From positions 51,504,707-51,568,706 of the forward strand of contig CM069874.1 of NCBI GenBank assembly GCA_036172665.1: a stretch of 64,000 bases of DNA, written 5' to 3'. Of the stretch, positions 1 through 64,000 are shown one piece after another (positions within the stretch are counted from its first letter, which is position 1; each line of letters opens with the position of its first letter). This DNA is from Prosopocoilus inquinatus. Taxonomy: Eukaryota; Arthropoda; Insecta; Coleoptera; Lucanidae. The translations under genes were made by a program, and so were the position numbers. The notes beneath the pieces are model-generated. The model did not search any database, was not told where the DNA came from, and worked only from the letters and a program-made list of their open reading frames with translations.

Positions 1-2
1 AT

Positions 3-809
3 TTTGTGGCTAATGCAATAGAAGAGGAGAGAAAAGTTGCGGTGTTGCTGACGGTTGTTGGACCTGACGTATACAAAATCCTCAGAGACATATGTGACCC
101 GGTGTTACCTAAAGAAAAGTCATATCAAAATCTTTGTGATATTTTGAAAAAACAGTTTTCTCCACCAGTATCAGTATTTCGAAAACGTATTGCATTTTAC
201 GAAGCAAGGCAAGGAGCAACTGAAAATATCAGTGACTGGTATGTTACTATAAAGAACCTGGCGATGCCCTGCAAATTTGGAAATCTACTGGAAGAAAAGC
301 TGAAGGACAAATTCTTGACAGGACTGCGAAGGGGCCCAATTTTGGATCGTCTCTGCGAAGAAGAAGAAACGAAGACGTTGCAAGAGCTCGTAGAAATTGC
401 GTTGAAGAGAGAAGCTACGACAAAGCAACAGGTGTTACCAGAGGTAAATAAATTAGCTGTAAAGAAGATCATATATAAGAAAAAGGAAGCGGAGAAGAAG
501 GAAGATGTGAAAACATGCTACGCTTGTGGGAAGCCAAACCATAAGTTTAGTAATTGCAAGTATAAAACTTTTACATGTAAAATTTGTAAAAAGGATGGGC
601 ATTTGGCCAAAGTTTGTAAAAGTAGAAAGGATAGTTGCTATTTAGAAGAGTTAGGTAAGAAAGAAAATGAAAATGTAGTAGAAACAGAGTCAATTCAGAT
701 GTTTTCATTGAGCCTTAGTACGAGAAACAAATCATTGGAAGTAGATGTTCTAATAGGTAGTATACCATTAAAAATGGAATTAGATACAGGTGCAGGTGCG
801 TCTGTTTAG
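3..809 (+). pseudogene. Gypsy-1 gag and protease start
   Basis: The frame is open from the window edge, so the true start lies upstream; the first codon seen (GTG at 6) is not a start. The N-terminal part is retrotransposon gag (capsid-like, rich in charged helices). Two CCHC zinc knuckles follow at 516-557 and 576-617 (spacing C-x2-C-x4-H-x4-C), which bind the element RNA in the particle. The aspartic protease motif Asp-Thr-Gly-Ala-Gly-Ala-Ser starts at 783. A TAG at 807-809 stops the frame only three codons past the catalytic triad, and the same frame reopens at 810. The stop is most simply a nonsense mutation; programmed readthrough is possible but is not supported by the other breaks in this copy. 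Confidence 0.9.
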
Positions 810-2717
810 TCTGATTTTATTTATAAAAAGATGTTTTCACATATTTGTTTAGAAAACACTGACGTTTGTTTAAAAACATATAATGGAAATTTAATAAAAC
901 CGTTAGGACAAATAAATGTTACAATGAAATGTAATAATAAGAGAGAAAATGTAAGATTGTTAGTAATAGAAGGAGGTTGTGAAAGGCCGTTATTTGGCAG
1001 AGATTTGTTGGAGATTTTTGAAGTAAGTGTAAACTTAGATAAGTTAGAATTGGGAAAAGATGAGTGTATTCGAAAATTAGTTGGAGAATATAACGATGTT
1101 TTTAGAAATAAGTTAGGAACATATAAGTACGAAAAAGTTGAGTTAAAGTTAAAAGAGGAGGTAACAGGTATTTTTAGAAAACCAATGCCTATGCCTTATG
1201 CAATTAAAGATAAGGTAGACAAAGAGCTGGACCATTTAGAAAAGGAAGGTATTATTACAAAAGTGGATAATAGTAGTTGGGGGACACCTTTAGTTCCTGT
1301 TGTAAAGAGCGATGGTTCAATTCGTTTATGTGCGAATTATAAATTGACAGTTAACAAGTATTTAGAAGACTGTAATCATCCATTGCCTAGAGTAGAAGAT
1401 TTATTTTATGCATTACAAGGGGGAGTAGAATTTACAAAGTTAGATTTAACTTGTGCTTATAATCAGCTGGAGTTAAGTGAAAGTAGTAGAGAGCTGTTGG
1501 CTTGGAGTACGCATAAAGGAATTTATAAGGTAAATAGATTTCCTTATGGCACTAAGCCAGCATGTCAGATTTTTCAAAATATTATTGAAAAGACACTTTT
1601 GGGGACAAAAGGAGTTGTGAATTTCATGGATGATATTTTGATAACTGGGAAAGATTTTGGTAGTCATGTAGAAAATCTAAGAGAGGTGCTGCAGAGATTA
1701 AGAAAAGCGGGATTTACAGTAAATTTAAGAAAATGTGAATTTTTTAAAGATAATGTTAAATATTTAGGACATATTATTGATAAGCAAGGTTTAAAGAAAG
1801 ATGCAGAGAAAGTAAAAGCAATAGTAGAAATGAGAAGACCCGAGAATGTAACAGAGGTTAGAGTATTTTTGGGAATGGTAAATTATTATGCAAAGTTTAT
1901 AGAAAATATCAGTCAAATTTTGAGTCCTTTGTACAAGTTACTACAGAAGGATGAAAGATTTAAGTGGGATACTAAATGTGAAGTTGCATTTGAAAGTATA
2001 AAAAGGGAATTAACCTCAGATGTAGTACTAATGCACTTTAATCTAGATTTGCCGATTAAATTAGTATGCGATGCTAGTAAAATAGGAATAGCATGTGTTT
2101 TGTTGCATAAATTAGAGGATGAATCAGAGCGTCCAATAGGTTATGCCAGCCGTAGATTAACTAAAGCTGAATTCAATTATTCAATGATACAAAAAGAAGC
2201 TCTAGCAGTTTATTGGGGTGTTAAGAAATTTTCACAATTTATAATTGGTCGAAAATTTGAATTAGTGACGGATCATAAGAATTTACGTTACGAATTTACA
2301 CTTTTTGGGGAAGAGAAAAGTTTACCGGAAGTAACAGCAGGCAGAATTCAAAGATGGGCTCTGTATTTATCAGGATTTAATTATAGATTGAGATATACAA
2401 AAGGTACACTAAATGAAGCAGATGGACTTTCTAGACTGCCAATACATTCTTCGAGTAAAGATGATGTGGAATTTGAAAATTTCAACTTTTTAAATACGAT
2501 TCCAGTAAATATTGAAAAAGTTAAAACGGAAACTAGAAAAGATCAGGTTTTGGGACAAATAAAATATTTTATTGAAAATGGATGGCCAGAAAAAATTAGT
2601 TCAGCAAGGGAATCGGAGCTTAAAAGATACGTGAACAGAAAGAAAGAATTATATGTTCATAATAATGTAATAATGTGGGGTTTTCGATTAGTTATGCCTT
2701 TTAATTTGAGGAAATAA
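810..2717 (+). pseudogene. Gypsy-1 protease remainder, reverse transcriptase and RNase H
   Basis: This continues in the gag frame after the TAG at 807-809. RT motifs are clear: the Trp-Gly-Thr-Pro segment near 1280, the Leu-Asp-Leu catalytic aspartate segment near 1440, and the active-site box at 1623-1634. That box reads Phe-Met-Asp-Asp rather than the usual Tyr-x-Asp-Asp. RNase H follows, with a Cys-Asp-Ala-Ser motif near 2067 and Thr-Asp-His near 2270. RT and RNase H copy the element RNA into DNA inside the particle. A TAA at 2715-2717 separates this part from the integrase in the same frame. Confidence 0.93.
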
Positions 2718-3458
2718 CTATTAGACCAGCTTCATTCAACACATTTAGGAATGAGTAAAATGAAATCTACTGCAAGGTCATATTTTTGGTGGCCTGGTTT
2801 AGATTTAGAGATTGAGAAGATATGCAGAAGCTGTAAGATTTGTATGGTAAGGGAACCAGAACCACAAAAGAGTGTTTTAAAATTGTGGCCAGAAGCTACA
2901 AAACCCTTTGAGAGAATACATATTGATTTTCTAGGACCATTAAAAGGACAAATGTATTTGTTAGTCACCGATGCATATTCCAAATGGCCCGAAATATTTG
3001 AAATGTCAATTACAAACACAAGCAAGACACTGGACAAATTGAGAGAATGTTTCTCAAGGTTTGGGTTACCAGAAACTATAATTTCGGATAACGGTCCGCA
3101 GTTTGCATCAGAGGAGTTTAAAATTTTCTGTATTAGAAATGGTATAACGCATAAAACGAGTCCACCATACCATCCACAAAGTAACGGGGCTGCAGAGAAT
3201 GCTGTAAAGTCATTTAAAAATGGTTTTATGAAATGCTTAACGGATAAAGGAAATTTGGGAGTGACTAAGGATACTTTGGTGCAAAGGTACTTATTTACGT
3301 ACCGAAATACAGTACATAGTGCAACAGGAGAGAAGCCCAGTTCGAGAATGTTTAAAAGACCCATAAGAACAAATTTTGATTTGCTGAAAGATAGTCCGAG
3401 TATGGAAAGATACAGACTACAGAAACAAAGACAGATGGAGGAGAGGAAGAATTGTTAA
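2718..3458 (+). pseudogene. Gypsy-1 integrase
   Basis: The frame continues from RNase H past the TAA at 2715-2717. The N-terminal HHCC zinc domain has histidines at 2733-2735 and 2742-2744, followed by a Cys-x2-Cys pair near 2831-2842. The catalytic DDE residues are Asp 2925-2927, Asp 3087-3089 and Glu 3195-3197, each in the expected gypsy context. Integrase inserts the cDNA into the genome. The frame ends at 3456-3458 because of a frameshift just upstream; the remainder continues in the next frame. Confidence 0.92.
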
Positions 3459-3882
3459 ACTTTTAAGTGACAGAGTATATCTAATAAAGGTGGAAGGAGA
3501 AGAGTCAGTATGGAAAAGACATGTAGATCAGTTGAAGAAAGCAAATGAGTCTCAAGAAAGTGAAAAGAAGATAGATAGAGAAATAGTAATGAGGAGGATA
3601 TTTGATGAAGAAAAGAATAGAGAAAGGAGTATTAATATTAGTGTAATAGGCGAAGGCACAAAGAACGAAGAGGGAAATAAAGCAGCAGTAGTAGTAGAAG
3701 AAAGAAAAGAAGATTCAGAAAAGGAAAACAAAGAGGAGCCTAAGAAGAAATTACAGGAAACTGAAACAAGCCGAAGACTGGAGACTGAGAGTAGCTTGGA
3801 AAGATCAAGTAATACGGTAATAGGTTTAGCAAGAGAAAGAGGGAGAAGAACGATTAAGAAACCGCAAAGATTAGATCTTTAG
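3459..3882 (+). pseudogene. Gypsy-1 integrase C-terminal tail
   Basis: After the frameshift near 3430-3456 the pol frame continues through a typical integrase C-terminal segment ending in a Trp-Lys-Arg-His-Val-Asp-Gln-Leu motif near 3511-3537. A low-complexity Glu/Lys/Arg-rich tail follows to the stop at 3880-3882. The tail resembles the charged, poorly conserved ends of many gypsy polyproteins. No env-like signal peptide or transmembrane segment follows. Confidence 0.8.
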
Positions 3883-3943
3883 TTAGTTTATGTTATTACC
3901 TATAAGTATACATTGTTACTGCATGATTTCGTATTTTTGGGAT

Positions 3944-4104
3944 AAAGTGGGGAGGCATGTAATATAGTTGTATGTGAAAGACACTTTATGTAGATATAGG
4001 TGAAACACACACATGATGGTGACATTGCAGTAAGATGGCTGAAAAGAAATAAACTTGATGAGCAAATAGAGTTTACCTTCATTTATATAAATAAGGGTCA
4101 TCCC
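3944..4104 (+). repeat. Gypsy-1 polypurine tract and partial 3' LTR
   Basis: A purine run at 3944-3955 precedes TGTAATATAG at 3958, the usual layout of a plus-strand primer followed by an LTR starting with TG. The LTR runs at least to about 4100. Its 3' end is not visible because copia-like sequence on the other strand begins near 4105. The 5' LTR is outside the window, so the LTR length cannot be checked. Confidence 0.65.
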
Positions 4105-5495
4105 GCCTTATCGGCTACGATATCACACTTTTGAGCACCGATATTGTCATTATATAATTCCACTGTCTTTGGAGTATCTGCGACCAGTTCTGCAAGAAGT
4201 CTTCTCAAGTAAATAGCTTCTTTTGAAGCTTCGCTCAGCGCCATTGTACTCGGCCTCTGTCGAAGAAAGAGCTACTGTTCTCTGTTTCTTCGATTCCCAT
4301 GAGATTACTCCGCAATTAATCGTGAACGCAAATCCAGTAAATGATCTTCTATCATCGAGACATGCACCCCAGTTTGCATCTACGAATCCTTACAGCCCGT
4401 CTCCGCTAATGTTGAAGATGATACCTACATCTGCAGTGCCCTTTAAATATCTAAGCACATGTTTCGCGGCTGTCCAATGACTTTTTCCAAAATTGTCGTT
4501 GAACTGGCATAACAAGCTAACTGCATGTGAAATATCTGGCCTAGTCGCTACTGATAAGTACATCAGGACTCCAATCAATTCCCTGTAAGGTGGTTTTGGA
4601 CCGTCCTCTTCTGACCAAACGTCCGACTTTGATAGTTTCGCACCGGCATCAATTGGTGTGGATAATGGATTGCATGTCGACATTCCAAAGCGTTCTAGGA
4701 TGTCTTTGATGTATGTTTCTTGATTCATTGTAATTCCGTGTCTATTCCGGGAAAAACAAATACCTAGGCAGTAATTTACTTCACCTAAATCATGAATCAC
4801 GAAAACTTTCCACGTCAAGATGCTCCGAATCTGTCAATTCTCTCCGAACTTCTAGACAAGACTAATATATCATCTACATAGACAACTATTATAAAAAGAT
4901 TGTTTTCCTTGTCTTTAACATACACACTTGGATCGCTCTTTGTCGGAACTGCGCCGATATTTCTGAGCTCTCGATCCAAGCGCTTGTTCCAACAGCGTCC
5001 GGATTGTTTTAAACCGTATAATGATTTCTTGACTAGACAAACTTTGTTTCCAGCAGACAAGTCATGAAGCATGTTCTTCGCCTTGGTCACTAATTCTGGA
5101 GATCCGTATTTCTTTTGTACAATATACTCAAGTACATCTGCCGTATAATTGGGAACCTCCATAAAAATCTCTTCATCAACAAATCCGTTTCGGTACGCGG
5201 TAGTTACATCAAATTGTCTCACGTGCATAAGTTCACAAGCGGCAATTGCCATCGCTAACCTAACTGAACTTAGCCGCGCCATAGGAGCAAACGTTTCATG
5301 AAAATCCAATCCTGGACGCTGTCAGAAGTCTCGCGCTAACACTCGCGCTTTTCTTTTGGGAACCGTACTTGTTTCGAAGCACAATCCTACTACCTATAGT
5401 AGCCCGACCCTTCGGTCGTTCGATGATGTCCCATGTGTTTTTTTATGAATGGACTCGTATTCGCTTGCTTCCACTCTTGTGACTCAGAACCGCTC
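4105..5495 (-). pseudogene. Copia-1 fragment: reverse transcriptase and RNase H
   Basis: Read on the minus strand from 5495 down, this is the Ty1/copia RT: a degraded N-terminal part (5310-5495), then 4815-5309 with the Phe-His-Glu-Thr-Phe-Ala-Pro motif, Leu-Tyr-Gly-Leu-Lys-Gln and the Tyr-Val-Asp-Asp active site. The connection domain and start of RNase H lie in 4390-4818 (His-Asp-Leu-Gly, then Ala-Thr-Arg-Pro-Asp). The RNase H Ser-Thr-Glu-Ala-Glu-Tyr motif is near 4245-4265, followed by a one-base frameshift. Homology fades near 4105. No LTRs, gag or integrase are attached. It is a decayed fragment unrelated to Copia-2 at 39-43.5 kb apart from superfamily. Confidence 0.88.
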
Positions 5496-5499
5496 ATTC

Positions 5500-6642
5500 C
5501 AAAATCCAAAAAATGGAAGTCATGGGTTTCCGAGGTATAACATCAAATTGGATTGCATCGTATCTATCCCACAGAAGGCAATGTGCAATTACAAACGATA
5601 GCAGCGGTAAACAAATAAGTTCAGAATGGGCTAAAATATCACTTGGAGTACCACAAGGATCCATACTAGGACCTCTGCTTTTCATTCTTTATGTAAACGA
5701 CGTTCCTGAAGTAGTAGACTGTCTTTCAATACTTTTTGCTGACGACACATCTATAGTTGTGAAAGCGCAAACCACTGAAGAAGCAGTTCATAATCTTGAG
5801 ACTAATGTTTCCCCCTTGCATAAATGGTTTACAGATCATAACTTAAAATTAAACTTTTTGAAAAAACGCAGAACTCCAGAAAACTTAGAAATACAATAAG
5901 GAACTTTACCTGTCTGTGTGAAGAAGCTTCATTTCTCGCGCTAAAAATTGATGCGCATCTATCCTGACAATCTCAATTAGACGATGTCGCTGGAAAAGTC
6001 TCAAAGTTTACCTATGCATTCCGTGTAGTTTCAAGATCAGCTGGTATTGAAGCAGCCATGAGTGCCTACTATGCATATGTGTACTCCAGATTAAATTACG
6101 GCATCATCTTCTGGAGCAACGCAGCAAATGTTGAGCGTCTTTTTAAACTTCAAAAGTGTGTTAGAGCCATTTTCGACTTGACAGCAAGAGATAGTTGTAA
6201 AGACTTTTTAAAACAGTTTAATATACTTACGTTACGACCCATGTATATTACGCAATGTTGCCTGTTTTTTAAAACTAATTACACTGACTTCCTCAGTATC
6301 CCACGTACATAATACAAGAGCGATATTAAATGCGTATCTACTAGCGCCGATAACTCATTTAACTCGAATACAAAAGACACGATTAGTCAATGTATCAAAA
6401 TTTTTATCTCTTAGACAACTGATCTTCAAGATCTTCCAACTAACATGTTCAAAAAACCAATTAAAGTGTATCCTTTTACGGAAAACGCTCTGTTCTGTAG
6501 GAAGTTCCTTTAGTGACTCTGTTAATAAATTTCAGTAATTTTTTCAATACAAATGTTTGTGAATACATGTATATGTTCTTTGTTGTGACGTGTTTTATAC
6601 ATTTATTGTAATATGACACAAATATATTATTATTATTATTAT
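5500..6642 (+). mobile_element. LINE-A: 5'-truncated non-LTR retrotransposon
   Basis: The coding strand is plus. RT motifs lie at 5513-5899: Gly-Val-Pro-Gln-Gly-Ser then Leu-Gly-Pro-Leu-Leu, and the Phe-Ala-Asp-Asp active site. The C-terminal region typical of Jockey/CR1-type insect LINEs is at 6058-6312, in another frame. The element ends in a short (ATT)n tail at about 6623-6641. The endonuclease domain and ORF1 are absent, as expected from 5' truncation during target-primed reverse transcription. Frameshifts lie between 5899 and 6058 and after 6312. Confidence 0.85.
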
Positions 6643-6994
6643 ACTTGCTTTTTTCTTTACTGATCGTTGGTTATGCTACTAGCAGTATTGGATTAATAAA
6701 TTTGTTAGTTTTGTTCTAAATGTCTTATCATTTAAGATCTTAATAATATATGGAACTTCTCGTAAAATGATAGTTTGTGACAAGGGATTTCTAGTGAAAA
6801 ACCATTTCGTGTATTATAACTTGGTATGAATTATGAATGAACTGTTTTCCACCGAAGTGCATTTTCTCTCGCATAATTTAACAATTGAATAATAAATATT
6901 CCTGTTATTGTCATTACTTTCCATTTCTTTGCTACATGATCCCCAAACTATTGTGGCATATGAAATCAGCGAATGGAAATTTGAAAAATAATAC
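6643..6994 (-). pseudogene. LINE-B ORF2 C-terminal fragment
   Basis: On the minus strand this encodes the end of ORF2, starting with the segment around Ser-Tyr-Ala-Thr-Ile-Val-Trp-Gly and ending near 6665. The piece joins 8106-8286 in frame once the gypsy insertion at 6995-8105 and one ATAC copy are discounted. Several stops are present. Confidence 0.75.
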
Positions 6995-7060
6995 TGTGGC
7001 GCGCCACCCAGCTCACTACGTCAAACTGAAGGCGTCAAGAAGTCGGTTCGTTATACGTCA
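6995..7060 (+). repeat. Gypsy-2 truncated 5' LTR
   Basis: These 66 bases match the first 66 of the 3' LTR at 7772-7837 with a single A/G difference, then identity stops abruptly. The breakpoint marks the left side of the internal deletion. The near identity suggests a recent insertion. Confidence 0.9.
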
Positions 7061-7915
7061 AGGTCCCCCATGGCAAACCCAAAGTAATCCACTTCAACCG
7101 GATAGCCCCTTACCATGGAGAAGCAGATGAAGGGACGGTACAAAGGGCGCAAGTTTCCGAAGTGAACTTCGAAACCTTCATGTCTCATCACGCCGAAGGA
7201 AGCAAGGGACGGTTTGGAGTGACCACGGAGAAGCAACAAGATCTCTTTAAAGTGCCACTGGAGTACAGTCTGGCTCACTGCGTAGCATAAGACCTGAAAA
7301 TTTGGCCAAACCGAGGAGCTCCGAAGACAGCATCCCATGGTAAGCAAGAGTCTGCAGATCATCGATTCGACGGCAGATCAGAGGCGCCACGTGCATTATT
7401 TAGTCACTAAGAAGACATCAAGCGGTAAACCTGATTATTAAAGTATGTGGAGAGCTCTATATAACCTGAGGAGACAGCTAATAGAGAACCACCAGATGAA
7501 GTTAGCCATCCCCAAATTGGGCTGCGGATTGGATGGACTAGACTGGAGAGTAATTCGAAGCATGCTGGAAGTCATCTTCCACAGAACGGGAATTGAAGTC
7601 CTAGTCTGCAGCCACCACCCACAGGCAACAGTCAGCAACAGCAAAACCGTAGACTGCTACTTCTTCCAGACGGGAAGTTGCAAGAATGGGCCAGCTTGTA
7701 GATTCCGACACCCTCCTTCAAGACTATCACCAGGAACATTTCGAGACGAAACGTTTTTAAGAAGGGGGCAGTGTGGCGCGCCACCCAGCTCACTACGTCA
7801 AACTGAAGGCGTCAAGAAGTCGGTTCGTTATGCGTCATTGGCTGCCCCGCCACCGGGGCCTATACCGAACAAACTAGACTTTTCCAGCGATGGAACAAAC
7901 GAGAAGGCAGCGTAG
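7060..7915 (+). pseudogene. Gypsy-2 integrase C-terminus, TARG1-like macrodomain and CCCH zinc finger
   Basis: From 7060 the frame reads the conserved gypsy integrase end (Lys-Val-Ile-His-Phe-Asn-Arg, then Ala-Pro-Tyr-His, 7081-7113). After a linker it runs straight into a macrodomain-like start (Leu-Phe...Tyr-Ser-Leu-Ala-His-Cys-Val, 7231-7284), then a TAA at 7288-7290. A small deletion and frame change near 7297 remove the loop that normally carries Gly-Ala-Gly. The next frame continues (Lys-Phe-Gly...Tyr-Leu-Val-Thr-Lys-Lys), hits a TAA at 7439-7441, then gives the C-terminal motif Pro-Lys-Leu-Gly-Cys-Gly-Leu-Asp (about 7511-7534). This order fits the OARD1/TARG1 family, which removes ADP-ribose from proteins. 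A CCCH finger (C-x7-C-x5-C-x3-H) lies at 7655-7711. The frame ends at 7913-7915, inside the 3' LTR. This copy cannot encode an active enzyme. Confidence 0.8.
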
Positions 7916-8105
7916 AATATAAAATCGGCCGGGGTGGACTAAGGAGTCAGTCGAATTATAAATAGCGATCGTCGAAGTTAAGATTTAGTGTGTAAATAAA
8001 TTGTTACAAATAAATTAGATTGTAAGCATTAATAAATTACGGTTAAGTTTTTACCCAGTGTTTTATTCGTTTAAATAAATTAATTTAAACCCTAGAAACG
8101 TAACA
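7772..8105 (+). repeat. Gypsy-2 3' LTR
   Basis: 334 bp, starting TGTGGCGCGCCA and ending CGTAACA, preceded by a polypurine tract at 7759-7771. It has a TATAAAA box at 7918-7924 and several AATAAA signals from about 7996 on, consistent with U3-R-U5. It ends immediately before the second ATAC of the target duplication. Confidence 0.9.
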
Positions 8106-8286
8106 ATACGTTCTTAATACATTGGAATTTACATATCTTTTGAGATACTTCAGTGTAAAACAAATTGGGGTTAAGTTATTACATAAAATATCAATATGTT
8201 TTACCCATCGGTACTTACTGTGGATGACAACACCCAATAATTTGGTATCGTCGCTTTGTTTAATAGTATTATTATGATAACGGATG
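8106..8286 (-). pseudogene. LINE-B ORF2 fragment between Gypsy-2 and the Penelope insertion
   Basis: On the minus strand this encodes the region downstream of the RT fingers/palm (Lys-Leu-Leu-Gly-Val-Val-Ile, then Leu-Lys-Tyr-Leu-Lys-Arg). The segment is bounded by ATAC (8106-8109) on the gypsy side and by the copy of the Penelope target duplication at 8269-8286 on the other. A frameshift relative to the piece at 12164-12952 lies close to the Penelope insertion site. Confidence 0.75.
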
Positions 8287-8368
8287 TTAATCACAAAGCA
8301 ACACAAAACCTGTGGCTGTAATCCAAATAAATAGTGAGAAAACCCCTCGACCACATTAATTCACTGAA

Positions 8369-8411
8369 AGCGAATACGTATTTCGGTAACGAAGTTACCA
8401 TCTTCAGCGCT
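8369..8411 (-). ncRNA. PLE-1 hammerhead ribozyme motif, left arm
   Basis: This is the inverted copy of the motif at 12083-12125. On the minus strand it reads stem I AGCG, core CTGAAGA, stem II GGTAAC-TTC-GTTACC, GAAA, a short self-complementary stem III TACGTA, an ATT cleavage triplet and stem I CGCT. Hammerhead motifs are known in the pseudo-LTRs of Penelope-like elements. There is one extra base between the core and stem II, so activity is not certain. Confidence 0.65.
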
Positions 8412-8527
8412 AAACTGATATTAAACTTTAAAACAACAAATAAACTAAACTAGACTAGCCGCACTCCCCCCCTCACTTTCTTTGTACCGTATTATGCATG
8501 CAAAGCAAACCGGGATTCTTCGAAAAT

Positions 8528-10210
8528 CTAAAGGTCGAAGAGGCAAGAAGCGGTCGGCCCGGACTTCTCAAAATTCATTAATCTATTCCAATTTTTGTGA
8601 ATCTCCAAGCTTTCGAAAGAATCTAGGTTTGTTTTGTTATTAATTTGTTTGATTAAATCTATTTTATTTACCGAATGATTGTTTTCAAGCATGTGTAAGG
8701 CAACACTGGATTTATCAAAGCGTTTGTATTTTAAATGAGCCAAGTGTTCTTTGAATCTAATTTTTAAGGATCTTTTTGTTTGCCCTACATAAATTTGATC
8801 ACAATTTTTACAACTAATTTTATATATACCTGATTTATCCTCCGAATCTACTTTATCTTTTGGATTTCCCAGCAACGATTTTAAGCTGTTATTGCTGGTG
8901 TAAACTATTCTTAAACCTAATTTTTTAAAAATTGTATTCAACCCTTTAGTATATTGAGGATAAAACGGCATTTTTACAATTTTCTTATAATCTACCTCAC
9001 CTATTTTGTCAGATTTTAGTGTGGTTATTTTATTAATCTCTAATTTTTGTTTTTGTTTTCTAATAATGTTATAGATTACATCGGGTTGGTAACCATTGTA
9101 CGTGGCGATTTTAATAATTTCTTGAAGTTCTTTACTATAATTAACAGTTGATAAAGGGTATGTCAGCATCCTATGCACTAAGAAATTTAAGGCCGCTAAT
9201 TTATATTGTTTGCAATGATTTGAATCCGCGGGAATGAATCTATTAACATTAGTAGATTTCCTATAAACGTTAAATTCTAATTTATTACTATTTCTAGTTA
9301 CTAATGTGTCTAAAAAGGGTAGTTTATTGTTAGTTTCAATTTCATAGGTAAATTTGATGGTGGTGAATTTAGAGTTTAAACTTTTAAGGAATTCCTCTAT
9401 TGAACATTTACTTTGGTCAAAAACACAAAATATATCATCGACGTATCTCACCCAGATTTTAGGGAAATAATCTAAAGAGGCTTTAAGTTCCGTTTCAAAT
9501 TTACCCATAAACAGATTTGCCATAAACGGTGACAAGCTATTTCCCATGGCTGCCCCTTCCAATTGTTGGTAAAACTCGTTGTTAAATTTAAAGAAATTTT
9601 GATTCATGCATAAACTAGTGAGTTTTATTAATTCATCCACTTCCTCCTTATCGAAGCTATTCTTTGATAAAAGTTCTTTCAGGTAATCTAAGGTGGTTTT
9701 TACAGGTATACTAGGAAATAACGAAGTGACATCGAAGGATACTAAAATTTCGTTTGGTTTTATTTCTAGATTTTTTAATTTTTCAATAAATTCTAATGAA
9801 TTTTTAACAGAAAAATCGGGTAATTTAACTGGAAGGTTATTAAATTTATCACTTAACCACCTCGATAATGAAGAAGTCGGTGAATTTATACAGGATACAA
9901 TGGGTCTCATGCTGTTACCTGGTTTGTGTATTTTTGGTAAACAATACAATCTAGGGATTATTGGGTTAGATGTTGTTAATTTGTAACGTAAAGCGTTCGT
10001 AATCGCTTTACTGCAGTCTAACATGGTTTTTTTGGTCTCCGTAATCATTTTAGGTAAAGGATCTTTTTTAACTTTCTGGTATTGACCTTGATTAAGCATG
10101 CCATTTACTCTGTCGAAATAATCTTCTTTATCTAAAATGACCACAGTATTGCCTTTGTCCACCTTGAGATAAAAACAATCTTTTTCTCTAAGTGTTTTAA
10201 TGATTTTCAA
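8528..10210 (-). CDS. PLE-1 left copy: Penelope reverse transcriptase with GIY-YIG endonuclease
   Basis: The open frame of 560 codons has the same amino-acid sequence as the right-arm copy. RT motifs in order: Phe-Asp-Val-Thr-Ser-Leu-Phe (first catalytic Asp), Ala-Met-Gly-Asn-Ser-Leu-Ser-Pro, and the Tyr-Val-Asp-Asp active site. The C-terminus is a GIY-YIG nuclease (Gly-Ile-Tyr, a Cys-x2-Cys pair, then Tyr-Val-Gly-Gln-Thr). Both activities serve target-primed retrotransposition. The first Met (10208-10210) is internal to the family; the N-terminal segment is lost at the palindrome centre, so this is a 5'-truncated but otherwise intact ORF with no visible promoter. Confidence 0.93.
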   Translation of the reverse strand: MKIIKTLREKDCFYLKVDKGNTVVILDKEDYFDRVNGMLNQGQYQKVKKDPLPKMITETKKTMLDCSKAITNALRYKLTTSNPIIPRLYCLPKIHKPGNSMRPIVSCINSPTSSLSRWLSDKFNNLPVKLPDFSVKNSLEFIEKLKNLEIKPNEILVSFDVTSLFPSIPVKTTLDYLKELLSKNSFDKEEVDELIKLTSLCMNQNFFKFNNEFYQQLEGAAMGNSLSPFMANLFMGKFETELKASLDYFPKIWVRYVDDIFCVFDQSKCSIEEFLKSLNSKFTTIKFTYEIETNNKLPFLDTLVTRNSNKLEFNVYRKSTNVNRFIPADSNHCKQYKLAALNFLVHRMLTYPLSTVNYSKELQEIIKIATYNGYQPDVIYNIIRKQKQKLEINKITTLKSDKIGEVDYKKIVKMPFYPQYTKGLNTIFKKLGLRIVYTSNNSLKSLLGNPKDKVDSEDKSGIYKISCKNCDQIYVGQTKRSLKIRFKEHLAHLKYKRFDKSSVALHMLENNHSVNKIDLIKQINNKTNLDSFESLEIHKNWNRLMNFEKSGPTASCLFDL

Positions 10211-11966
10211 ATTTTTAACCGCGTGTAAAATTCAAATTTCCGAAAACAAAATTCAGTCCTCCCCCAAAAAACAAGATAAAAATTTGAAAATCATTAAAAC
10301 ACTTAGAGAAAAAGATTGTTTTTATCTCAAGGTGGACAAAGGCAATACTGTGGTCATTTTAGATAAAGAAGATTATTTCGACAGAGTAAATGGCATGCTT
10401 AATCAAGGTCAATACCAGAAAGTTAAAAAAGATCCTTTACCTAAAATGATTACGGAGACCAAAAAAACCATGTTAGACTGCAGTAAAGCGATTACGAACG
10501 CTTTACGTTACAAATTAACAACATCTAACCCAATAATCCCTAGATTGTATTGTTTACCAAAAATACACAAACCAGGTAACAGCATGAGACCCATTGTATC
10601 CTGTATAAATTCACCGACTTCTTCATTATCGAGGTGGTTAAGTGATAAATTTAATAACCTTCCAGTTAAATTACCCGATTTTTCTGTTAAAAATTCATTA
10701 GAATTTATTGAAAAATTAAAAAATCTAGAAATAAAACCAAACGAAATTTTAGTATCCTTCGATGTCACTTCGTTATTTCCTAGTATACCTGTAAAAACCA
10801 CCTTAGATTACCTGAAAGAACTTTTATCAAAGAATAGCTTCGATAAGGAGGAAGTGGATGAATTAATAAAACTCACTAGTTTATGCATGAATCAAAATTT
10901 CTTTAAATTTAACAACGAGTTTTACCAACAATTGGAAGGGGCAGCCATGGGAAATAGCTTGTCACCGTTTATGGCAAATCTGTTTATGGGTAAATTTGAA
11001 ACGGAACTTAAAGCCTCTTTAGATTATTTCCCTAAAATCTGGGTGAGATACGTCGATGATATATTTTGTGTTTTTGACCAAAGTAAATGTTCAATAGAGG
11101 AATTCCTTAAAAGTTTAAACTCTAAATTCACCACCATCAAATTTACCTATGAAATTGAAACTAACAATAAACTACCCTTTTTAGACACATTAGTAACTAG
11201 AAATAGTAATAAATTAGAATTTAACGTTTATAGGAAATCTACTAATGTTAATAGATTCATTCCCGCGGATTCAAATCATTGCAAACAATATAAATTAGCG
11301 GCCTTAAATTTCTTAGTGCATAGGATGCTGACATACCCTTTATCAACTGTTAATTATAGTAAAGAACTTCAAGAAATTATTAAAATCGCCACGTACAATG
11401 GTTACCAACCCGATGTAATCTATAACATTATTAGAAAACAAAAACAAAAATTAGAGATTAATAAAATAACCACACTAAAATCTGACAAAATAGGTGAGGT
11501 AGATTATAAGAAAATTGTAAAAATGCCGTTTTATCCTCAATATACTAAAGGGTTGAATACAATTTTTAAAAAATTAGGTTTAAGAATAGTTTACACCAGC
11601 AATAACAGCTTAAAATCGTTGCTGGGAAATCCAAAAGATAAAGTAGATTCGGAGGATAAATCAGGTATATATAAAATTAGTTGTAAAAATTGTGATCAAA
11701 TTTATGTAGGGCAAACAAAAAGATCCTTAAAAATTAGATTCAAAGAACACTTGGCTCATTTAAAATACAAACGCTTTGATAAATCCAGTGTTGCCTTACA
11801 CATGCTTGAAAACAATCATTCGGTAAATAAAATAGATTTAATCAAACAAATTAATAACAAAACAAACCTAGATTCTTTCGAAAGCTTGGAGATTCACAAA
11901 AATTGGAATAGATTAATGAATTTTGAGAAGTCCGGGCCGACCGCTTCTTGCCTCTTCGACCTTTAG
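10200..11966 (+). CDS. PLE-1 right copy: Penelope reverse transcriptase with GIY-YIG endonuclease
   Basis: 588 codons from an ATG at 10200. The first 28 residues are encoded by the left-arm edge and the 60-bp spacer and may not be native. The rest equals the left copy. The RT active site Tyr-Val-Asp-Asp is at residues 284-287 (11049-11060). GIY-YIG begins at residue 489, with Cys495 and Cys498 as the zinc-binding pair of Penelope enzymes, Tyr-Val-Gly at 502-504, and conserved Arg and His around 513-517. No stop or frameshift interrupts it, which with arm identity indicates a very recent insertion. It overlaps the left-arm ORF by 11 bp on the opposite strand. Confidence 0.93.
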   Translation: MIFKFLTACKIQISENKIQSSPKKQDKNLKIIKTLREKDCFYLKVDKGNTVVILDKEDYFDRVNGMLNQGQYQKVKKDPLPKMITETKKTMLDCSKAITNALRYKLTTSNPIIPRLYCLPKIHKPGNSMRPIVSCINSPTSSLSRWLSDKFNNLPVKLPDFSVKNSLEFIEKLKNLEIKPNEILVSFDVTSLFPSIPVKTTLDYLKELLSKNSFDKEEVDELIKLTSLCMNQNFFKFNNEFYQQLEGAAMGNSLSPFMANLFMGKFETELKASLDYFPKIWVRYVDDIFCVFDQSKCSIEEFLKSLNSKFTTIKFTYEIETNNKLPFLDTLVTRNSNKLEFNVYRKSTNVNRFIPADSNHCKQYKLAALNFLVHRMLTYPLSTVNYSKELQEIIKIATYNGYQPDVIYNIIRKQKQKLEINKITTLKSDKIGEVDYKKIVKMPFYPQYTKGLNTIFKKLGLRIVYTSNNSLKSLLGNPKDKVDSEDKSGIYKISCKNCDQIYVGQTKRSLKIRFKEHLAHLKYKRFDKSSVALHMLENNHSVNKIDLIKQINNKTNLDSFESLEIHKNWNRLMNFEKSGPTASCLFDL

Positions 11967-12082
11967 ATTTTCGAAGAATCCCGGTTTGCTTTGCATGCAT
12001 AATACGGTACAAAGAAAATGAGGGGGGGAGTGCGGCTAGTCTAGTTTAGTTTATTTGTTGTTTTAAAGTTTAATATCAGTTT

Positions 12083-12125
12083 AGCGCTGAAGATGGTAAC
12101 TTCGTTACCGAAATACGTATTCGCT
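12083..12125 (+). ncRNA. PLE-1 hammerhead ribozyme motif, right arm
   Basis: Stem I AGCG (12083-12086) pairs with CGCT (12122-12125). The core CTGAAGA is at 12087-12093 (the fifth base is not conserved in hammerheads). Stem II GGTAAC/GTTACC closes on a TTC loop, then GAAA and a palindromic TACGTA stem III, with ATT as the NUH cleavage triplet. It sits downstream of the ORF, where pseudo-LTR hammerheads of Penelope elements occur. The extra T between core and stem II is unusual. Short stem III motifs of this type often act as dimers. Confidence 0.65.
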
Positions 12126-12163
12126 TTCAGTGAATTAATGTGGTCGAGGGGTTTTCTCACTAT

Positions 12164-12952
12164 TTATTATGATAACGGATGAGTAAACAGTTCTTCCTTT
12201 ACCGTAAAGTTAATGAAAATAGATTTATTAGTATTCAGAACTAATTCATTTGTAGCGTAATATGTTCCAGCTAGCGTTAAAACAGATTTTGCATGTGAAG
12301 AAGTATGGTTGGTACCAAAATCATGAATCAGTAAAGACGTATCATCAACAAAAATTGTAGCGTTAGTGAAAGGGAAGTCATTTATGTATAATATATACAA
12401 AAGAGGTCCTAAAACAGATCCCTGTGGGATACCTCGGTTTAATTTTGACATTTCCGATTTAGAGCTTTTAATTGCAACACAGTGAGTTCTATTATGAAGG
12501 TAACTGTAAAACTATGCGTATAATTTTTCTAATAGTGTGCAATGACTTACCAGATCAAATGTTTTGCTGATATTCAAAAAGAGGCCTAGGCTAACCTCAC
12601 CTTTGTCCATGTACGAATACAACTCTTCCAAAAATGTTAATATTGAAAATGTAGTACAACGTTCTTTACGAAAACCAAATTGGTCCACGTTCCAAATTTT
12701 ATGCTTTTCAGGAAAGAATTTTTATTGCTAACAATTTTCTCGATTATTTTGAAAAATGAGCTGAACAAAGAAATTGATCTGTAGTTTTCAATTAACAGTT
12801 TAGATCCTTTTTTATGTACTGGTTTAATTGCTGCTATCTTGAGTTTTTCTGGAAATGTTCCCTGGCTAAATGAATTGTTTACTATCGTGGTAAATGGTGT
12901 TATAATTTCTAGTATACAGCGTTTCAATATAAAGGAGCTGACATTGTCATAT
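12164..12952 (-). pseudogene. LINE-B reverse transcriptase fragment
   Basis: Minus-strand RT: 12637-12927 holds the upstream RT segment (Lys-Pro-Val-His-Lys-Lys-Gly, then Asn-Tyr-Arg-Ser-Ile-Ser), and 12167-12451 holds Gly-Ile-Pro-Gln-Gly-Ser, Leu-Gly-Pro-Leu-Leu and the active-site box Phe-Val-Asp-Asp. The stretch between them is out of frame with stops. The left boundary is the Penelope target duplication (12164-12181); the right boundary is ATAT (12949-12952) of the solo LTR. Confidence 0.82.
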
Positions 12953-13504
12953 TGTCACGATTACGGAAAATTTGAAAATCTTATTTAATTAATTTAAAAT
13001 GTATTTTTTCCAATGCAATACGAGTTATCTGCTGATAAGCGGTTTGCTGGTGCAACGACTCAGGTGATTAACTTGTAGCATGAATCCGCAAACTTGCAAA
13101 TACGCAAATAATCAGGGCATTGTATAAGTGTTTAAACACAATCAATTAATTCACGATTTAATAGAAATGACGATTGGAAACAACGTAAAAATCATGACAT
13201 CACCTTTTTAGCAACCCAGCAAAGTACGGGTTCAATTAAAGTTTTGCGGAATTTGGTCATGACGTCACGTACATTGGCAGTATAAAAGATGGGCGTAATT
13301 TCTAAAAGATATCAGTTAATCTGATCGTCGTCGTGGGATATAGTTATCTGTATTTCTGACCTTTAAACAATAAAGGTAATCCTTGTTGTTTTAATGAGTT
13401 GGTTTGCAGTTTCCCTGTTACTCCCTTTTCACACCCAAACTACGCAACCCCCGCGTCTGGACGCCGACAGCTCGTAACCTGCTGAAGACAACCGACGCGT
13501 GACA
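12953..13504 (+). repeat. Solo LTR-1 inserted in LINE-B
   Basis: 552 bp starting TGTCACGATTACGG and ending CGCGTGACA, flanked by ATAT (12949-12952 and 13505-13508). The terminal TGTCAC/GTGACA is inverted, as in LTRs. A TATAAAAG box at 13281-13288 and AATAAA at about 13369 fit a plus-orientation U3-R-U5. No internal element sequence is attached, so it is most likely a solo LTR left by recombination. Removing it with one ATAT brings the LINE-B frame together at a Gly-Tyr-Asp-Asn-Val-Ser motif. Confidence 0.85.
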
Positions 13505-13826
13505 ATATCCTACACTAAAGGTTCACTTGAGTGAAGATACAAGTTTCAATATGTCTGCTTTAATCACTGAACTAAGAACAAATGAAGAATTGTTTTCAGG
13601 TATGCTAACAGATTCGTGACTTACTGTATGAGCGTTTCTCAAGGTATCAGCTACATTATTGAAGTATGTATTAAAGTGTGAAGCTATTAAGTTCGGGTCT
13701 TCAACTAATTTATCATTAATTGTAAGTTTTACGTTAATAGCTGGATGTAGATTTTTGTTAGAATTAATAATATTCCAGGCAGTTTTCGACTTTTTAGTCG
13801 AATGTAACATAAAAAAATTATTATAT
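13505..13826 (-). pseudogene. LINE-B ORF2 linker fragment
   Basis: On the minus strand this encodes the segment upstream of RT (Lys-Thr-Ala-Trp-Asn-Ile-Ile, then Phe-Asn-Thr-Tyr-Phe-Asn-Asn-Val-Ala), typical of the region between endonuclease and RT in insect LINEs. It is open from 13810 to 13523 and bounded on both sides by ATAT duplications of different solo LTRs. Confidence 0.78.
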
Positions 13827-14161
13827 TGTTACAGCCGTGATGCGCAAACAGATCTGTGTTTAGCATCAGTACGCTACCTTGCGTCACAGAACATGACCGA
13901 AGACTACTCGATCATTCTAGTATGTGCGAGCAACAGAGGGCTCTGCTATATAAGCCGTACGATCTGCCAGGAGTAGTTAGTTATTAAGATAGCCAGGGAA
14001 GGGTTCGTACCTCGAATAAATAGAAACTACATTTAGTAACAGTGTTATTTGATAGACAAGCTCTTCTACTACTGTGTTGTTAATTGTGTAAATCAATAGC
14101 TTATAATTAAAGTGTTCTGAAATTTAACGACTATAATTTGTGAACCCCCAAGTTCGTAACA
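13827..14161 (+). repeat. Solo LTR-2 inserted in LINE-B
   Basis: 335 bp starting TGTTACAGCC and ending TTCGTAACA, flanked by ATAT (13823-13826 and 14162-14165). A TATATAA box lies at 13947-13953 and AATAAA at 14015-14020. The sequence is unlike solo LTR-1 and Gypsy-2, so it is a third LTR family in the same LINE. No internal domain remains. Confidence 0.85.
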
Positions 14162-14401
14162 ATATTGTCTTTTAGCCAGGGATACTACTTTCTTGTAAAC
14201 AGTTTTGTAGCGCTTATAATATTCTTTAATTGAATTTTGCTCCGCTAAGCATAACTTATACAGTTCTTTTAAGTCTATTTTGGTGATATTCTTCTGTTTT
14301 TATCACTTTTGTTATCTATTTACACGAATTATTATTTCTACTGTTCTTATACATATGTAATTGGAAAACCTATATCGTACTTATTAATTTTACGAAAAAA
14401 C
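14162..14401 (-). pseudogene. LINE-B 5'-most ORF2 fragment
   Basis: The minus strand reads a Lys/Tyr-rich segment (Tyr-Tyr-Lys-Arg-Tyr-Lys, then Val-Ser-Leu-Ala-Lys-Arg-Gln-Tyr) that joins the 13505-13826 piece in frame across solo LTR-2. The similarity ends near 14401, where a second copy of a LINE-B/LTR-1 junction begins. The endonuclease domain is not present beyond this point. Confidence 0.65.
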
Positions 14402-14541
14402 GTTTCTAGTATACAGCGTTTCAATATAAAGGAGCTGATATTATCATATTATCATAATCACGATTACGGAAAATTTGAAAATCGTATTTAATTAATTTAA
14501 AATATATATTTTCCAATGCAATACGAGTTATTTGCTAATAA
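14402..14541 (+). repeat. Second copy of the LINE-B / solo LTR-1 junction
   Basis: About 140 bp here match 12908-13036 at clearly visible but imperfect identity. The match spans both the LINE-B bases and the first part of solo LTR-1, including the junction. Because one segment carries both sequences, the duplication must postdate the LTR insertion. The match stops after a GCTAATAAGCG segment. Confidence 0.8.
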
Positions 14542-14544
14542 GCG

Positions 14545-15410
14545 AAAAAATGTTTCAAACGAAAGTTTCACTGTATCATGTGGAGCATATTTTAAAATTA
14601 GTTTGACGTGTACAGAGTGTAACGTGTACGCAGTTTATAAGCAACGAGAAGAATGCAGACCACCTAGTGTTTTAGTGCTTTTGAGTGCTTTTTACGCCGA
14701 ATGTACTATTTACCTTCCATCATTCCGCGGTATCCATATATCGAATTGTTATTGAGCGGGAGGGGCACGAGTGAAATGCGAGCGTCCTCGTTTCGTAGAG
14801 ATGATTGTGTGGCGGGGCTAATACAGTTTGAGTATAATTTTTCGCACTGTCCACGAAAAAGTGGCCCGAATTCTTTTCCTTGGCTATAAGTATACAAAGT
14901 ATACAGATCAATAATGATGGTGTCACAGGATTTCTCCGTTATCTGTAGGAATGAAGGAAAACCGTTTTCGCAAATAATGTTACTTTTTCGAGAAAAATTC
15001 AGCAAGCACAACAAAAGGTAGCAATCTCAATTCTTTCGGGCGAATTTTTACGAAAATTATTTTTCACAATATCTCAAGTCATTTGATATTTTTAAAATTC
15101 GAAACTTATTCTTATTCCGAGATTAACGCAGACATCACTGCACAAAAAATCGAGCAGTAACGCATGGAAAATTATATTAAAAATTAGACTGAATATAAAG
15201 TGTCTTCGAAAACAGAATGTGTTCTATATTGCAAAACCGTCAAAATTTTCTGTTTGTCAGAAGTTAAACAAATCTTCTACTGGGGCAAGTAAAAAGGCAT
15301 TTGTGGGAATATGTTTTTCTTTTAGTTTGAAAATAATTTGGAACTATCATTTTCAAAAAATTAGTTTATTAGACATAATTTGTGCTTTAAGTTTACAGTT
15401 GGGGTTTAAT
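14545..15410. other. No recognised feature
   Basis: No coding similarity or repeat boundary could be assigned. The middle (about 14690-14890) is slightly richer in GC than its surroundings. Short overlapping ORFs occur on both strands with no recognisable domain. Confidence 0.5.
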
Positions 15411-15429
15411 GCGTGAAATGATGGTTCAC

Positions 15430-16550
15430 TCGAAATACATGGCGTCTCAATACCTCTGTCTTTAAATGAAACTGTAACTTCCTCGTTACATAAGAAATTA
15501 ATTCTCTAAATCTGAAGTTTCTTGCCCAAAAATGAAAAGCTGACCTATCACAAGCGAGCGCAGTCCCTTTGCTTTGAAACCTCTGCGTGGTTTACGACTT
15601 GTTTCAGCAATTTATTCCGATAAAAGCAATAAACCGCAATAAAACTTTTTATTTACGTTTAGAAGAACTCGGTCAAGGTCTTATTGCATACGAATATGAA
15701 TCCGACTTGCGGACATCGGCATGTTTATTTGTATTTTCAACTTGCGATAAGTAAGAACGTTTGTTTGCGTACCTCTCTGTAATAGACAATAACAATTATG
15801 TTAAAGACGAGTACCTAATCTTCGTTAGATTTGTGCTGAAGTAATTAAACATCTTCGTACGCTAGTTTTGTAACTGCGTTGAAAATTAGTGAAATTATTT
15901 TTTAATTATCGCACTAATAGAATAAGTATTGCAAGAGCAGAAACCATTGCTATTGTAAAAACGGAAAGCAAGAACTGGAACGATGAAAAATTTAAATAAA
16001 TTAGATTGCTTGTACATAAAATAATCTATGGGTTCAAAATAAGTGATTGAATAACTTCACTAGCTCTCAATCGAACTATTTTATTAATTGTTTAAATTCC
16101 AAAACAAAATACATGTTTTTATAAGGATAATATTGAACCTGAATTTCTGCATCGGCTTAAACCATAAAGACAAAAGCTTTCGCCTAGTGCAGACGTTTAT
16201 TTCGTCGTTTATTCGAAGTTTTAATAGAGAAACAAATTTATTTTTGCTGTACAAATACAATAAACTATTAGTAATCAACATTGTAAGTTGATTATTGGCA
16301 ATATACAAATCAATATCATGTAAGAATTACTACTTTTTCGATCGCCTTTAGGTTGAATTTTTTAGATTTAACTGTTAAAGTACGGATTAGCACAAAACTA
16401 ATCATCCATTAAATGCAACACGCACATAATATTTTAAACTATTAAGAACTTACCTAGTTACAAAATTTATCTGCTTTTAAAATTAACAAAAAACACGATA
16501 CTTGACCTGCCTTAAGTACAATATCTGTGTATTAGGTCATGGTCTGCGTT
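15430..16550 (+). mobile_element. DNA transposon family X, copy 1 (left end)
   Basis: The copy starts near 15434 with a terminal sequence (ACATGGCGTCTC, then CTCTGTCTTTAAATGAAAC) that reappears inverted at the far end of copy 3 (near 19740-19810) and, as the opposite terminus, at the end of copy 2 (about 17665-17705). That makes terminal inverted repeats of about 40 bp. The body matches copy 3 in inverse orientation over about 1.1 kb. No transposase ORF is visible, so it is a non-autonomous derivative. Superfamily not assigned. Confidence 0.7.
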
Positions 16551-17100
16551 TTCTGTTTTCTGTTTGACATTTCTGTGAGCTTTGTAGTATAAGGTCTTAG
16601 GGTGAAGTTTGCCTGTAGTTGGTGCATTTTAGTTGCGCATGACTGTACATCAAAAATGTTACGTTTACTCATAGGGAATATTCTACACGATATTTATAAT
16701 TAGTTAGGTAAATATTCGCCGCTGATTATGAATAAAATACTTCTACATTTTAGCTCTTTAATTCAATGGATTTCGATTTAGAGCTACAGTTTTAAGTTTG
16801 TAAGAGCTTTATCGAAATTGGTATACTCCATTTAAAAAAGTATAAGTTTGGTAGATAACTCACTTATGGGACATGCTGTACATGTGAAAATAATTATCTG
16901 ATATAGAGCTAATTACAGACAATAACTTTTTTATAAGACATTTTCTTTTATAATTAATAGTTAAGATGCTGTTGAATCAATACTAATGACACACCCTGTA
17001 TATTCTAGTGGTACTATTCTATTTTCAATTACTGCAACTCTTTATAATATGTATATTTCCAAGACCAAAAAATAAGAGAAAGAAGAATTATAATTTTTGT
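16551..17100. other. AT-rich stretch between transposon copies
   Basis: No ORF with recognisable domains and no clear match to the flanking copies. It may be a host spacer or diverged family X interior. Confidence 0.4.
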
Positions 17101-17104
17101 CCAT

Positions 17105-17708
17105 TTACGCCATTCGACGCACTGTGCGTCGGCTTAAACCAATAAAGACATAAAAAAACTCTCGCCTGGTGCAGACATTTATTTCATCTTTTTTCGTCGT
17201 AGTTTTAATAAAGAAGAAAACTTATTTTTGCTGTACAAATGCAATAACTTTAGTAGTTAACATTGTAAATCGCCTTTAGATTGCATTTTTAAATTTAACT
17301 ATTAAAGTACGGATTAGCATAAAACTAATCAACAATTAATGCAACACGCACATAATATTTTAAACTATTAAGAACTTATCTAGTTACAAAATTTATCTGC
17401 TTTTAAAATTAACAAAAAACACGATACTTGACCTGCCCTAAGTACAATATCTGTGCATTAGGTCATAGTCTGCGTTTTTATGACTTTTTATGACCCCGAA
17501 CGTAGGAGAATAGTTGAAAACCAAGCTCCGCCGGAACATTTGAGCTGCATTCAGCGACCCTCAAACAATTTCTATGAAAAAGTAAAATAATTTTTATCTG
17601 CGTTATTATTGCTAACTGACCAATAGTTGTATAACAAATTTTGCTTCTTTTCTTGACCACTACTTGTGGTTTCAATTAAAGATATAGGTTTAGAGACGCG
17701 CTGTATAT
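17105..17708 (+). mobile_element. DNA transposon family X, copy 2 (right end)
   Basis: 17127-17476 matches 16150-16545 of copy 1 in the same orientation. 17476-17600 matches copy 3 inverted (about 18550-18690). The copy ends at the terminus GAGACGCGCTGTATATTCG near 17690-17708, whose inverse resembles the left end of copy 1. Short ORFs inside have no domain similarity. Confidence 0.65.
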
Positions 17709-17709
17709 T

Positions 17710-18480
17710 CGAAGGTGTTTCTATAGTACTAGGCAACGAGTGAGTCTGATTGTTTCGCGCGTGGTAGAAACAAAGTGATGTTTTTTCTTCCTACGGTATA
17801 AACCGAACAAATCAGACAATGAGGCGCAGAAAGGGTGTAGAAAATCGATCAAAATTTGTCCATTATATAGCGCGTTTAGTGCACAGCCGCATCGTCGTAT
17901 TGAGCTTGTCTTTTGTTCGGCCCAAGGCCCACTTAATTGGATTATAAATTATATCGGGTTTTTTTCTCGGCGTGGAAGACCGAGACGGCGATTTATGGCA
18001 GTCATATTTATTTATTGGATTAATACATGTAACATATTGCCAACACACGAGAGATATAAATAACCAGGGAATGTATGGTATTAATTTACTGGGCCTGGTT
18101 CTTTATATCTTGTTATATATTGTCCTCTGATATAGTGAAACTTGGCAATAAATAGACACTGTACCGGTGAAATATGTGGGATTTGCTTTATATCTCGTAC
18201 CGGACGACCGTTCGCGTGTAATTCTGCGTTTTAGTACTCTTTTCCTGATTATTCAGTCCTTGTAGCTTACGTTGTAGGAAATGTTTGCCTGCGTTCGTAT
18301 TTTAAAGCCTGCATGCCTTCTTGTACTTATTAACGACTCGTAATCTTGTCCTTGACGATACCACTTTGTAACTGTTTTGGGTAACTGTAATTGAAATCAC
18401 TTCACAGAAAAACCATTACCAATTCAACGCAAGCAATTAAAATTTCACAGTCCCCCAGGACGTTTGAAGTTGGTCCTTCT
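17710..18480. other. Spacer inside the family X inverted pair, with one hairpin
   Basis: No coding feature recognised. A stem of about 16 bp is formed by GATATAAATAACCAGG (about 18053) and CCTGGTTCTTTATATC (about 18095), with minor mismatch, separated by about 25 bases. It could be a small foldback element or a chance palindrome in AT-rich DNA. Confidence 0.4.
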
Positions 18481-19813
18481 AATGGTAAAGTTAATATGAA
18501 AAAATAAATGAAGTTATTATTTTTTAATGTAAAAAAGTTAGATAGCAATAATACCGCAGATAAAAGTTATTTTATTTTTTCATAGAAATTGTTTGAGGGT
18601 CGCTGAATACAGCTTAAATGTTTCGGCGGAGTTTGGTTTTCAACTATTCTCCGACGTTCGGGGCCATAAAAAGTCATGAAAACGCAGACTATGACCTAAT
18701 GCACAGATATAGTACTTAGGGCAGGTCAAGTATCGTGTTTTTTGTAATTTTAAAAGCAGATACATTTTGTAACTAGATAAGTTCTTAATAGTTTAAAATA
18801 TTCCGTGCGTGTTGCATTAATTGATGATTAGTTTTGTGCTAATCCGTACTTTAACAGATAAATTTAAAAAATTCAATCTAAAGGCGATAGAAAAAGTGGA
18901 AACTCTTACTTCATATCATTTGTAAATTGCCAATAAGCAACTTGCAATGTTGATTACTAAAGTTTATTGAATTTGTATAGCAAAAATAAATTTGTTTCTT
19001 TATTAAAACTTGGAATAAACGACGAAATAAACGTATGCACTAGGCGAGAGCTTTTATGTCTTTATGGTTTAAGCAGACGCAGAAATTCAGGTTCAATATT
19101 ATCCTTATAAAAACATGTGTTTTGTGTTGGAATGTGTTCAATTAATAGAATAGTTCGATTGAGATCTAGCGAAGTTATTCAATCACTTGTCTTGAACCCA
19201 TAGATTATTGTGTGTACAGGCAATCTAATTTATTTAAATTTTTCATCGTATTCATACTCCAATTCTTGCTTTCCGTTTTTACAATAGGAATAGTTTCTGC
19301 TCTTACAATACTTATTCTGCAGCGATAATAAAAAAAAAATTATTTCACGCATTTTCAACGCAGTTACAAGACTAGAGTATGAAGATGTCTAATTACTTCA
19401 GCAAAAATCTAAAGAAGATTAGGTACTCGTTTTTAACATAATTGTTATTGTCTGTTACAAAAAGGTGCATAAACAAACGTTCTTACTTATCGGATGTTGA
19501 AAATACAAATAAACATGCCGATGTCCGCAAGTCGGATTCATATTCGTTTACAATAAGACCTTGACCGAGTTCTTTTAAACGTAAATAAAAAGTTATATTG
19601 CGGTTTATTGCTCTTATCGGAATAAATTGCTGAAATAAGTCGTAAATCAAGCAGAGGTTTCAAAACAAAGGGACTGCGCTCGCTTGTGATAGGTCAGTTT
19701 TTTATTTTTGGTAAAGAAATTTCAGATTTAGAGAATTAATCTCTTATGTAAAGGGGAACTTACAGTTTCATTTAAAGACAGAGGTTTGGAGACAGCCTGT
19801 ATTTCGAATGGAC
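18480..19813 (-). mobile_element. DNA transposon family X, copy 3 (inverted)
   Basis: Read on the minus strand from 19813, this copy follows copy 1 closely from the terminus through about 1.1 kb. It then continues into sequence shared with copy 2. With copy 1 it forms an inverted repeat with arms of about 1.1 kb and a centre of about 2.1 kb. Scattered substitutions and small indels show that the copies diverged independently. Confidence 0.72.
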
Positions 19814-19815
19814 CA

Positions 19816-21765
19816 TAATTTCTCCGGTAAACAAAGAATACAATGTTATGACTCAGGCCAACAGATGTCGCCACAGATATGTAAATTATTTCGCTTTAAT
19901 TATTTAAGCAAAGAAATTTATTTATTCGAAGTTCTTTTGAGATCATCGTCCTTGAACGTCCTTAACGTTTTTCAGTTGTTTCGGAATCAATTCCTGGCGA
20001 ATTACGAGTTTAGGGCTCGGATTAACAGAGGGCGCTAGAAACGATGTTCATTCGAAATTGGTACTTAAATTTTTTTTACTTAGTTTTTCTTCTTTCGTTC
20101 GTTTTTTTAAATTAATTCAGATTATTCTGTATTTGAAAATATATTTTTCTGAAATCTTTGAAATAAAAAAAAATGGGACATACTTAAAACTGCGCGGGAC
20201 GCGGGATAAATTGTTAAAAATCGAGACTGTCCCGCCAAAATCGGGACGTTTGGTCACTTAAAAGATAGATCACATTATGCCGTATCTTCAAATGAATTCC
20301 GGATTATAGTTGAGGTTATGATTTCAGTCCTTTTCTCTTAAAAGTTTGCAGCCACAGACAGCTGTTCAATTATTTACAGCAAAATTAAATATAAATACAA
20401 ATGAGGTAAAAAACATCCTTAGAATATATTAACAAAGCAGCTTATACTATGTCTGAAGATGAATATAAAGAAGATATGTGAAGACATGAAAAGTGAATTA
20501 CCGAGTTCAGTAATGAATTGATATGTAAAAAAACTGGCCAACTTTTGTCGTGAATGGCTCAAAGGACCTACCGTCAACACTGGAAATTTTGCCAACTTTG
20601 CTGATAGTAGACTAGAAAGTTTAAACGCCAAACTTAAGTAATTATTTATCTTATTGAATATCAAGAAAACTGAGACAAAATGATTTTTCAAAAGTGGTAT
20701 TTGTATTGTCGTACAATAAACTTATCTAGGTTTAAGAAAAACAAAGTCGGAAGTTTGTTAGAGTGACGTTTCACAAATGGCAATTTGTATTATCGCATAA
20801 CCTAATACATTTTTGACTACACAGGCCATGACAGTCGGCCGTTAACTATTACCAACAATCGTAGTAAACAGAATTCCCTAAAACTGTTGCTTTCCTTGTT
20901 GCTCTTGCGAGATTTGTATTTGTTATCTTTGTTACACAATAAACTCAGAATGGAAATGGGATGGCATTACATGAGCACGTATAATTTGTTCACAAATTAA
21001 AAGACCACTAGCGGTGTTGCCTTGTGAAAAATACAACCGGCAACAGTGTTCTAGAAAAATTTGGTAACAAAATTGGCAAGTGCTTGAAATAAACGATAAG
21101 GTTATACGACAAACTGACAAGCCACGCTGACAAGTAGTATTTGAAATAAATGACAAGGTTATGTGTTCTGAACAAATTTATGATTCTAAATTTAATAATT
21201 ATGATAGATTCATGTTTTTTACCTTATCGTTCGTGAAGGAATTTTATAACAGACAAGCTGTAATTATCCATTGTGTCAGTTTCGTACGAATTTTTTGTAG
21301 AAATACGCAGGCAGATATGTAATTACATTTTTACATTTGCAGAGAGAGAAAAGAATGAGAACATAAGTTGAAATGTGACATGAAACTATTGAATTTAAAT
21401 AAACAATATCCAAAATCAGGAAGAAGTAGTTACGAACCATTGGACCCAAGTATTTGCCGGTTGCTTAAATCTGGCGCTTTTTTATTTCAACACAACATTT
21501 GTCGAGTACTTCTTTCATTTTAACATTTAAAATATTTCTGTGCTTTCCAGGTATTGAAATGACTTGTTAAAATAAATGTTATAACACTAAAATTGAGATG
21601 AAAAACTACTTTGACATGAAACTATAACTATAAAAATACCTTGCCAACTTAATATTTTGAAAATGTTCTATAGGGGACTTATGTTTTATACCAATATAAT
21701 GCAACAGGTGGTGGTTTTTTAATTTGTGAACAACGTATAAGTGTGTTGATTAACTGACCTTAAAG
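19816..21765. other. Unassigned AT-rich stretch
   Basis: No recognisable protein domain. A GC-richer patch at about 20190-20265 (a GTCCCGCC segment followed by GGTCACT) looks like the end of an unidentified transposable element. 21050-21165 contains two similar segments built on TTGAAATAAA followed by ACAAGGTTAT or ATAAGGTTAT. Confidence 0.4.
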
Positions 21766-22130
21766 GAATAGCTAAAACAGCGACATCCTACAATCACTTT
21801 TTGACCTAATCTTGCATTAGGATTGACAAATTGAAGCCAGTTTCCCACACAATGGGGTCTATTCTGTAACACTGATATGAACTTGATATTGCTATGTTTC
21901 AAGTGACCTTGAAAAATTGGAATTCTGTAAACAGTTTCCTAACAACTTGCAATCCATTTGGAGTGTGATTTCGAGTTAATATGCATCTCTCTTCAATTTG
22001 CGGACGGCAATCGACGTGAATTGTTATGAAATCGTAACAAATTATTGAAGACCATATCAATTGATATGCATATCAATGTTACAGAATAGCCCTGAATAAG
22101 TCATCCCATGCACGGCGGTATTATTAACAT
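21766..22130 (+). repeat. Dispersed repeat R145, copy split by a MITE
   Basis: The left part (21766-21853) matches the start of R145 copies at 23081 and 62340 (AAACAGCGACATCC, CTTTTTGACCTAA, GGATTGACAAATTGAAG). The right part (from about 22094: AATAAGTCATCCCATGCACGGCGG) matches their downstream half. The two parts are separated by the MITE at 21854-22092, which inserted into this copy. Confidence 0.65.
21854..22092. mobile_element. MITE-1 nested in the R145 repeat
   Basis: Terminal inverted repeats: GGGGTCTATTCTGTAACACT at the left and, on the other strand, GGGCTATTCTGTAACATTGA at the right. Length about 239 bp, no ORF. The target duplication is not clear. Confidence 0.72.
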
Positions 22131-22134
22131 TTAA

Positions 22135-22970
22135 CTCATTTTGCTTTCAAAAAGCTCGAACCATATTTTGAAGCTATTAAAGCTAAGTTGCCCAATACAT
22201 CTTTTTATGTTTACAAAATGAAATGATATCATTACCTATGAAAATAAATAATAAATAAAAATAGTTATACAGTGTCAGAAAATACTTGCTCGTGCCAGTT
22301 CTTGAAATCTATGAAACTACCGTTACTGCATTTACTGTCTTATAGAAATAATTTCAAGCTAGACGTGTTTGACAGACACCCAGTTAGTACACAAGTAATG
22401 AACAAGAACGCATATTGAATCTCGAACTTAAAAAAGGAAAGCAAGTTCTGCTAAACTTTTGCTATTTTAAACGACTTATTCTATAGTTTTTTTGGATTCA
22501 TTAATATGTTAACTTTAATTAATAATATTAAAATTTATTAAAGAAAAAGCTTAAACAAACTCTCCTAACCAACCAACTTTCAAGATCAATCATTGTTGAT
22601 TTTTTTTATTTTCAACTCCTAACTTGACAAAGCTATCAATCGATAATAAAATGTTCGATTGTGTTCGATTGTGCGATGCGATTTTCAGTGTCTACTGAAA
22701 CGTTAAAAGATTTTTAAGTAAGATTTTAGGCCCACATGACACGGTGATATTTCTTGTATCAAATTTGCGAAAAACTAACAGAGAAATGTCGAATTAACTA
22801 ATAAACATTCACTATGGTAACCTATGTCTGTCATTTTGTAAAAAGAATTATGTAAATATTTTATAAAAATTATCATCGGGTCATATGACTCTTAGGAACT
22901 TCTGTATTTGTATTTTAGTTAGTAACCAAAATTGTTTTAAGCTAGTGATAATAAACAATGATTGCTTATG
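22135..22970. other. No recognised gene; degenerate Penelope end near 22613
   Basis: A segment at about 22613-22665 (CTCCTAACTTGACAAAGCTATC, then an AAAATGTTCG segment) resembles the hammerhead-bearing ends at 23236 and 24349 but has lost the core bases. The rest is AT-rich with no recognisable feature. Confidence 0.4.
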
Positions 22971-22974
22971 AAAT

Positions 22975-23064
22975 GAACGAAACTGTATAATACTTTTATA
23001 TCACAAAATTTATTGGTGGAAATTTAACAGCAACCGGTTTCGGCTTAAGCCATAATCAGGCTCC
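22975..23064 (-). mobile_element. Penelope-type terminal fragment with decayed hammerhead core
   Basis: On the minus strand it reads CTGATTATGGCTTAAGCC followed by GAAACCGG (about 23030-23062). This has the layout of Penelope hammerheads: a CTGANGA-like core, stem II GGCTT/AAGCC, then GAAA. The second core G is changed to T, so it should be inactive. No RT sequence adjoins it. Confidence 0.5.
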
Positions 23065-23080
23065 AACAATAAACTTTGAT

Positions 23081-23218
23081 GAATAGATAAAACAGCGACA
23101 CCCTACGATTGCTTTTTGACCTATCATTGTATAAGGATTGACAAATTGAAGCGGGTTTGCTATATAATAAGTCACCAACATACAAGGCGGCCATGTTTGC
23201 TGTCAAAGCATAATGAAA
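23081..23218 (+). repeat. Dispersed repeat R145, plus copy
   Basis: Starts GAATAGATAAAACAGCGACA and contains CTTTTTGACCTA, GGATTGACAAATTGAAG and GGCGGCCATGTTTGCTGTCAAA, shared with copies at 21766, 23326 (inverted) and 62340. No ORF. The copy at 62340-62484, bounded by an 11-bp duplication, defines the unit as about 145 bp. SINE or MITE origin is undecided. Confidence 0.75.
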
Positions 23219-23235
23219 GTTTAAAACTTTCTTTC

Positions 23236-23325
23236 CATTCCTGACGAAGCTATTAATCAATAGCGAAACGTTGAGTGTTTTCCCTTCATAATTTTGTCCG
23301 TTTCAAGTTTAAAAAAACTTTTTAC
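23236..23325 (+). mobile_element. PLE-2 upstream terminal repeat with hammerhead-like motif
   Basis: 23241-23277 reads CTGACGA, stem II GCTAT/ATAGC, GAAA, ACGTT, GAGTG, and the flanking bases to about 23325 match 24354-24440. This is the first of two direct repeats flanking the PLE-2 coding remnant, as expected for pseudo-LTRs of a Penelope-like element. The upstream stem I half here (CATTC) pairs less well than at 24349. Confidence 0.65.
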
Positions 23326-23452
23326 TTAAAAAAATTTATTGCAAATCGTTTTTGATTGTAGTCAAACCTTCGAGCAACCTCCCATTTGTCAATCCTTACG
23401 CAATGTTAGGTCAAAAAGCGATCGCATGATGTCGCTGTTTTATCTATTCACC
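23326..23452 (-). repeat. Dispersed repeat R145, minus copy
   Basis: The inverse complement matches the R145 start (GGTGAATAGATAAAACAGCGACA) and its end (AAAACGATTTGCAA). The central part differs from the other copies. It lies directly beyond the PLE-2 terminal repeat and faces the plus copy at 23081, so the two form an inverted pair around that repeat. Confidence 0.7.
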
Positions 23453-23719
23453 ATAAATCGGTTATATATAATTCATAACTATTACTAATTGAAGTTTGTA
23501 CACACCCAAAAATTATAAAATTGCAACTATTATTTCATTAACAGATCGAGCTATTTTACTTTCTGATAAAGTTTTCATTTATGATAACTTAAATTTAATA
23601 AAGAAAATTCTTATCCAATAAATCTTATTGAATCAGTAATTAAAAATCGTATTAAATACTTACAAAATTCAAATGTCTCTAATAACATTAGACAAACTTC
23701 GAACCATAAATACATGTCA

Positions 23720-24198
23720 TTGCCTTATATTGAACCATGACACAATACATTTAAACACGTTTTCAAAAAACATAATTTAATTTTAGCCAGTAAATCTGTG
23801 AATAATTTAAATTTAATTTTTTCGAATTTAATAACCAAAATACCGAAATTAAAACTACCTAACGTGGTTTATGAAATCAAATGTTCAAATTGTAATTCTG
23901 TTAATATAGGTGAAACGAGCCTAAATTTAAAAGAAAAAACGTTTAGACCAACATAAATATCATATTAAAAAAAAATAATCAAAATCATTCAATGCTCGTA
24001 GAGCATTCATTAGTAAATAAACATAATTTTGATTTTGATAATACTGACATTTTGTACAGTGAATCTAATATTTTTAAAAGACGTTTTATAGAAACGTGTA
24101 AAATTAAAATGTCTCCAAATTCTATTAATAAACGTACAGATTTTGAAAATTTAAATGACACTTTTTGTAGTTTTCTGAATTCTTTAAATAGGATATAG
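23720..24198 (+). pseudogene. PLE-2 GIY-YIG endonuclease remnant
   Basis: Frames upstream of 23992 read the end of a Penelope ORF: a Lys/Asn-rich linker, then Val-Tyr-Glu-Ile-Lys-Cys with a Cys-x2-Cys pair near 23890 and an Ile-Gly-Glu-Thr segment replacing Tyr-Ile-Gly. The frame shifts and resumes at 23992-24198, ending in a stop at 24196-24198. RT sequence is absent or unrecognisable. It is distinct in sequence from PLE-1. Confidence 0.7.
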
Positions 24199-24348
24199 AT
24201 CTGTCAATTAAAAAAAAATTAGTTTTAATTTAGTTCTAGTTCCTTTTACCTTTATTCCGGACAACTCGTATGTTAGTTTAAAATCATGTTACCTTTTCGT
24301 TTCTTTTGACGACTTGTTTCTCTTGATAACTTGTTTATTTATTTTTTT

Positions 24349-24390
24349 CACTCCTGACGAAGCTATAAATCTATAGCGAAACGTTGAGTG
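24349..24390 (+). ncRNA. PLE-2 hammerhead ribozyme motif
   Basis: Stem I CACTC (24349-24353) pairs exactly with GAGTG (24386-24390). The core CTGACGA is at 24354-24360, stem II GCTAT/ATAGC at 24362-24366 and 24373-24377, GAAA at 24378-24381, and a two-base-pair stem III leaves GTT as the cleavage triplet. As in PLE-1, one extra base lies between core and stem II. It sits about 150 bp downstream of the PLE-2 ORF end, the usual place in Penelope elements. Confidence 0.7.
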
Positions 24391-24512
24391 TTTTCCCTTC
24401 ATATTTCTGTCCGGTTCGAGATTAAAAAAAACTTTGTACTCATAACTATTACATCGCAATTGCGAATAAATTGAATAAGTCGATTTAATAAACTTTGTGG
24501 TTTATAAGTATT

Positions 24513-25410
24513 AGGTTGTTCGGAAAAAATGTCGTTTTTTTTCTAATTTAGAATGCTTGTATTAAACCAAATATATTAATTTTGATTAAACTATGCAATT
24601 GCCATTTTCATTAATGCTTCTTTGCCATTATTCTGCCAGCATTTGTATTTCTCGATAATACCAGCCAAGTTCTCTGGAAACAAAAAAATCTTGATGTGCC
24701 GTATCGACTTCGCAATATTCATTAAAATTTCTGTTTTTAAGGAAATGTTTCATCGAAGAAAACATATGATATTCCAAAAGAGCACTGTCCGGACTTAAAG
24801 CAGAAAGAGGAAGACAAATCCATCCAAGCTCCATCAGTTTTTATTGAGACCCAATTGTATTATGCGGTTTTGCATTATCCTGGTGGTGGATCACGTGATT
24901 TGTATTTGCTTATGCAGGGTAACCTAAATGTAAAAGTTCGTGTACTTTGGTCAGTTGAGCACAACAGACTGCAACATTAACTATGGACATTTGAAAAATT
25001 CAGTTCAAAATAGATCACGCCAAAGATATTCCACCAAACACTGAACATTACTTATCTTCCAAAACGATCTTTGTTAACGACTGAAAAAGACACTTGTCGA
25101 AGATTAAGCCTGTTTATACCAGTAGGGATTCTTAAAAGAATCCATATTTCTTCATAAATCATGATTTGTCACAGAAAACGATTGTGGTGGGGAGTTTGGA
25201 GTAATTTTGTACAAATGTTTAAGGTGTATAGATTGAGATTCATTTAAGTTATGTGAAACTTTTTTTGGAGAACGTTTAATAATCGTACTACGACCTCTTA
25301 AGTGGCGCCAAATGGTTGAATTGAATGCATCCAACTCGTCTGACAATCGATATGTTGTAGTAACCGTATTTTCTTTAATAAATTGCAAAAAAAGTGGTTA
25401 ATCTTTAAAG
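24513..25410 (-). pseudogene. Mariner-1 transposase remnant
   Basis: Minus-strand mariner family protein with several stops and shifts: a helix-turn-helix-like region (25152-25388), a Val-Trp-Trp-Asn-Ile segment near 25050, an Asp-Asn-Ala-Lys-Pro-His segment near 24870-24890, and Glu-Leu-Gly-Trp followed by Ser-Pro-Asp near 24780-24830. In the last motif the position of the third catalytic Asp reads Glu. The left end (TTAGGTTGTTCGGAAAAA at 24512) looks like a mariner terminal repeat; the opposite end was not found. Confidence 0.82.
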
Positions 25411-25872
25411 GTGTTACGGGCAAAACGGGGTAGTTTGTAAATTCGCGCACGTTAACAAAAAAAAGAAATATTTTATAGTGTTGTTGTTGTAGCTGAAATA
25501 ACAACAACACTGCTCCGGCAGTCGAGTCGAGAAGGGGGGGAGTATGTTTTTTTTTCTTTTCTCTCCTATTTTATTTCGCATACCATGAAAACACATCGGA
25601 TCATTGCACATAAATTTTAATTAGCCCAAAAAACATGGAAATCATTACAACAAACTCCAGTGTTCAACATTTAGCGCTATGTGGCTTTGATTAGTGACTA
25701 TAATGTCGCAATTACCGCTCAGATCTGATTGGTTCACAAATTTTGCCGGTAAAATTAAGAAAGTCAAAAAAGTTAATTACCAAAATATTAATAAACAAAA
25801 GATTAAATTAATGTAAAAAAAAGGAATGATTAAATTAAATTGAATTAAGTTAAACAATTATAAATTTCAGAA
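25411..25872. other. No recognised feature
   Basis: AT-rich apart from a purine run (GAAGGGGGGGAG, about 25531-25542). No ORF with a recognisable domain and no repeat boundary seen. Confidence 0.4.
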
Positions 25873-26593
25873 TTAAATGCAATAAAAAAAACAGGAATAA
25901 TGGAAAATCTTATCTGGTGGATCGACGATCCGGGATGGGTCCAAGAAGAGTCCTTTTGATTCCTTAACGGGATCGAATGGGAGCGGCAATAATTCGGCGA
26001 GCTCCGTGGCCCCGTAGGCAGAGTGGATCAATTTTTCGTGCCACTAACCTTACCAGAAGTAGCCCAAAAAATATTGGAGAAAGTTTTCAACAAACTTATA
26101 GAATTGCTTTTCCCAAACACAAAAAAAAAAGAACCTGAAGTAAATGAAAACAGAATATAAGACCAAATGTACAAAGAAACAAATAAAATAAATTTAGATA
26201 CCTGATGTAACGTTCTCTTCGCGTGAGACGAGTGAAAAACTTCTAAAACCTTCCGTAGAAGACGCACCAGCCCACTCAAAATGCAGAAGGTGCTGAAGAA
26301 TTTTCTTTATTCAAAAACCAAAATAAAATTGTGGCGGTAAGACGGTAGCCTAAATTCCTTGGAATAGTTCAAAACTTCGGTAATTTCACCAAAAATACCG
26401 TCAGACAAGCTTGCAGAATAAAGTAAAATTTTACGAAGAAAACACCTCGTTCTCAGGCGGAAACTTAGTGAATAATGAATTATTATTTTCACCTGAACGA
26501 AAATTCGCGAAGCAGGGATAAGGATAGTTTCTCGTTACCAGCGAGAGTGCGAAGAGGATGGACGCTCGGATAAGAGAACCTGCACGACCACAA
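25873..26593 (-). CDS. Candidate host gene, last three exons (product unknown)
   Basis: Three minus-strand segments behave as exons: 26593-26493 (101 bp), 26292-26202 (91 bp) and 26043-25873 (171 bp including the TAA at 25873-25875). Acceptors AG precede 26593, 26292 and 26043; donors GTGAAA and GTATCT follow 26493 and 26202. Phases agree: the first leaves two bases, the second supplies one and ends on a codon boundary, giving about 120 uninterrupted codons. The last exon is rich in Leu/Pro/Glu (Thr-Glu-Leu-Ala-Glu-Leu-Leu-Pro). A small extra exon inside 26293-26492 is possible. No family is recognised. The 5' end would lie at higher coordinates and was not traced. It may instead be a pseudogene. 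Confidence 0.42.
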
Positions 26594-26599
26594 CTAAAA

Positions 26600-28640
26600 G
26601 AAGTTTGACTAAGAATACAGATAACAACGTATCAACAGCGAACCGAAATTAATTTTAAAACCTTAAATGAGATTTTATTATGTACAGAAATTAATGTTAA
26701 TATATAATTGTAATAAAGGGAAACCCGAGGTACGACTCCTTCGAAGAGTAAAATCGCCATTTCTAAATTTTATAAATGTTAAGCATGTCTTAACATTAAG
26801 AGACTCTGTCTTCTTCTCACAGATATTCCAAGTCACTTGTGCAGCCACTTTCCTTCTTAAACTCGTATAACAATAGGTTCAAGAATTCTTCGTTTTTGTT
26901 TATTCTTCGTAAGAACACACAATTAGGTACGGGTTAACATTTTCGTAGTATATTCTTTAGAGAAGTATACTCTCCAATTTGCAAATAAAAATATATATCT
27001 CGCTACCCTCGAAATATGAATTAGTTGATAAAGCAAAAAGAAAAAATGTTTTCCGAGCAACCTATATTATACACTTTCGTTCATTTTCCACTCGACCACA
27101 CATCTAGAAGCATCGATTTATGAATGATTGCTTATGCCTAATTGTACAATTTCCGTTCCAACTTTAAGTTTTAAGCTTAAATCCTTGACAATAATTTGTA
27201 AAAATATAATAGTTATCATGGATTTAAGCCTAAGTTTAAATTTAAACTAATATAACTGGGCCATGTCAGCTTTTTATTACGATACGAAAAACTGAGAACT
27301 GAAAGTTGGAATAAATGAAAGCTGCCGTTGGATTTGAGGAAGCTTTTCTGTGTTAGAATTGCAAGAAGGTCTCGTATGTAACATCAGATTTATTGCGATA
27401 GATCGTTCTTACATTAACATTAATTTCCTTTGCCCTATTTAAGAGTAAACGTGTTCGCAATTAATTGCAAATGTAGGAAGCAATTAAGCTCGAGTCGTTT
27501 CGCCCGTGTTACTTTTACTCGGACGTGAAGGTTCTATTACGATTTTTCTGCGTTTTTCCTCGACTCCGGCAGATAATTAGCGCAATTCATTCTCGGAGTG
27601 ACACTAAACAGGTGTACACACGTACCTACTCACCGGACATTAGCTCATTTATTAATCAGTGACTCGCTCTTCTGGGCAGATTAATATCGGCAAATTCCAC
27701 TCACCGACCCGGTGGAAGAAGAAGCAGAAGAAGAAGAAGGCACGACGACGGACGACGCGGTTACATTGTCACGGTCGTGAAGGAGCGTAAGTAAATCATG
27801 AACGGCCCGGTTTACAGTTAGTGATAAATTGAAAAAGATATTGACTTAACAACATAAAGAAGGATAAAAAAGGTCATGATTTACTCTCACTGGATTCGTT
27901 TATCGCTGTGATTGCGCACACTCCTCGAAATTTATTTCATTTATCAATCATTGAGCATCACTAATCAAATTTTTTGAACAGGTGCGGCCTAAGGCCTCCG
28001 AGCTGTGAAACTCGTGAAAGCGAAATACTTGTACTTGTTTTAAAATAACCATTGTTTTGGTTTTGTTATTAATTGCAGGATGTTTTATTGTATAACCAGA
28101 TCAAATGTTTAATTTATATTATGCTTATAACTGTTATAATATAAACTTACACTGACTTAGACACCTCAAGCTTAAATAAGTATAACATGAAATGATACAG
28201 CATAGGGGTGATCATGAGTTTATGTTTGAGGAATTTTCTGCGAGGTTCTTTTGCATAAGTAGGGTTCATTGACCATTTACTTTATTTGATTTATCAAGAA
28301 ACTGTGTGTTAAGTAACGTGAATTATTACTGTAATATTATAAAATTTAATAACTGTAACAAGCCTGACAAGAAATCAAATAAATTGTTTTAATTACAAAT
28401 AGATGCTAACTTTCCATGGTCTGCTTTTATCAAACATTTTTCTGGATATATCGTATTTTCAACTTCTGACGAATCCCAGGCGTTCGCCAAAATTAGGCAA
28501 CCAAACTCACACTTATGGTAATACTAAAATATGCTAATTACAATAATAATAAGTTGCGTAACAATTAATTTTGTCCGAAAATGGAAAATGCAGTTTTCAC
28601 ATAGCGTCCGATACAAGAATTAAAGCAAATGCTTGTTTTG
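26600..28640. other. Non-coding stretch; inverted repeat and a GAA-rich run
   Basis: No gene recognised. About 27152-27322 is an imperfect inverted repeat (TTCCAACTTTAAGTTTTAAG against the inverse of CTGAGAACTGAAAGTTGGAA), possibly a decayed MITE. About 27718-27760 has an AGAAGAAG run followed by ACGACGACGG. The moderate-GC segment 27480-27800 looks less like repeat DNA than its surroundings and could be a conserved regulatory or untranslated region. Confidence 0.4.
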
Positions 28641-31190
28641 TTGTTTACTTTACAAGGTCCAATAAAAAGTTCATTAGTGCACTGGCGTGAGTATTCTCGC
28701 GTAGCTTACACTCTCTGAACATCCACAAAAAAAAATGTCACCTCTCTTTCGTTTGGCAACCCGAAATGAGAGTTCGGCGCGTTCGACTCGCTCCGGAGAA
28801 ATGAGAGGGCTTGCGCCAATCCGTAACTTACACCGGCATAGAAGTCAGATCGGTCGTCCTCCCGAAAACGAGATGGGAAATCGGAGTTGCGTAATGGTGC
28901 CCACTCAGTGGAGACGGCATGGGAAAACTCTAGAAATGTTATGGAAAAGGGCGCCACCCAGCGGTGGTTAGCAATTTAGGTGTGTCCGGAACACGTTCTC
29001 GTCAAGGGCAAACCCCTTGCACCCGCTTCCTCAACAGCGTACCCCAAAAAGCGATGAATAAACTTCCCTCACCAAGGATAGACAAACCCAAAATCATTGA
29101 AATGAGCAAAGTTCGGTACGGGCAAAAGCAGTTTAGTCACCCAGGCAATCGTTACAAGACGTTTACAAATCCAAGCAAACACTCAGAACGGGTTATCGAC
29201 CGTTTTCTTATTTGAAAAAAAAAAAACATAAAAAGAACAACGCCCAAAATACGGCAAACGTTGCTTCTACGAGAGTACTCTTGCGACTCCGCACAATAGC
29301 ATAACATTTATTAATCTGTATGAAATTTTAATGTCCGCCAAAGCGCGAAGTAACCAAAATAACGCGTGACGCGTGAAGGGCAACAACGTGAAAAACGTTC
29401 AAAAATGATAAATTCATAAAGACTTTGCTCTGAAGGAGCCTCAAATTAAAACAAAAAAAAACGAATAAGGCGTAACCAGGTGTAAAAGGATTTCGTAAAA
29501 GTATATAAATTACACAGAAATTACCAAAACAAAAAATTGAGCGAACAGGGGAGGGGGGCAAAATCCAAGTAAGGTCGCCACCGCAAGAATCTAAAAACTC
29601 AAAAGCCGCGCCATTCCGCGGGAGGGCACGTCACCACGTGCCAACGTGGCGTTTCGCACAACGCCAAAGCCGGGAGTTGACCAGAGAGAAGAAAACAAAA
29701 TATTGGAATGAGCTTACGTTGTGGGAAAGTTCCACTCGACACAGCGTATCCCGCCTGCGGTGTTTTCAGGACGGCAGATAACGAGTCTTCTCCCCTCGGG
29801 CGTTAGATTGTTCTCGAAGCGTCAACGACACAAAAAAAAACGGAGATGGAATGCGACGTCGGATTCCCAAGCTTGTTTCAAAGCGTCTTCCTCATAATCA
29901 GGGGGGTAGTAAATAGGTCCCGTACAAGTTGCTTTAGAAAAGGGGAAACAACATAAAATTAATAAAACGCCGCGAAGAAAAGAAAACGTAGTCAACAAAA
30001 GGCGCACGTATAGCAGGGACGGGGAAGGACAAAAAACTACTCACCTCGTCGGTAATCCAACGAGCCTCAAGGAGTCACACGTCGGTAGATCCGCAACAGC
30101 GACCCCAAAAGCAAACGGGGAAAACAAACTTTTATCACAGCAAACAAAATCGACCGTCCACCTCGAGTAAACGTGAGTTACCAAGTGTCCCGAACAATCT
30201 TCGCGCGCACCTCAGTGCGTCGCAAACTTGCCTCGAAACGGAGAGTCATACGCAATCTCACGGCAAAGAGCTAAAGTCACACCTAAGATTGCAATCACGT
30301 GATTAAAATTCGACGTGAAGCGCGCAAGACCTAAATAATCGTGAAATGCAAAAAAAATCGCTCTCTGAATTTGAGCCAACTAAGCTGATAGTTACAAAAA
30401 AAAAAACTAGTAGACAACGGTGTAAATAGACTCCATATAACAAAAAGAAAAAAACAATGAAATCCTTGCCTACGTTACAACAATTAGACAAATAAGAAAA
30501 AATCTCAATTATTATGGTCCTCCCTCAGCGTTCGTAATTGGGAGAAAATTCAAGCAATTTCCGACCCCGATGATGGCTCGAAATACGCCCACATTGCCAC
30601 TTCTCTCTACGACAATTCCCACAATCATACTCCGAATTGTGACGTCACGTAACGCGTCACCAGGAAGAAAAACAAGACGGAAATATCTTACGCTTCCTCA
30701 CGGAAGTTCAACGTCGGAAGAAGAGTCCGGGAATTGCCGGAGTTGGAATTGCTTCCAAAGAAGGAAAACTATTCACACCATCGTGACGCCAGTTGAAGTT
30801 GAAACAGCGTTTTCGGTACTAATCAAGGCGTTAGCCCGGTCTGCTCGAACTCAGTGTTCCATTTGCCCATGACTACTTGGTTGCTGTAGGATAGGTAAGC
30901 CGAAAATAGCGTGGCACAACTCAACAAAGTCGAAAAACGATCCCTCAGATGTGGGGACAGCAACAGCGATGCTGCCGACGATCCGTTCGAAACGGCTGGT
31001 TTAATTCTTCATAAAGGAAACTAGGCACCAAAAGTACGCAGCGCGATAAGAGATGTAACCACAACTGATTTGCTCACTGATCAAAAATAGAAAGGGCTCG
31101 AAGCCGCCCGGTAATCATTCAAACGTCGCCTACGGCACTGTAGAGGAGAACGACCGCAACGTGCTCGACGCGCATGTGAAAAGAATAGTC
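28640..31190. other. GC-richer block with minus-strand coding-like segments
   Basis: Base composition is visibly higher in GC than on either side, with many A-runs on plus (T-runs on minus). On the minus strand 29930-29822 is open in one frame (Tyr-Tyr-Pro-Pro-Asp-Tyr, then Ala-Trp-Glu-Ser-Asp), reaches a TGA at about 29822-29824, and the same frame stays open to about 29718, where a GTAAGC donor-like site follows. A strong donor-like GTGAGT lies at about 30044. The upstream segment does not join in phase, so no gene model is offered. It could be a decayed gene or the leader of an unidentified retroelement. Confidence 0.35.
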
Positions 31191-31199
31191 TACCCGACC

Positions 31200-32125
31200 G
31201 TGTCGGTCAAATCAAAAATTGTCTGTAATACAGTTTCCACGTGATTACAAACGTTCGTGAAGGTCGTCCATTAACATCTGTTGTTGCTACTAACGTAGAT
31301 GCTGTGCGTGAAATGCTTGAGCGAGATCGACATGTGACATGCCGTGAGATTTAAGCATCCTTACGCATTGAGATGAAAGCAATACACCAGATTTTGCATG
31401 ATCGTTTGAACGTACGAAAGCTTTGCAGTCGTTGGATCCCACACAATTTAACAGAAGCGCAAAAGCAGGGTCGTGTCAAATGTTGCGAAAAAATGCTCAA
31501 GAAATTCAATGGAGGTCGTTCAAATTTATTTTATAACATCGTTACTGGTGACGAAACGTGGATCTATTCGTACGAGCCAGAAAGTAAATAACAATCTACC
31601 GTTTGGGTATTCCAAAATGAACCAAAACCAACAAAAGTTGTCCGCTCACGCAGTGCTGCGAAGCAAATCATTGCTTGTTTCTTTGGTTTAACTGGACATG
31701 TAGCAATCGTGGCTTTAGAGGATCGAAAAGCTGTGAATGCTGATTGGCATACTTCAATTTGTTTGCCGGAAGTCATCGATCAAATAAGAAGAAACAATCG
31801 AAATCGACGAATTTTTCTCCATCATAACAACGCCAACTCTCACTCAGCCCGTCAAACAGTTGATTTTTTGTCCAACAAAAATGTGGAAGTAATGACTAAT
31901 TGTCCATATTCACTTGATTTATCACCTAATGATTTCTTTTTGTTCCCAAATATCAAGAATAAAATGCGTGGTGAGCGATTTTCGTCGGTTGAAGCAGCGA
32001 TTGAAACATTCCGGACACTGGTTTCTGAGGGACCATTTTTAGAGTGGAAAACGTGCTTTAGAAATTGGTTCGAGCGTATGCAAAAGTGTATTGACGTCAA
32101 AGGCGAATACTTCGAAAAACAATGA
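31200..32125 (+). pseudogene. Mariner-2 transposase, 5'-truncated
   Basis: One frame from about 31250 to the TGA at 32123-32125 carries the mariner transposase, broken by two in-frame TAA codons (near 31352 and at 31589-31591). The second half of the DNA-binding region is present; the first about 60 residues are missing. Catalytic boxes: Gly-Asp-Glu-Thr-Trp near 31549 (first Asp kept), His-His-Asn-Asn-Ala near 31824 (the second Asp is replaced by Asn), and Pro-Tyr-Ser-Leu-Asp-Leu followed by Asn-Asp-Phe-Phe (third Asp kept). With stops and a lost catalytic residue it is inactive. Terminal repeats were not identified. Different subfamily from Mariner-1. Confidence 0.88.
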
Positions 32126-32309
32126 TACCGTTTACCAAATTTCATATTCGTTTTTTCATACCGTTTCCAGAAACTTTTCCAGCAGCCCACGTAATATAAC
32201 GTATGTAAACATTTTTCAGGTTGAGGTGGAAATAAATCTGAATTATTTGATACAAGTTCAACAATTGTGTTAAAAATATCTACAACTCCTTTTTACACGT
32301 AATTGTCAT

Positions 32310-35228
32310 TTCTATCTGTGAAAGTCCCGTCCTGTTCACAAAGTTCTTCGTAATTCCATGTTACAACGAACACCATAATAGAGTACATTGTTCCAGCATA
32401 ACAGCCATTTTAAATTCACCAGCCGGACTATTAGAATTATTGATGGTCCGACTGAACGGACGATTGATTGATGAATTGCGGTGACGTCACTAATATCATC
32501 GAGAGACGGCCGATGCCCACGGATAAATCCGGCTGGCCGACGCCGCCGCTGAAAACGGTGTCGTAAAAAATCCGAACGATTTTAATGAAGGACAAATTCC
32601 AGGTCGTGCCGGAAAATTTATGTCTGCCCTAAAAAAGTCACGGCCGCGAATTGAATTAATTAAGCGAAAGTGAAGTTTAACCTAATTTTTCAGAGAAGCT
32701 ACTTCTATGTAAGGAGTTTCAAAATATTACTTATTTGTATAGACCACGGAAAAAATATGTGTAATCGTACATACATAAGTGTATGTTGTGCGATCTTTAT
32801 TTATTTTATTATTTTACACAAGAGTATAAAATTGTTTAATGAGCTACCGAAAGCGATACATTGAAGCTAGTTAATTTAAAAAAAGATGTTAAACAACTCT
32901 TCCCATTAACACATAAAGGATGTTTGCAAAATAAGTGCACATTTTTTAACCACAGTACGCTGACAGCACAAACACGAAAAATATAAAAAAAAATCGTATA
33001 AAAAAATAAAATTCCTTTATCCATCCCTTATTCGGCGCTCATGAAATAACAAAAAGAAAACGGAATTTGCTTCTCTGACAGTAAACATCTCGGGAAGGAC
33101 CAATACGCAAGACACACTCACCGAATATCATCTTTGTGGAGGATCCCATTCAAACAAACGTTCACTATTAGACATTTAGAAATGTTTATAATAATTGTTT
33201 GACGTGGCGTCCATCATAAGCGACACACAAAGGAGCTTGGCGAAAAGTGATTCTTGTGTTCGTGTGCATGTCAGGCGCAAACACCGTCGACATTATGAAC
33301 ATTATGAATACACTCCTCCGAAATGCTGTTCTCTCGCCGTTCGTGAATTGCGGAATTTTAATAATATCTTCTATAAATAGAATGGCGTTCGTGGTCGCTT
33401 TTCGTGTTTATAAAAAAGTTATAATTGCTTCTTAAGAGTGCATAATAAAGTCTTAAAGAAGAGTGTTATAGTTTTTATTATTGTTTTATAATGTGGTTTA
33501 AATACTATAGTAAAATATTAAATGTACTGTAATTTGTCTGTATTAGGGAACAATATTTGTTACACACCATTACAAAGAGGTTTTATAGATGATGTACAGG
33601 ATGTTCTTTTACTATATGCAAATAAAAAAACCTCAGTGTAAGTACACGAAATGCTATGCTGTTTTGCGGGTATCTTTTAGTGGCTACCGTATCATAGCCA
33701 AAAAATTTTGAATGGACCACTTATATGGAACCGCTGAAATATGCGAGAAAGATAGGTCAACTACGCCTTCCTCTCGGTATAAACACGACCACCGTTACCG
33801 CACTCGATGTTCAACGCAGAGATTCGTAATAATAATCACTGATATTGTTTATTAATTATTTTATTTAAAATTTTAATTGACTGAGCGAAGTAATATGTTT
33901 TACGATATCAACTATCGGCGAATAAATCCGAAAATTTAAGCACCAATTAGGCAAGCGCGTTAAAAATGTACTTCCTTCACCCTTTTTCGTAAATAAACTT
34001 TTAATGTCATGTACCTACCCTGGCCTACTTCGGCTGCGGGTCATACTTGAAGAGGCGGCCGCGTTCCACTTTTAACTATGCCAGCAGTTCTCAAACGGTT
34101 TAGTGAAAATCTGTCACTGTATTTTTCTCGAAAACTATTACATTTATGTTAAGAACGTATGAGTTTAATCGTTGCTATTTATGGTGATATATTGCAGGTT
34201 TAAATATTTGCACACAGTAAAAGAACACGCTGTATAATAGACGATTGTGCGGGTTTTATATAACGATTATCGAACTAAAACGTCAAACGCAAGTAATGTA
34301 GATTTATAATTGTTCGAATAATAGTATATTATAAAGCACTCGTCTGTCACTCGTATGTGCACTAGTGTACACTTTTTTTGACAAAATACGCTTCAGTGCA
34401 GCGTAATTCTTTCATAAATATGTCAATACGATTCACACTGACATATCACACAGAGATTTTAGGATGAAGTAAAGCATATTTTTTGGAAAAAGCATCTACT
34501 GGTGTATTGAAATGCAAGATAACAAACAGACCTAATACACGTATGTATAATAAGCCATTTTTATTTTATCATTTAATTATTAATTATAATGTGGAAGCAT
34601 TCATAAATAAATTGCGTGAGCGACGTGTTTTTCTCTTCACATAAGAAGCTGCTCGTTTCGTAGTTTGATTAATGAATCAATCTCAATTGATAAATAACGA
34701 ATTGTCGTTTATTAATTTGGATCAATTTAAAAAGTCAAATTTACGTAATATTTGAGACCGAAAAAATGAATGCGTTTCACAGAACTGTTTTATGTTTGTG
34801 TACGTATATGTATAACTTTCTTATACAATGAAAAAGAAAAAAAAAAGAAATTTGAATCGAAATTCTTTTAATTTAAATTTGTAGAAAACTGTAGAAAATT
34901 TGTATAGTCGCGAAATTCAGAAGAATGTTCTGTATGATTCAATAGTGTCCTAATCGTTTTTTGGGGTTAACTGATCTTGCACTAAACGAACGTATACATT
35001 TATTTTAAATTAATTTAAATCTGTTTTTTAATAAATAAATTCGCGGTCTATTTTTTCTTTATCAGTGATAATTCATATTCATGCATTTTATTTGCATATT
35101 CGTGCACATTTTAGCTAAAAAGGTTACCGGGTGAGTTACATATCTGCGTTTCTATACTAACTTTCCTATCAATAGAAATAGAGCAATAAACATTTAAGAA
35201 AAATAGTTTGTCAATGTCGAGGACTATT
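32310..35228. other. Long stretch without recognised genes
   Basis: Short ORFs only, none with a domain. About 32440-32660 is of moderate GC and low repetitiveness and might be a conserved non-coding segment. From 32900 on the sequence is AT-rich with several long A or T runs. No repeat boundaries could be fixed. Confidence 0.4.
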
Positions 35229-36522
35229 GGCCGGTTTCACAAAGCTTTGTTAAATATTTAAGTTCCGATTAACTCTGTAACGAATGATTAAATAGGAAAA
35301 CAATTGCATTTAACGATGATTACTAAACGGCTCGCTCTGTAATCGGTCGTCAAATAATATTAATGTTCCGTTAAGTGTTTCACAAAGCTCGATTAAGAGA
35401 TAACGCTTCGTTTACTTCTGTCTAATCAGGCGTTAGATTAATCGATAGAATTCCAGCGATTAAAAAGTAACGAGTGAATTTTCCATATTATAAAGCTTTC
35501 TTGATATAAAAATTCCACACATATATCTAAGAAATAATTATAATTTTATTTAAAAATGTAACGTACCTTAAATATTAAAAATAATGACATTTCTGTACTT
35601 TTTACTCACTTGGTTTATTGATTAATTTTTACGACATTTATTTCGGAAATTATTTTCAACAACAAACAATTCAAAATTATTTCAAAATATCTGCAACCTC
35701 ATTTTCTTCTCTGACGATAAAGAAATGCCTCCTTAAGGTAGGATTCATTTTATAAGAGACAGAAATAATCCTTTTAATGATTTGGATGATAATGAATTTA
35801 ACGTTTCGCTTTTCCAAAGGAGTTATGGAACTCTTTAGTCCCACACTAGAACCTGCAACAAGCAAAAATAAATTTATTTTATGGTACAAATCAGTTGCTG
35901 ATAAACTTACGTTATTATCCACTGAAATATTTCAACAGCTGATTCCTGATACTTTCAGAAACCATCGAGACGTAGAATAATTCATCGTGTCACTCATCTT
36001 ATTGCAAGGCAAAGCAAACAGTTAATTAAATTGCCAATAGAAGAAGCTCCGCAAGTTAACATTAGGCTTTTCTCATGTCATTGGCAGCACAGATTGTATC
36101 CCATGTTAAAATTGTTTCACCTGGTGGTAATCCCACTGAGCTGTACCACAACAGAAAATGTGTCTTTGCCATATATGTTCAAGGAATTCAACTGCACTAA
36201 AGTTTCCTTCCTCCCTTTCTTTTTTCCTTTTCCATTTTTAAAAATCATTAACTGCACTAATGCGAATAATTTAAGATGTATTTATTTATTTTGAGTTTCT
36301 AACCTCACACTACCTGACTGCAGGCCTGACGCCATGCCGGACAGATTACTTTAAAGCGGTGTGAAAGTGACAATTTTTCGATGTTGCCAACTCCATTTAG
36401 TTAATCAGAGATTAACATAATAGTTTCTTGTTTTGTAAAACAGCATCAAATTTTTAACACTAATTAAACTTAACGGTTGATTAGTTAATCAATTCTTAAA
36501 CAAAGCTTTGTGAAACCCGCCC
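35229..36522 (+). mobile_element. Decayed PIF/Harbinger transposon
   Basis: Terminal inverted repeats: GGCCGGTTTCACAAAGCTTTGTT at the left matches the inverse of the right end AACAAAGCTTTGTGAAACCCGCC, apart from small differences. About 1.3 kb. Inside, plus-strand pieces follow Harbinger transposase: Phe-Ile-Arg-Asp-Arg-x-Asn-Pro-Phe and Phe-Arg-Phe-Ser-Lys (35735-35830), a segment around Arg-Val-Thr-His-Leu-Ile-Ala (35990-36025), and Tyr-His-Asn-Arg-Lys then Tyr-Val-Gln-Gly (36140-36200). Frames are broken repeatedly. The expected 3-bp target duplication was not clear. Confidence 0.78.
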
Positions 36523-38370
36523 TATATATTTGTTAAATCAATTAACCTCGATCTGCAGTTGTTTTCGAGTGGCCATGCCTCCTTCGATTTTTTTTTAATT
36601 TACATAGTATATTTCTAATTATGAATTTTGATAGAAATTTTCTTTCTGTTTCTGATGGTGTAACAGTTTTGCCATCTTAGATAACAAAAATTCTGCGAAA
36701 AAGCTCAAAAACTTTTCCATCGCAGTAAGCCACGGACTATAGTGCGAAAGTGATTTTATTCCTTGGATATCATTTTCGAGAAATGTTCGTACCATGTTAA
36801 AGGGTTCTTTACTAATTTTATAATTTGCGTTTTAATAGATATGTTTTATTTCTAAATCTAATTGCCCATGACTAATAAAACAAACAATAATCCTTCATTG
36901 TTTACTAACTGACAGAGTTTGTACGAGACATTAGAATCTCTAAACTTAAAAGGTACAGTTTTAACTTAAAAAGTAGGTATTTGGTAGTCATTAATACGCA
37001 TGCTGAATAATAATACGTGCTGAAATAATTGTGTTTTTGCTGGTTTTGCAATTTGCGTTAAAAGCGAGGTAATGTATTACTGTAGAAGGGTTGTAAAATT
37101 GAAGGTGTTATTTCGTATGATAACTTAGAAATTTGTTAAAGTGGTTTTGTTTATTAAATTCGTTGGGATTAAGGTAATTTTCAAAAAATCACAAGGAATT
37201 CGCTATTAACCTACAAACTTTCACCCGAAATACAAATACTACAGTTAGTTAAAAACACCCTGTGTGGTCAGCTTCAGCAGAAATGCAGAAATATGACTCT
37301 CACCCAGTGTATGCGCATATTTTCTTCATTTTGGCTTGCATATAATCCCAGCTCTAGTTATCACAGTTAAATATTGTATAGGCACGATCATCCTTATCAA
37401 AAGATCATTGTAAGCTAACTGCGACCTTATTGACGGTGGGAATAAGGGTTAAAATACCATCAATCTCTCTCGATTTTAGCTTGATCGCGACTGTATTCTT
37501 ACCTTATTTTAGGAAAGTTCTAAAAAGGTTAAATTTAATTTTTTAAAAAGAAATTATTTATCGACTGGCAGAAACACTTTTATCGTAAATTAATTAAATA
37601 ATATTTTTAAAGGGAAGCAGTAATCGAATGCCGTTTGCTTTATCTGTTTTCGATCATCTGTTACGGATTAGCATACATTATTTGCGTTCCTTATTTATTA
37701 CCCGTGCTCCGTTGCCGATTGCTTACGTTAAGAAGTCTGTAGATGCAAACGGGCAGGCTTAAACGTAGAAATAGAAATTGTCTGGCCGACTCTGGACCGG
37801 TATGATTAATGACTGGACCGATCTGATTCGATAAACTAATGAACTATTGTGTTTGAAATAACTTACTCGCCCGGTCTGGACAAATCGGACTACAATGGCC
37901 AGGCCATTATACTCGAATATCCGATGTGTACGCATATCTCAGAGACCCACTATAAAATGGAAATGTCAAATTTATTGGAATGAGAATGGAAATGGGATGG
38001 GACGATACCATAGTACAGGCGTACATCATTGGACGTACACACATCTTTCTACGAAATTAGGTTTTTATTTTCATTAAGAGGGTCTTTATTCCGGGCTAAT
38101 AGCAATTTTCCGTCAGCATGACTTGCCTTTCCGTGACAGATAATCTGCTAAATTCTCGATATATTAATAATAGACCCTCCGAGGATTCATTTTTTACAGC
38201 GTCAGTTTTAAGCAGCTGAAGGAGAGGATTGTTGATGAAGTTCTTTTCGTTCGTTTTCAGGCGGTGATTATTTTTTCTTGATTGTACGATGTAAGGATAA
38301 AAAGGTTTAAGTTGATCAAATTAAAATAATACACGAAAATGATTTGGTGAGTAGTTGGCTTATTAAAGAA
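36523..38370. other. No recognised gene
   Basis: AT-rich, with only short ORFs. Segments at about 37640-37800 and 38090-38210 are less repetitive and of higher complexity, but nothing identifiable. Confidence 0.4.
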
Positions 38371-38374
38371 GAAG

Positions 38375-39093
38375 TTGGTTAGCGCGAGTGTCTGTTTAAA
38401 TTCGATATCAAATTTCTCAACTCCTGTTTCTGTATTTCTTTATATTCCTGCATGTGTTTCCTTATTTCTTGTTGTTTCTTTCCTGACTTGGTTTTTACTG
38501 GTAACAGTCTACCCTTTTTTACAACATGACATGTCTGTCCACCCGCCCTTCTACTACTTTCGTGTTGATGGCCTTTAATCTCTCATTAATTTTTATTATT
38601 TGTTCCATCCCATTTTTCTGTATTATTGAGTCTGTTTTTATAATTGTCTCGTTTATTTTCGTTTCCATTTCAACAGTCGTCTGTTTTAAATTTATCTTCT
38701 GTATAATTATATTGTGTCTGGCTTATATTTTTCAAATAACTTTAAAATTTCCTCTGTACTTGTTCATGATCTCTACCTTATTATCGTTCTCCCTTAATCT
38801 ATCTTTTACTTCTCTTATACTTTATTCGAATCTTTACTCAATTTTACTATTTACCTCTTTTAATTTTTCTTCTCGTTTTGTTACCATCTTATGGCTTTTT
38901 CCATTTTTGTATTGTTCTTTCTCATTTCTTGCATCGTCATGTCAGGCATCGTTTTAATATCTTCTGTTTTCGTTCCTGTTGACTCTTCTGTCGTCTGTGT
39001 GACGTCTATCGTTGAGTCTTGTAAGATATTCAGGAGAAAAAATATTAAGTAGACCACGCGTCTCCCGGAACACATAAGTTTAGTTTGAAGCAA
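38375..39093 (-). pseudogene. Possible retroelement gag N-terminal coiled-coil fragment
   Basis: On the minus strand the region encodes, in broken frames, a protein rich in Lys, Glu, Asn and Met with heptad-like spacing (best frame 39093-38881, Met-Gln-Glu-Met-Arg-Lys). Coiled-coil N-termini of this kind are common in insect LTR-retrotransposon gag proteins. It adjoins the LTR-like repeat at 39020-39133. No zinc knuckle or other domain confirms it, so the call rests on composition. Confidence 0.35.
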
Positions 39094-39133
39094 AGTCTCT
39101 TTAACAAAAGGTTAGCACAAAGGTTAGGTAAAC
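39020..39133. repeat. LTR-like repeat L1, copy at the left flank of Copia-2
   Basis: About 70 bp from GTAAGATATTC through AGTAGACCACGCGTCT to ATAAGTTTAGTTTGAAG match 44511-44582, and weaker similarity runs on to the copia LTR. It begins TG at 39020 as an LTR would. The copia element starts right at its right end. Confidence 0.6.
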
Positions 39134-39297
39134 GTTGAAGTAATCAATTATCAAATAGATTGATGTCTATATTCAGAATTTTCTTTGTAATCAAGTAACT
39201 AGAAAAATTTGTTGACTGTATATTAGTCTTGTTTAATAAACTAATGTCATTATCTTTAATGAGAATCAGTGTCCAATTTTTTCAATAATCTTCATCA
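39134..39297 (+). repeat. Copia-2 5' LTR
   Basis: 164 bp ending CTTCATCA directly before the primer-binding site. It contains AATAAA near 39235. Relative to the 3' LTR it has an extra 36 bp (about 39257-39292) bounded by ATCTT on both sides, so the 3' copy probably lost this piece between short direct repeats. Confidence 0.85.
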
Positions 39298-39311
39298 GGT
39301 TATGGGCCCAG
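39298..39311 (+). promoter_or_regulatory. Copia-2 primer-binding site (initiator Met tRNA)
   Basis: GGTTATGGGCCCAG is complementary to the anticodon region of insect initiator methionine tRNA (CTGGGCCCATAACC). Drosophila copia primes from a cleaved half of the same tRNA. Its position immediately after the LTR fixes the LTR end. Confidence 0.8.
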
Positions 39312-39551
39312 AAGACACTGAGTGACAAAGGTTGGTGATAAAAAGACTAAAGTTTAGTATGAAGAGTTTTTAAAGCTATTTCCGTTAAGTAAAAATTAAC
39401 TTTAAAAGCGATGGATGGTGACGTTATGAGAATTACAAAATTGAGAGGCGTTGATAATTGGGCGTCATAGAAATTTCAAGTGCGTGTAATTTTGAAGGCA
39501 GTCAGTGCATGAGATGTTGTTGTAGGCCAAGCAGTCAAGCCCAAATATGAT

Positions 39552-41204
39552 ATGAAAATTCATGCGACGGCTATGAAGTCCTATGAAAAGGAACTAGCAG
39601 ATAACATGGCCCAAAAAGTTATTGGAACATCAGTGGAAGAGCAACCGTTGCTTCATATATTAAACTGCGAAACGTCAAACGCAATGTGGGAAAAACTTCT
39701 ATCAGTTTATAAGCAAAAAAATGAGGCAAGCGTTCACATGTTGCAGCAGCAGTGGTACAAGATGAAAAAGAATGCTTCGTGTGATGTGGCTACGTACATT
39801 TCGCAACTAGAAGATCTTTCTCATCGGTTGAAGACTCAAGGTGAAAATATTCCAGAGTCAATGATTATTACGAAATTGTTAATGACACTGCCACCAGAAT
39901 ACAATCATTTCCTCAGTGCGTGGGAATCGACCCATCGGGATCAACAAACGTTGTCAAACTTAACTCCAAGGCTCATAATGGAAGAGAAACGTATGAATCT
40001 TCAAGAGAAACCTAATGGAAGTGCATTCCTGGCCGGTAAGCATCCCAGAAGCACGAACGAGAATGGTAAACCTCATTTTGACAAAGAAAGTCCACGAAAA
40101 GTGGGTAAGTGCTTTAAATGCAATAAGGAAGGTCATTGGGCCAGAGAAAGCAGGAATGCTAAATCAAGAAACCAAGTAGAGAATAAAACTCGATCAAAAG
40201 GTGACGCTTTTATTGGTGAAACATTCTCATCAATAGCACGTATCCACTTTGATAAATATTCCTGGTATTTAGATTCTGGCGCTACTGATGACATGTGCAG
40301 TCGGATTGAATGGTTTTTAAATTACAAACCATTTGAAAATGAACTTTCAGTTCGTATTGGTGACGGAAATTATATTTCGGCATATGGAACAGGCGACATA
40401 AACATATTAGCATTTGATGGAAAAAGATGGAACGAGAAACATTTGTCAAATGTTTTATATGTACCAAAAATCCAGTACAATCTCTTCTCATTAGGAGCTG
40501 CACTAGACAAGGGAATAACCTCCAAGTCGAATAAAACAATATGTCAGTTGTTTAAAGAAGAAATTGTCGTTGCAGGGGGAGTTCGTGAAGAGAAGCTTTA
40601 CAAAATGAAGTTTAAAGTTGTATTAGATGAAGACAGTAATATTCAAGCAAACGCATCTGTCAAATTGGAACTTCAAACTTGGCACAAAAAACTTGCACAT
40701 CAGAATTTTCAACATGTGAAACAGATTCTGAAGAGTAACGGAATTCCACTCAAGAATGAAGACACAAGTTTATGTGAGGATTGTATTGTTGGAAAAATTC
40801 ATAAATTACCTTTTCCAAAAGGTGATTCCAAAACAAAGAGAATTGGAGACCTCATCCACGCAGATTTATGTGGGCCTATGCAAGAAAGCTCTATAGGAGG
40901 TTCAAGGTATCATTTTATATTAAAAGACGATTATTCTCATTGGAGAACAATGTACTTTCAAAAACAAAAATCCGAAACATCTCGTTATCTTGAATACTTT
41001 ATACAAGCCAGCCAAAAGCAAATTCAGCCAGGAATAAAAACTATTCGAACAGATAATGGGCTGGAATTTGTAAATAATGAAGTACAAAAGATTACCCGAA
41101 GTTATGGAATAATGCATCAGAAAACAGTCGCTTATTGCCCTCAGCAGAATGGTTCAGCAGAACGAGAAAATAGAACGCTGGTGGAAATTGCAAGAACAGG
41201 ATGA
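39552..41204 (+). pseudogene. Copia-2 gag, protease and integrase
   Basis: 550 codons. Gag resembles the UBN2 family of copia capsids (Leu-Leu...Leu-Pro-Pro-Glu-Tyr). The zinc knuckle near 40110-40160 is C-x2-C-x4-H, with the last cysteine replaced by Ser. The protease motif is Leu-Asp-Ser-Gly-Ala-Thr near 40270. The pre-integrase zinc region (His...His...Cys-x2-Cys) is at about 40680-40790. Integrase Asp residues lie near 40860 and 41050, with Glu in Gly-Ser-Ala-Glu-Arg near 41160. A TGA at 41202-41204 ends the frame, which continues in phase from 41205. Confidence 0.9.
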
Positions 41205-41742
41205 CAGCTCCCACTTCATGCAAGTGGGATGCCAATTAGATTATGGGCTGAAGTTATTAATGCCGCAGTATATGTCTTTAATAGAACGGGTACAAGCACT
41301 ATTGAAGGAGTAACATCACATAAGTTATGGATAGGAAAGGACAGCGATATTACACGATTTAGGATTTTTGGTAAGCAAGCTTTTATTCATATTTCAAAAG
41401 CGGCAGAAACGGGATCCTAAGGCCGAGAAAGGTTTCTTCGTAGGTTACGACATTGAAACTAAGGGATACCGCATTTGGTTTCCTGATAGAAATACAATTA
41501 AAACACATAGGGATGTTATCTTCACTAATAAGTTGTGCAAAAATTGTCAGCCAGAAAATAAAAATGATGATGATAAACAAAATACAATTTTTGATTTATT
41601 CAAGAGTAATAATCAAGATCAGGAAGAAAACCGTGAAATAAACAAGCGAGAAGATCCGCACATATCGTTAGACGAAGAAATTGAAATAAACGAGGGAGAA
41701 GATTCAAGCATATTATTAGACGAAGAAAATAAAGAGCAATAA
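41205..41742 (+). pseudogene. Copia-2 integrase C-terminal region
   Basis: The same frame as gag-integrase runs after the TGA to a stop at 41418-41420. A frameshift near 41395 moves the reading to another frame that contains Gly-Phe-Phe-Val-Gly-Tyr, a typical copia integrase C-terminal motif, then an acidic linker with two similar blocks (Asp-Glu-Glu repeats). This ends at a TAA at 41740-41742, in phase with the RT that follows. Confidence 0.82.
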
Positions 41743-43355
41743 CATAAATGTAAAAAGCAACATGAAGAAATGAATCAGGTTCAACCTGAAATTCAAAACG
41801 AAAACCGGAACTTAAGAGACAGAACAAAGATTAAAAAATCAGAAAGATATGGTAATTGCTACATGAGTTCGACATTTGTAGCGAATCACTACGAACCAGT
41901 CTCATATCGGGATGCAATTAAATGTAAAAATTCTGTAAAATGGATGCAAGCCATGGCAGAAGAGATGGATTCGTTGAAATTGAATGAAACATGGATCTTG
42001 ACTGAGCCCCCCAAAAATCAAGAAGTAATTGATAACAAATGGACTTTTAAAGTTAAAAGAAATACAGATGGAAGCGTGAGTAGATTCAAAGCACGACTAG
42101 TTGCAAGAGGATTTCGACAACAACACGGAGTAGACTATAATGAAACTTTTAATCCTGTAGTTAGATGTGATTCAATAAGAATTATTTTGTCTGTAGCAGC
42201 TTACAGGGCTACGAAATTGAAGCAGTTCGATGTGAAAACTGCATTTTTATACAGCGAAATCGATGAAAATATTTATATGCAAAAACCTCAAGAGTTCGAG
42301 GACGGGACAATTTATGGTCTTACACGGGCATCAAGATTGTGGAACCAACATTGACTGGTGTTTTTAACAAATTTGGTTTAAAATCAACAGAAGCAGATCC
42401 CTGTGTTTTCGTCAACAGCGATGATAAGTCCTTGATTATATTAGCCATTCATGTTGATGATGGCCTGGTGGTATCTGAATCTCAGGAATTGATTGACATG
42501 GTACTGTCTGTATTAAAATCAGAATTCAACGTAACTACAGGTAACGTTAATCATTATCTTGGTTTGCAAATTGAACAGTTGCAAGATGGCTCTATATTTC
42601 TTCATCAAGAAGCATATCCACGAGCTGTGTTGGAACGGCACAATATGGAAAACGCCAATGCAGTTGCGATTCCTGCTGACCGGAACCATCAAATGTATTC
42701 TGCCATGCACACCAGTGGAGATGCAATAAATATAGTGAAGGAATTGGTAGTTTACTATACTTATCGATAGCAACGAGACCAGACATTACTTTTGCAGTAC
42801 ATAGTGCTAGTCAATATATTGAAAATGCAAAGAAGATACACTGAAATGCTGTATTCTCGAAATAATAATATTCAAGTGTCAGTTTTCAGCGATTCAGATT
42901 ACGTAGGTGATGTTGAAACCCGAAGATCAACCACAGGATTTGTTATAAAATTGGAAAGAGCTACCGTGGCATGGAATTCGCAAAAACAAAAAGTAGTTGC
43001 CCTATCAACAACCGAAGCAGAATATATGGCTTCATGTCAAGCTGTAAAAGAAATCATTTGGACGAAACCTTTACTCTGCAGTCTGATAAAATCGAAAGAT
43101 GTTTGCATTACTTTACATGTGGACAATCAAAGTGCGATACGCTTGATAAAAAGCCCAGAATTTCATAAGAGATCCAAACATATAGACGTAAAATATCATT
43201 TTGTCAGAGAAAAGTTTCACTCGGGAATTTTTAATTTGGAATATGTCAGTTCTCAAGATCAAGAAGCAGACATATTAACAAAAGCACTTGCCAGGAGCAA
43301 CTTTGAGAAACAACGAGAAATGTTAGGTGTTATCTCTGTTAAAAATCTGAAATAG
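41743..43355 (+). pseudogene. Copia-2 reverse transcriptase and RNase H
   Basis: RT begins in 41770-42354 (Trp-Met-Gln-Ala-Met, Lys-Ala-Arg-Leu-Val-Ala-Arg-Gly, Phe-Asp-Val-Lys-Thr-Ala-Phe-Leu). A deletion removes the segment before Ser-Arg-Leu-Trp-Asn. RT continues in another frame at 42339-42770 with the active site Val-Asp-Asp. RNase H follows at 42792-43355 (Ser-Asp-Ser-Asp-Tyr, Ser-Thr-Thr-Glu-Ala-Glu-Tyr, then Lys-His-Ile-Asp-Val), ending at the stop 43353-43355. Another deletion lies near 42835. Not functional. Confidence 0.9.
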
Positions 43356-43398
43356 TTTTCATGTTAAATTAAAAATATTTGCTAATTGAAGTGGGAGT

Positions 43399-43526
43399 GT
43401 TGAAGTAATCAATTATCAAATAGATTCATGTCTATGTTCAGAATTTACTTTGTAATTAAGTAACTAGGAAAATTTGTTTACTGTAGATGAGTCTTGTTTA
43501 ATAAACTAATGTCATTATCTTCATCA
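43399..43526 (+). repeat. Copia-2 polypurine-adjacent 3' LTR
   Basis: 128 bp after the purine run AAGTGGGAG (43389-43397). It matches 39134-39256 at all but about eight positions, lacks the 36-bp piece of the 5' copy, and ends TTCATCA at 43526. Gypsy-3 sequence follows directly. Confidence 0.85.
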
Positions 43527-44508
43527 CGTACAAATGTCAGATGCCATCATTGCGGGAAAATAGGTCACATGGAGAAAGTATGTTTTTGTAAAAAACGAGA
43601 CAGGGAGCAGAATGAAAATAAGAAGAGAGGAGGAGACAACAAAGAAAACAGGAAACAAAATTCTTATCATGGGACTGAAGAACCTGAAGATAAGTACGGA
43701 AGTTTTTTATTCAATGTTGATGAAGTACCAGCAACTCTTCCTTTAAAATAACTTGTACAAATAGATGGCCAAGAGATTACTATGGAGATTGACTCCGGCG
43801 CTGGGCGTTCTTTTGTAGGACGTCAAACATTCAATGAATTATGGCCTAATAGTAAAATACGGAATAAATCTAGAGTTGTGTTGCAGACATGGTCAAGGCA
43901 AAAATTAACCATTTTGAGAGAATGTTTGGTCAAGGTGGAATTGAAGGAGAAGCAAGCAATTCTGCCACTGCTTATAATGGAAGAGAAGAGAGGACCAAAT
44001 TTATTGGGCAGAAAGTGGTTTCAAGACTTAAATATTTTCATTCAAAAGTTAAAGAAAATTCGCTTCCGCCTCAAATACAAAAGTTTTCTGATGTTTTCTC
44101 TGAACAATTAGGAAAGTATTCAGGAGAACCAATCCACAAGAAAGCGTCGAACCAATATTCAGACGACATCGTCAAATTCCGTACGCTCCTCGAGATAGAG
44201 TCAAAGAAGCTTTAAACAAAATGGTTAGCGAAGGTGTGTTAGTACCAGTTAAACAAGAGGACTGGGCTACACCGGTAATAAGATCTAATGGTGAAATTAG
44301 GATATGTGGAGATTACAAAGGAACGGTAAACCCAGTTACGAAGATAGATTTATTCTCTACCTAGCATTTCTGAAGTATTATCAACCTTATCCGGAGGTAA
44401 AATTTTCACAAAATTAGATTTAGATCGAGCTTACACTCGGGCAAGGTGTGATGAAGAATCGTCAAGAATTCTTACATTAAATACAACAAAAGGATTATTT
44501 AGAATAAT
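43527..44508 (+). pseudogene. Gypsy-3 part A: gag zinc knuckle, protease, start of RT
   Basis: A CCHC knuckle (Cys-His-His-Cys...His...Cys) at about 43533-43575 is followed by a basic linker, a stop at 43749-43751 and the protease motif Ile-Asp-Ser-Gly-Ala-Gly near 43785. Then come broken-frame RT segments: Trp-Ala-Thr-Pro-Val-Ile (about 44262), Ile-Cys-Gly-Asp-Tyr-Lys and Leu-Asp-Leu-Asp-Arg-Ala-Tyr (about 44415). The sequence breaks off at 44508, just before the RT palm. The missing continuation is at 49045. Distinct from Gypsy-1 and Gypsy-2. Confidence 0.83.
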
Positions 44509-44509
44509 G

Positions 44510-44650
44510 AGAGTAAGATATTCGGAAGAAGAAATATCAAGTAGACCACGCGTCTGCTGGGATACATAAGTTTAGTTTGAAGCACGTTTTGAAGTAAACA
44601 ACAATCTTGTAAGAAAGTAATAAAGTTCTTGCACAAAAGTTAACACTATT
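44510..44650. repeat. LTR-like repeat L1, copy inside Gypsy-3
   Basis: Matches 39021-39090 from GTAAGATATTC to TTTAGTTTGAAG. It is followed by AATAAAG near 44619 and TTAACACTA, which look like the end of an LTR. It lies exactly between Gypsy-3 part A and the tandem array, so it probably marks the edge of what was inserted into Gypsy-3. Confidence 0.6.
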
Positions 44651-44654
44651 TCAA

Positions 44655-47325
44655 TACGTATCTATTATGTCTTCTTCTTCTTCTTTTATTGCTTTCTCCT
44701 TTTCTTTTGCTCTTCCTTTTCACTAATTTCTTCTTACCCTTCTGGTTTTCCCATTGTCCTTCTTTTTACTACTTCGCTGTCTCTTCTTTGTCTTATCTTG
44801 TTTCTCTGTTCCTTGTCCATTTTCCTTTTTTTCTGGCTCTAACCTCTTCGTATTCCTTCCTTCCGATCTTTCTTTTATTGAGAGGCCTTACGGTTGTTCG
44901 CCCATTGTGGGCGATCGTTTCTGCTTTGGATTGCGCCACGTTGGGTGCCAATTTAATTGCCGTGCAGACCGTGTAGACAACTTCACAGCAATATGCATCA
45001 AAAATTACTATCTTCTTCCTCTTCTTTTTCACCAATTTCTTCATCTTCTTCTGGCTTTTCCCAATCCTCTTCTTTCTACTATTTCAGTGTCTTTTCTTTG
45101 TCTTATCTTCTTTCCCTGTTCCTTGTCCATTTTCCTTTTTTTTTGGCTCTAACCTCTTCGTATTCCCTCTTTCCGATTTTGCTTTTATCGAGAGGCCTTA
45201 TGGTTGTTCACTAATTGTGGACGATTGTTTCCCCTTTAGGCTTGCTCCACGTTGGGTGCCAATTTAATTGCCGTGTAGACAACTTCACAGAAATATGCAT
45301 CAAAAATTGCTTTCTTCTTCCTCTTCCTTTTCGCTAATTTCTTCGTCTTCTTCTGGCTTTTCCCATTGCCCTTCTTTCTACTACTTCACTGTCTCGTCTC
45401 TTCTTTGTCTTATCTTGTTTCTCTGTTCCTTGTCCATTTTCTTTTTTTTGGCTCTAACCTCTTCATATTCCTCCTTTCCGATTTTTCTTTTATCGAGGGG
45501 CTCTATGGTTGTTCGCCAATTGTGGGCGATCGTTTCCCCGTTAGGCTTGCTCCACGTTGGGTGCCAATTTAATTGCCGTGTAGACCGTGTAGACAACTTC
45601 ACAGCAATATGCATCAAAAATTGCTTTCTTCTTCCTCTTCCTTTTCACTAATTTTTTTATCTTCTTCTGGCTTTTTACATTGCCCTTCTTTCTACTACTT
45701 CAGTGTCTTTTCTTTGTCTTATCTTCTTTCCCTGTTCATTGTCCATTTTCCTCTTTTTGGCTGTAACCTCTTCGTATTCCTTTTTTCCGATTTTTCTTTT
45801 ATCGAGAGACCTTATGGTTGTTCGCGAATTGTGGGCGATCGTTTCCCCTTTGGGCTTGCCCCACGTTGAGTGCCAATTTAATGGCTGTGTAGACCGCATA
45901 GACAACTTCACAGCAATATGCACCAAAATTGCTTTCTTCTTCCTCTTCCTTTTCACTAATTTCTTTATCTTCTTCTGGCTTTTCCCATTGCCCTTCTTTC
46001 TACTACTTCGCTGTCTCTTATTTTTCTTATCTTGTTTCTCTGTTACTTGTCCATTTTCCTTTTTTTTGGCTCTAACCTCTTCGTATTCCTTCCTTCCGAT
46101 TTTTCTTTTATTGAGAGGCCTTATGGTTGTTCGGCCATTGTGGGCGATCGTTTCCGCTTTAGGCTTGCCCCACGTTGGGAGCCAATTTAATTGCTGTGTA
46201 GACCGTGTAGACAAATTTACAGCAATATGCATCAAAAATTACTTTCTTCTTCCTCTTCCTTTTCACTAATTTCTTCGTCTTCTTCTGGCTTTTCCCATTG
46301 CCCTTCTTTCTACTACTTCACTGTCTCGTCTCTTCTTTGTCTTATCTTGTTTCTCTGTTACTTGTCCATTTTCCTTTTTTTTGGCTCTAACCTCTTCGTA
46401 TTCCTTCCTTCCGATTTTTCTTTTATTGAGAGGCCTTATGGTTGTTCGGCCATTGTGGGCGATCGTTTCCGCTTTAGGCTTGCCCCACGTTGGGTGCCAA
46501 TTTAATTATCGTGTAGACAGTGTAGACAACTTCACAGCAATATGCATCAAAAATTGCTTTCTTCTTCCTCTTCCTTTTCACTAATTTTTTTATCTTCTTC
46601 TGGCTTTTTACATTGCCCTTCTTTCTACTACTTCAGTGTCTTTTCTTTGTCTTATCTTCTTTCCCTGTTCATTGTCCATTTTCCTTTTTTTTTGGCTGTA
46701 ACCTCTTCGTATTCCTTTTTTCCGATTTTTCTTTTATCGAGAGGCCTTATGGTTGTTCGCGAATTGTGGGCGATCGTTTCCCCTTTGGGCTTGCCCCACG
46801 TTGAGTGCCAATTTAATTGCTGTGTAGACCGCATAGACAACATCACAGCAATATGCACCAAAATTGCTTTCTTCTTCCTCTTCCTTTTCACTAATTTCTT
46901 TATCTTCTTCTGGCTTTTCCCATTGCCCTTCTTTCTACTACTTCGCTGTCTCTTATTTTTCTTATCTTGTTTCTCTGTTACTTGTCCATTTTCCTTTTTT
47001 TTGGCTCTAACCTCTTCGTATTCCTTCCTTCCGATTTTTCTTTTATTGAGAGGCCTTATGGTTGTTCGGCCATTGTGGGCGATCGTTTCCGCTTTAGGCT
47101 TGCCCCACGTTGGGTGCCAATTTAATTACCGTGTAGACAGTGTAGACAACTTCACAGCAATATGCATCAAAAATTACTTTCTTCTTCCTCTTCTTTTTCA
47201 CCAATTTCTTCATCTTCTTCTGGCTTTTCCCATTGCCCTTCTTTCTACTACTTCAGTGTCTTTTCTTTGTCTTATCTTCTTTCCCTGTTCTTTGTCCGTT
47301 TTCCTTTGTTTTGCTCCAACTATTT
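44655..47325. repeat. Tandem array of about 8.6 units of about 310 bp
   Basis: A marker CACG in CCACGTTGGGTGCC recurs at 44937, 45248, 45553, 45862, 46171, 46496, 46797 and 47106, giving spacings of 301-325 bp. Units three apart (about 935 bp) are more alike than neighbours, for example 45618-46235 and 46551-47160, which shows a higher-order period. On the minus strand each unit reads GGCACCCAACGTGGGGC, one base off the tRNA-Lys primer-binding site, followed by a Lys/Arg/Glu-rich leader or gag-like reading frame. The long ORFs in the array on both strands are a result of low-complexity composition. No function is assigned. Confidence 0.92.
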
Positions 47326-47329
47326 AACT

Positions 47330-48206
47330 ATTTCCCATATTTTATAGATAGCAGTGAGCCTTATTTATGAAAATAATAGTAATGGTGATTACTATGATTC
47401 TATTAACAGAAAGTTATTTCTAATAAAAACAAAGAAAGAGTCTAAAGCAGACTCAATAACGACGAATAAACTTTCCAGAAGGAACAAAAGAACTGTTCAT
47501 ATTTTCTGTAAATTCCACGATCCAAAATCGGTGGGTATCCTGAGCCAAAAAGAGAAAAAGTGGGTTAAAGGATTACGAAAAAATGTGTATGTTGTTAAGA
47601 ATATTCAGTTGTTATGAAAAAAAATGTAAAGGTACGAAATTCGTATAGGTAAAATATACAAATATTTAATTTCATTTAATATCTCAAACGAGAAAATAAC
47701 TTTCTTCTTAAGTTTCGAGCATTTGATGAAATACGACATTTAGTTAATCTTTATGTTCCATTTAATGTTGAGCATATAAAAAGCTGACGTTGCAATTCTT
47801 AAGTAGAACTTCGACACGCTTAGAGAGAAAAAAAGCAACGTCAAACGGCATCACTGCGCTACCTAGCGAGTGTATATGGTAAAATGTGTCCCGGAGGAAG
47901 GCGGGCTGATGTAGCAAGGAAGTTGATAAAACAATTAACATTTAATGTCCGACGTGTTTTATATTTTTTAGATATACTGGTCGTTGTTGTAAAGTGAGCA
48001 CATAGCCAATACAAGACAGATATGTATACCGGTACTGCTTAATGCTTCTCGCATCTTCTCAAATCAGCATCAATTTAAAACTGCGAATTGTAATACTCCC
48101 TTTATTTTGAAATTTGTTTTAAAGCTTTTCTCTTTTAAAAGCTATTATTTTTTATTTTAAAGGTGGTGGATATTTTGCTTTATTTCATATATTTTGAATA
48201 GACAAA
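47330..48206. other. Unassigned stretch with one ORF (47354-47617, plus)
   Basis: An 87-codon plus-strand frame at 47354-47617 (Lys/Asn/Ser-rich, no signal peptide or membrane segment) has no family I recognise. It could be a retroelement fragment attached to the array or chance. Nothing else identifiable. Confidence 0.3.
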
Positions 48207-48207
48207 G

Positions 48208-48330
48208 GGCCGATTTCATAATAGGAATTTAAATTTAGAGTTACTTTAACCTAAAAAAATGCATTTGTTTCCCTATTCTTAAAGTGACTTTAAGTTAAAG
48301 CTTCCTTAATATCTGATTATGAAAACGGCC
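48208..48330. mobile_element. MITE-2
   Basis: 123 bp with terminal inverted repeats: GGCCGATTTCATAATAGGAAT at the left against the inverse of the right end (GGCCGTTTTCATAATCAGATA), and an inner TTTAAAGTCACTTTAA-like palindrome. No ORF. Target duplication unclear. Confidence 0.7.
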
Positions 48331-49040
48331 ATAAGATCGTAAGTGCTTGATAAGGTCAGTTGTAAAAGATTACAGATATTTCGATTCGATATTATTTGTC
48401 TTCTTCATCCTTTGGTTTATTTGATATTCCCAACCACTTGTAATTCCGAGAATAATATTTCCATTTTTTTGTCGTTCGTGATTAGTTTAAAATTACATCA
48501 TTATCAGCACTTTGCTGTCGAACGCGCCGAAGTAATATCAGTACAGGATACGAGTAATTTAAATATAATGTGTAACGACAAGGAGAAATACAAATCGTCT
48601 GATTGTTATTCAAAGCTACTTTTCAAATTCTAATTTATTCAACCTGTTATGATAAGTCTGCCATTAACATGCGTTATTATGTGCATTAACGACAGTTCCA
48701 GGTCATGTTTTGGTGCCTACTGCGTATAAAAGTTGTAAAATATTATCGGCCCCCGTAATCAAATACGTGTTCGGTTAATTTAATTAAAATAAAATTTACG
48801 TAAATGCAAATATGTCGCGCGTCAAGAATGGCAATTGCCTTGAAGGTTCGATTTTCAAAATGACTTTCAAGTTTAAAAAAATCAAGAATAATAAAGTTTG
48901 TATCATTTTATTTTTTGATTACTTATTTACAGTGTATCTGCTAATGATGATCGTCTGCCGATTATTTTAGTACCATTGATTTTATTTTTTTACATTCGAT
49001 CAAATCCAGTAGCGTGCTATAAAATCGTCGTTTGACAATA
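48331..49040. other. No recognised feature
   Basis: AT-rich. One 96-codon plus-strand frame (48343-48633) lacks any domain. This is the last part of the insert that separates the two halves of Gypsy-3. Confidence 0.4.
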
Positions 49041-49044
49041 TAAC

Positions 49045-51055
49045 GGAGACTAACCAATGAATGTGGTACTTGGAGACTTAAAGGACAAATATGTAGTGAA
49101 TTATGACATGATGATATCCAAGACTCTTAGTGATTGGAACGACATGCTGCAGAGATTGAAATTGGTTTTTGCGAAGTGAAAAACAGCAAATTTGACTTTG
49201 ACGCATTGCCAAATGTTATTTTGGGACATCCAAAATTGACAATCTTGGTTACATTCAGGCTGCGGTAAGTGAACGGCCGAAGTAGTCAGACCAAACCACG
49301 TGATCACTTTTCTCAATTGGTGATTAGTCGGAACGCTGACTTAACGATTTTGTGCAATTTGACCGTTCACTTAACGCGGCCTCAGACTCAATCACGCCAG
49401 GTAAGAAGAAAACGAGAGCCGCATCATCATAATTTCCGCCACCTACCGATGAACACGGAGTAAGAAGATTTTAGTGTTTGCTGGTCTACTTCCGAAGATT
49501 TATATGTAACTGCGCCGAAGAAGCAAGACCTTTAGGCGATTTGACAAGAATGAACATAAAATTCGAATGGAAGGAAGAACAACAACAAAATACCTTTGCA
49601 AGTTTAAAATCTGATTTAGAGCAAGAACAGTAACAGAGTTATATACAGACGCTTCATCAGTTGGGATAGCAGGAATGCTTCTACAGTCTGACATTGAGAA
49701 GAAAATGCAACTAGTGCACTGTGTATCAAAGAAGGCAATAGAATCAGAGGCAAAATATCACTCGAGCGGATTGGAGTTACTGGCAATAATTTGGAGTGTG
49801 GAAAGATTGAGATCCTATTTAATTGCTGTATACATTTCACGATCGGATTGCCGGATTGCTAAACTTTAGTTTATCTGCATCAGAAGATGTCGTTGAAACT
49901 AGAAATAGTGCGATGGTACAGTTTGCTTATGGAAAACGACTTTGAAATCAAACACCGACTTGGAACAAAAATGTTATACATAGATGCAATGAGTGGAGCG
50001 CCTGTTGAAGAAGCCACGTATACTATAGCCGAAATATGTGAAACCAGATTAGAAATATTTCTAACTCTGGAGATAGAAGACCAAGTGACACTAATGCAGA
50101 AATCAGATAAAAAATTGTTGGAATTAAACGATTAATTGCGAAGAAAGAAGTGACAGAAGAGTCAAACCGATGGTTACGAGCTTACAGACGGCAGATTGAT
50201 GCAGAAGGTTGTAGTAAATGGAGAAGAAATAAAAGTATTTGTAATACCTGACACAATGAGGAGAAGCATTGGAGTAAAATATCATGACATAGAAGGACAT
50301 TTCTCTATTGACAAAATGGTTTCAAGAATCTTAGAACACTTTTGGTTTTTAAAGGAGTGAGACGGTACTTAAGACGACATGTCTTCTTGAATTGAATGTT
50401 TTGTGACAAAAGTTCCGAGCGGTAAGCAAGCTGGTTATTTAAATCCAAAAGCACTACCAGAAAAACCAATTAGAAGAGCGACCAAGGCAACAGTTATCTG
50501 TTGATAATGACAGATACGTTGACAAAATTTGTAAAATTGAATCCTGTTCCAGATGTAAGAGCGGATTTTGGAAAATTTCATGTTAGATTATGGTAGTATA
50601 GTATAGTATCGATAACGGATAGAGGCACAGTTTTCACGTCAGGCTACTGCAGAAAAATGGGAATTTGTCACATTCTAAATTCAATAGAAAGAGCACCCGC
50701 TAATGGACAGTGTGAAAGAGTGAACCTAACTGTACATGGAAACAGAGTCAAGTTGGGATGAAAACACGAAGAAAATGGAATTTGATTTATGTAAATACTG
50801 CTGAAAATAAAAGCACAGGGAAAACGACTTACGAAGTATACTAAAAAGATTAGAAAGATACAGAAGGCTGCCAAAAGTGCAAGACGAGATTAGAGAACGA
50901 GTTATACAAGAACAAAACAAATACAAGGAAAGATACGATCAGAAAAGATACAGAGGTGTACGCTACGACGTAGGTGATATATAAGGACTCCACAACAAAC
51001 AGGAGAACCGACGAAAACAGTTGAAATATAAAAGATCTCTAGTTCAAAAATGCCT
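49045..51055 (+). pseudogene. Gypsy-3 part B: end of RT, RNase H and integrase
   Basis: The sequence resumes in the RT palm (Met-Asn-Val-Val-Leu-Gly-Asp-Leu, with a Tyr-Asp-Met-Met box replacing Tyr-x-Asp-Asp at about 49104) and the thumb. RNase H follows, with Tyr-Thr-Asp-Ala-Ser-Ser at about 49640 and Glu-Ala-Lys-Tyr-His-Ser near 49750. Integrase pieces: His-Asp...Gly-His (about 50285), Pro-Lys-Ala-Leu-Pro, Asp-Arg-Gly-Thr-Val-Phe (about 50618) and Ala-Asn-Gly-Gln-Cys-Glu-Arg (about 50698). There are many stops and shifts. The end abuts the inverted-repeat element at 51056, so the 3' LTR is not seen. Confidence 0.82.
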
Positions 51056-53020
51056 CCTTGAATTCATTTTATCAATAAAATGTCTCAACAAGATTTGTGT
51101 AGGTTTTCATTCCGCATAATCTAAAATTATTTTCAAATATATAGGTTGTTCATTTAATAAGTTACAAACCTAACTTATTTTTTTTAAACGGAACACTGTA
51201 TATTTTATTGCAGTTTCGGTTAGCCCTTGAAGAGACGATAAAAATGATATAACATTATACTTAATTATTTTTAGTATTTACCGAGTTATTTTTAATTTCA
51301 TGCAAAAAATGGGTCATGTTTGAACGTCAGCCATATTGTCAATTTTAATGATACGACAAACAACTTTGGACCAAAATATTTCTAAATCCCTCTATTTTTA
51401 CAACATTCGTCATTTTCATAAACCTAGCGACTATCAACAACACTACGATTCAGTTTGCGTATTGTAAAATTAGCCATTTTTTTTCAAATGGAACACTCTG
51501 TATATTATAGTATATTTGGATAATACGAGCTTTCCAACCGTATCATATTCTATGGTCTTAAGATTTATAACTTGTGAGTTATTATCACTTCTTTATAACC
51601 AACTTATAGAACGTGCAGTATAATATTTTCATTCGCCTAGAATCATTTTAGTTATTTATCCATACAGTTTATCGTACTTTTCGCGATTTAAATAAAAATA
51701 AATAAATAAAATTAGGAACTGAACGGTTTTTTCAGGTAATTCCTGTCATGTAAGATCACATTATGAATCGATTGGATAATCGCTTGATAGAACATGATAA
51801 TGCTCTGAAGTGGTCGTCGTGGTTACCAGATTTGTCTCTCGACTTCCTTTATGGGGATATGTGTAAACAAATGAAAAAAAATATTCTCTTATCGCAATTT
51901 GTTTATAATCGTACATACGTATTTCGACAACCACGCCACTATCTTCATTTCTATTAGAGATTCAATGAGAATATCCTCTGGCTCATACCAACCAAAGAGT
52001 GTGTGCGTGTGTGTACGTAAAGAAACAAGAGCATAGTGTGTACTCGGCAAGTTCAAAGAGAAGAAAATGCGTGTTTAGCAATACGACGAGTTTCTTTAAA
52101 AATTTTTTTTTCAATAGTTTAAATTTTTATTATTTTTTAAACCTATTTGTGACTGGAGACATTTCGCTTTTCTTAGTTAATGTGTAAAATATGTTAAGAT
52201 TCAATTTGTTTCTTTGATATGTAGCTTCAAAATAATAGAATATTTTAAAGTGTAAGTAGATTCTTTCCATTGGTTTTCATAGCGTAATTGGAATTATGTA
52301 GTGAAAATCGTTCTGTTCCTGTTTTTATTCCGTATTTTTATTGTAACCGTTACAACAATTACAAAGAAATTGTTAATTTGAACAAAAATAAAGTGTTTGG
52401 ATAAATATCTTGAATGATATAGCAGATAAAATATTTCTGAGACAAATAAAAATATTATACAGCGCGTTTCTTAATTGGATTGTAGAGAAGTGATAATAAC
52501 TCACAAGTTATCAATCTTGGGACCATAAAATATGATATGGTTAGAAAGCTTGTAGGAAGTACTATCCAAATATACTATATTATACAGAGTGTTCCATTTG
52601 AAACAATTGACTAATTTTACAATACGCGGACTGAATCGTAGTGTTGTTGATAATCGCTAAATTTTTAAAACTGATGAATTTTGTAAAAGCAGAGACATTT
52701 AGAAATATTTTGGTCCAAGGTTGATTGTCGTATCATTAAAATTGACAATTTGGCTGACAATCAAACATGACCCATTTTTTGCATAAAATTAAAAATAACT
52801 CGGTAAATACTAAAAATAAGTAAGTATAATGTTATATTATTTTTATCATCTCTTCAATGACTAACCGAAACTGCAATAAAATATATAGTGTTCCATTAAA
52901 AAATAATAAGTTAGGTTTGTAACTTATTAAATGAACGATCTGTATATTTGAAAATAATTTTAGATTATGCAGAATGAAAACCTACACAACCTTTTCTTGA
53001 TAAAATGTATTTATCAAGAA
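51056..53020. mobile_element. Long inverted-repeat (foldback-like) element
   Basis: Arms of about 540 bp (51080-51610 and 52485-53005) are inverted copies at moderate identity around a core of about 870 bp. Each arm contains internal motifs ending in ACACTGTATAT or ACACTCTGTATAT. The core has no recognisable transposase; the largest frames (51763-51957 and 51999-52187) are short. Related GTTCCATTTAAAA/GGAACACTGTATATT motifs recur at 54980, 55290, 56110 and 56400, so a larger dispersed family is likely. Confidence 0.7.
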
Positions 53021-53152
53021 AAAAATTATAATTTTTGAACTTTTCCAGACGTTTAGAACACCTTGTACAACAGCGCATGTGTCTCAATTAAAAATGTACA
53101 AAAACCATGAGGAAGAAGAAGACGAAGATCAAGAATATAGCTCTGATTTTGT

Positions 53153-53473
53153 GTGGAAGAAGATGAATTTGTTGCTGAAGATAAAGATTTAGTCGAGCCA
53201 AATGAAAGAGAAGATAATAAAAGACCAACTCTAGAAGATACGGAAAGAGATGATAATAAAAGACCAACTCTAGAAGATACGGAAAGAGAAGATAATAAAA
53301 GACCAACTGTGGAAGATATGGAAATGAAAAGGGGTAGAGAAGAAGATGAATTTGTTGCCGAAGCTGCAGATTTAGTCGAGCCTGAAGGAAGAGAAGATAA
53401 TAAAAGACCAACTCTGGAATATACGGAAGTGAAAAGGGGTAGACAAAAACGAATGCCCACTACGATTCGCTGA
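53153..53473 (+). CDS. Short acidic ORF with 39-bp repeats (unknown product)
   Basis: 106 codons from an ATG at 53153. It is built of a 13-residue unit (Asp-Asn-Lys-Arg-Pro-Thr-Leu-Glu-Asp-Thr-Glu-Arg-Glu) repeated three times at about 53212-53330, and of a larger block containing Asp-Glu-Phe-Val-Ala-Glu and Leu-Val-Glu-Pro that occurs twice. The repeat stays in frame, and differences between units keep the frame open. No known family, no signal peptide. It could be the charged tail of a retroelement polyprotein; the opposite strand is also open, so coding is uncertain. Confidence 0.3.
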   Translation: MEEDEFVAEDKDLVEPNEREDNKRPTLEDTERDDNKRPTLEDTEREDNKRPTVEDMEMKRGREEDEFVAEAADLVEPEGREDNKRPTLEYTEVKRGRQKRMPTTIR

Positions 53474-53956
53474 CTACGAGATCTACAAGCACTAACTAAA
53501 TTGTGCGAGGACGCTAAATCCATCAGGACGACCGAATGTTGGCAACACTGATATAACCCGACGAGAAAGAAAAAGGAATCACAGGCGTGTGTGGTATGAG
53601 TTTGAAGAGGTTGGGAAGACGTTAAGAAGAGGTTGGGTTTGCTGATCAATAAATTTTGATAAGATAATAATTTGATATTTTTCTGCATTATTTGTTTAAT
53701 GAAGGCATATTTTCCCTATTATTCTCCGTCTTGATGTTGCAACCTAAATTTCAACTTTTATCGGATGCAAATCTGTTTCAACAGAAGTATAAGGCGGCCG
53801 ACGTGCGTCATGTATTGTTTGTTTTCTGTTCATGTGTGTTAGACAAAGCAAGTGCCCTGGGAGTATGTCTGCAGCCTACCCAAATAGGTTATGCACGAGT
53901 CGTGGCTGGTATAAGGGTTCTCTGTAGTCCACGTTAGGTATATCTGCCTATTTATA

Positions 53957-54469
53957 CCGGGTGGAAAGTTTAAAACCCGTTTCTGTGAATTGCTGCTCGC
54001 CATTTGAAGACACAAAAATGGCAATGGTATTAAAGAAAAGAGAAAATTATGGACAATATTATGATGTTAAAATTATTCCTAAATATTAATACTTTCGGAA
54101 TATAAATTAAATTTTCAAACTTCAAACGAAAAATTTAGTCGCCTATGTCAGATTGGAAACTTTCAGTTCTTTCTATTAATGGAAAATAATTTATACGTCA
54201 TGCGTCAGTCAGAAAGTATTATGAATTATTGTACAGAGCAAATAATAGGTAGGTACTTTTGTTGTTTAAGTTATAACAATTATTTCTTTATTAAAATGAT
54301 AATTGTGTAATTGCATACAAAAGTACTGTCGTTTCCGACTATGGTTTCTGATACTATCAATAAACTTGATAGAATGCTATTTTTGTATCTTTAAATGGCG
54401 AGCAGTAATCTACATTAATGTAGTTCTCAATGCAAGGTTGCTATATTCGGATTTCAAACTTTCCACCCG
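53957..54469. mobile_element. MITE-3 with long terminal inverted repeats
   Basis: About 515 bp. The left end CCGGGTGGAAAGTTTAAAA matches the inverse of the right end CGGGTGGAAAGTTTGAAAT. The inner part of the repeat (GCTGCTCGCCATTTGAAGA) also recurs inverted near 54388-54410, so the inverted repeats reach about 75 bp with a gap. TATA flanks both ends, which would fit a TA target site. No transposase. Confidence 0.7.
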
Positions 54470-54474
54470 ATATA

Positions 54475-56760
54475 ACCTGATAAATGAAACCATGCCTCAT
54501 CGCTGAAAAAGGTTAAATCAAGTAAATCGCCTTTAATTAGTTTCTCATTAAACTATTCACAGTGCACTACTAGTTGTTGATAATCATTGAGGATGTAATT
54601 GCCGAACGATAAGGACCTGCTCGATGGGAATGCATATACATTTTTTTATGCAAAGCTTTTGCGCAACGAGTCCTACAAATAAATGCCTACAAAAAGCACA
54701 TAATTAAGGACTTTTAGTAGTATGGCTCACAGTACTACATACCTGACAGTGCTGATAACTGTTGCGAGTTAATTCATAGTTATAGTTCAGCAATGTATAC
54801 AGGGTGTGCCAATAGTGCGTATTCGGTGGACAGCGCCTATATTAATGCAGATTTTGAAAACCTGTTTACGCTATTACTTACCTGTGATATAGATGCATGA
54901 TTTAAAATTTGTTACAATTAGTTACAGGGTGTTCCAAAGACAGGGTGTTCAAAAGACAACGCAAAGTTGTGCGTTTTTTTTTAATGGAACGTACTGTATA
55001 TTATGGTTTATTTCGATTCGTCTTTAAGAGTAGATGAATTTATTATAAGGATGTTAAGTACCTAAACCTAATAGTTTTTGAAATACTGAAATTTCAATGT
55101 AAAAAAGCTATTATTTGATGTTTTACAGATTAGATGTTTATTAAAATTCGGCACTTAAATTTTACAGTAACCTTACATAACCTCAATGGAACAGAAAACA
55201 ATTTCCATCTCGCACATATTCCTATTATTTTACACATGGTGATTCATAACTCTGATGTTTATTTTACTCGGTTATTTTAAATAGAACACCCTATATTTTA
55301 TTATTGAATTTAATAGGTCTTTGATTAAGCTTTACAATGATATAGGGTTCACTATGTGTTACACGACAAACCTACACATAGTAAGATGTCAAATTTGTAA
55401 ATCCATAAAACAGCATTATTCCATCTTCTAATGGAATATTTTCTCCATAATATCGTTGATTTTATTTAGAAAATCTGTATTGAGTCTGTTTCTAGTTTCT
55501 AGTCTGTTAAAAATGACACTCATTTGATTTATGACATCACAAACGAAATGCATACTTAATTTCTTTTTTTAATTTTAATTTACCAACATTGCCTGATTAT
55601 TTTAAGTAAGATTAAGTAACGCTAAGGAACGACAATAACAATAGCAATGAAAATTTTTGTAAAATTATAACCATAATAATAATAATAACAATTGATTTAA
55701 CATTAACAACAATATAGAAAATTTTCAAAATGATAATCCTGGTCCTCTTCACATAATTGTTTTCTATGATAAGGAGATTGATTCACATTTAAATCACATG
55801 TCATAGTTATTTGTATTATTACTGTTATTTTTATTGGTATCTTTATTGATATTGTTGTTGTTGTTGGATGTTGTCTTATTTAAAATAATCAGATAGTGTT
55901 GATAAAATTAAGTTAGGGGGGGGGGGGCATCTTTAGGCGTGGATTCTTTCCCCACTGCCAGTGTGAGAGATGGAAGAGATTTGTCGGTTATCATTTGGTG
56001 GTATTTGCTTCGAACTGGTGTTCCAGTGTTTCCCTGGCTTGTAAGACAAAGAAGGTAAACATGTAGTAAGACGGTCGCAGTCATCGTTAAGGATCATAAT
56101 TACCAACTATTACAATGTTACAATATAATGTTCCACTTAAAAAAGTTGAAAACAATTGAGAATCTCGAAAATCTCATTTGTTTCTCCGAGGGAACTACAA
56201 AATCGAGCAGGGAAGGTCCTGAAACTTTTCTAATTTAAGCTACTTCATAAAATTTTAAACGAAAAACTTAGCTATCGTAGCCATTTCCCGTAAACACCGA
56301 GATTTTGTTACTAAATCATTTACAAAATAGTAGGCTTTGGGAGATGATATTTTATAAACATAATTAATTTGACATCCTGAAGGCGATGCGATGATAAAAA
56401 ACCTAACATTCCATTTAAAAAAGTTGAAAACAACTGAAAATCTTGAAAACCTAATTGTCATTTGTTTTTTTTTAAAGTACCATAAAATCTAAGAGGAAAG
56501 GTTCTAAAACTTTCCTAATTTAAGTTACTTCGTAAAAATACAAATAAGAAAGTTAGCTATTCTAGCGACTTCTCATGAACAGCCTGTATATGTGCTTGAT
56601 TTAGTCAGGTGGTATCATTGCGTCCCGGAAGTGACGCCGTTTGAAATCAAAACTTTCATTGGACTTAGGTGATCATGCTCTTCACATTCTGTTTTTGGAT
56701 TAGCCCACCATTTCGATCGTAGAGAATCGTTTCCGGGTGGCTATTTATATTAGGACGTCG
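54475..56760. other. No gene; scattered repeat ends
   Basis: AT-rich, without domain-bearing ORFs. Contains the GGAACACTGTATATT-like motifs noted with the element at 51-53 kb, two similar segments at 56100-56280 and 56395-56560 (GTTCCACTTAAAAAAGTTG and ATTCCATTTAAAAAAGTTG, then matching downstream bases), and a run of 11-12 G at about 55917-55927. Confidence 0.45.
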
Positions 56761-56761
56761 A

Positions 56762-58130
56762 CTATTTTATAATAATAATAATAATAATAAAGGCCTTTAT
56801 TTTGTTGGCGAAGTTCAGCTGCGCTGTTCTACCACTTAACCCACCATATAACCTATTTCAAAATATATATAAATGTAATAATACAACTTAATACTTACGC
56901 ACTAATTATAAGATTAAAGCTGAATGAGAGAATAAGGAAAAAGAACTATGTCTAAGTAATCAAGTGCTCGATCATCTAATGCACAGAAAGCATACGTTCC
57001 TTTAATTTTCTTCTAAAGGAATTTATCGGTAACAGTCTCAGCTCACGTGGTATAGTATTATAGACTTTTGATGAATAATATGAAAAAGATCTTTCGAATA
57101 AAGTAGAGTCATGCAACGGAATGTCAAGTCCACTAGTACGTCTTAAATTTCGACTATGAATTGACTTTCTCTGTATTATTAAAGAACTGAGATATGGTGG
57201 TAACGAGGTAACACATACTCTGTGGATTAAGCAAGTGATGTGGTGTAATCTTCTGCTATACATATTCAGCCAGGTAATATTTTGAAGTTTATGACTAACA
57301 TGTTCCCATTTTCTTAAACCGAAAATAAAACGAAGACAGGAATTCTGAGTTTTCTGGATTCTTTGACTAGTTATAGCATCAATGCACGGGCCATAGACAG
57401 CATCATAATAATTAAAATTTGACAAAACCAAAGAATCACATAATTGAATTTTTAATTTAAATGGTAGAAAATGTCGATTCATGTATAAAGATTTCAAAGA
57501 ACAATATGATTTCTGAATTAATTTATTTACATGCGAAGTAAATCATATGTTTTTGTCAAAAATAATACCTAAATTTTTAACCTCACCGGTAAATAAAAGC
57601 ATACTGTCATTAATGAAAATACTCATACAATCTACGGCCCTCTGTCGATCTTTAGCATTACCAAATGCTACAGCAGATGATTTCTTTGGATTCACACATA
57701 AACAATGGTCATTAGATATTGATAGTAAACACTTCAGATTATCATTAATTAAATCAATTGCTAACTGTATGTCTGGTGATTTAAAACTGGAATATAGTTG
57801 AGTATCATCGGCATAGAAGTGGGAAGAACATGCTTTAATATTTTTATAAAAATCAAAAGTATACATGCAATATAAAAACGGTCCCAATACAGAGCCTTGT
57901 GGGGCGCCAGACGTAATTGACTGAAATGAAGATTTATTATTATTTACTACTACCGCCTGGGTTCGTTCAGTGAGATAAGAAGTGAAAAATCGAACTGATA
58001 GATCATCAAAACCAAGGTAATGTAGCTTTGCACACATTAACTGATGATCAATAGTGTCAAATGCTATTGAGTAATCAATGAGTACCAATACTGTTGTCTC
58101 TCCCCTATCAGTTGCTCTCAGAATATCTCA
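56762..58130 (-). pseudogene. LINE-C: 5'-truncated non-LTR retrotransposon
   Basis: Minus strand. 58088-57543 holds the RT: Ile-Asp-Tyr-Ser-Ile-Ala-Phe-Asp-Thr-Ile-Asp-His, Gly-Ala-Pro-Gln-Gly-Ser-Val-Leu-Gly-Pro, the Tyr-Ala-Asp-Asp active site and Asn-Leu-Gly-Ile-Ile. An in-frame TGA at 57543-57545 separates it from the C-terminal domain (57497-56976), which has Asn-Ser-Cys-Leu-Arg-Phe-Ile-Phe-Gly and a Phe-x-x-Lys-Leu-Lys end. The 3' tail on plus is (AATA/ATA)n at 56770-56791. The C-terminus closely resembles that of LINE-D, so both belong to one family. Apart from truncation and one stop this copy is well preserved. Confidence 0.9.
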
Positions 58131-58395
58131 GAATATTATGACTTTCAATTAAACTGAAACGCAGTGTCCCATGTTTAATTTAAGCCATAGAAATAACTTT
58201 CTATTTCGTTAAATTTTCGTAATTTTAGTTCTTTATGTTTCACTTTAAAAATGACGACCAATTTCAAATCTAGTTTCATTTCTTAAATGCAAAACCAGTT
58301 AAGTTTTCGTTTTCGTTCTCTTTCCGATATATTCTATTCAAATATTTACCTACCCTTTGAAAGAAATAAATTTATAATAATTTGTTATTATACTT
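58131..58395. other. Short stretch without recognised feature
   Basis: AT-rich, no ORF with domain, no repeat edge identified. Confidence 0.4.
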
Positions 58396-58396
58396 A

Positions 58397-58525
58397 GGTC
58401 CGGTTTCTCCATTATAGTTTAACTTTAAGCACAGTTTTATTCCTACGGAAACAATTATCGTTGCAATTGTTGCCATGGGAATAAAGCGAAGTTTAAAGTT
58501 AAACTGTGATGGTGAAACCGGACCT
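58397..58525. mobile_element. MITE-4 (Harbinger-like)
   Basis: About 129 bp with terminal inverted repeats GGTCCGGTTTCTCC/GGTGAAACCGGACC and an inner AGTTTAACTTTAA palindromic match, flanked by TTA on both sides (58394-58396 and 58525-58527). A 3-bp TTA duplication is typical of PIF/Harbinger-derived MITEs. Confidence 0.75.
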
Positions 58526-58529
58526 TAGT

Positions 58530-59255
58530 AAAGTCGTATTCATCTGAGAGTAATAAATAGTAATCAAAATTCCGATTTCCAGTTTGAAAGGTAATTTCAG
58601 CAAAGTGTCCAAACTACAGGTAAACAAACAGGAAGGAAAATTTCCGCAATTTTCTATAAACCACCCTTCTAAACCGGAGCTAACGTGAAATTAATTCCGT
58701 ACTTAACAACTTCAGCTGTCCTCGGCAAGGTTTCAGTTTTAGGCATCGTTGTGTCTCTCTTACGCCATCGAATGGAGTAAATAAATTTCTTAGAGCGATA
58801 CGCAAACAAAATGCGTGTTGCGTTTGATAGTTGATGGGGACATGGGGGAGTATCGATTGCCCCGCCCCCTGCTGTGAGCTGTCGCCATGGAGACCGCGAC
58901 AGTTTTGTGGGGGACCACAGCACCCCGACGACGACGGCTTCATCGAGAGACATAGACTTAATATGAGTATGTCGAATATCGTGGGATCGACTCGTGTCCA
59001 CTGATGAATTAAACAATTTATCAAAAATTATTCCAAATTTTTGCGATGCAATTTTATTAGCTTAATGCAAAAACCAATGAACCTGCACTACATTTTCTTT
59101 TAAACATGATTTTAAACATGATACAAAAGCAAAAAAAACCTTGTCCTGTGTATTATATTAACAATGGTACCTTCTTTTTTGCTTGGTTTACTTTGTGTTA
59201 ATAAGTATTATACCGCCATCAAAGAAATAACCAAAATCATAATGAATAATAGTGT
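58530..59255. other. No recognised gene; GC-richer patch
   Basis: 58670-59000 is of higher GC and open in two minus-strand frames with no domain similarity. The rest is AT-rich. Confidence 0.35.
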
Positions 59256-59880
59256 AGGACCTTTCACATTAAGAACATTTTTAGTAAAGTTGAAAATTAG
59301 AAAAATAGTATGGCATACTACGAGTTAATAAAGCAAAACCAGCCGTGCCTCTAAATGTACAAGAATAATGTGCAAAACGCAAAATCGAATTCAACATTAG
59401 AACTCCAACATAAAACTGGCAGCCAACATAAAAATTCTAACGTAAAATTGGCAGCCAACATAGGAAGCCAGCCTGGAATTCCACTCTTAACGAGCTTAAG
59501 GTTCCTCCAGCACTCAGGCAGACTCGACGAAACGTCGTACCGACGAGGAAGCCTTCCACAAAGGTCCTCAACCAAACTAAAGTTGGACCGACCATCAGGA
59601 CAGCAACAACGCGAAAATGGGGCAACGCGCCCGCAAACAACACCACCGGGTGCTAGGGTGATCACTAATATGACTGGTGCTCTGAAGCGCGCCATGAGTT
59701 AATAAAGAGAAACGAAACCTGTCCCCAAACATTCGAATCGGAGGGTTTGCACGAATCAGAACCAATGTGGATCGACGAGTATCAATCACATGTCAGCAAA
59801 AGTCAATCACGTTAAAGGCCAAAAGTGAGACCAATTGGACCATGCATCAAGATGTTAACTCGCAAAAACCTGAAGTTCGC
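59256..59880 (+). repeat. Repeat D copy 1, split by a GC-richer insert
   Basis: 59265-59350 (ACATTTTTAGTAAAGTTGAAAA, then CAAAACCAGCCGTGCC) and 59730-59860 (GAGGGTTTGCACGAAT, then GTCAATCACGTTAAAGGCCA) match successive parts of 63280-63580. Between them, about 59360-59700 is a more GC-rich segment absent from the other copy, preceded and followed by GAGTTAATAAAG (59319 and 59697), which could be its target duplication. The insert is open over 115 codons on plus with no domain. Confidence 0.55.
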
Positions 59881-60359
59881 ATAACTGATCTAAGGAAAAA
59901 AAAGCAGTAGAAGCAAGACGGAAATTTTATGGCTACGTAAACGCTTAAAATAATAAGTTCGCAAAGGAAAATCCCACCAACCAAATAAAATACGCCTGCA
60001 CTTGTTTCGAAAAAGGATATCAATCCTATCAAAAGAAATAAGATTTCCATACGATAAGATTTTTTTAAAACCCCCATAAAAGTTCTGATGAAGAAATTCG
60101 TACCAATTCGCGGTCGGATTATTTCGAAACAAAGTCCAAACAAATGTGTTAAAATAAAACGTGAGATTATTTGATGTTTTCTAATCTAATTATTTCAGAG
60201 ATAATAAATACTGGCTGTAAATGCGATTGATAAAATAATTGAGCAATTATGGATTAAAGTGTCAATATCGAAAAAAAAATTTTTTCTTTTAACGATTTTA
60301 TTACTGAAGTGGAAATTCGTTTCCACTTAGTAATATTAGGTACTGACGTTTTTGTACAG
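59881..60359. other. No recognised feature
   Basis: AT-rich; short overlapping minus-strand frames without domains. Confidence 0.35.
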
Positions 60360-60375
60360 GAGACTTTAATGTTGA

Positions 60376-60823
60376 GTTCCTAAATGTCTCGGTACCTAGC
60401 ACTACAAATCTAAACAATTTACTGTGCTCATTAAATATCAGCCAAATAATAAATCAACCCACTAGAATTTTCAAAACGTCACGATCTTTAATTGATATCA
60501 TTTTAACTACATATCCTGATATTGTATCAGATGCTAAATCTGTTAATGTAAATGTTTCTCACCGTGAAATGGTACATTGTAAATTGGTCTTAGCTAAACC
60601 ACCAGTAAGTTCACAGTTAATTACTCATAGGAATCCCAAGGATAACGATTTAGAATTGTTCTATAAAACATTTTATGAAATACCCTTGCATTTTATTTTT
60701 CATTTAAATAACAATAATGACAAGTTACATTTTTTAATATCTGGTATTAATGGTCTATTAGATATATTTGCATCTATCAAAACGATAAAAGTTAATCGTT
60801 GTTCTTGTAGCTCTTGGTTATAG
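60376..60823 (+). pseudogene. LINE-D endonuclease C-terminal part
   Basis: Reads Asn-Gln-Pro-Thr-Arg and Ser-Leu-Ile-Asp-Ile-Ile-Leu-Thr, the end of the apurinic-type endonuclease of LINEs that nicks the target. The final Ser-Asp-His motif is degraded to Ser-His-Arg. It continues to a stop at 60821-60823. Confidence 0.7.
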
Positions 60824-61127
60824 CTTATAGCTCATTTAAGCAAACAGGAGAAATGTCTGACTTGAATTATTATAAACAAACTCGTAATTTTTGTAATTGA
60901 TGCTGAGAAAAGGGCATATTTCAATTTTAAATTTTCAAACAGCAGTCAGAGGGAACGTTGGCATGAATTGGTAAAGGCGAATATTTACGGAAAAAAAATG
61001 TTACAATTCCAAATCCTTTAAATGGTGTAGAAAATATTAATACGTATTTTATAAATTCCTAACTAAAATATAGATAATGATGATTTAGTTCAATTTTATA
61101 GCAGTAATCCAAAATGTACGGATATTA

Positions 61128-62012
61128 TTGAAATTTGAAAGTGCAGATCAATGTTTAATACAGGAGATCATCAATAAAATCGAGTCGAATTCAACAGGAG
61201 ATGATGGTATAAGTATTGAAGTTATCAAGTTATGTTGTCCGCATATTATACAGTTCTTAACACATATAATTAATGTTTGCTTAACTGAGGATGTATTTTC
61301 TGATTTTTGGAGGTGCTCATTAATTACACCTATAACAAAATGCGATAATCTGACAGATTTCAAAGATCTTCGACCGATAAGTAATTTACCTACATGTTCT
61401 AAGATCTTTGAGAAAATACTAAACTTGCAGCTGAGGCGACATTTAGTAAAAAATAATATTTTGCCTAGTCATTAATTGGGATTTAGACCTTCGCACAGCT
61501 GTGCAACTGTCTTATCAAAGATTACTGATGATATTTCTACAAATTTAGATAAATATTGTATGACTATTCTTGTACTATTAGATTTTAGTAAGGCTTTTGA
61601 CACTATTGATCATAGCATGCTTTTATCTATTGTAAAATATATTGGTTTAGATGAAATTTCAATCAAAATTTTCGAAAATTATTTAACAAATAGAACTCAA
61701 AAAGTTAAACATCAAGGCAAAATATCTAATGCTACTACTGTCACCTCTGGAGTTTCCCAAGGATCAATTCTTGGTCCGACTTTGTTCAGTATACATACCT
61801 GCCAGCTGAAAAATGTCTTACAATCTTGTGAATATCATATGTACGCCGATGATGTGCAACTTTATTATTCATTTCAAATAAAAGATTTAGATGAAGCTAT
61901 AACCAAAATAAGTATAGATTTAAAAAGCTCGTCGAATATTCTGCACAACTTTCGTTGTCAGTTAATCCTTCTAAGTCGGCAGTCATGCTGTTTGGTTCAG
62001 AAGAAATTGTAA
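61128..62012 (+). pseudogene. LINE-D reverse transcriptase
   Basis: A segment upstream of RT (Asp-Asp-Gly-Ile-Ser, then Leu-Arg-Pro-Ile-Ser-Asn-Leu-Pro) ends in a TAA at 61473-61475, after which the same frame continues with Gly-Phe-Arg-Pro-Ser-His-Ser-Cys, Leu-Asp-Phe-Ser-Lys-Ala-Phe-Asp, Gly-Val-Ser-Gln-Gly-Ser and the Tyr-Ala-Asp-Asp active site (about 61840). A frameshift near 61945 moves the reading to the next frame at 61955. Confidence 0.9.
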
Positions 62013-62795
62013 GTTCAGTAAAGCTCACTATTAATAATACACTAATACCTGTAGTAAAGGAAGTGAAAAATTTAGGGATAATTATTGATCAATCATTACG
62101 ATCATTACAATCATATTTCGAAGTGCATTCAAAAAGCATATTATGCTCTCAAATTATTATATCCGCATAGACTGATTCTTAATACTGAGACAGAGAAAAT
62201 GTTATGTGAATCTCTTGTAATATCACCTTGTTTGGATTGTCATGATAAGAAACGTAAGCAATTGATACAAAATTCATGCTTACGCTTTATCTACGGAATT
62301 CGGAAATATAAACACGTAACATATAAACTTAAAGATGTAGAACAGATAAAACAGCGAAATCCTACGATCGCTTTTTGACCTGACATTGCAGTAGGATAGA
62401 CAAATTGAAGCGGGATTTGCTCCTAATAAGTCCCCCATGCAAGGCGCCCATGTTTGCTGTCAAAAACGATTTGCAACAAAATTTTTAAAGACGTAGGGTG
62501 GTTAAACATGGAAAATAGAGCAAACCTTCAGACTGTTGTATTTTATCATAAAGTTATAAAAACTGAATTTCCGCCGTATCTAACTGCTAAAATAAAATAT
62601 AGAACTGATGTTCATAATTTAAACGTCAGGTATCGAGGAAAAATCTCGCCTCCTCTTCATCGAACTGTACTCTTTGAAAAGAGCTTCTCATTCAATATTT
62701 ATCTCACTTACAACTTGTTACCTGATTATATCAAAAAATTTAGTATAATAGTCTTCAGATCGAAATTAAAAAAAATGTTATTGGAGAAGAGCTAA
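61955..62795 (+). pseudogene. LINE-D ORF2 C-terminal region, interrupted by R145
   Basis: After the RT frameshift come Asn-Pro-Ser-Lys-Ser and Asn-Leu-Gly-Ile-Ile-Ile-Asp (61955-62120), then another frame with Asn-Ser-Cys-Leu-Arg-Phe-Ile-Tyr-Gly (62270-62310). R145 interrupts at 62340-62484, and the domain resumes with Gly-Trp-Leu-Asn-Met and runs to the stop at 62793-62795. The frame on both sides of R145 joins without loss. Confidence 0.85.
62340..62484 (+). repeat. Dispersed repeat R145 inserted in LINE-D
   Basis: 145 bp, bounded by an 11-bp duplication (TTAAAGATGTA at 62329-62339 and TTAAAGACGTA at 62485-62495). It matches copies at 21766, 23081 and 23326. This copy fixes the ends of the unit: it starts GAACAGATAAAACAGCG and ends in a short A/T-rich tail after GATTTGCAA. 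An 11-bp duplication and A-rich tail favour a SINE-like origin. Confidence 0.8.
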
Positions 62796-63079
62796 ACAGG
62801 GTTCGTGCTGTCGGGTGAGACAAGTGCATTTCCTTTTCTCTTGATTTTCTTTTTCTTTAATTGTGTATAAATCGTTATTCGTGTAAGCCGCGTTGATTAT
62901 ATGTTGATTATATGTTCGTTGATTATTTGTTTAAAATGCTTTAAAGTACTTCAAGGTGGTACGGTAGAGCAGAGATGCCACCTCGTGATATCCATTGACA
63001 CTGTATGCATGTATGATTTGTGTGCTGTAAACTGTACTAAAATGGAAATAAACAATTTATTATTATTATTATTATAAAG

Positions 63080-64000
63080 CGCCGAGAAGCTGAGTGCGGC
63101 AACAAAGCCGATGCACACACGCAAAAACAATTTCTAAACGTTGGGCAATCAGAAATAAATGCGAGCCCGAGGGAATATACATGCGTTCCTTGAAAGCGTT
63201 TTCAATACAGTAATTCGTTACAAAAGTGGTAAATGGGTTGTAACTGATATGTTTTTATTAAATTGATTTACTTTATACAATAACATTTTTAGTAAAATTG
63301 AAAATTAGAAAAATAGAGATTAAAAGTTACGTTTTTGTGAAAATTCTCCTCCCCGAAATATGAAAAATGAACTACAATTGCAAAAATGATTCTCGGCATA
63401 GTACGAGATAATAAAGTAAAACCAGCCGTGCCCCTAAATATAGAAAGGAAGGGTTTGCACGAATTGAAAACATCGTGACATCAGGAGGAACCAACCGCAT
63501 TTCAGATGATGTCAAAAAAAAAACAATGAAGTTAAACGTCAAGAGTGAAACCAAATTAATCTTTCAGTCGAAACATTAACTTCCAAAAAACTCTAATGCG
63601 AAATAAACCAACGGTCCAGTTTCTTTTCAAATCCAAAGTGACGAACGAGTTTGAAATTCCTCTCGAACGGAAGCTTCTTTTAATGTAATTGAATTAGTCG
63701 AGTTTGGGGCGATAATCAACACGACTCCCAAGATTCTTGAAAAAATAATTGGTGAAATCTACAACTTCTTAAAACCACTTTTGTAGGTTTATAGGCAATC
63801 CTCTGCTCCCTCCGACCCTGTATTGTAACTCGGGGTCTCTTTTTATCCTATTCTTAACTTAGTTCTTAACCATTAACTTCAAAGGGTGGTCCTTTGTCTT
63901 TCGTTCACCTTCATCTCTTATTGTCTCTTTCTTCCTCATGCCGGCGTCCTCTCTTGTACATTCATCTGAATCTTGGGAAGATCTTTTTGGGTCGAATCCC
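63080..64000. repeat. Repeat D copy 2 and unassigned end of window
   Basis: 63280-63580 contains the segments shared with 59265-59860 (ACATTTTTAGTAAAATTGAAAA, then CCAGCCGTGCCCCTAAAT, then GAAGGGTTTGCACGAAT). 63590-64000 is a less repetitive, pyrimidine-rich segment with no recognisable gene. Confidence 0.5.

What the first reader, a model, noticed from the sequence alone, without database searches (positions are those of the whole stretch)
7060..7915. A gypsy polyprotein that ends in a TARG1-like macrodomain plus a CCCH zinc finger
The conserved integrase C-terminal motif (7081-7113) reads in the same frame into a segment with the landmarks of the OARD1/TARG1 macrodomain, followed by a CCCH finger and, in the same frame, the 3' LTR. 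Macrodomains of this family remove ADP-ribose from proteins. A retrotransposon carrying one could counter host ADP-ribosylation during replication, and the CCCH finger could bind RNA. The order of parts is seen in the sequence; the role is inference. I do not know of a described gypsy lineage with this cargo, but cannot search.
Basis: partly seen in the sequence, partly recalled or inferred. Interest (0 to 1): 0.88.

Follow-up and report, generated by a model that had tools for sequence, protein, structure and literature searches.

The report
Beetle retrotransposon carrying a TARG1-like macrodomain
A dead copy of a jumping gene in this window belongs to a family, found in beetles, that has captured a host enzyme domain of the kind that removes ADP-ribose tags and joined it to the end of its integrase, next to a zinc finger of an RNA-binding type.

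Summary
Window 6995-8105 is a short, dead Ty3/gypsy-type copy: 66 nt of 5' LTR, a large internal deletion, the integrase tail, a TARG1/OARD1-like macrodomain in three broken pieces, a CCCH finger, a polypurine tract and a 334-nt 3' LTR, flanked by ATAC duplications. It has two stop codons and lacks about 12 residues of a macrodomain loop.

Related proteins come from seven named beetle species; in five, integrase tail and macrodomain stand in one protein. In Aromia moschata 96 of 120 listed long proteins hold seven marker motifs in order. The macrodomains form one clade (100/99) within a TARG1 group that holds human TARG1. The model of one relative fits human TARG1 at 0.9 A over 138 residues. 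Catalytic K84 and D125 are kept in almost every row with a residue there. Over the same 19 pairs the macrodomain is as conserved as the integrase tail (60% and 57%).

Best reading: a once-captured host ADP-ribosyl hydrolase, now part of pol, probably an eraser acting on the integration complex or its DNA ends. Activity is untested, and reverse transcriptase was not found in the related gene models. Seven literature searches aimed at it listed no description.

The parts
6991..6994 (.). Target-site duplication ATAC, left copy
   Evidence: Read directly; matches 8106-8109
6995..7060 (+). 5' LTR fragment, first 66 nt; the rest of the 5' LTR and most of the internal region are missing
   Evidence: 98% identical to 7772-7837
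7072..7119 (+). Integrase C-terminal tail GKPKVIHFNRIAPYHG
   Evidence: Weak PF22938 match, E 0.1; 57% identity of the 75-aa piece to P0014, whose own PF22938 match has E 3.3e-13
7120..7239 (+). Variable linker and conserved RFGVTxE segment before the macrodomain, same frame
   Evidence: Alignments; among relatives linker 29% (35 pairs) and RYGVT segment 58% (105 pairs) mean identity
7240..7287 (+). Macrodomain piece 1, DLF...SLAHCVA (TARG1 loop 1); TAA follows at 7288
7298..7438 (+). Macrodomain piece 2, in another frame; K84-equivalent codon at 7409-7411; TAA follows at 7439. About 12 residues before it are missing
   Evidence: 53% to Pyrocoelia P0028, E 2e-13
7442..7624 (+). Macrodomain piece 3, with PKLGCGLDGLDW; D125-equivalent codon at 7532-7534
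   Evidence: TARG1 4j5r, E 1.6e-6; piece 3 plus CCCH 56% to P0018, E 6e-45
7655..7711 (+). CCCH zinc finger, C-x7-C-x5-C-x3-H
   Evidence: Pfam zf-CCCH E 5.9e-7; CPSF subunit 4 fingers in PDB; position
7759..7771 (+). Polypurine tract AAGAAGGGGGCAG; with the LTR start it codes LRRGQC in the frame from 7442
   Evidence: Sequence; the motif recurs in relatives
7772..8105 (+). 3' LTR, TG...CA, 334 nt; the frame from 7442 stops inside it at 7913-7915
8106..8109 (.). Target-site duplication ATAC, right copy
   Evidence: Read directly

Best explanation
Shown: the window holds a dead, internally deleted copy of an LTR retrotransposon of Ty3/gypsy type whose coding end is integrase tail, linker, TARG1-like macrodomain and CCCH finger, just before the polypurine tract; related proteins are spread in beetles, and their macrodomains form one clade within a TARG1 group. 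Inferred: one capture of a eukaryotic TARG1 gene; in intact elements the domain works as an ADP-ribosyl hydrolase carried by integrase. It would take ADP-ribose, put on by host transferases, off element proteins, target chromatin or the phosphate ends of the element's DNA or RNA, so that integration can go on. The CCCH finger would hold element RNA or cDNA. Identity about 0.95; eraser mechanism about 0.5.
Against: No activity, expression or movement was tested. S35, a distal-ribose contact in TARG1 (PMC6397177, passage), is alanine in 24 of 24 and 114 of 114 retro rows with a residue there; the first G of GxG is A, S or D in 25 of 32 and A in 119 of 119. Only 5 of 42 retro rows meet the published strict TARG1 pattern, 21 of 41 cell-type rows do. 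These changes could weaken catalysis. RT was not found in the related proteins: 0 of 204 matched the window's other gypsy RT. The CCCH finger is not universal in the listed models: in Brassicogethes P0012 the first Cys is Ser, and Pyrocoelia P0028 has none. The PARP-1 effect on transposons may be indirect, as its authors say, and ten of the raised elements did not clear their statistics.
Confidence: 0.6

Rival explanations
1. Reader, not eraser: the macrodomain binds ADP-ribosylated chromatin and steers integration there, as the chromodomain is thought to do in chromoviruses, which carry it at the same place after integrase.
For: Same position, C-terminal to the integrase tail; a chromodomain at the integrase C-terminus is the hallmark of chromoviruses (PMC3605345, start of abstract in search listing). 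Changes S35A and GxG to AxG or SxG could favour binding over turnover.
Against: A pure reader would not need both catalytic residues, yet K84 and D125 are kept in all but one of the rows with a residue there.
Confidence: 0.3
2. Passenger: host sequence picked up by chance and carried without function.
For: The window copy is dead; some related gene models lack parts of the domain.
Against: Macrodomain as conserved as the integrase tail over the same pairs (60% and 57%), linker lower; catalytic residues kept across the related proteins.
Confidence: 0.08
3. One-off fusion or gene-model artefact: a host OARD1 gene beside an unrelated gypsy remnant.
For: Many related proteins are automatic gene models; one is named ADP-ribose glycohydrolase OARD1-like (P0031).
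Against: The join of integrase tail and macrodomain recurs in five named species and in P0014, a 314-aa protein on a 1,282-base contig; 89 of 120 Aromia proteins go on into SLRRGQC, which in the window is coded by polypurine tract and LTR start; LTRs and duplications bracket the window copy.
Confidence: 0.02

Closest known systems
TARG1/OARD1 (C6orf130), ALC1-like macrodomain hydrolase
   Different: Part of a retroelement polyprotein; S35A, G41S, A42R or K in nearly all rows; helical segment before it and a CCCH finger after it, where ALC1-like hydrolases are described as minimal, without extensions (PMC7050489, passage); GxG usually AxG or SxG
Chromoviruses (Ty3/gypsy with integrase chromodomain)
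   Same: An added module after the integrase tail
   Different: Macrodomain plus CCCH instead of a chromodomain
Viral macrodomains (alphavirus nsP3, coronavirus nsp3 X domain, rubella p150)
   Same: Macrodomain inside a polyprotein of a replicating element that may face host ADP-ribosylation
DarG antitoxin macrodomain
   Different: Bacterial antitoxin acting on thymidine-linked ADP-ribose; 20-22% identity

Membership tests
Ty3/gypsy LTR retrotransposons | LTRs with TG...CA ends and a short target-site duplication | tested here: met
   LTR 7772-8105, 66-nt 5' fragment, ATAC duplication
Ty3/gypsy LTR retrotransposons | Polypurine tract directly upstream of the 3' LTR | tested here: met
   7759-7771
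Ty3/gypsy LTR retrotransposons | tRNA primer-binding site after the 5' LTR | not testable with these tools
   Missing in this copy; no DNA of relatives could be fetched
Ty3/gypsy LTR retrotransposons | Gag, aspartic protease and integrase domains in relatives | tested here: met
   Eight long Aromia proteins scanned: integrase tail in all 8, zinc-binding domain in 7, Gag and protease in subsets, integrase core in P0201 only and below its cut-off
Ty3/gypsy LTR retrotransposons | RT-RNaseH upstream of integrase in the same element | tested here: inconclusive
   0 of 204 related proteins matched the window's own gypsy RT, none of 8 scanned had RVT; gene models may skip masked stretches (inference)
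TARG1-type macrodomain | TARG1 fold | tested here: met
   Model of relative P0018
TARG1-type macrodomain | Catalytic K84 and D125 | tested here: met
   Relatives 35/35 and 119/119 (K84), 32/32 and 118/119 (D125), gaps left out. Both codons also stand in the window pieces
TARG1-type macrodomain | Published strict pattern TKx(30,35)Px[IL]GxGxD (PMC6397177) | tested here: inconclusive
   5 of 42 retro rows, 21 of 41 cell-type rows; many misses are the first G of GxG, and some retro rows are partial
TARG1-type macrodomain | ADP-ribosyl hydrolase activity | not testable with these tools
   Needs purified protein
Chromoviruses | Chromodomain after integrase | tested here: not met
   No chromodomain match among 10 proteins at E 0.01 or 8 at 0.001; a weak Chromo_SEND1 match in P0004 (E 0.032, below cut-off) lies within the macrodomain. 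The place is taken by the macrodomain

The most novel reading that the evidence does not exclude
A lineage of insect LTR retrotransposons encodes its own ADP-ribosyl hydrolase, captured once from a TARG1 gene and fused to integrase, which strips host-made ADP-ribose from the integration complex or from its DNA ends. This would be a counter-defence that points to control of retrotransposons by ADP-ribosylation in beetles. With the SAP-type domain at the other end of many Aromia proteins and the CCCH finger, the element would carry three nucleic-acid or chromatin modules.
Probability: 0.45. Interest if true: 0.87.

Novelty: new variant of a known kind. Interest (0 to 1): 0.74.

Why it matters
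Macrodomains that bind or erase ADP-ribose are known as tools of RNA viruses. A retrotransposon with one, at the place where chromoviruses keep their chromodomain, would tie ADP-ribosylation to retrotransposon control in insects and make that directly testable. It also matters for annotation: a Leptinotarsa protein with an integrase tail is named OARD1-like in a public record (P0031), so retroelement copies can pass for host hydrolase genes.

Tried and rejected
Viral contigs were scanned with four queries and bacterial and archaeal genome contigs with one: none held a relative by tblastn. Phage records gave 146 partial matches, all under 60% identity, and were not followed.

dN/dS was wanted and not done: no second DNA copy could be had. 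In its place, mean protein identity by segment was taken on the 19 rows of A3, only pairs under 85% identical overall, with segment borders set by eye. There the segments rest on different pairs (integrase tail 19, linker 35, macrodomain 169, CCCH 150, tract-coded motif 118 at 44%, none for the tail after it), so one search repeated it on the 19 pairs, from 7 rows, that have both integrase tail and macrodomain: 57% and 60%, the macrodomain being at least as high in 10 of 19; linker 35% and CCCH 47% on 13 of them.

Considered and rejected: fusion artefact (the join recurs); viral macrodomain class (lower fold rank); CCCH by chance (Pfam and PDB matches). The CCCH part of the model is of low confidence (pLDDT about 50-65), so nothing is built on its structure. 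The host species of the window was not determined.

The labels 'retro' and 'cell' are mine, from names, integrase, CCCH and tract motifs; six retro rows without organism name (P0002, P0014, P0018, P0019, P0030, P0033) and a short unnamed row (P0080, only) are included. In one search, 24 retro rows picked by hand plus window piece 3 were used; the other retro rows were left out. No test of a forced alternative tree was run.

Full report
WHAT IS IN THE WINDOW. A direct repeat of 66 nt (6995-7060 and 7772-7837, 98% identical) marks two LTR starts 777 nt apart. The second opens a TG...CA LTR of 334 nt (7772-8105); ATAC stands on both outer sides (6991-6994, 8106-8109). So this is one insertion with most of its 5' LTR and inside lost. 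What is left inside is the integrase tail (7072-7119), a linker, macrodomain pieces (7240-7287, 7298-7438, 7442-7624), a CCCH finger (7655-7711) and a polypurine tract (7759-7771). The copy is dead: stops at 7288 and 7439, and about 12 residues of a macrodomain loop missing, with a frame change, between the first two pieces, seen against relatives. No other match to the LTR or to the inside part was found in the window, apart from the 66-nt fragment and a 22-nt inverted match within the LTR itself (blastn, E 0.01).

IS IT A FAMILY. The 107-aa window piece found 8 proteins. P0003 found 78; the named ones are from Aromia moschata, Molorchus minor, Callosobruchus maculatus, Leptinotarsa decemlineata, Gonioctena quinquepunctata, Brassicogethes aeneus and Pyrocoelia pectoralis, beside two cell-type proteins (Anaeramoeba, Condylostylus). 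Four of the seven beetles were looked up and are Cerambycidae, Chrysomelidae, Nitidulidae and Lampyridae; the other three are beetles by recall. Integrase tail and macrodomain stand in one protein in five of the seven: Aromia, Molorchus, Callosobruchus, Leptinotarsa and Pyrocoelia. The listed Gonioctena and Brassicogethes proteins start inside the linker. A complete CCCH motif is seen in Aromia, Molorchus, Callosobruchus, Leptinotarsa and Gonioctena; in Brassicogethes the first Cys is Ser, and the Pyrocoelia model has no finger. P0014, on a 1,282-base contig, reads from the integrase tail (E 3.3e-13) through linker and macrodomain. Most relatives with a long C-terminus go on, after the finger, into LRRGQC or a variant; among the 120 Aromia proteins SLRRG is in 105 and SLRRGQC in 89. 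In the window that motif is coded by the polypurine tract and the first bases of the LTR.

LONG PROTEINS. With a query made long by X padding, 203 long proteins matched; the 120 best were listed, all from Aromia, and the other 83 were not seen. Of the 120, 96 hold seven marker motifs in order, 110 a CCCH motif and 79 a SAP-like N-terminal piece. Pfam scans of eight show, in various subsets, SAP, Gag, aspartic protease, integrase zinc-binding domain and integrase tail. Reverse transcriptase was not found: 0 of 204 matched the RT of the window's other gypsy element, and none of the eight had an RVT match. The gene models may skip repeat-masked stretches; that is a guess, and RT in the same element stays unshown. 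Most of the listed proteins are 97% or more identical to the query over the domain, which suggests recent spread in Aromia, though the list is ranked by likeness to an Aromia query.

CONSTRAINT AND ORIGIN. Over the 19 pairs of relatives that have both segments, mean identity is 57% in the integrase tail and 60% in the macrodomain; linker 35% and CCCH 47% on 13 of them. On all available pairs the figures are 57, 56, 29 and 47%. K84 is kept in 35 of 35 residue-bearing rows (41 aligned of 42 listed) and in 119 of 119 (120 Aromia rows); D125 in 32 of 32 and 118 of 119. These rows include near-copies and are not independent. Against this, S35, G41 and A42 of TARG1 are kept in none of the retro rows with a residue there, and the first G of GxG is changed in 25 of 32 and 119 of 119; AxG is also seen in 15 of 41 cell-type rows. 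The retro macrodomains, window piece 3 among them, form one clade (25 rows, 100/99; one change in 100% of 200 bootstrap trees) within a 36-row group (97/98) that holds human TARG1, the Condylostylus protein, the protist Anaeramoeba and eight unnamed rows. This fits one capture of a eukaryotic TARG1 gene; the donor is not resolved, the root was set for drawing only, and window piece 3 fills only 41% of the columns.

HOW IT MAY WORK. TARG1 uses K84 as nucleophile and D125 to resolve the lysyl intermediate (PMC6397177, passages; PMC9967889, passages). It removes ADP-ribose from acidic residues and from 5' or 3' phosphates of DNA and RNA and binds RNA (PMC8053099, passages), and can reverse thymidine-linked ADP-ribose (PMC8501950, abstract). 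A 2020 review (PMC7050489, passages) mentions transposon-derived RNA in connection with nucleic-acid ADP-ribosylation. In mammals SIRT6 mono-ADP-ribosylates KAP1 to silence L1 (PMC4695847, passages). In Drosophila, loss of PARP-1 mostly raises mobile-element expression; of ten further raised elements nine were of the gypsy superfamily but did not clear the statistics, and the effect may be indirect (PMC7712786, passages). From these I infer an eraser that rides on integrase and keeps element proteins or DNA ends free of ADP-ribose. A chromodomain-like reader is the main rival. The CCCH finger resembles CPSF subunit 4 fingers, so RNA binding is plausible and untested.

IS IT NEW. Ten paper searches were answered in the held library. 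Seven of them (12, 14, 15, 38, 60, 85, 86) aimed at the find itself, and no listing describes a macrodomain in an LTR retrotransposon. Searches found no paper with all terms; in the wider ones only the top listings were seen. Subscription papers, preprint servers and repeat databases were not covered, so 'undescribed' is limited to that. I call it a new variant of a known kind: a Ty3/gypsy-type lineage with a newly seen captured module.

Noticed in passing
window 8318-10217 and 10277-12176: Perfect 1,900-nt inverted repeat with 59 nt between the arms. An ORF of 567 aa (8528-10231, - strand) has RVT_1 and GIY-YIG matches, a Penelope-like element by recall; one of 597 aa (10173-11966, + strand) overlaps the other arm. 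Recent inverted insertion or assembly artefact.
   Followed up: partly
window 810-3882: A second, different gypsy element with RT, RNase H and integrase in open frames; the macrodomain pieces had no match below E 1 elsewhere in the window.
   Followed up: partly
window 39513-42354 and 4815-5321: Copia-type elements: gag, integrase and RVT_2 matches in the first, an RVT_2 remnant in the second.
   Followed up: no
P0132 residues 8-43 and other Aromia proteins: SAP domain at the N-terminus, ahead of Gag, in many relatives (79 of 120 by a local search; Pfam E about 1e-8 in four of eight scanned and weaker in a fifth).
   Followed up: partly
P0031 (Leptinotarsa decemlineata): A retroelement-type protein with an integrase tail is named ADP-ribose glycohydrolase OARD1-like in a public record.
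   Followed up: no
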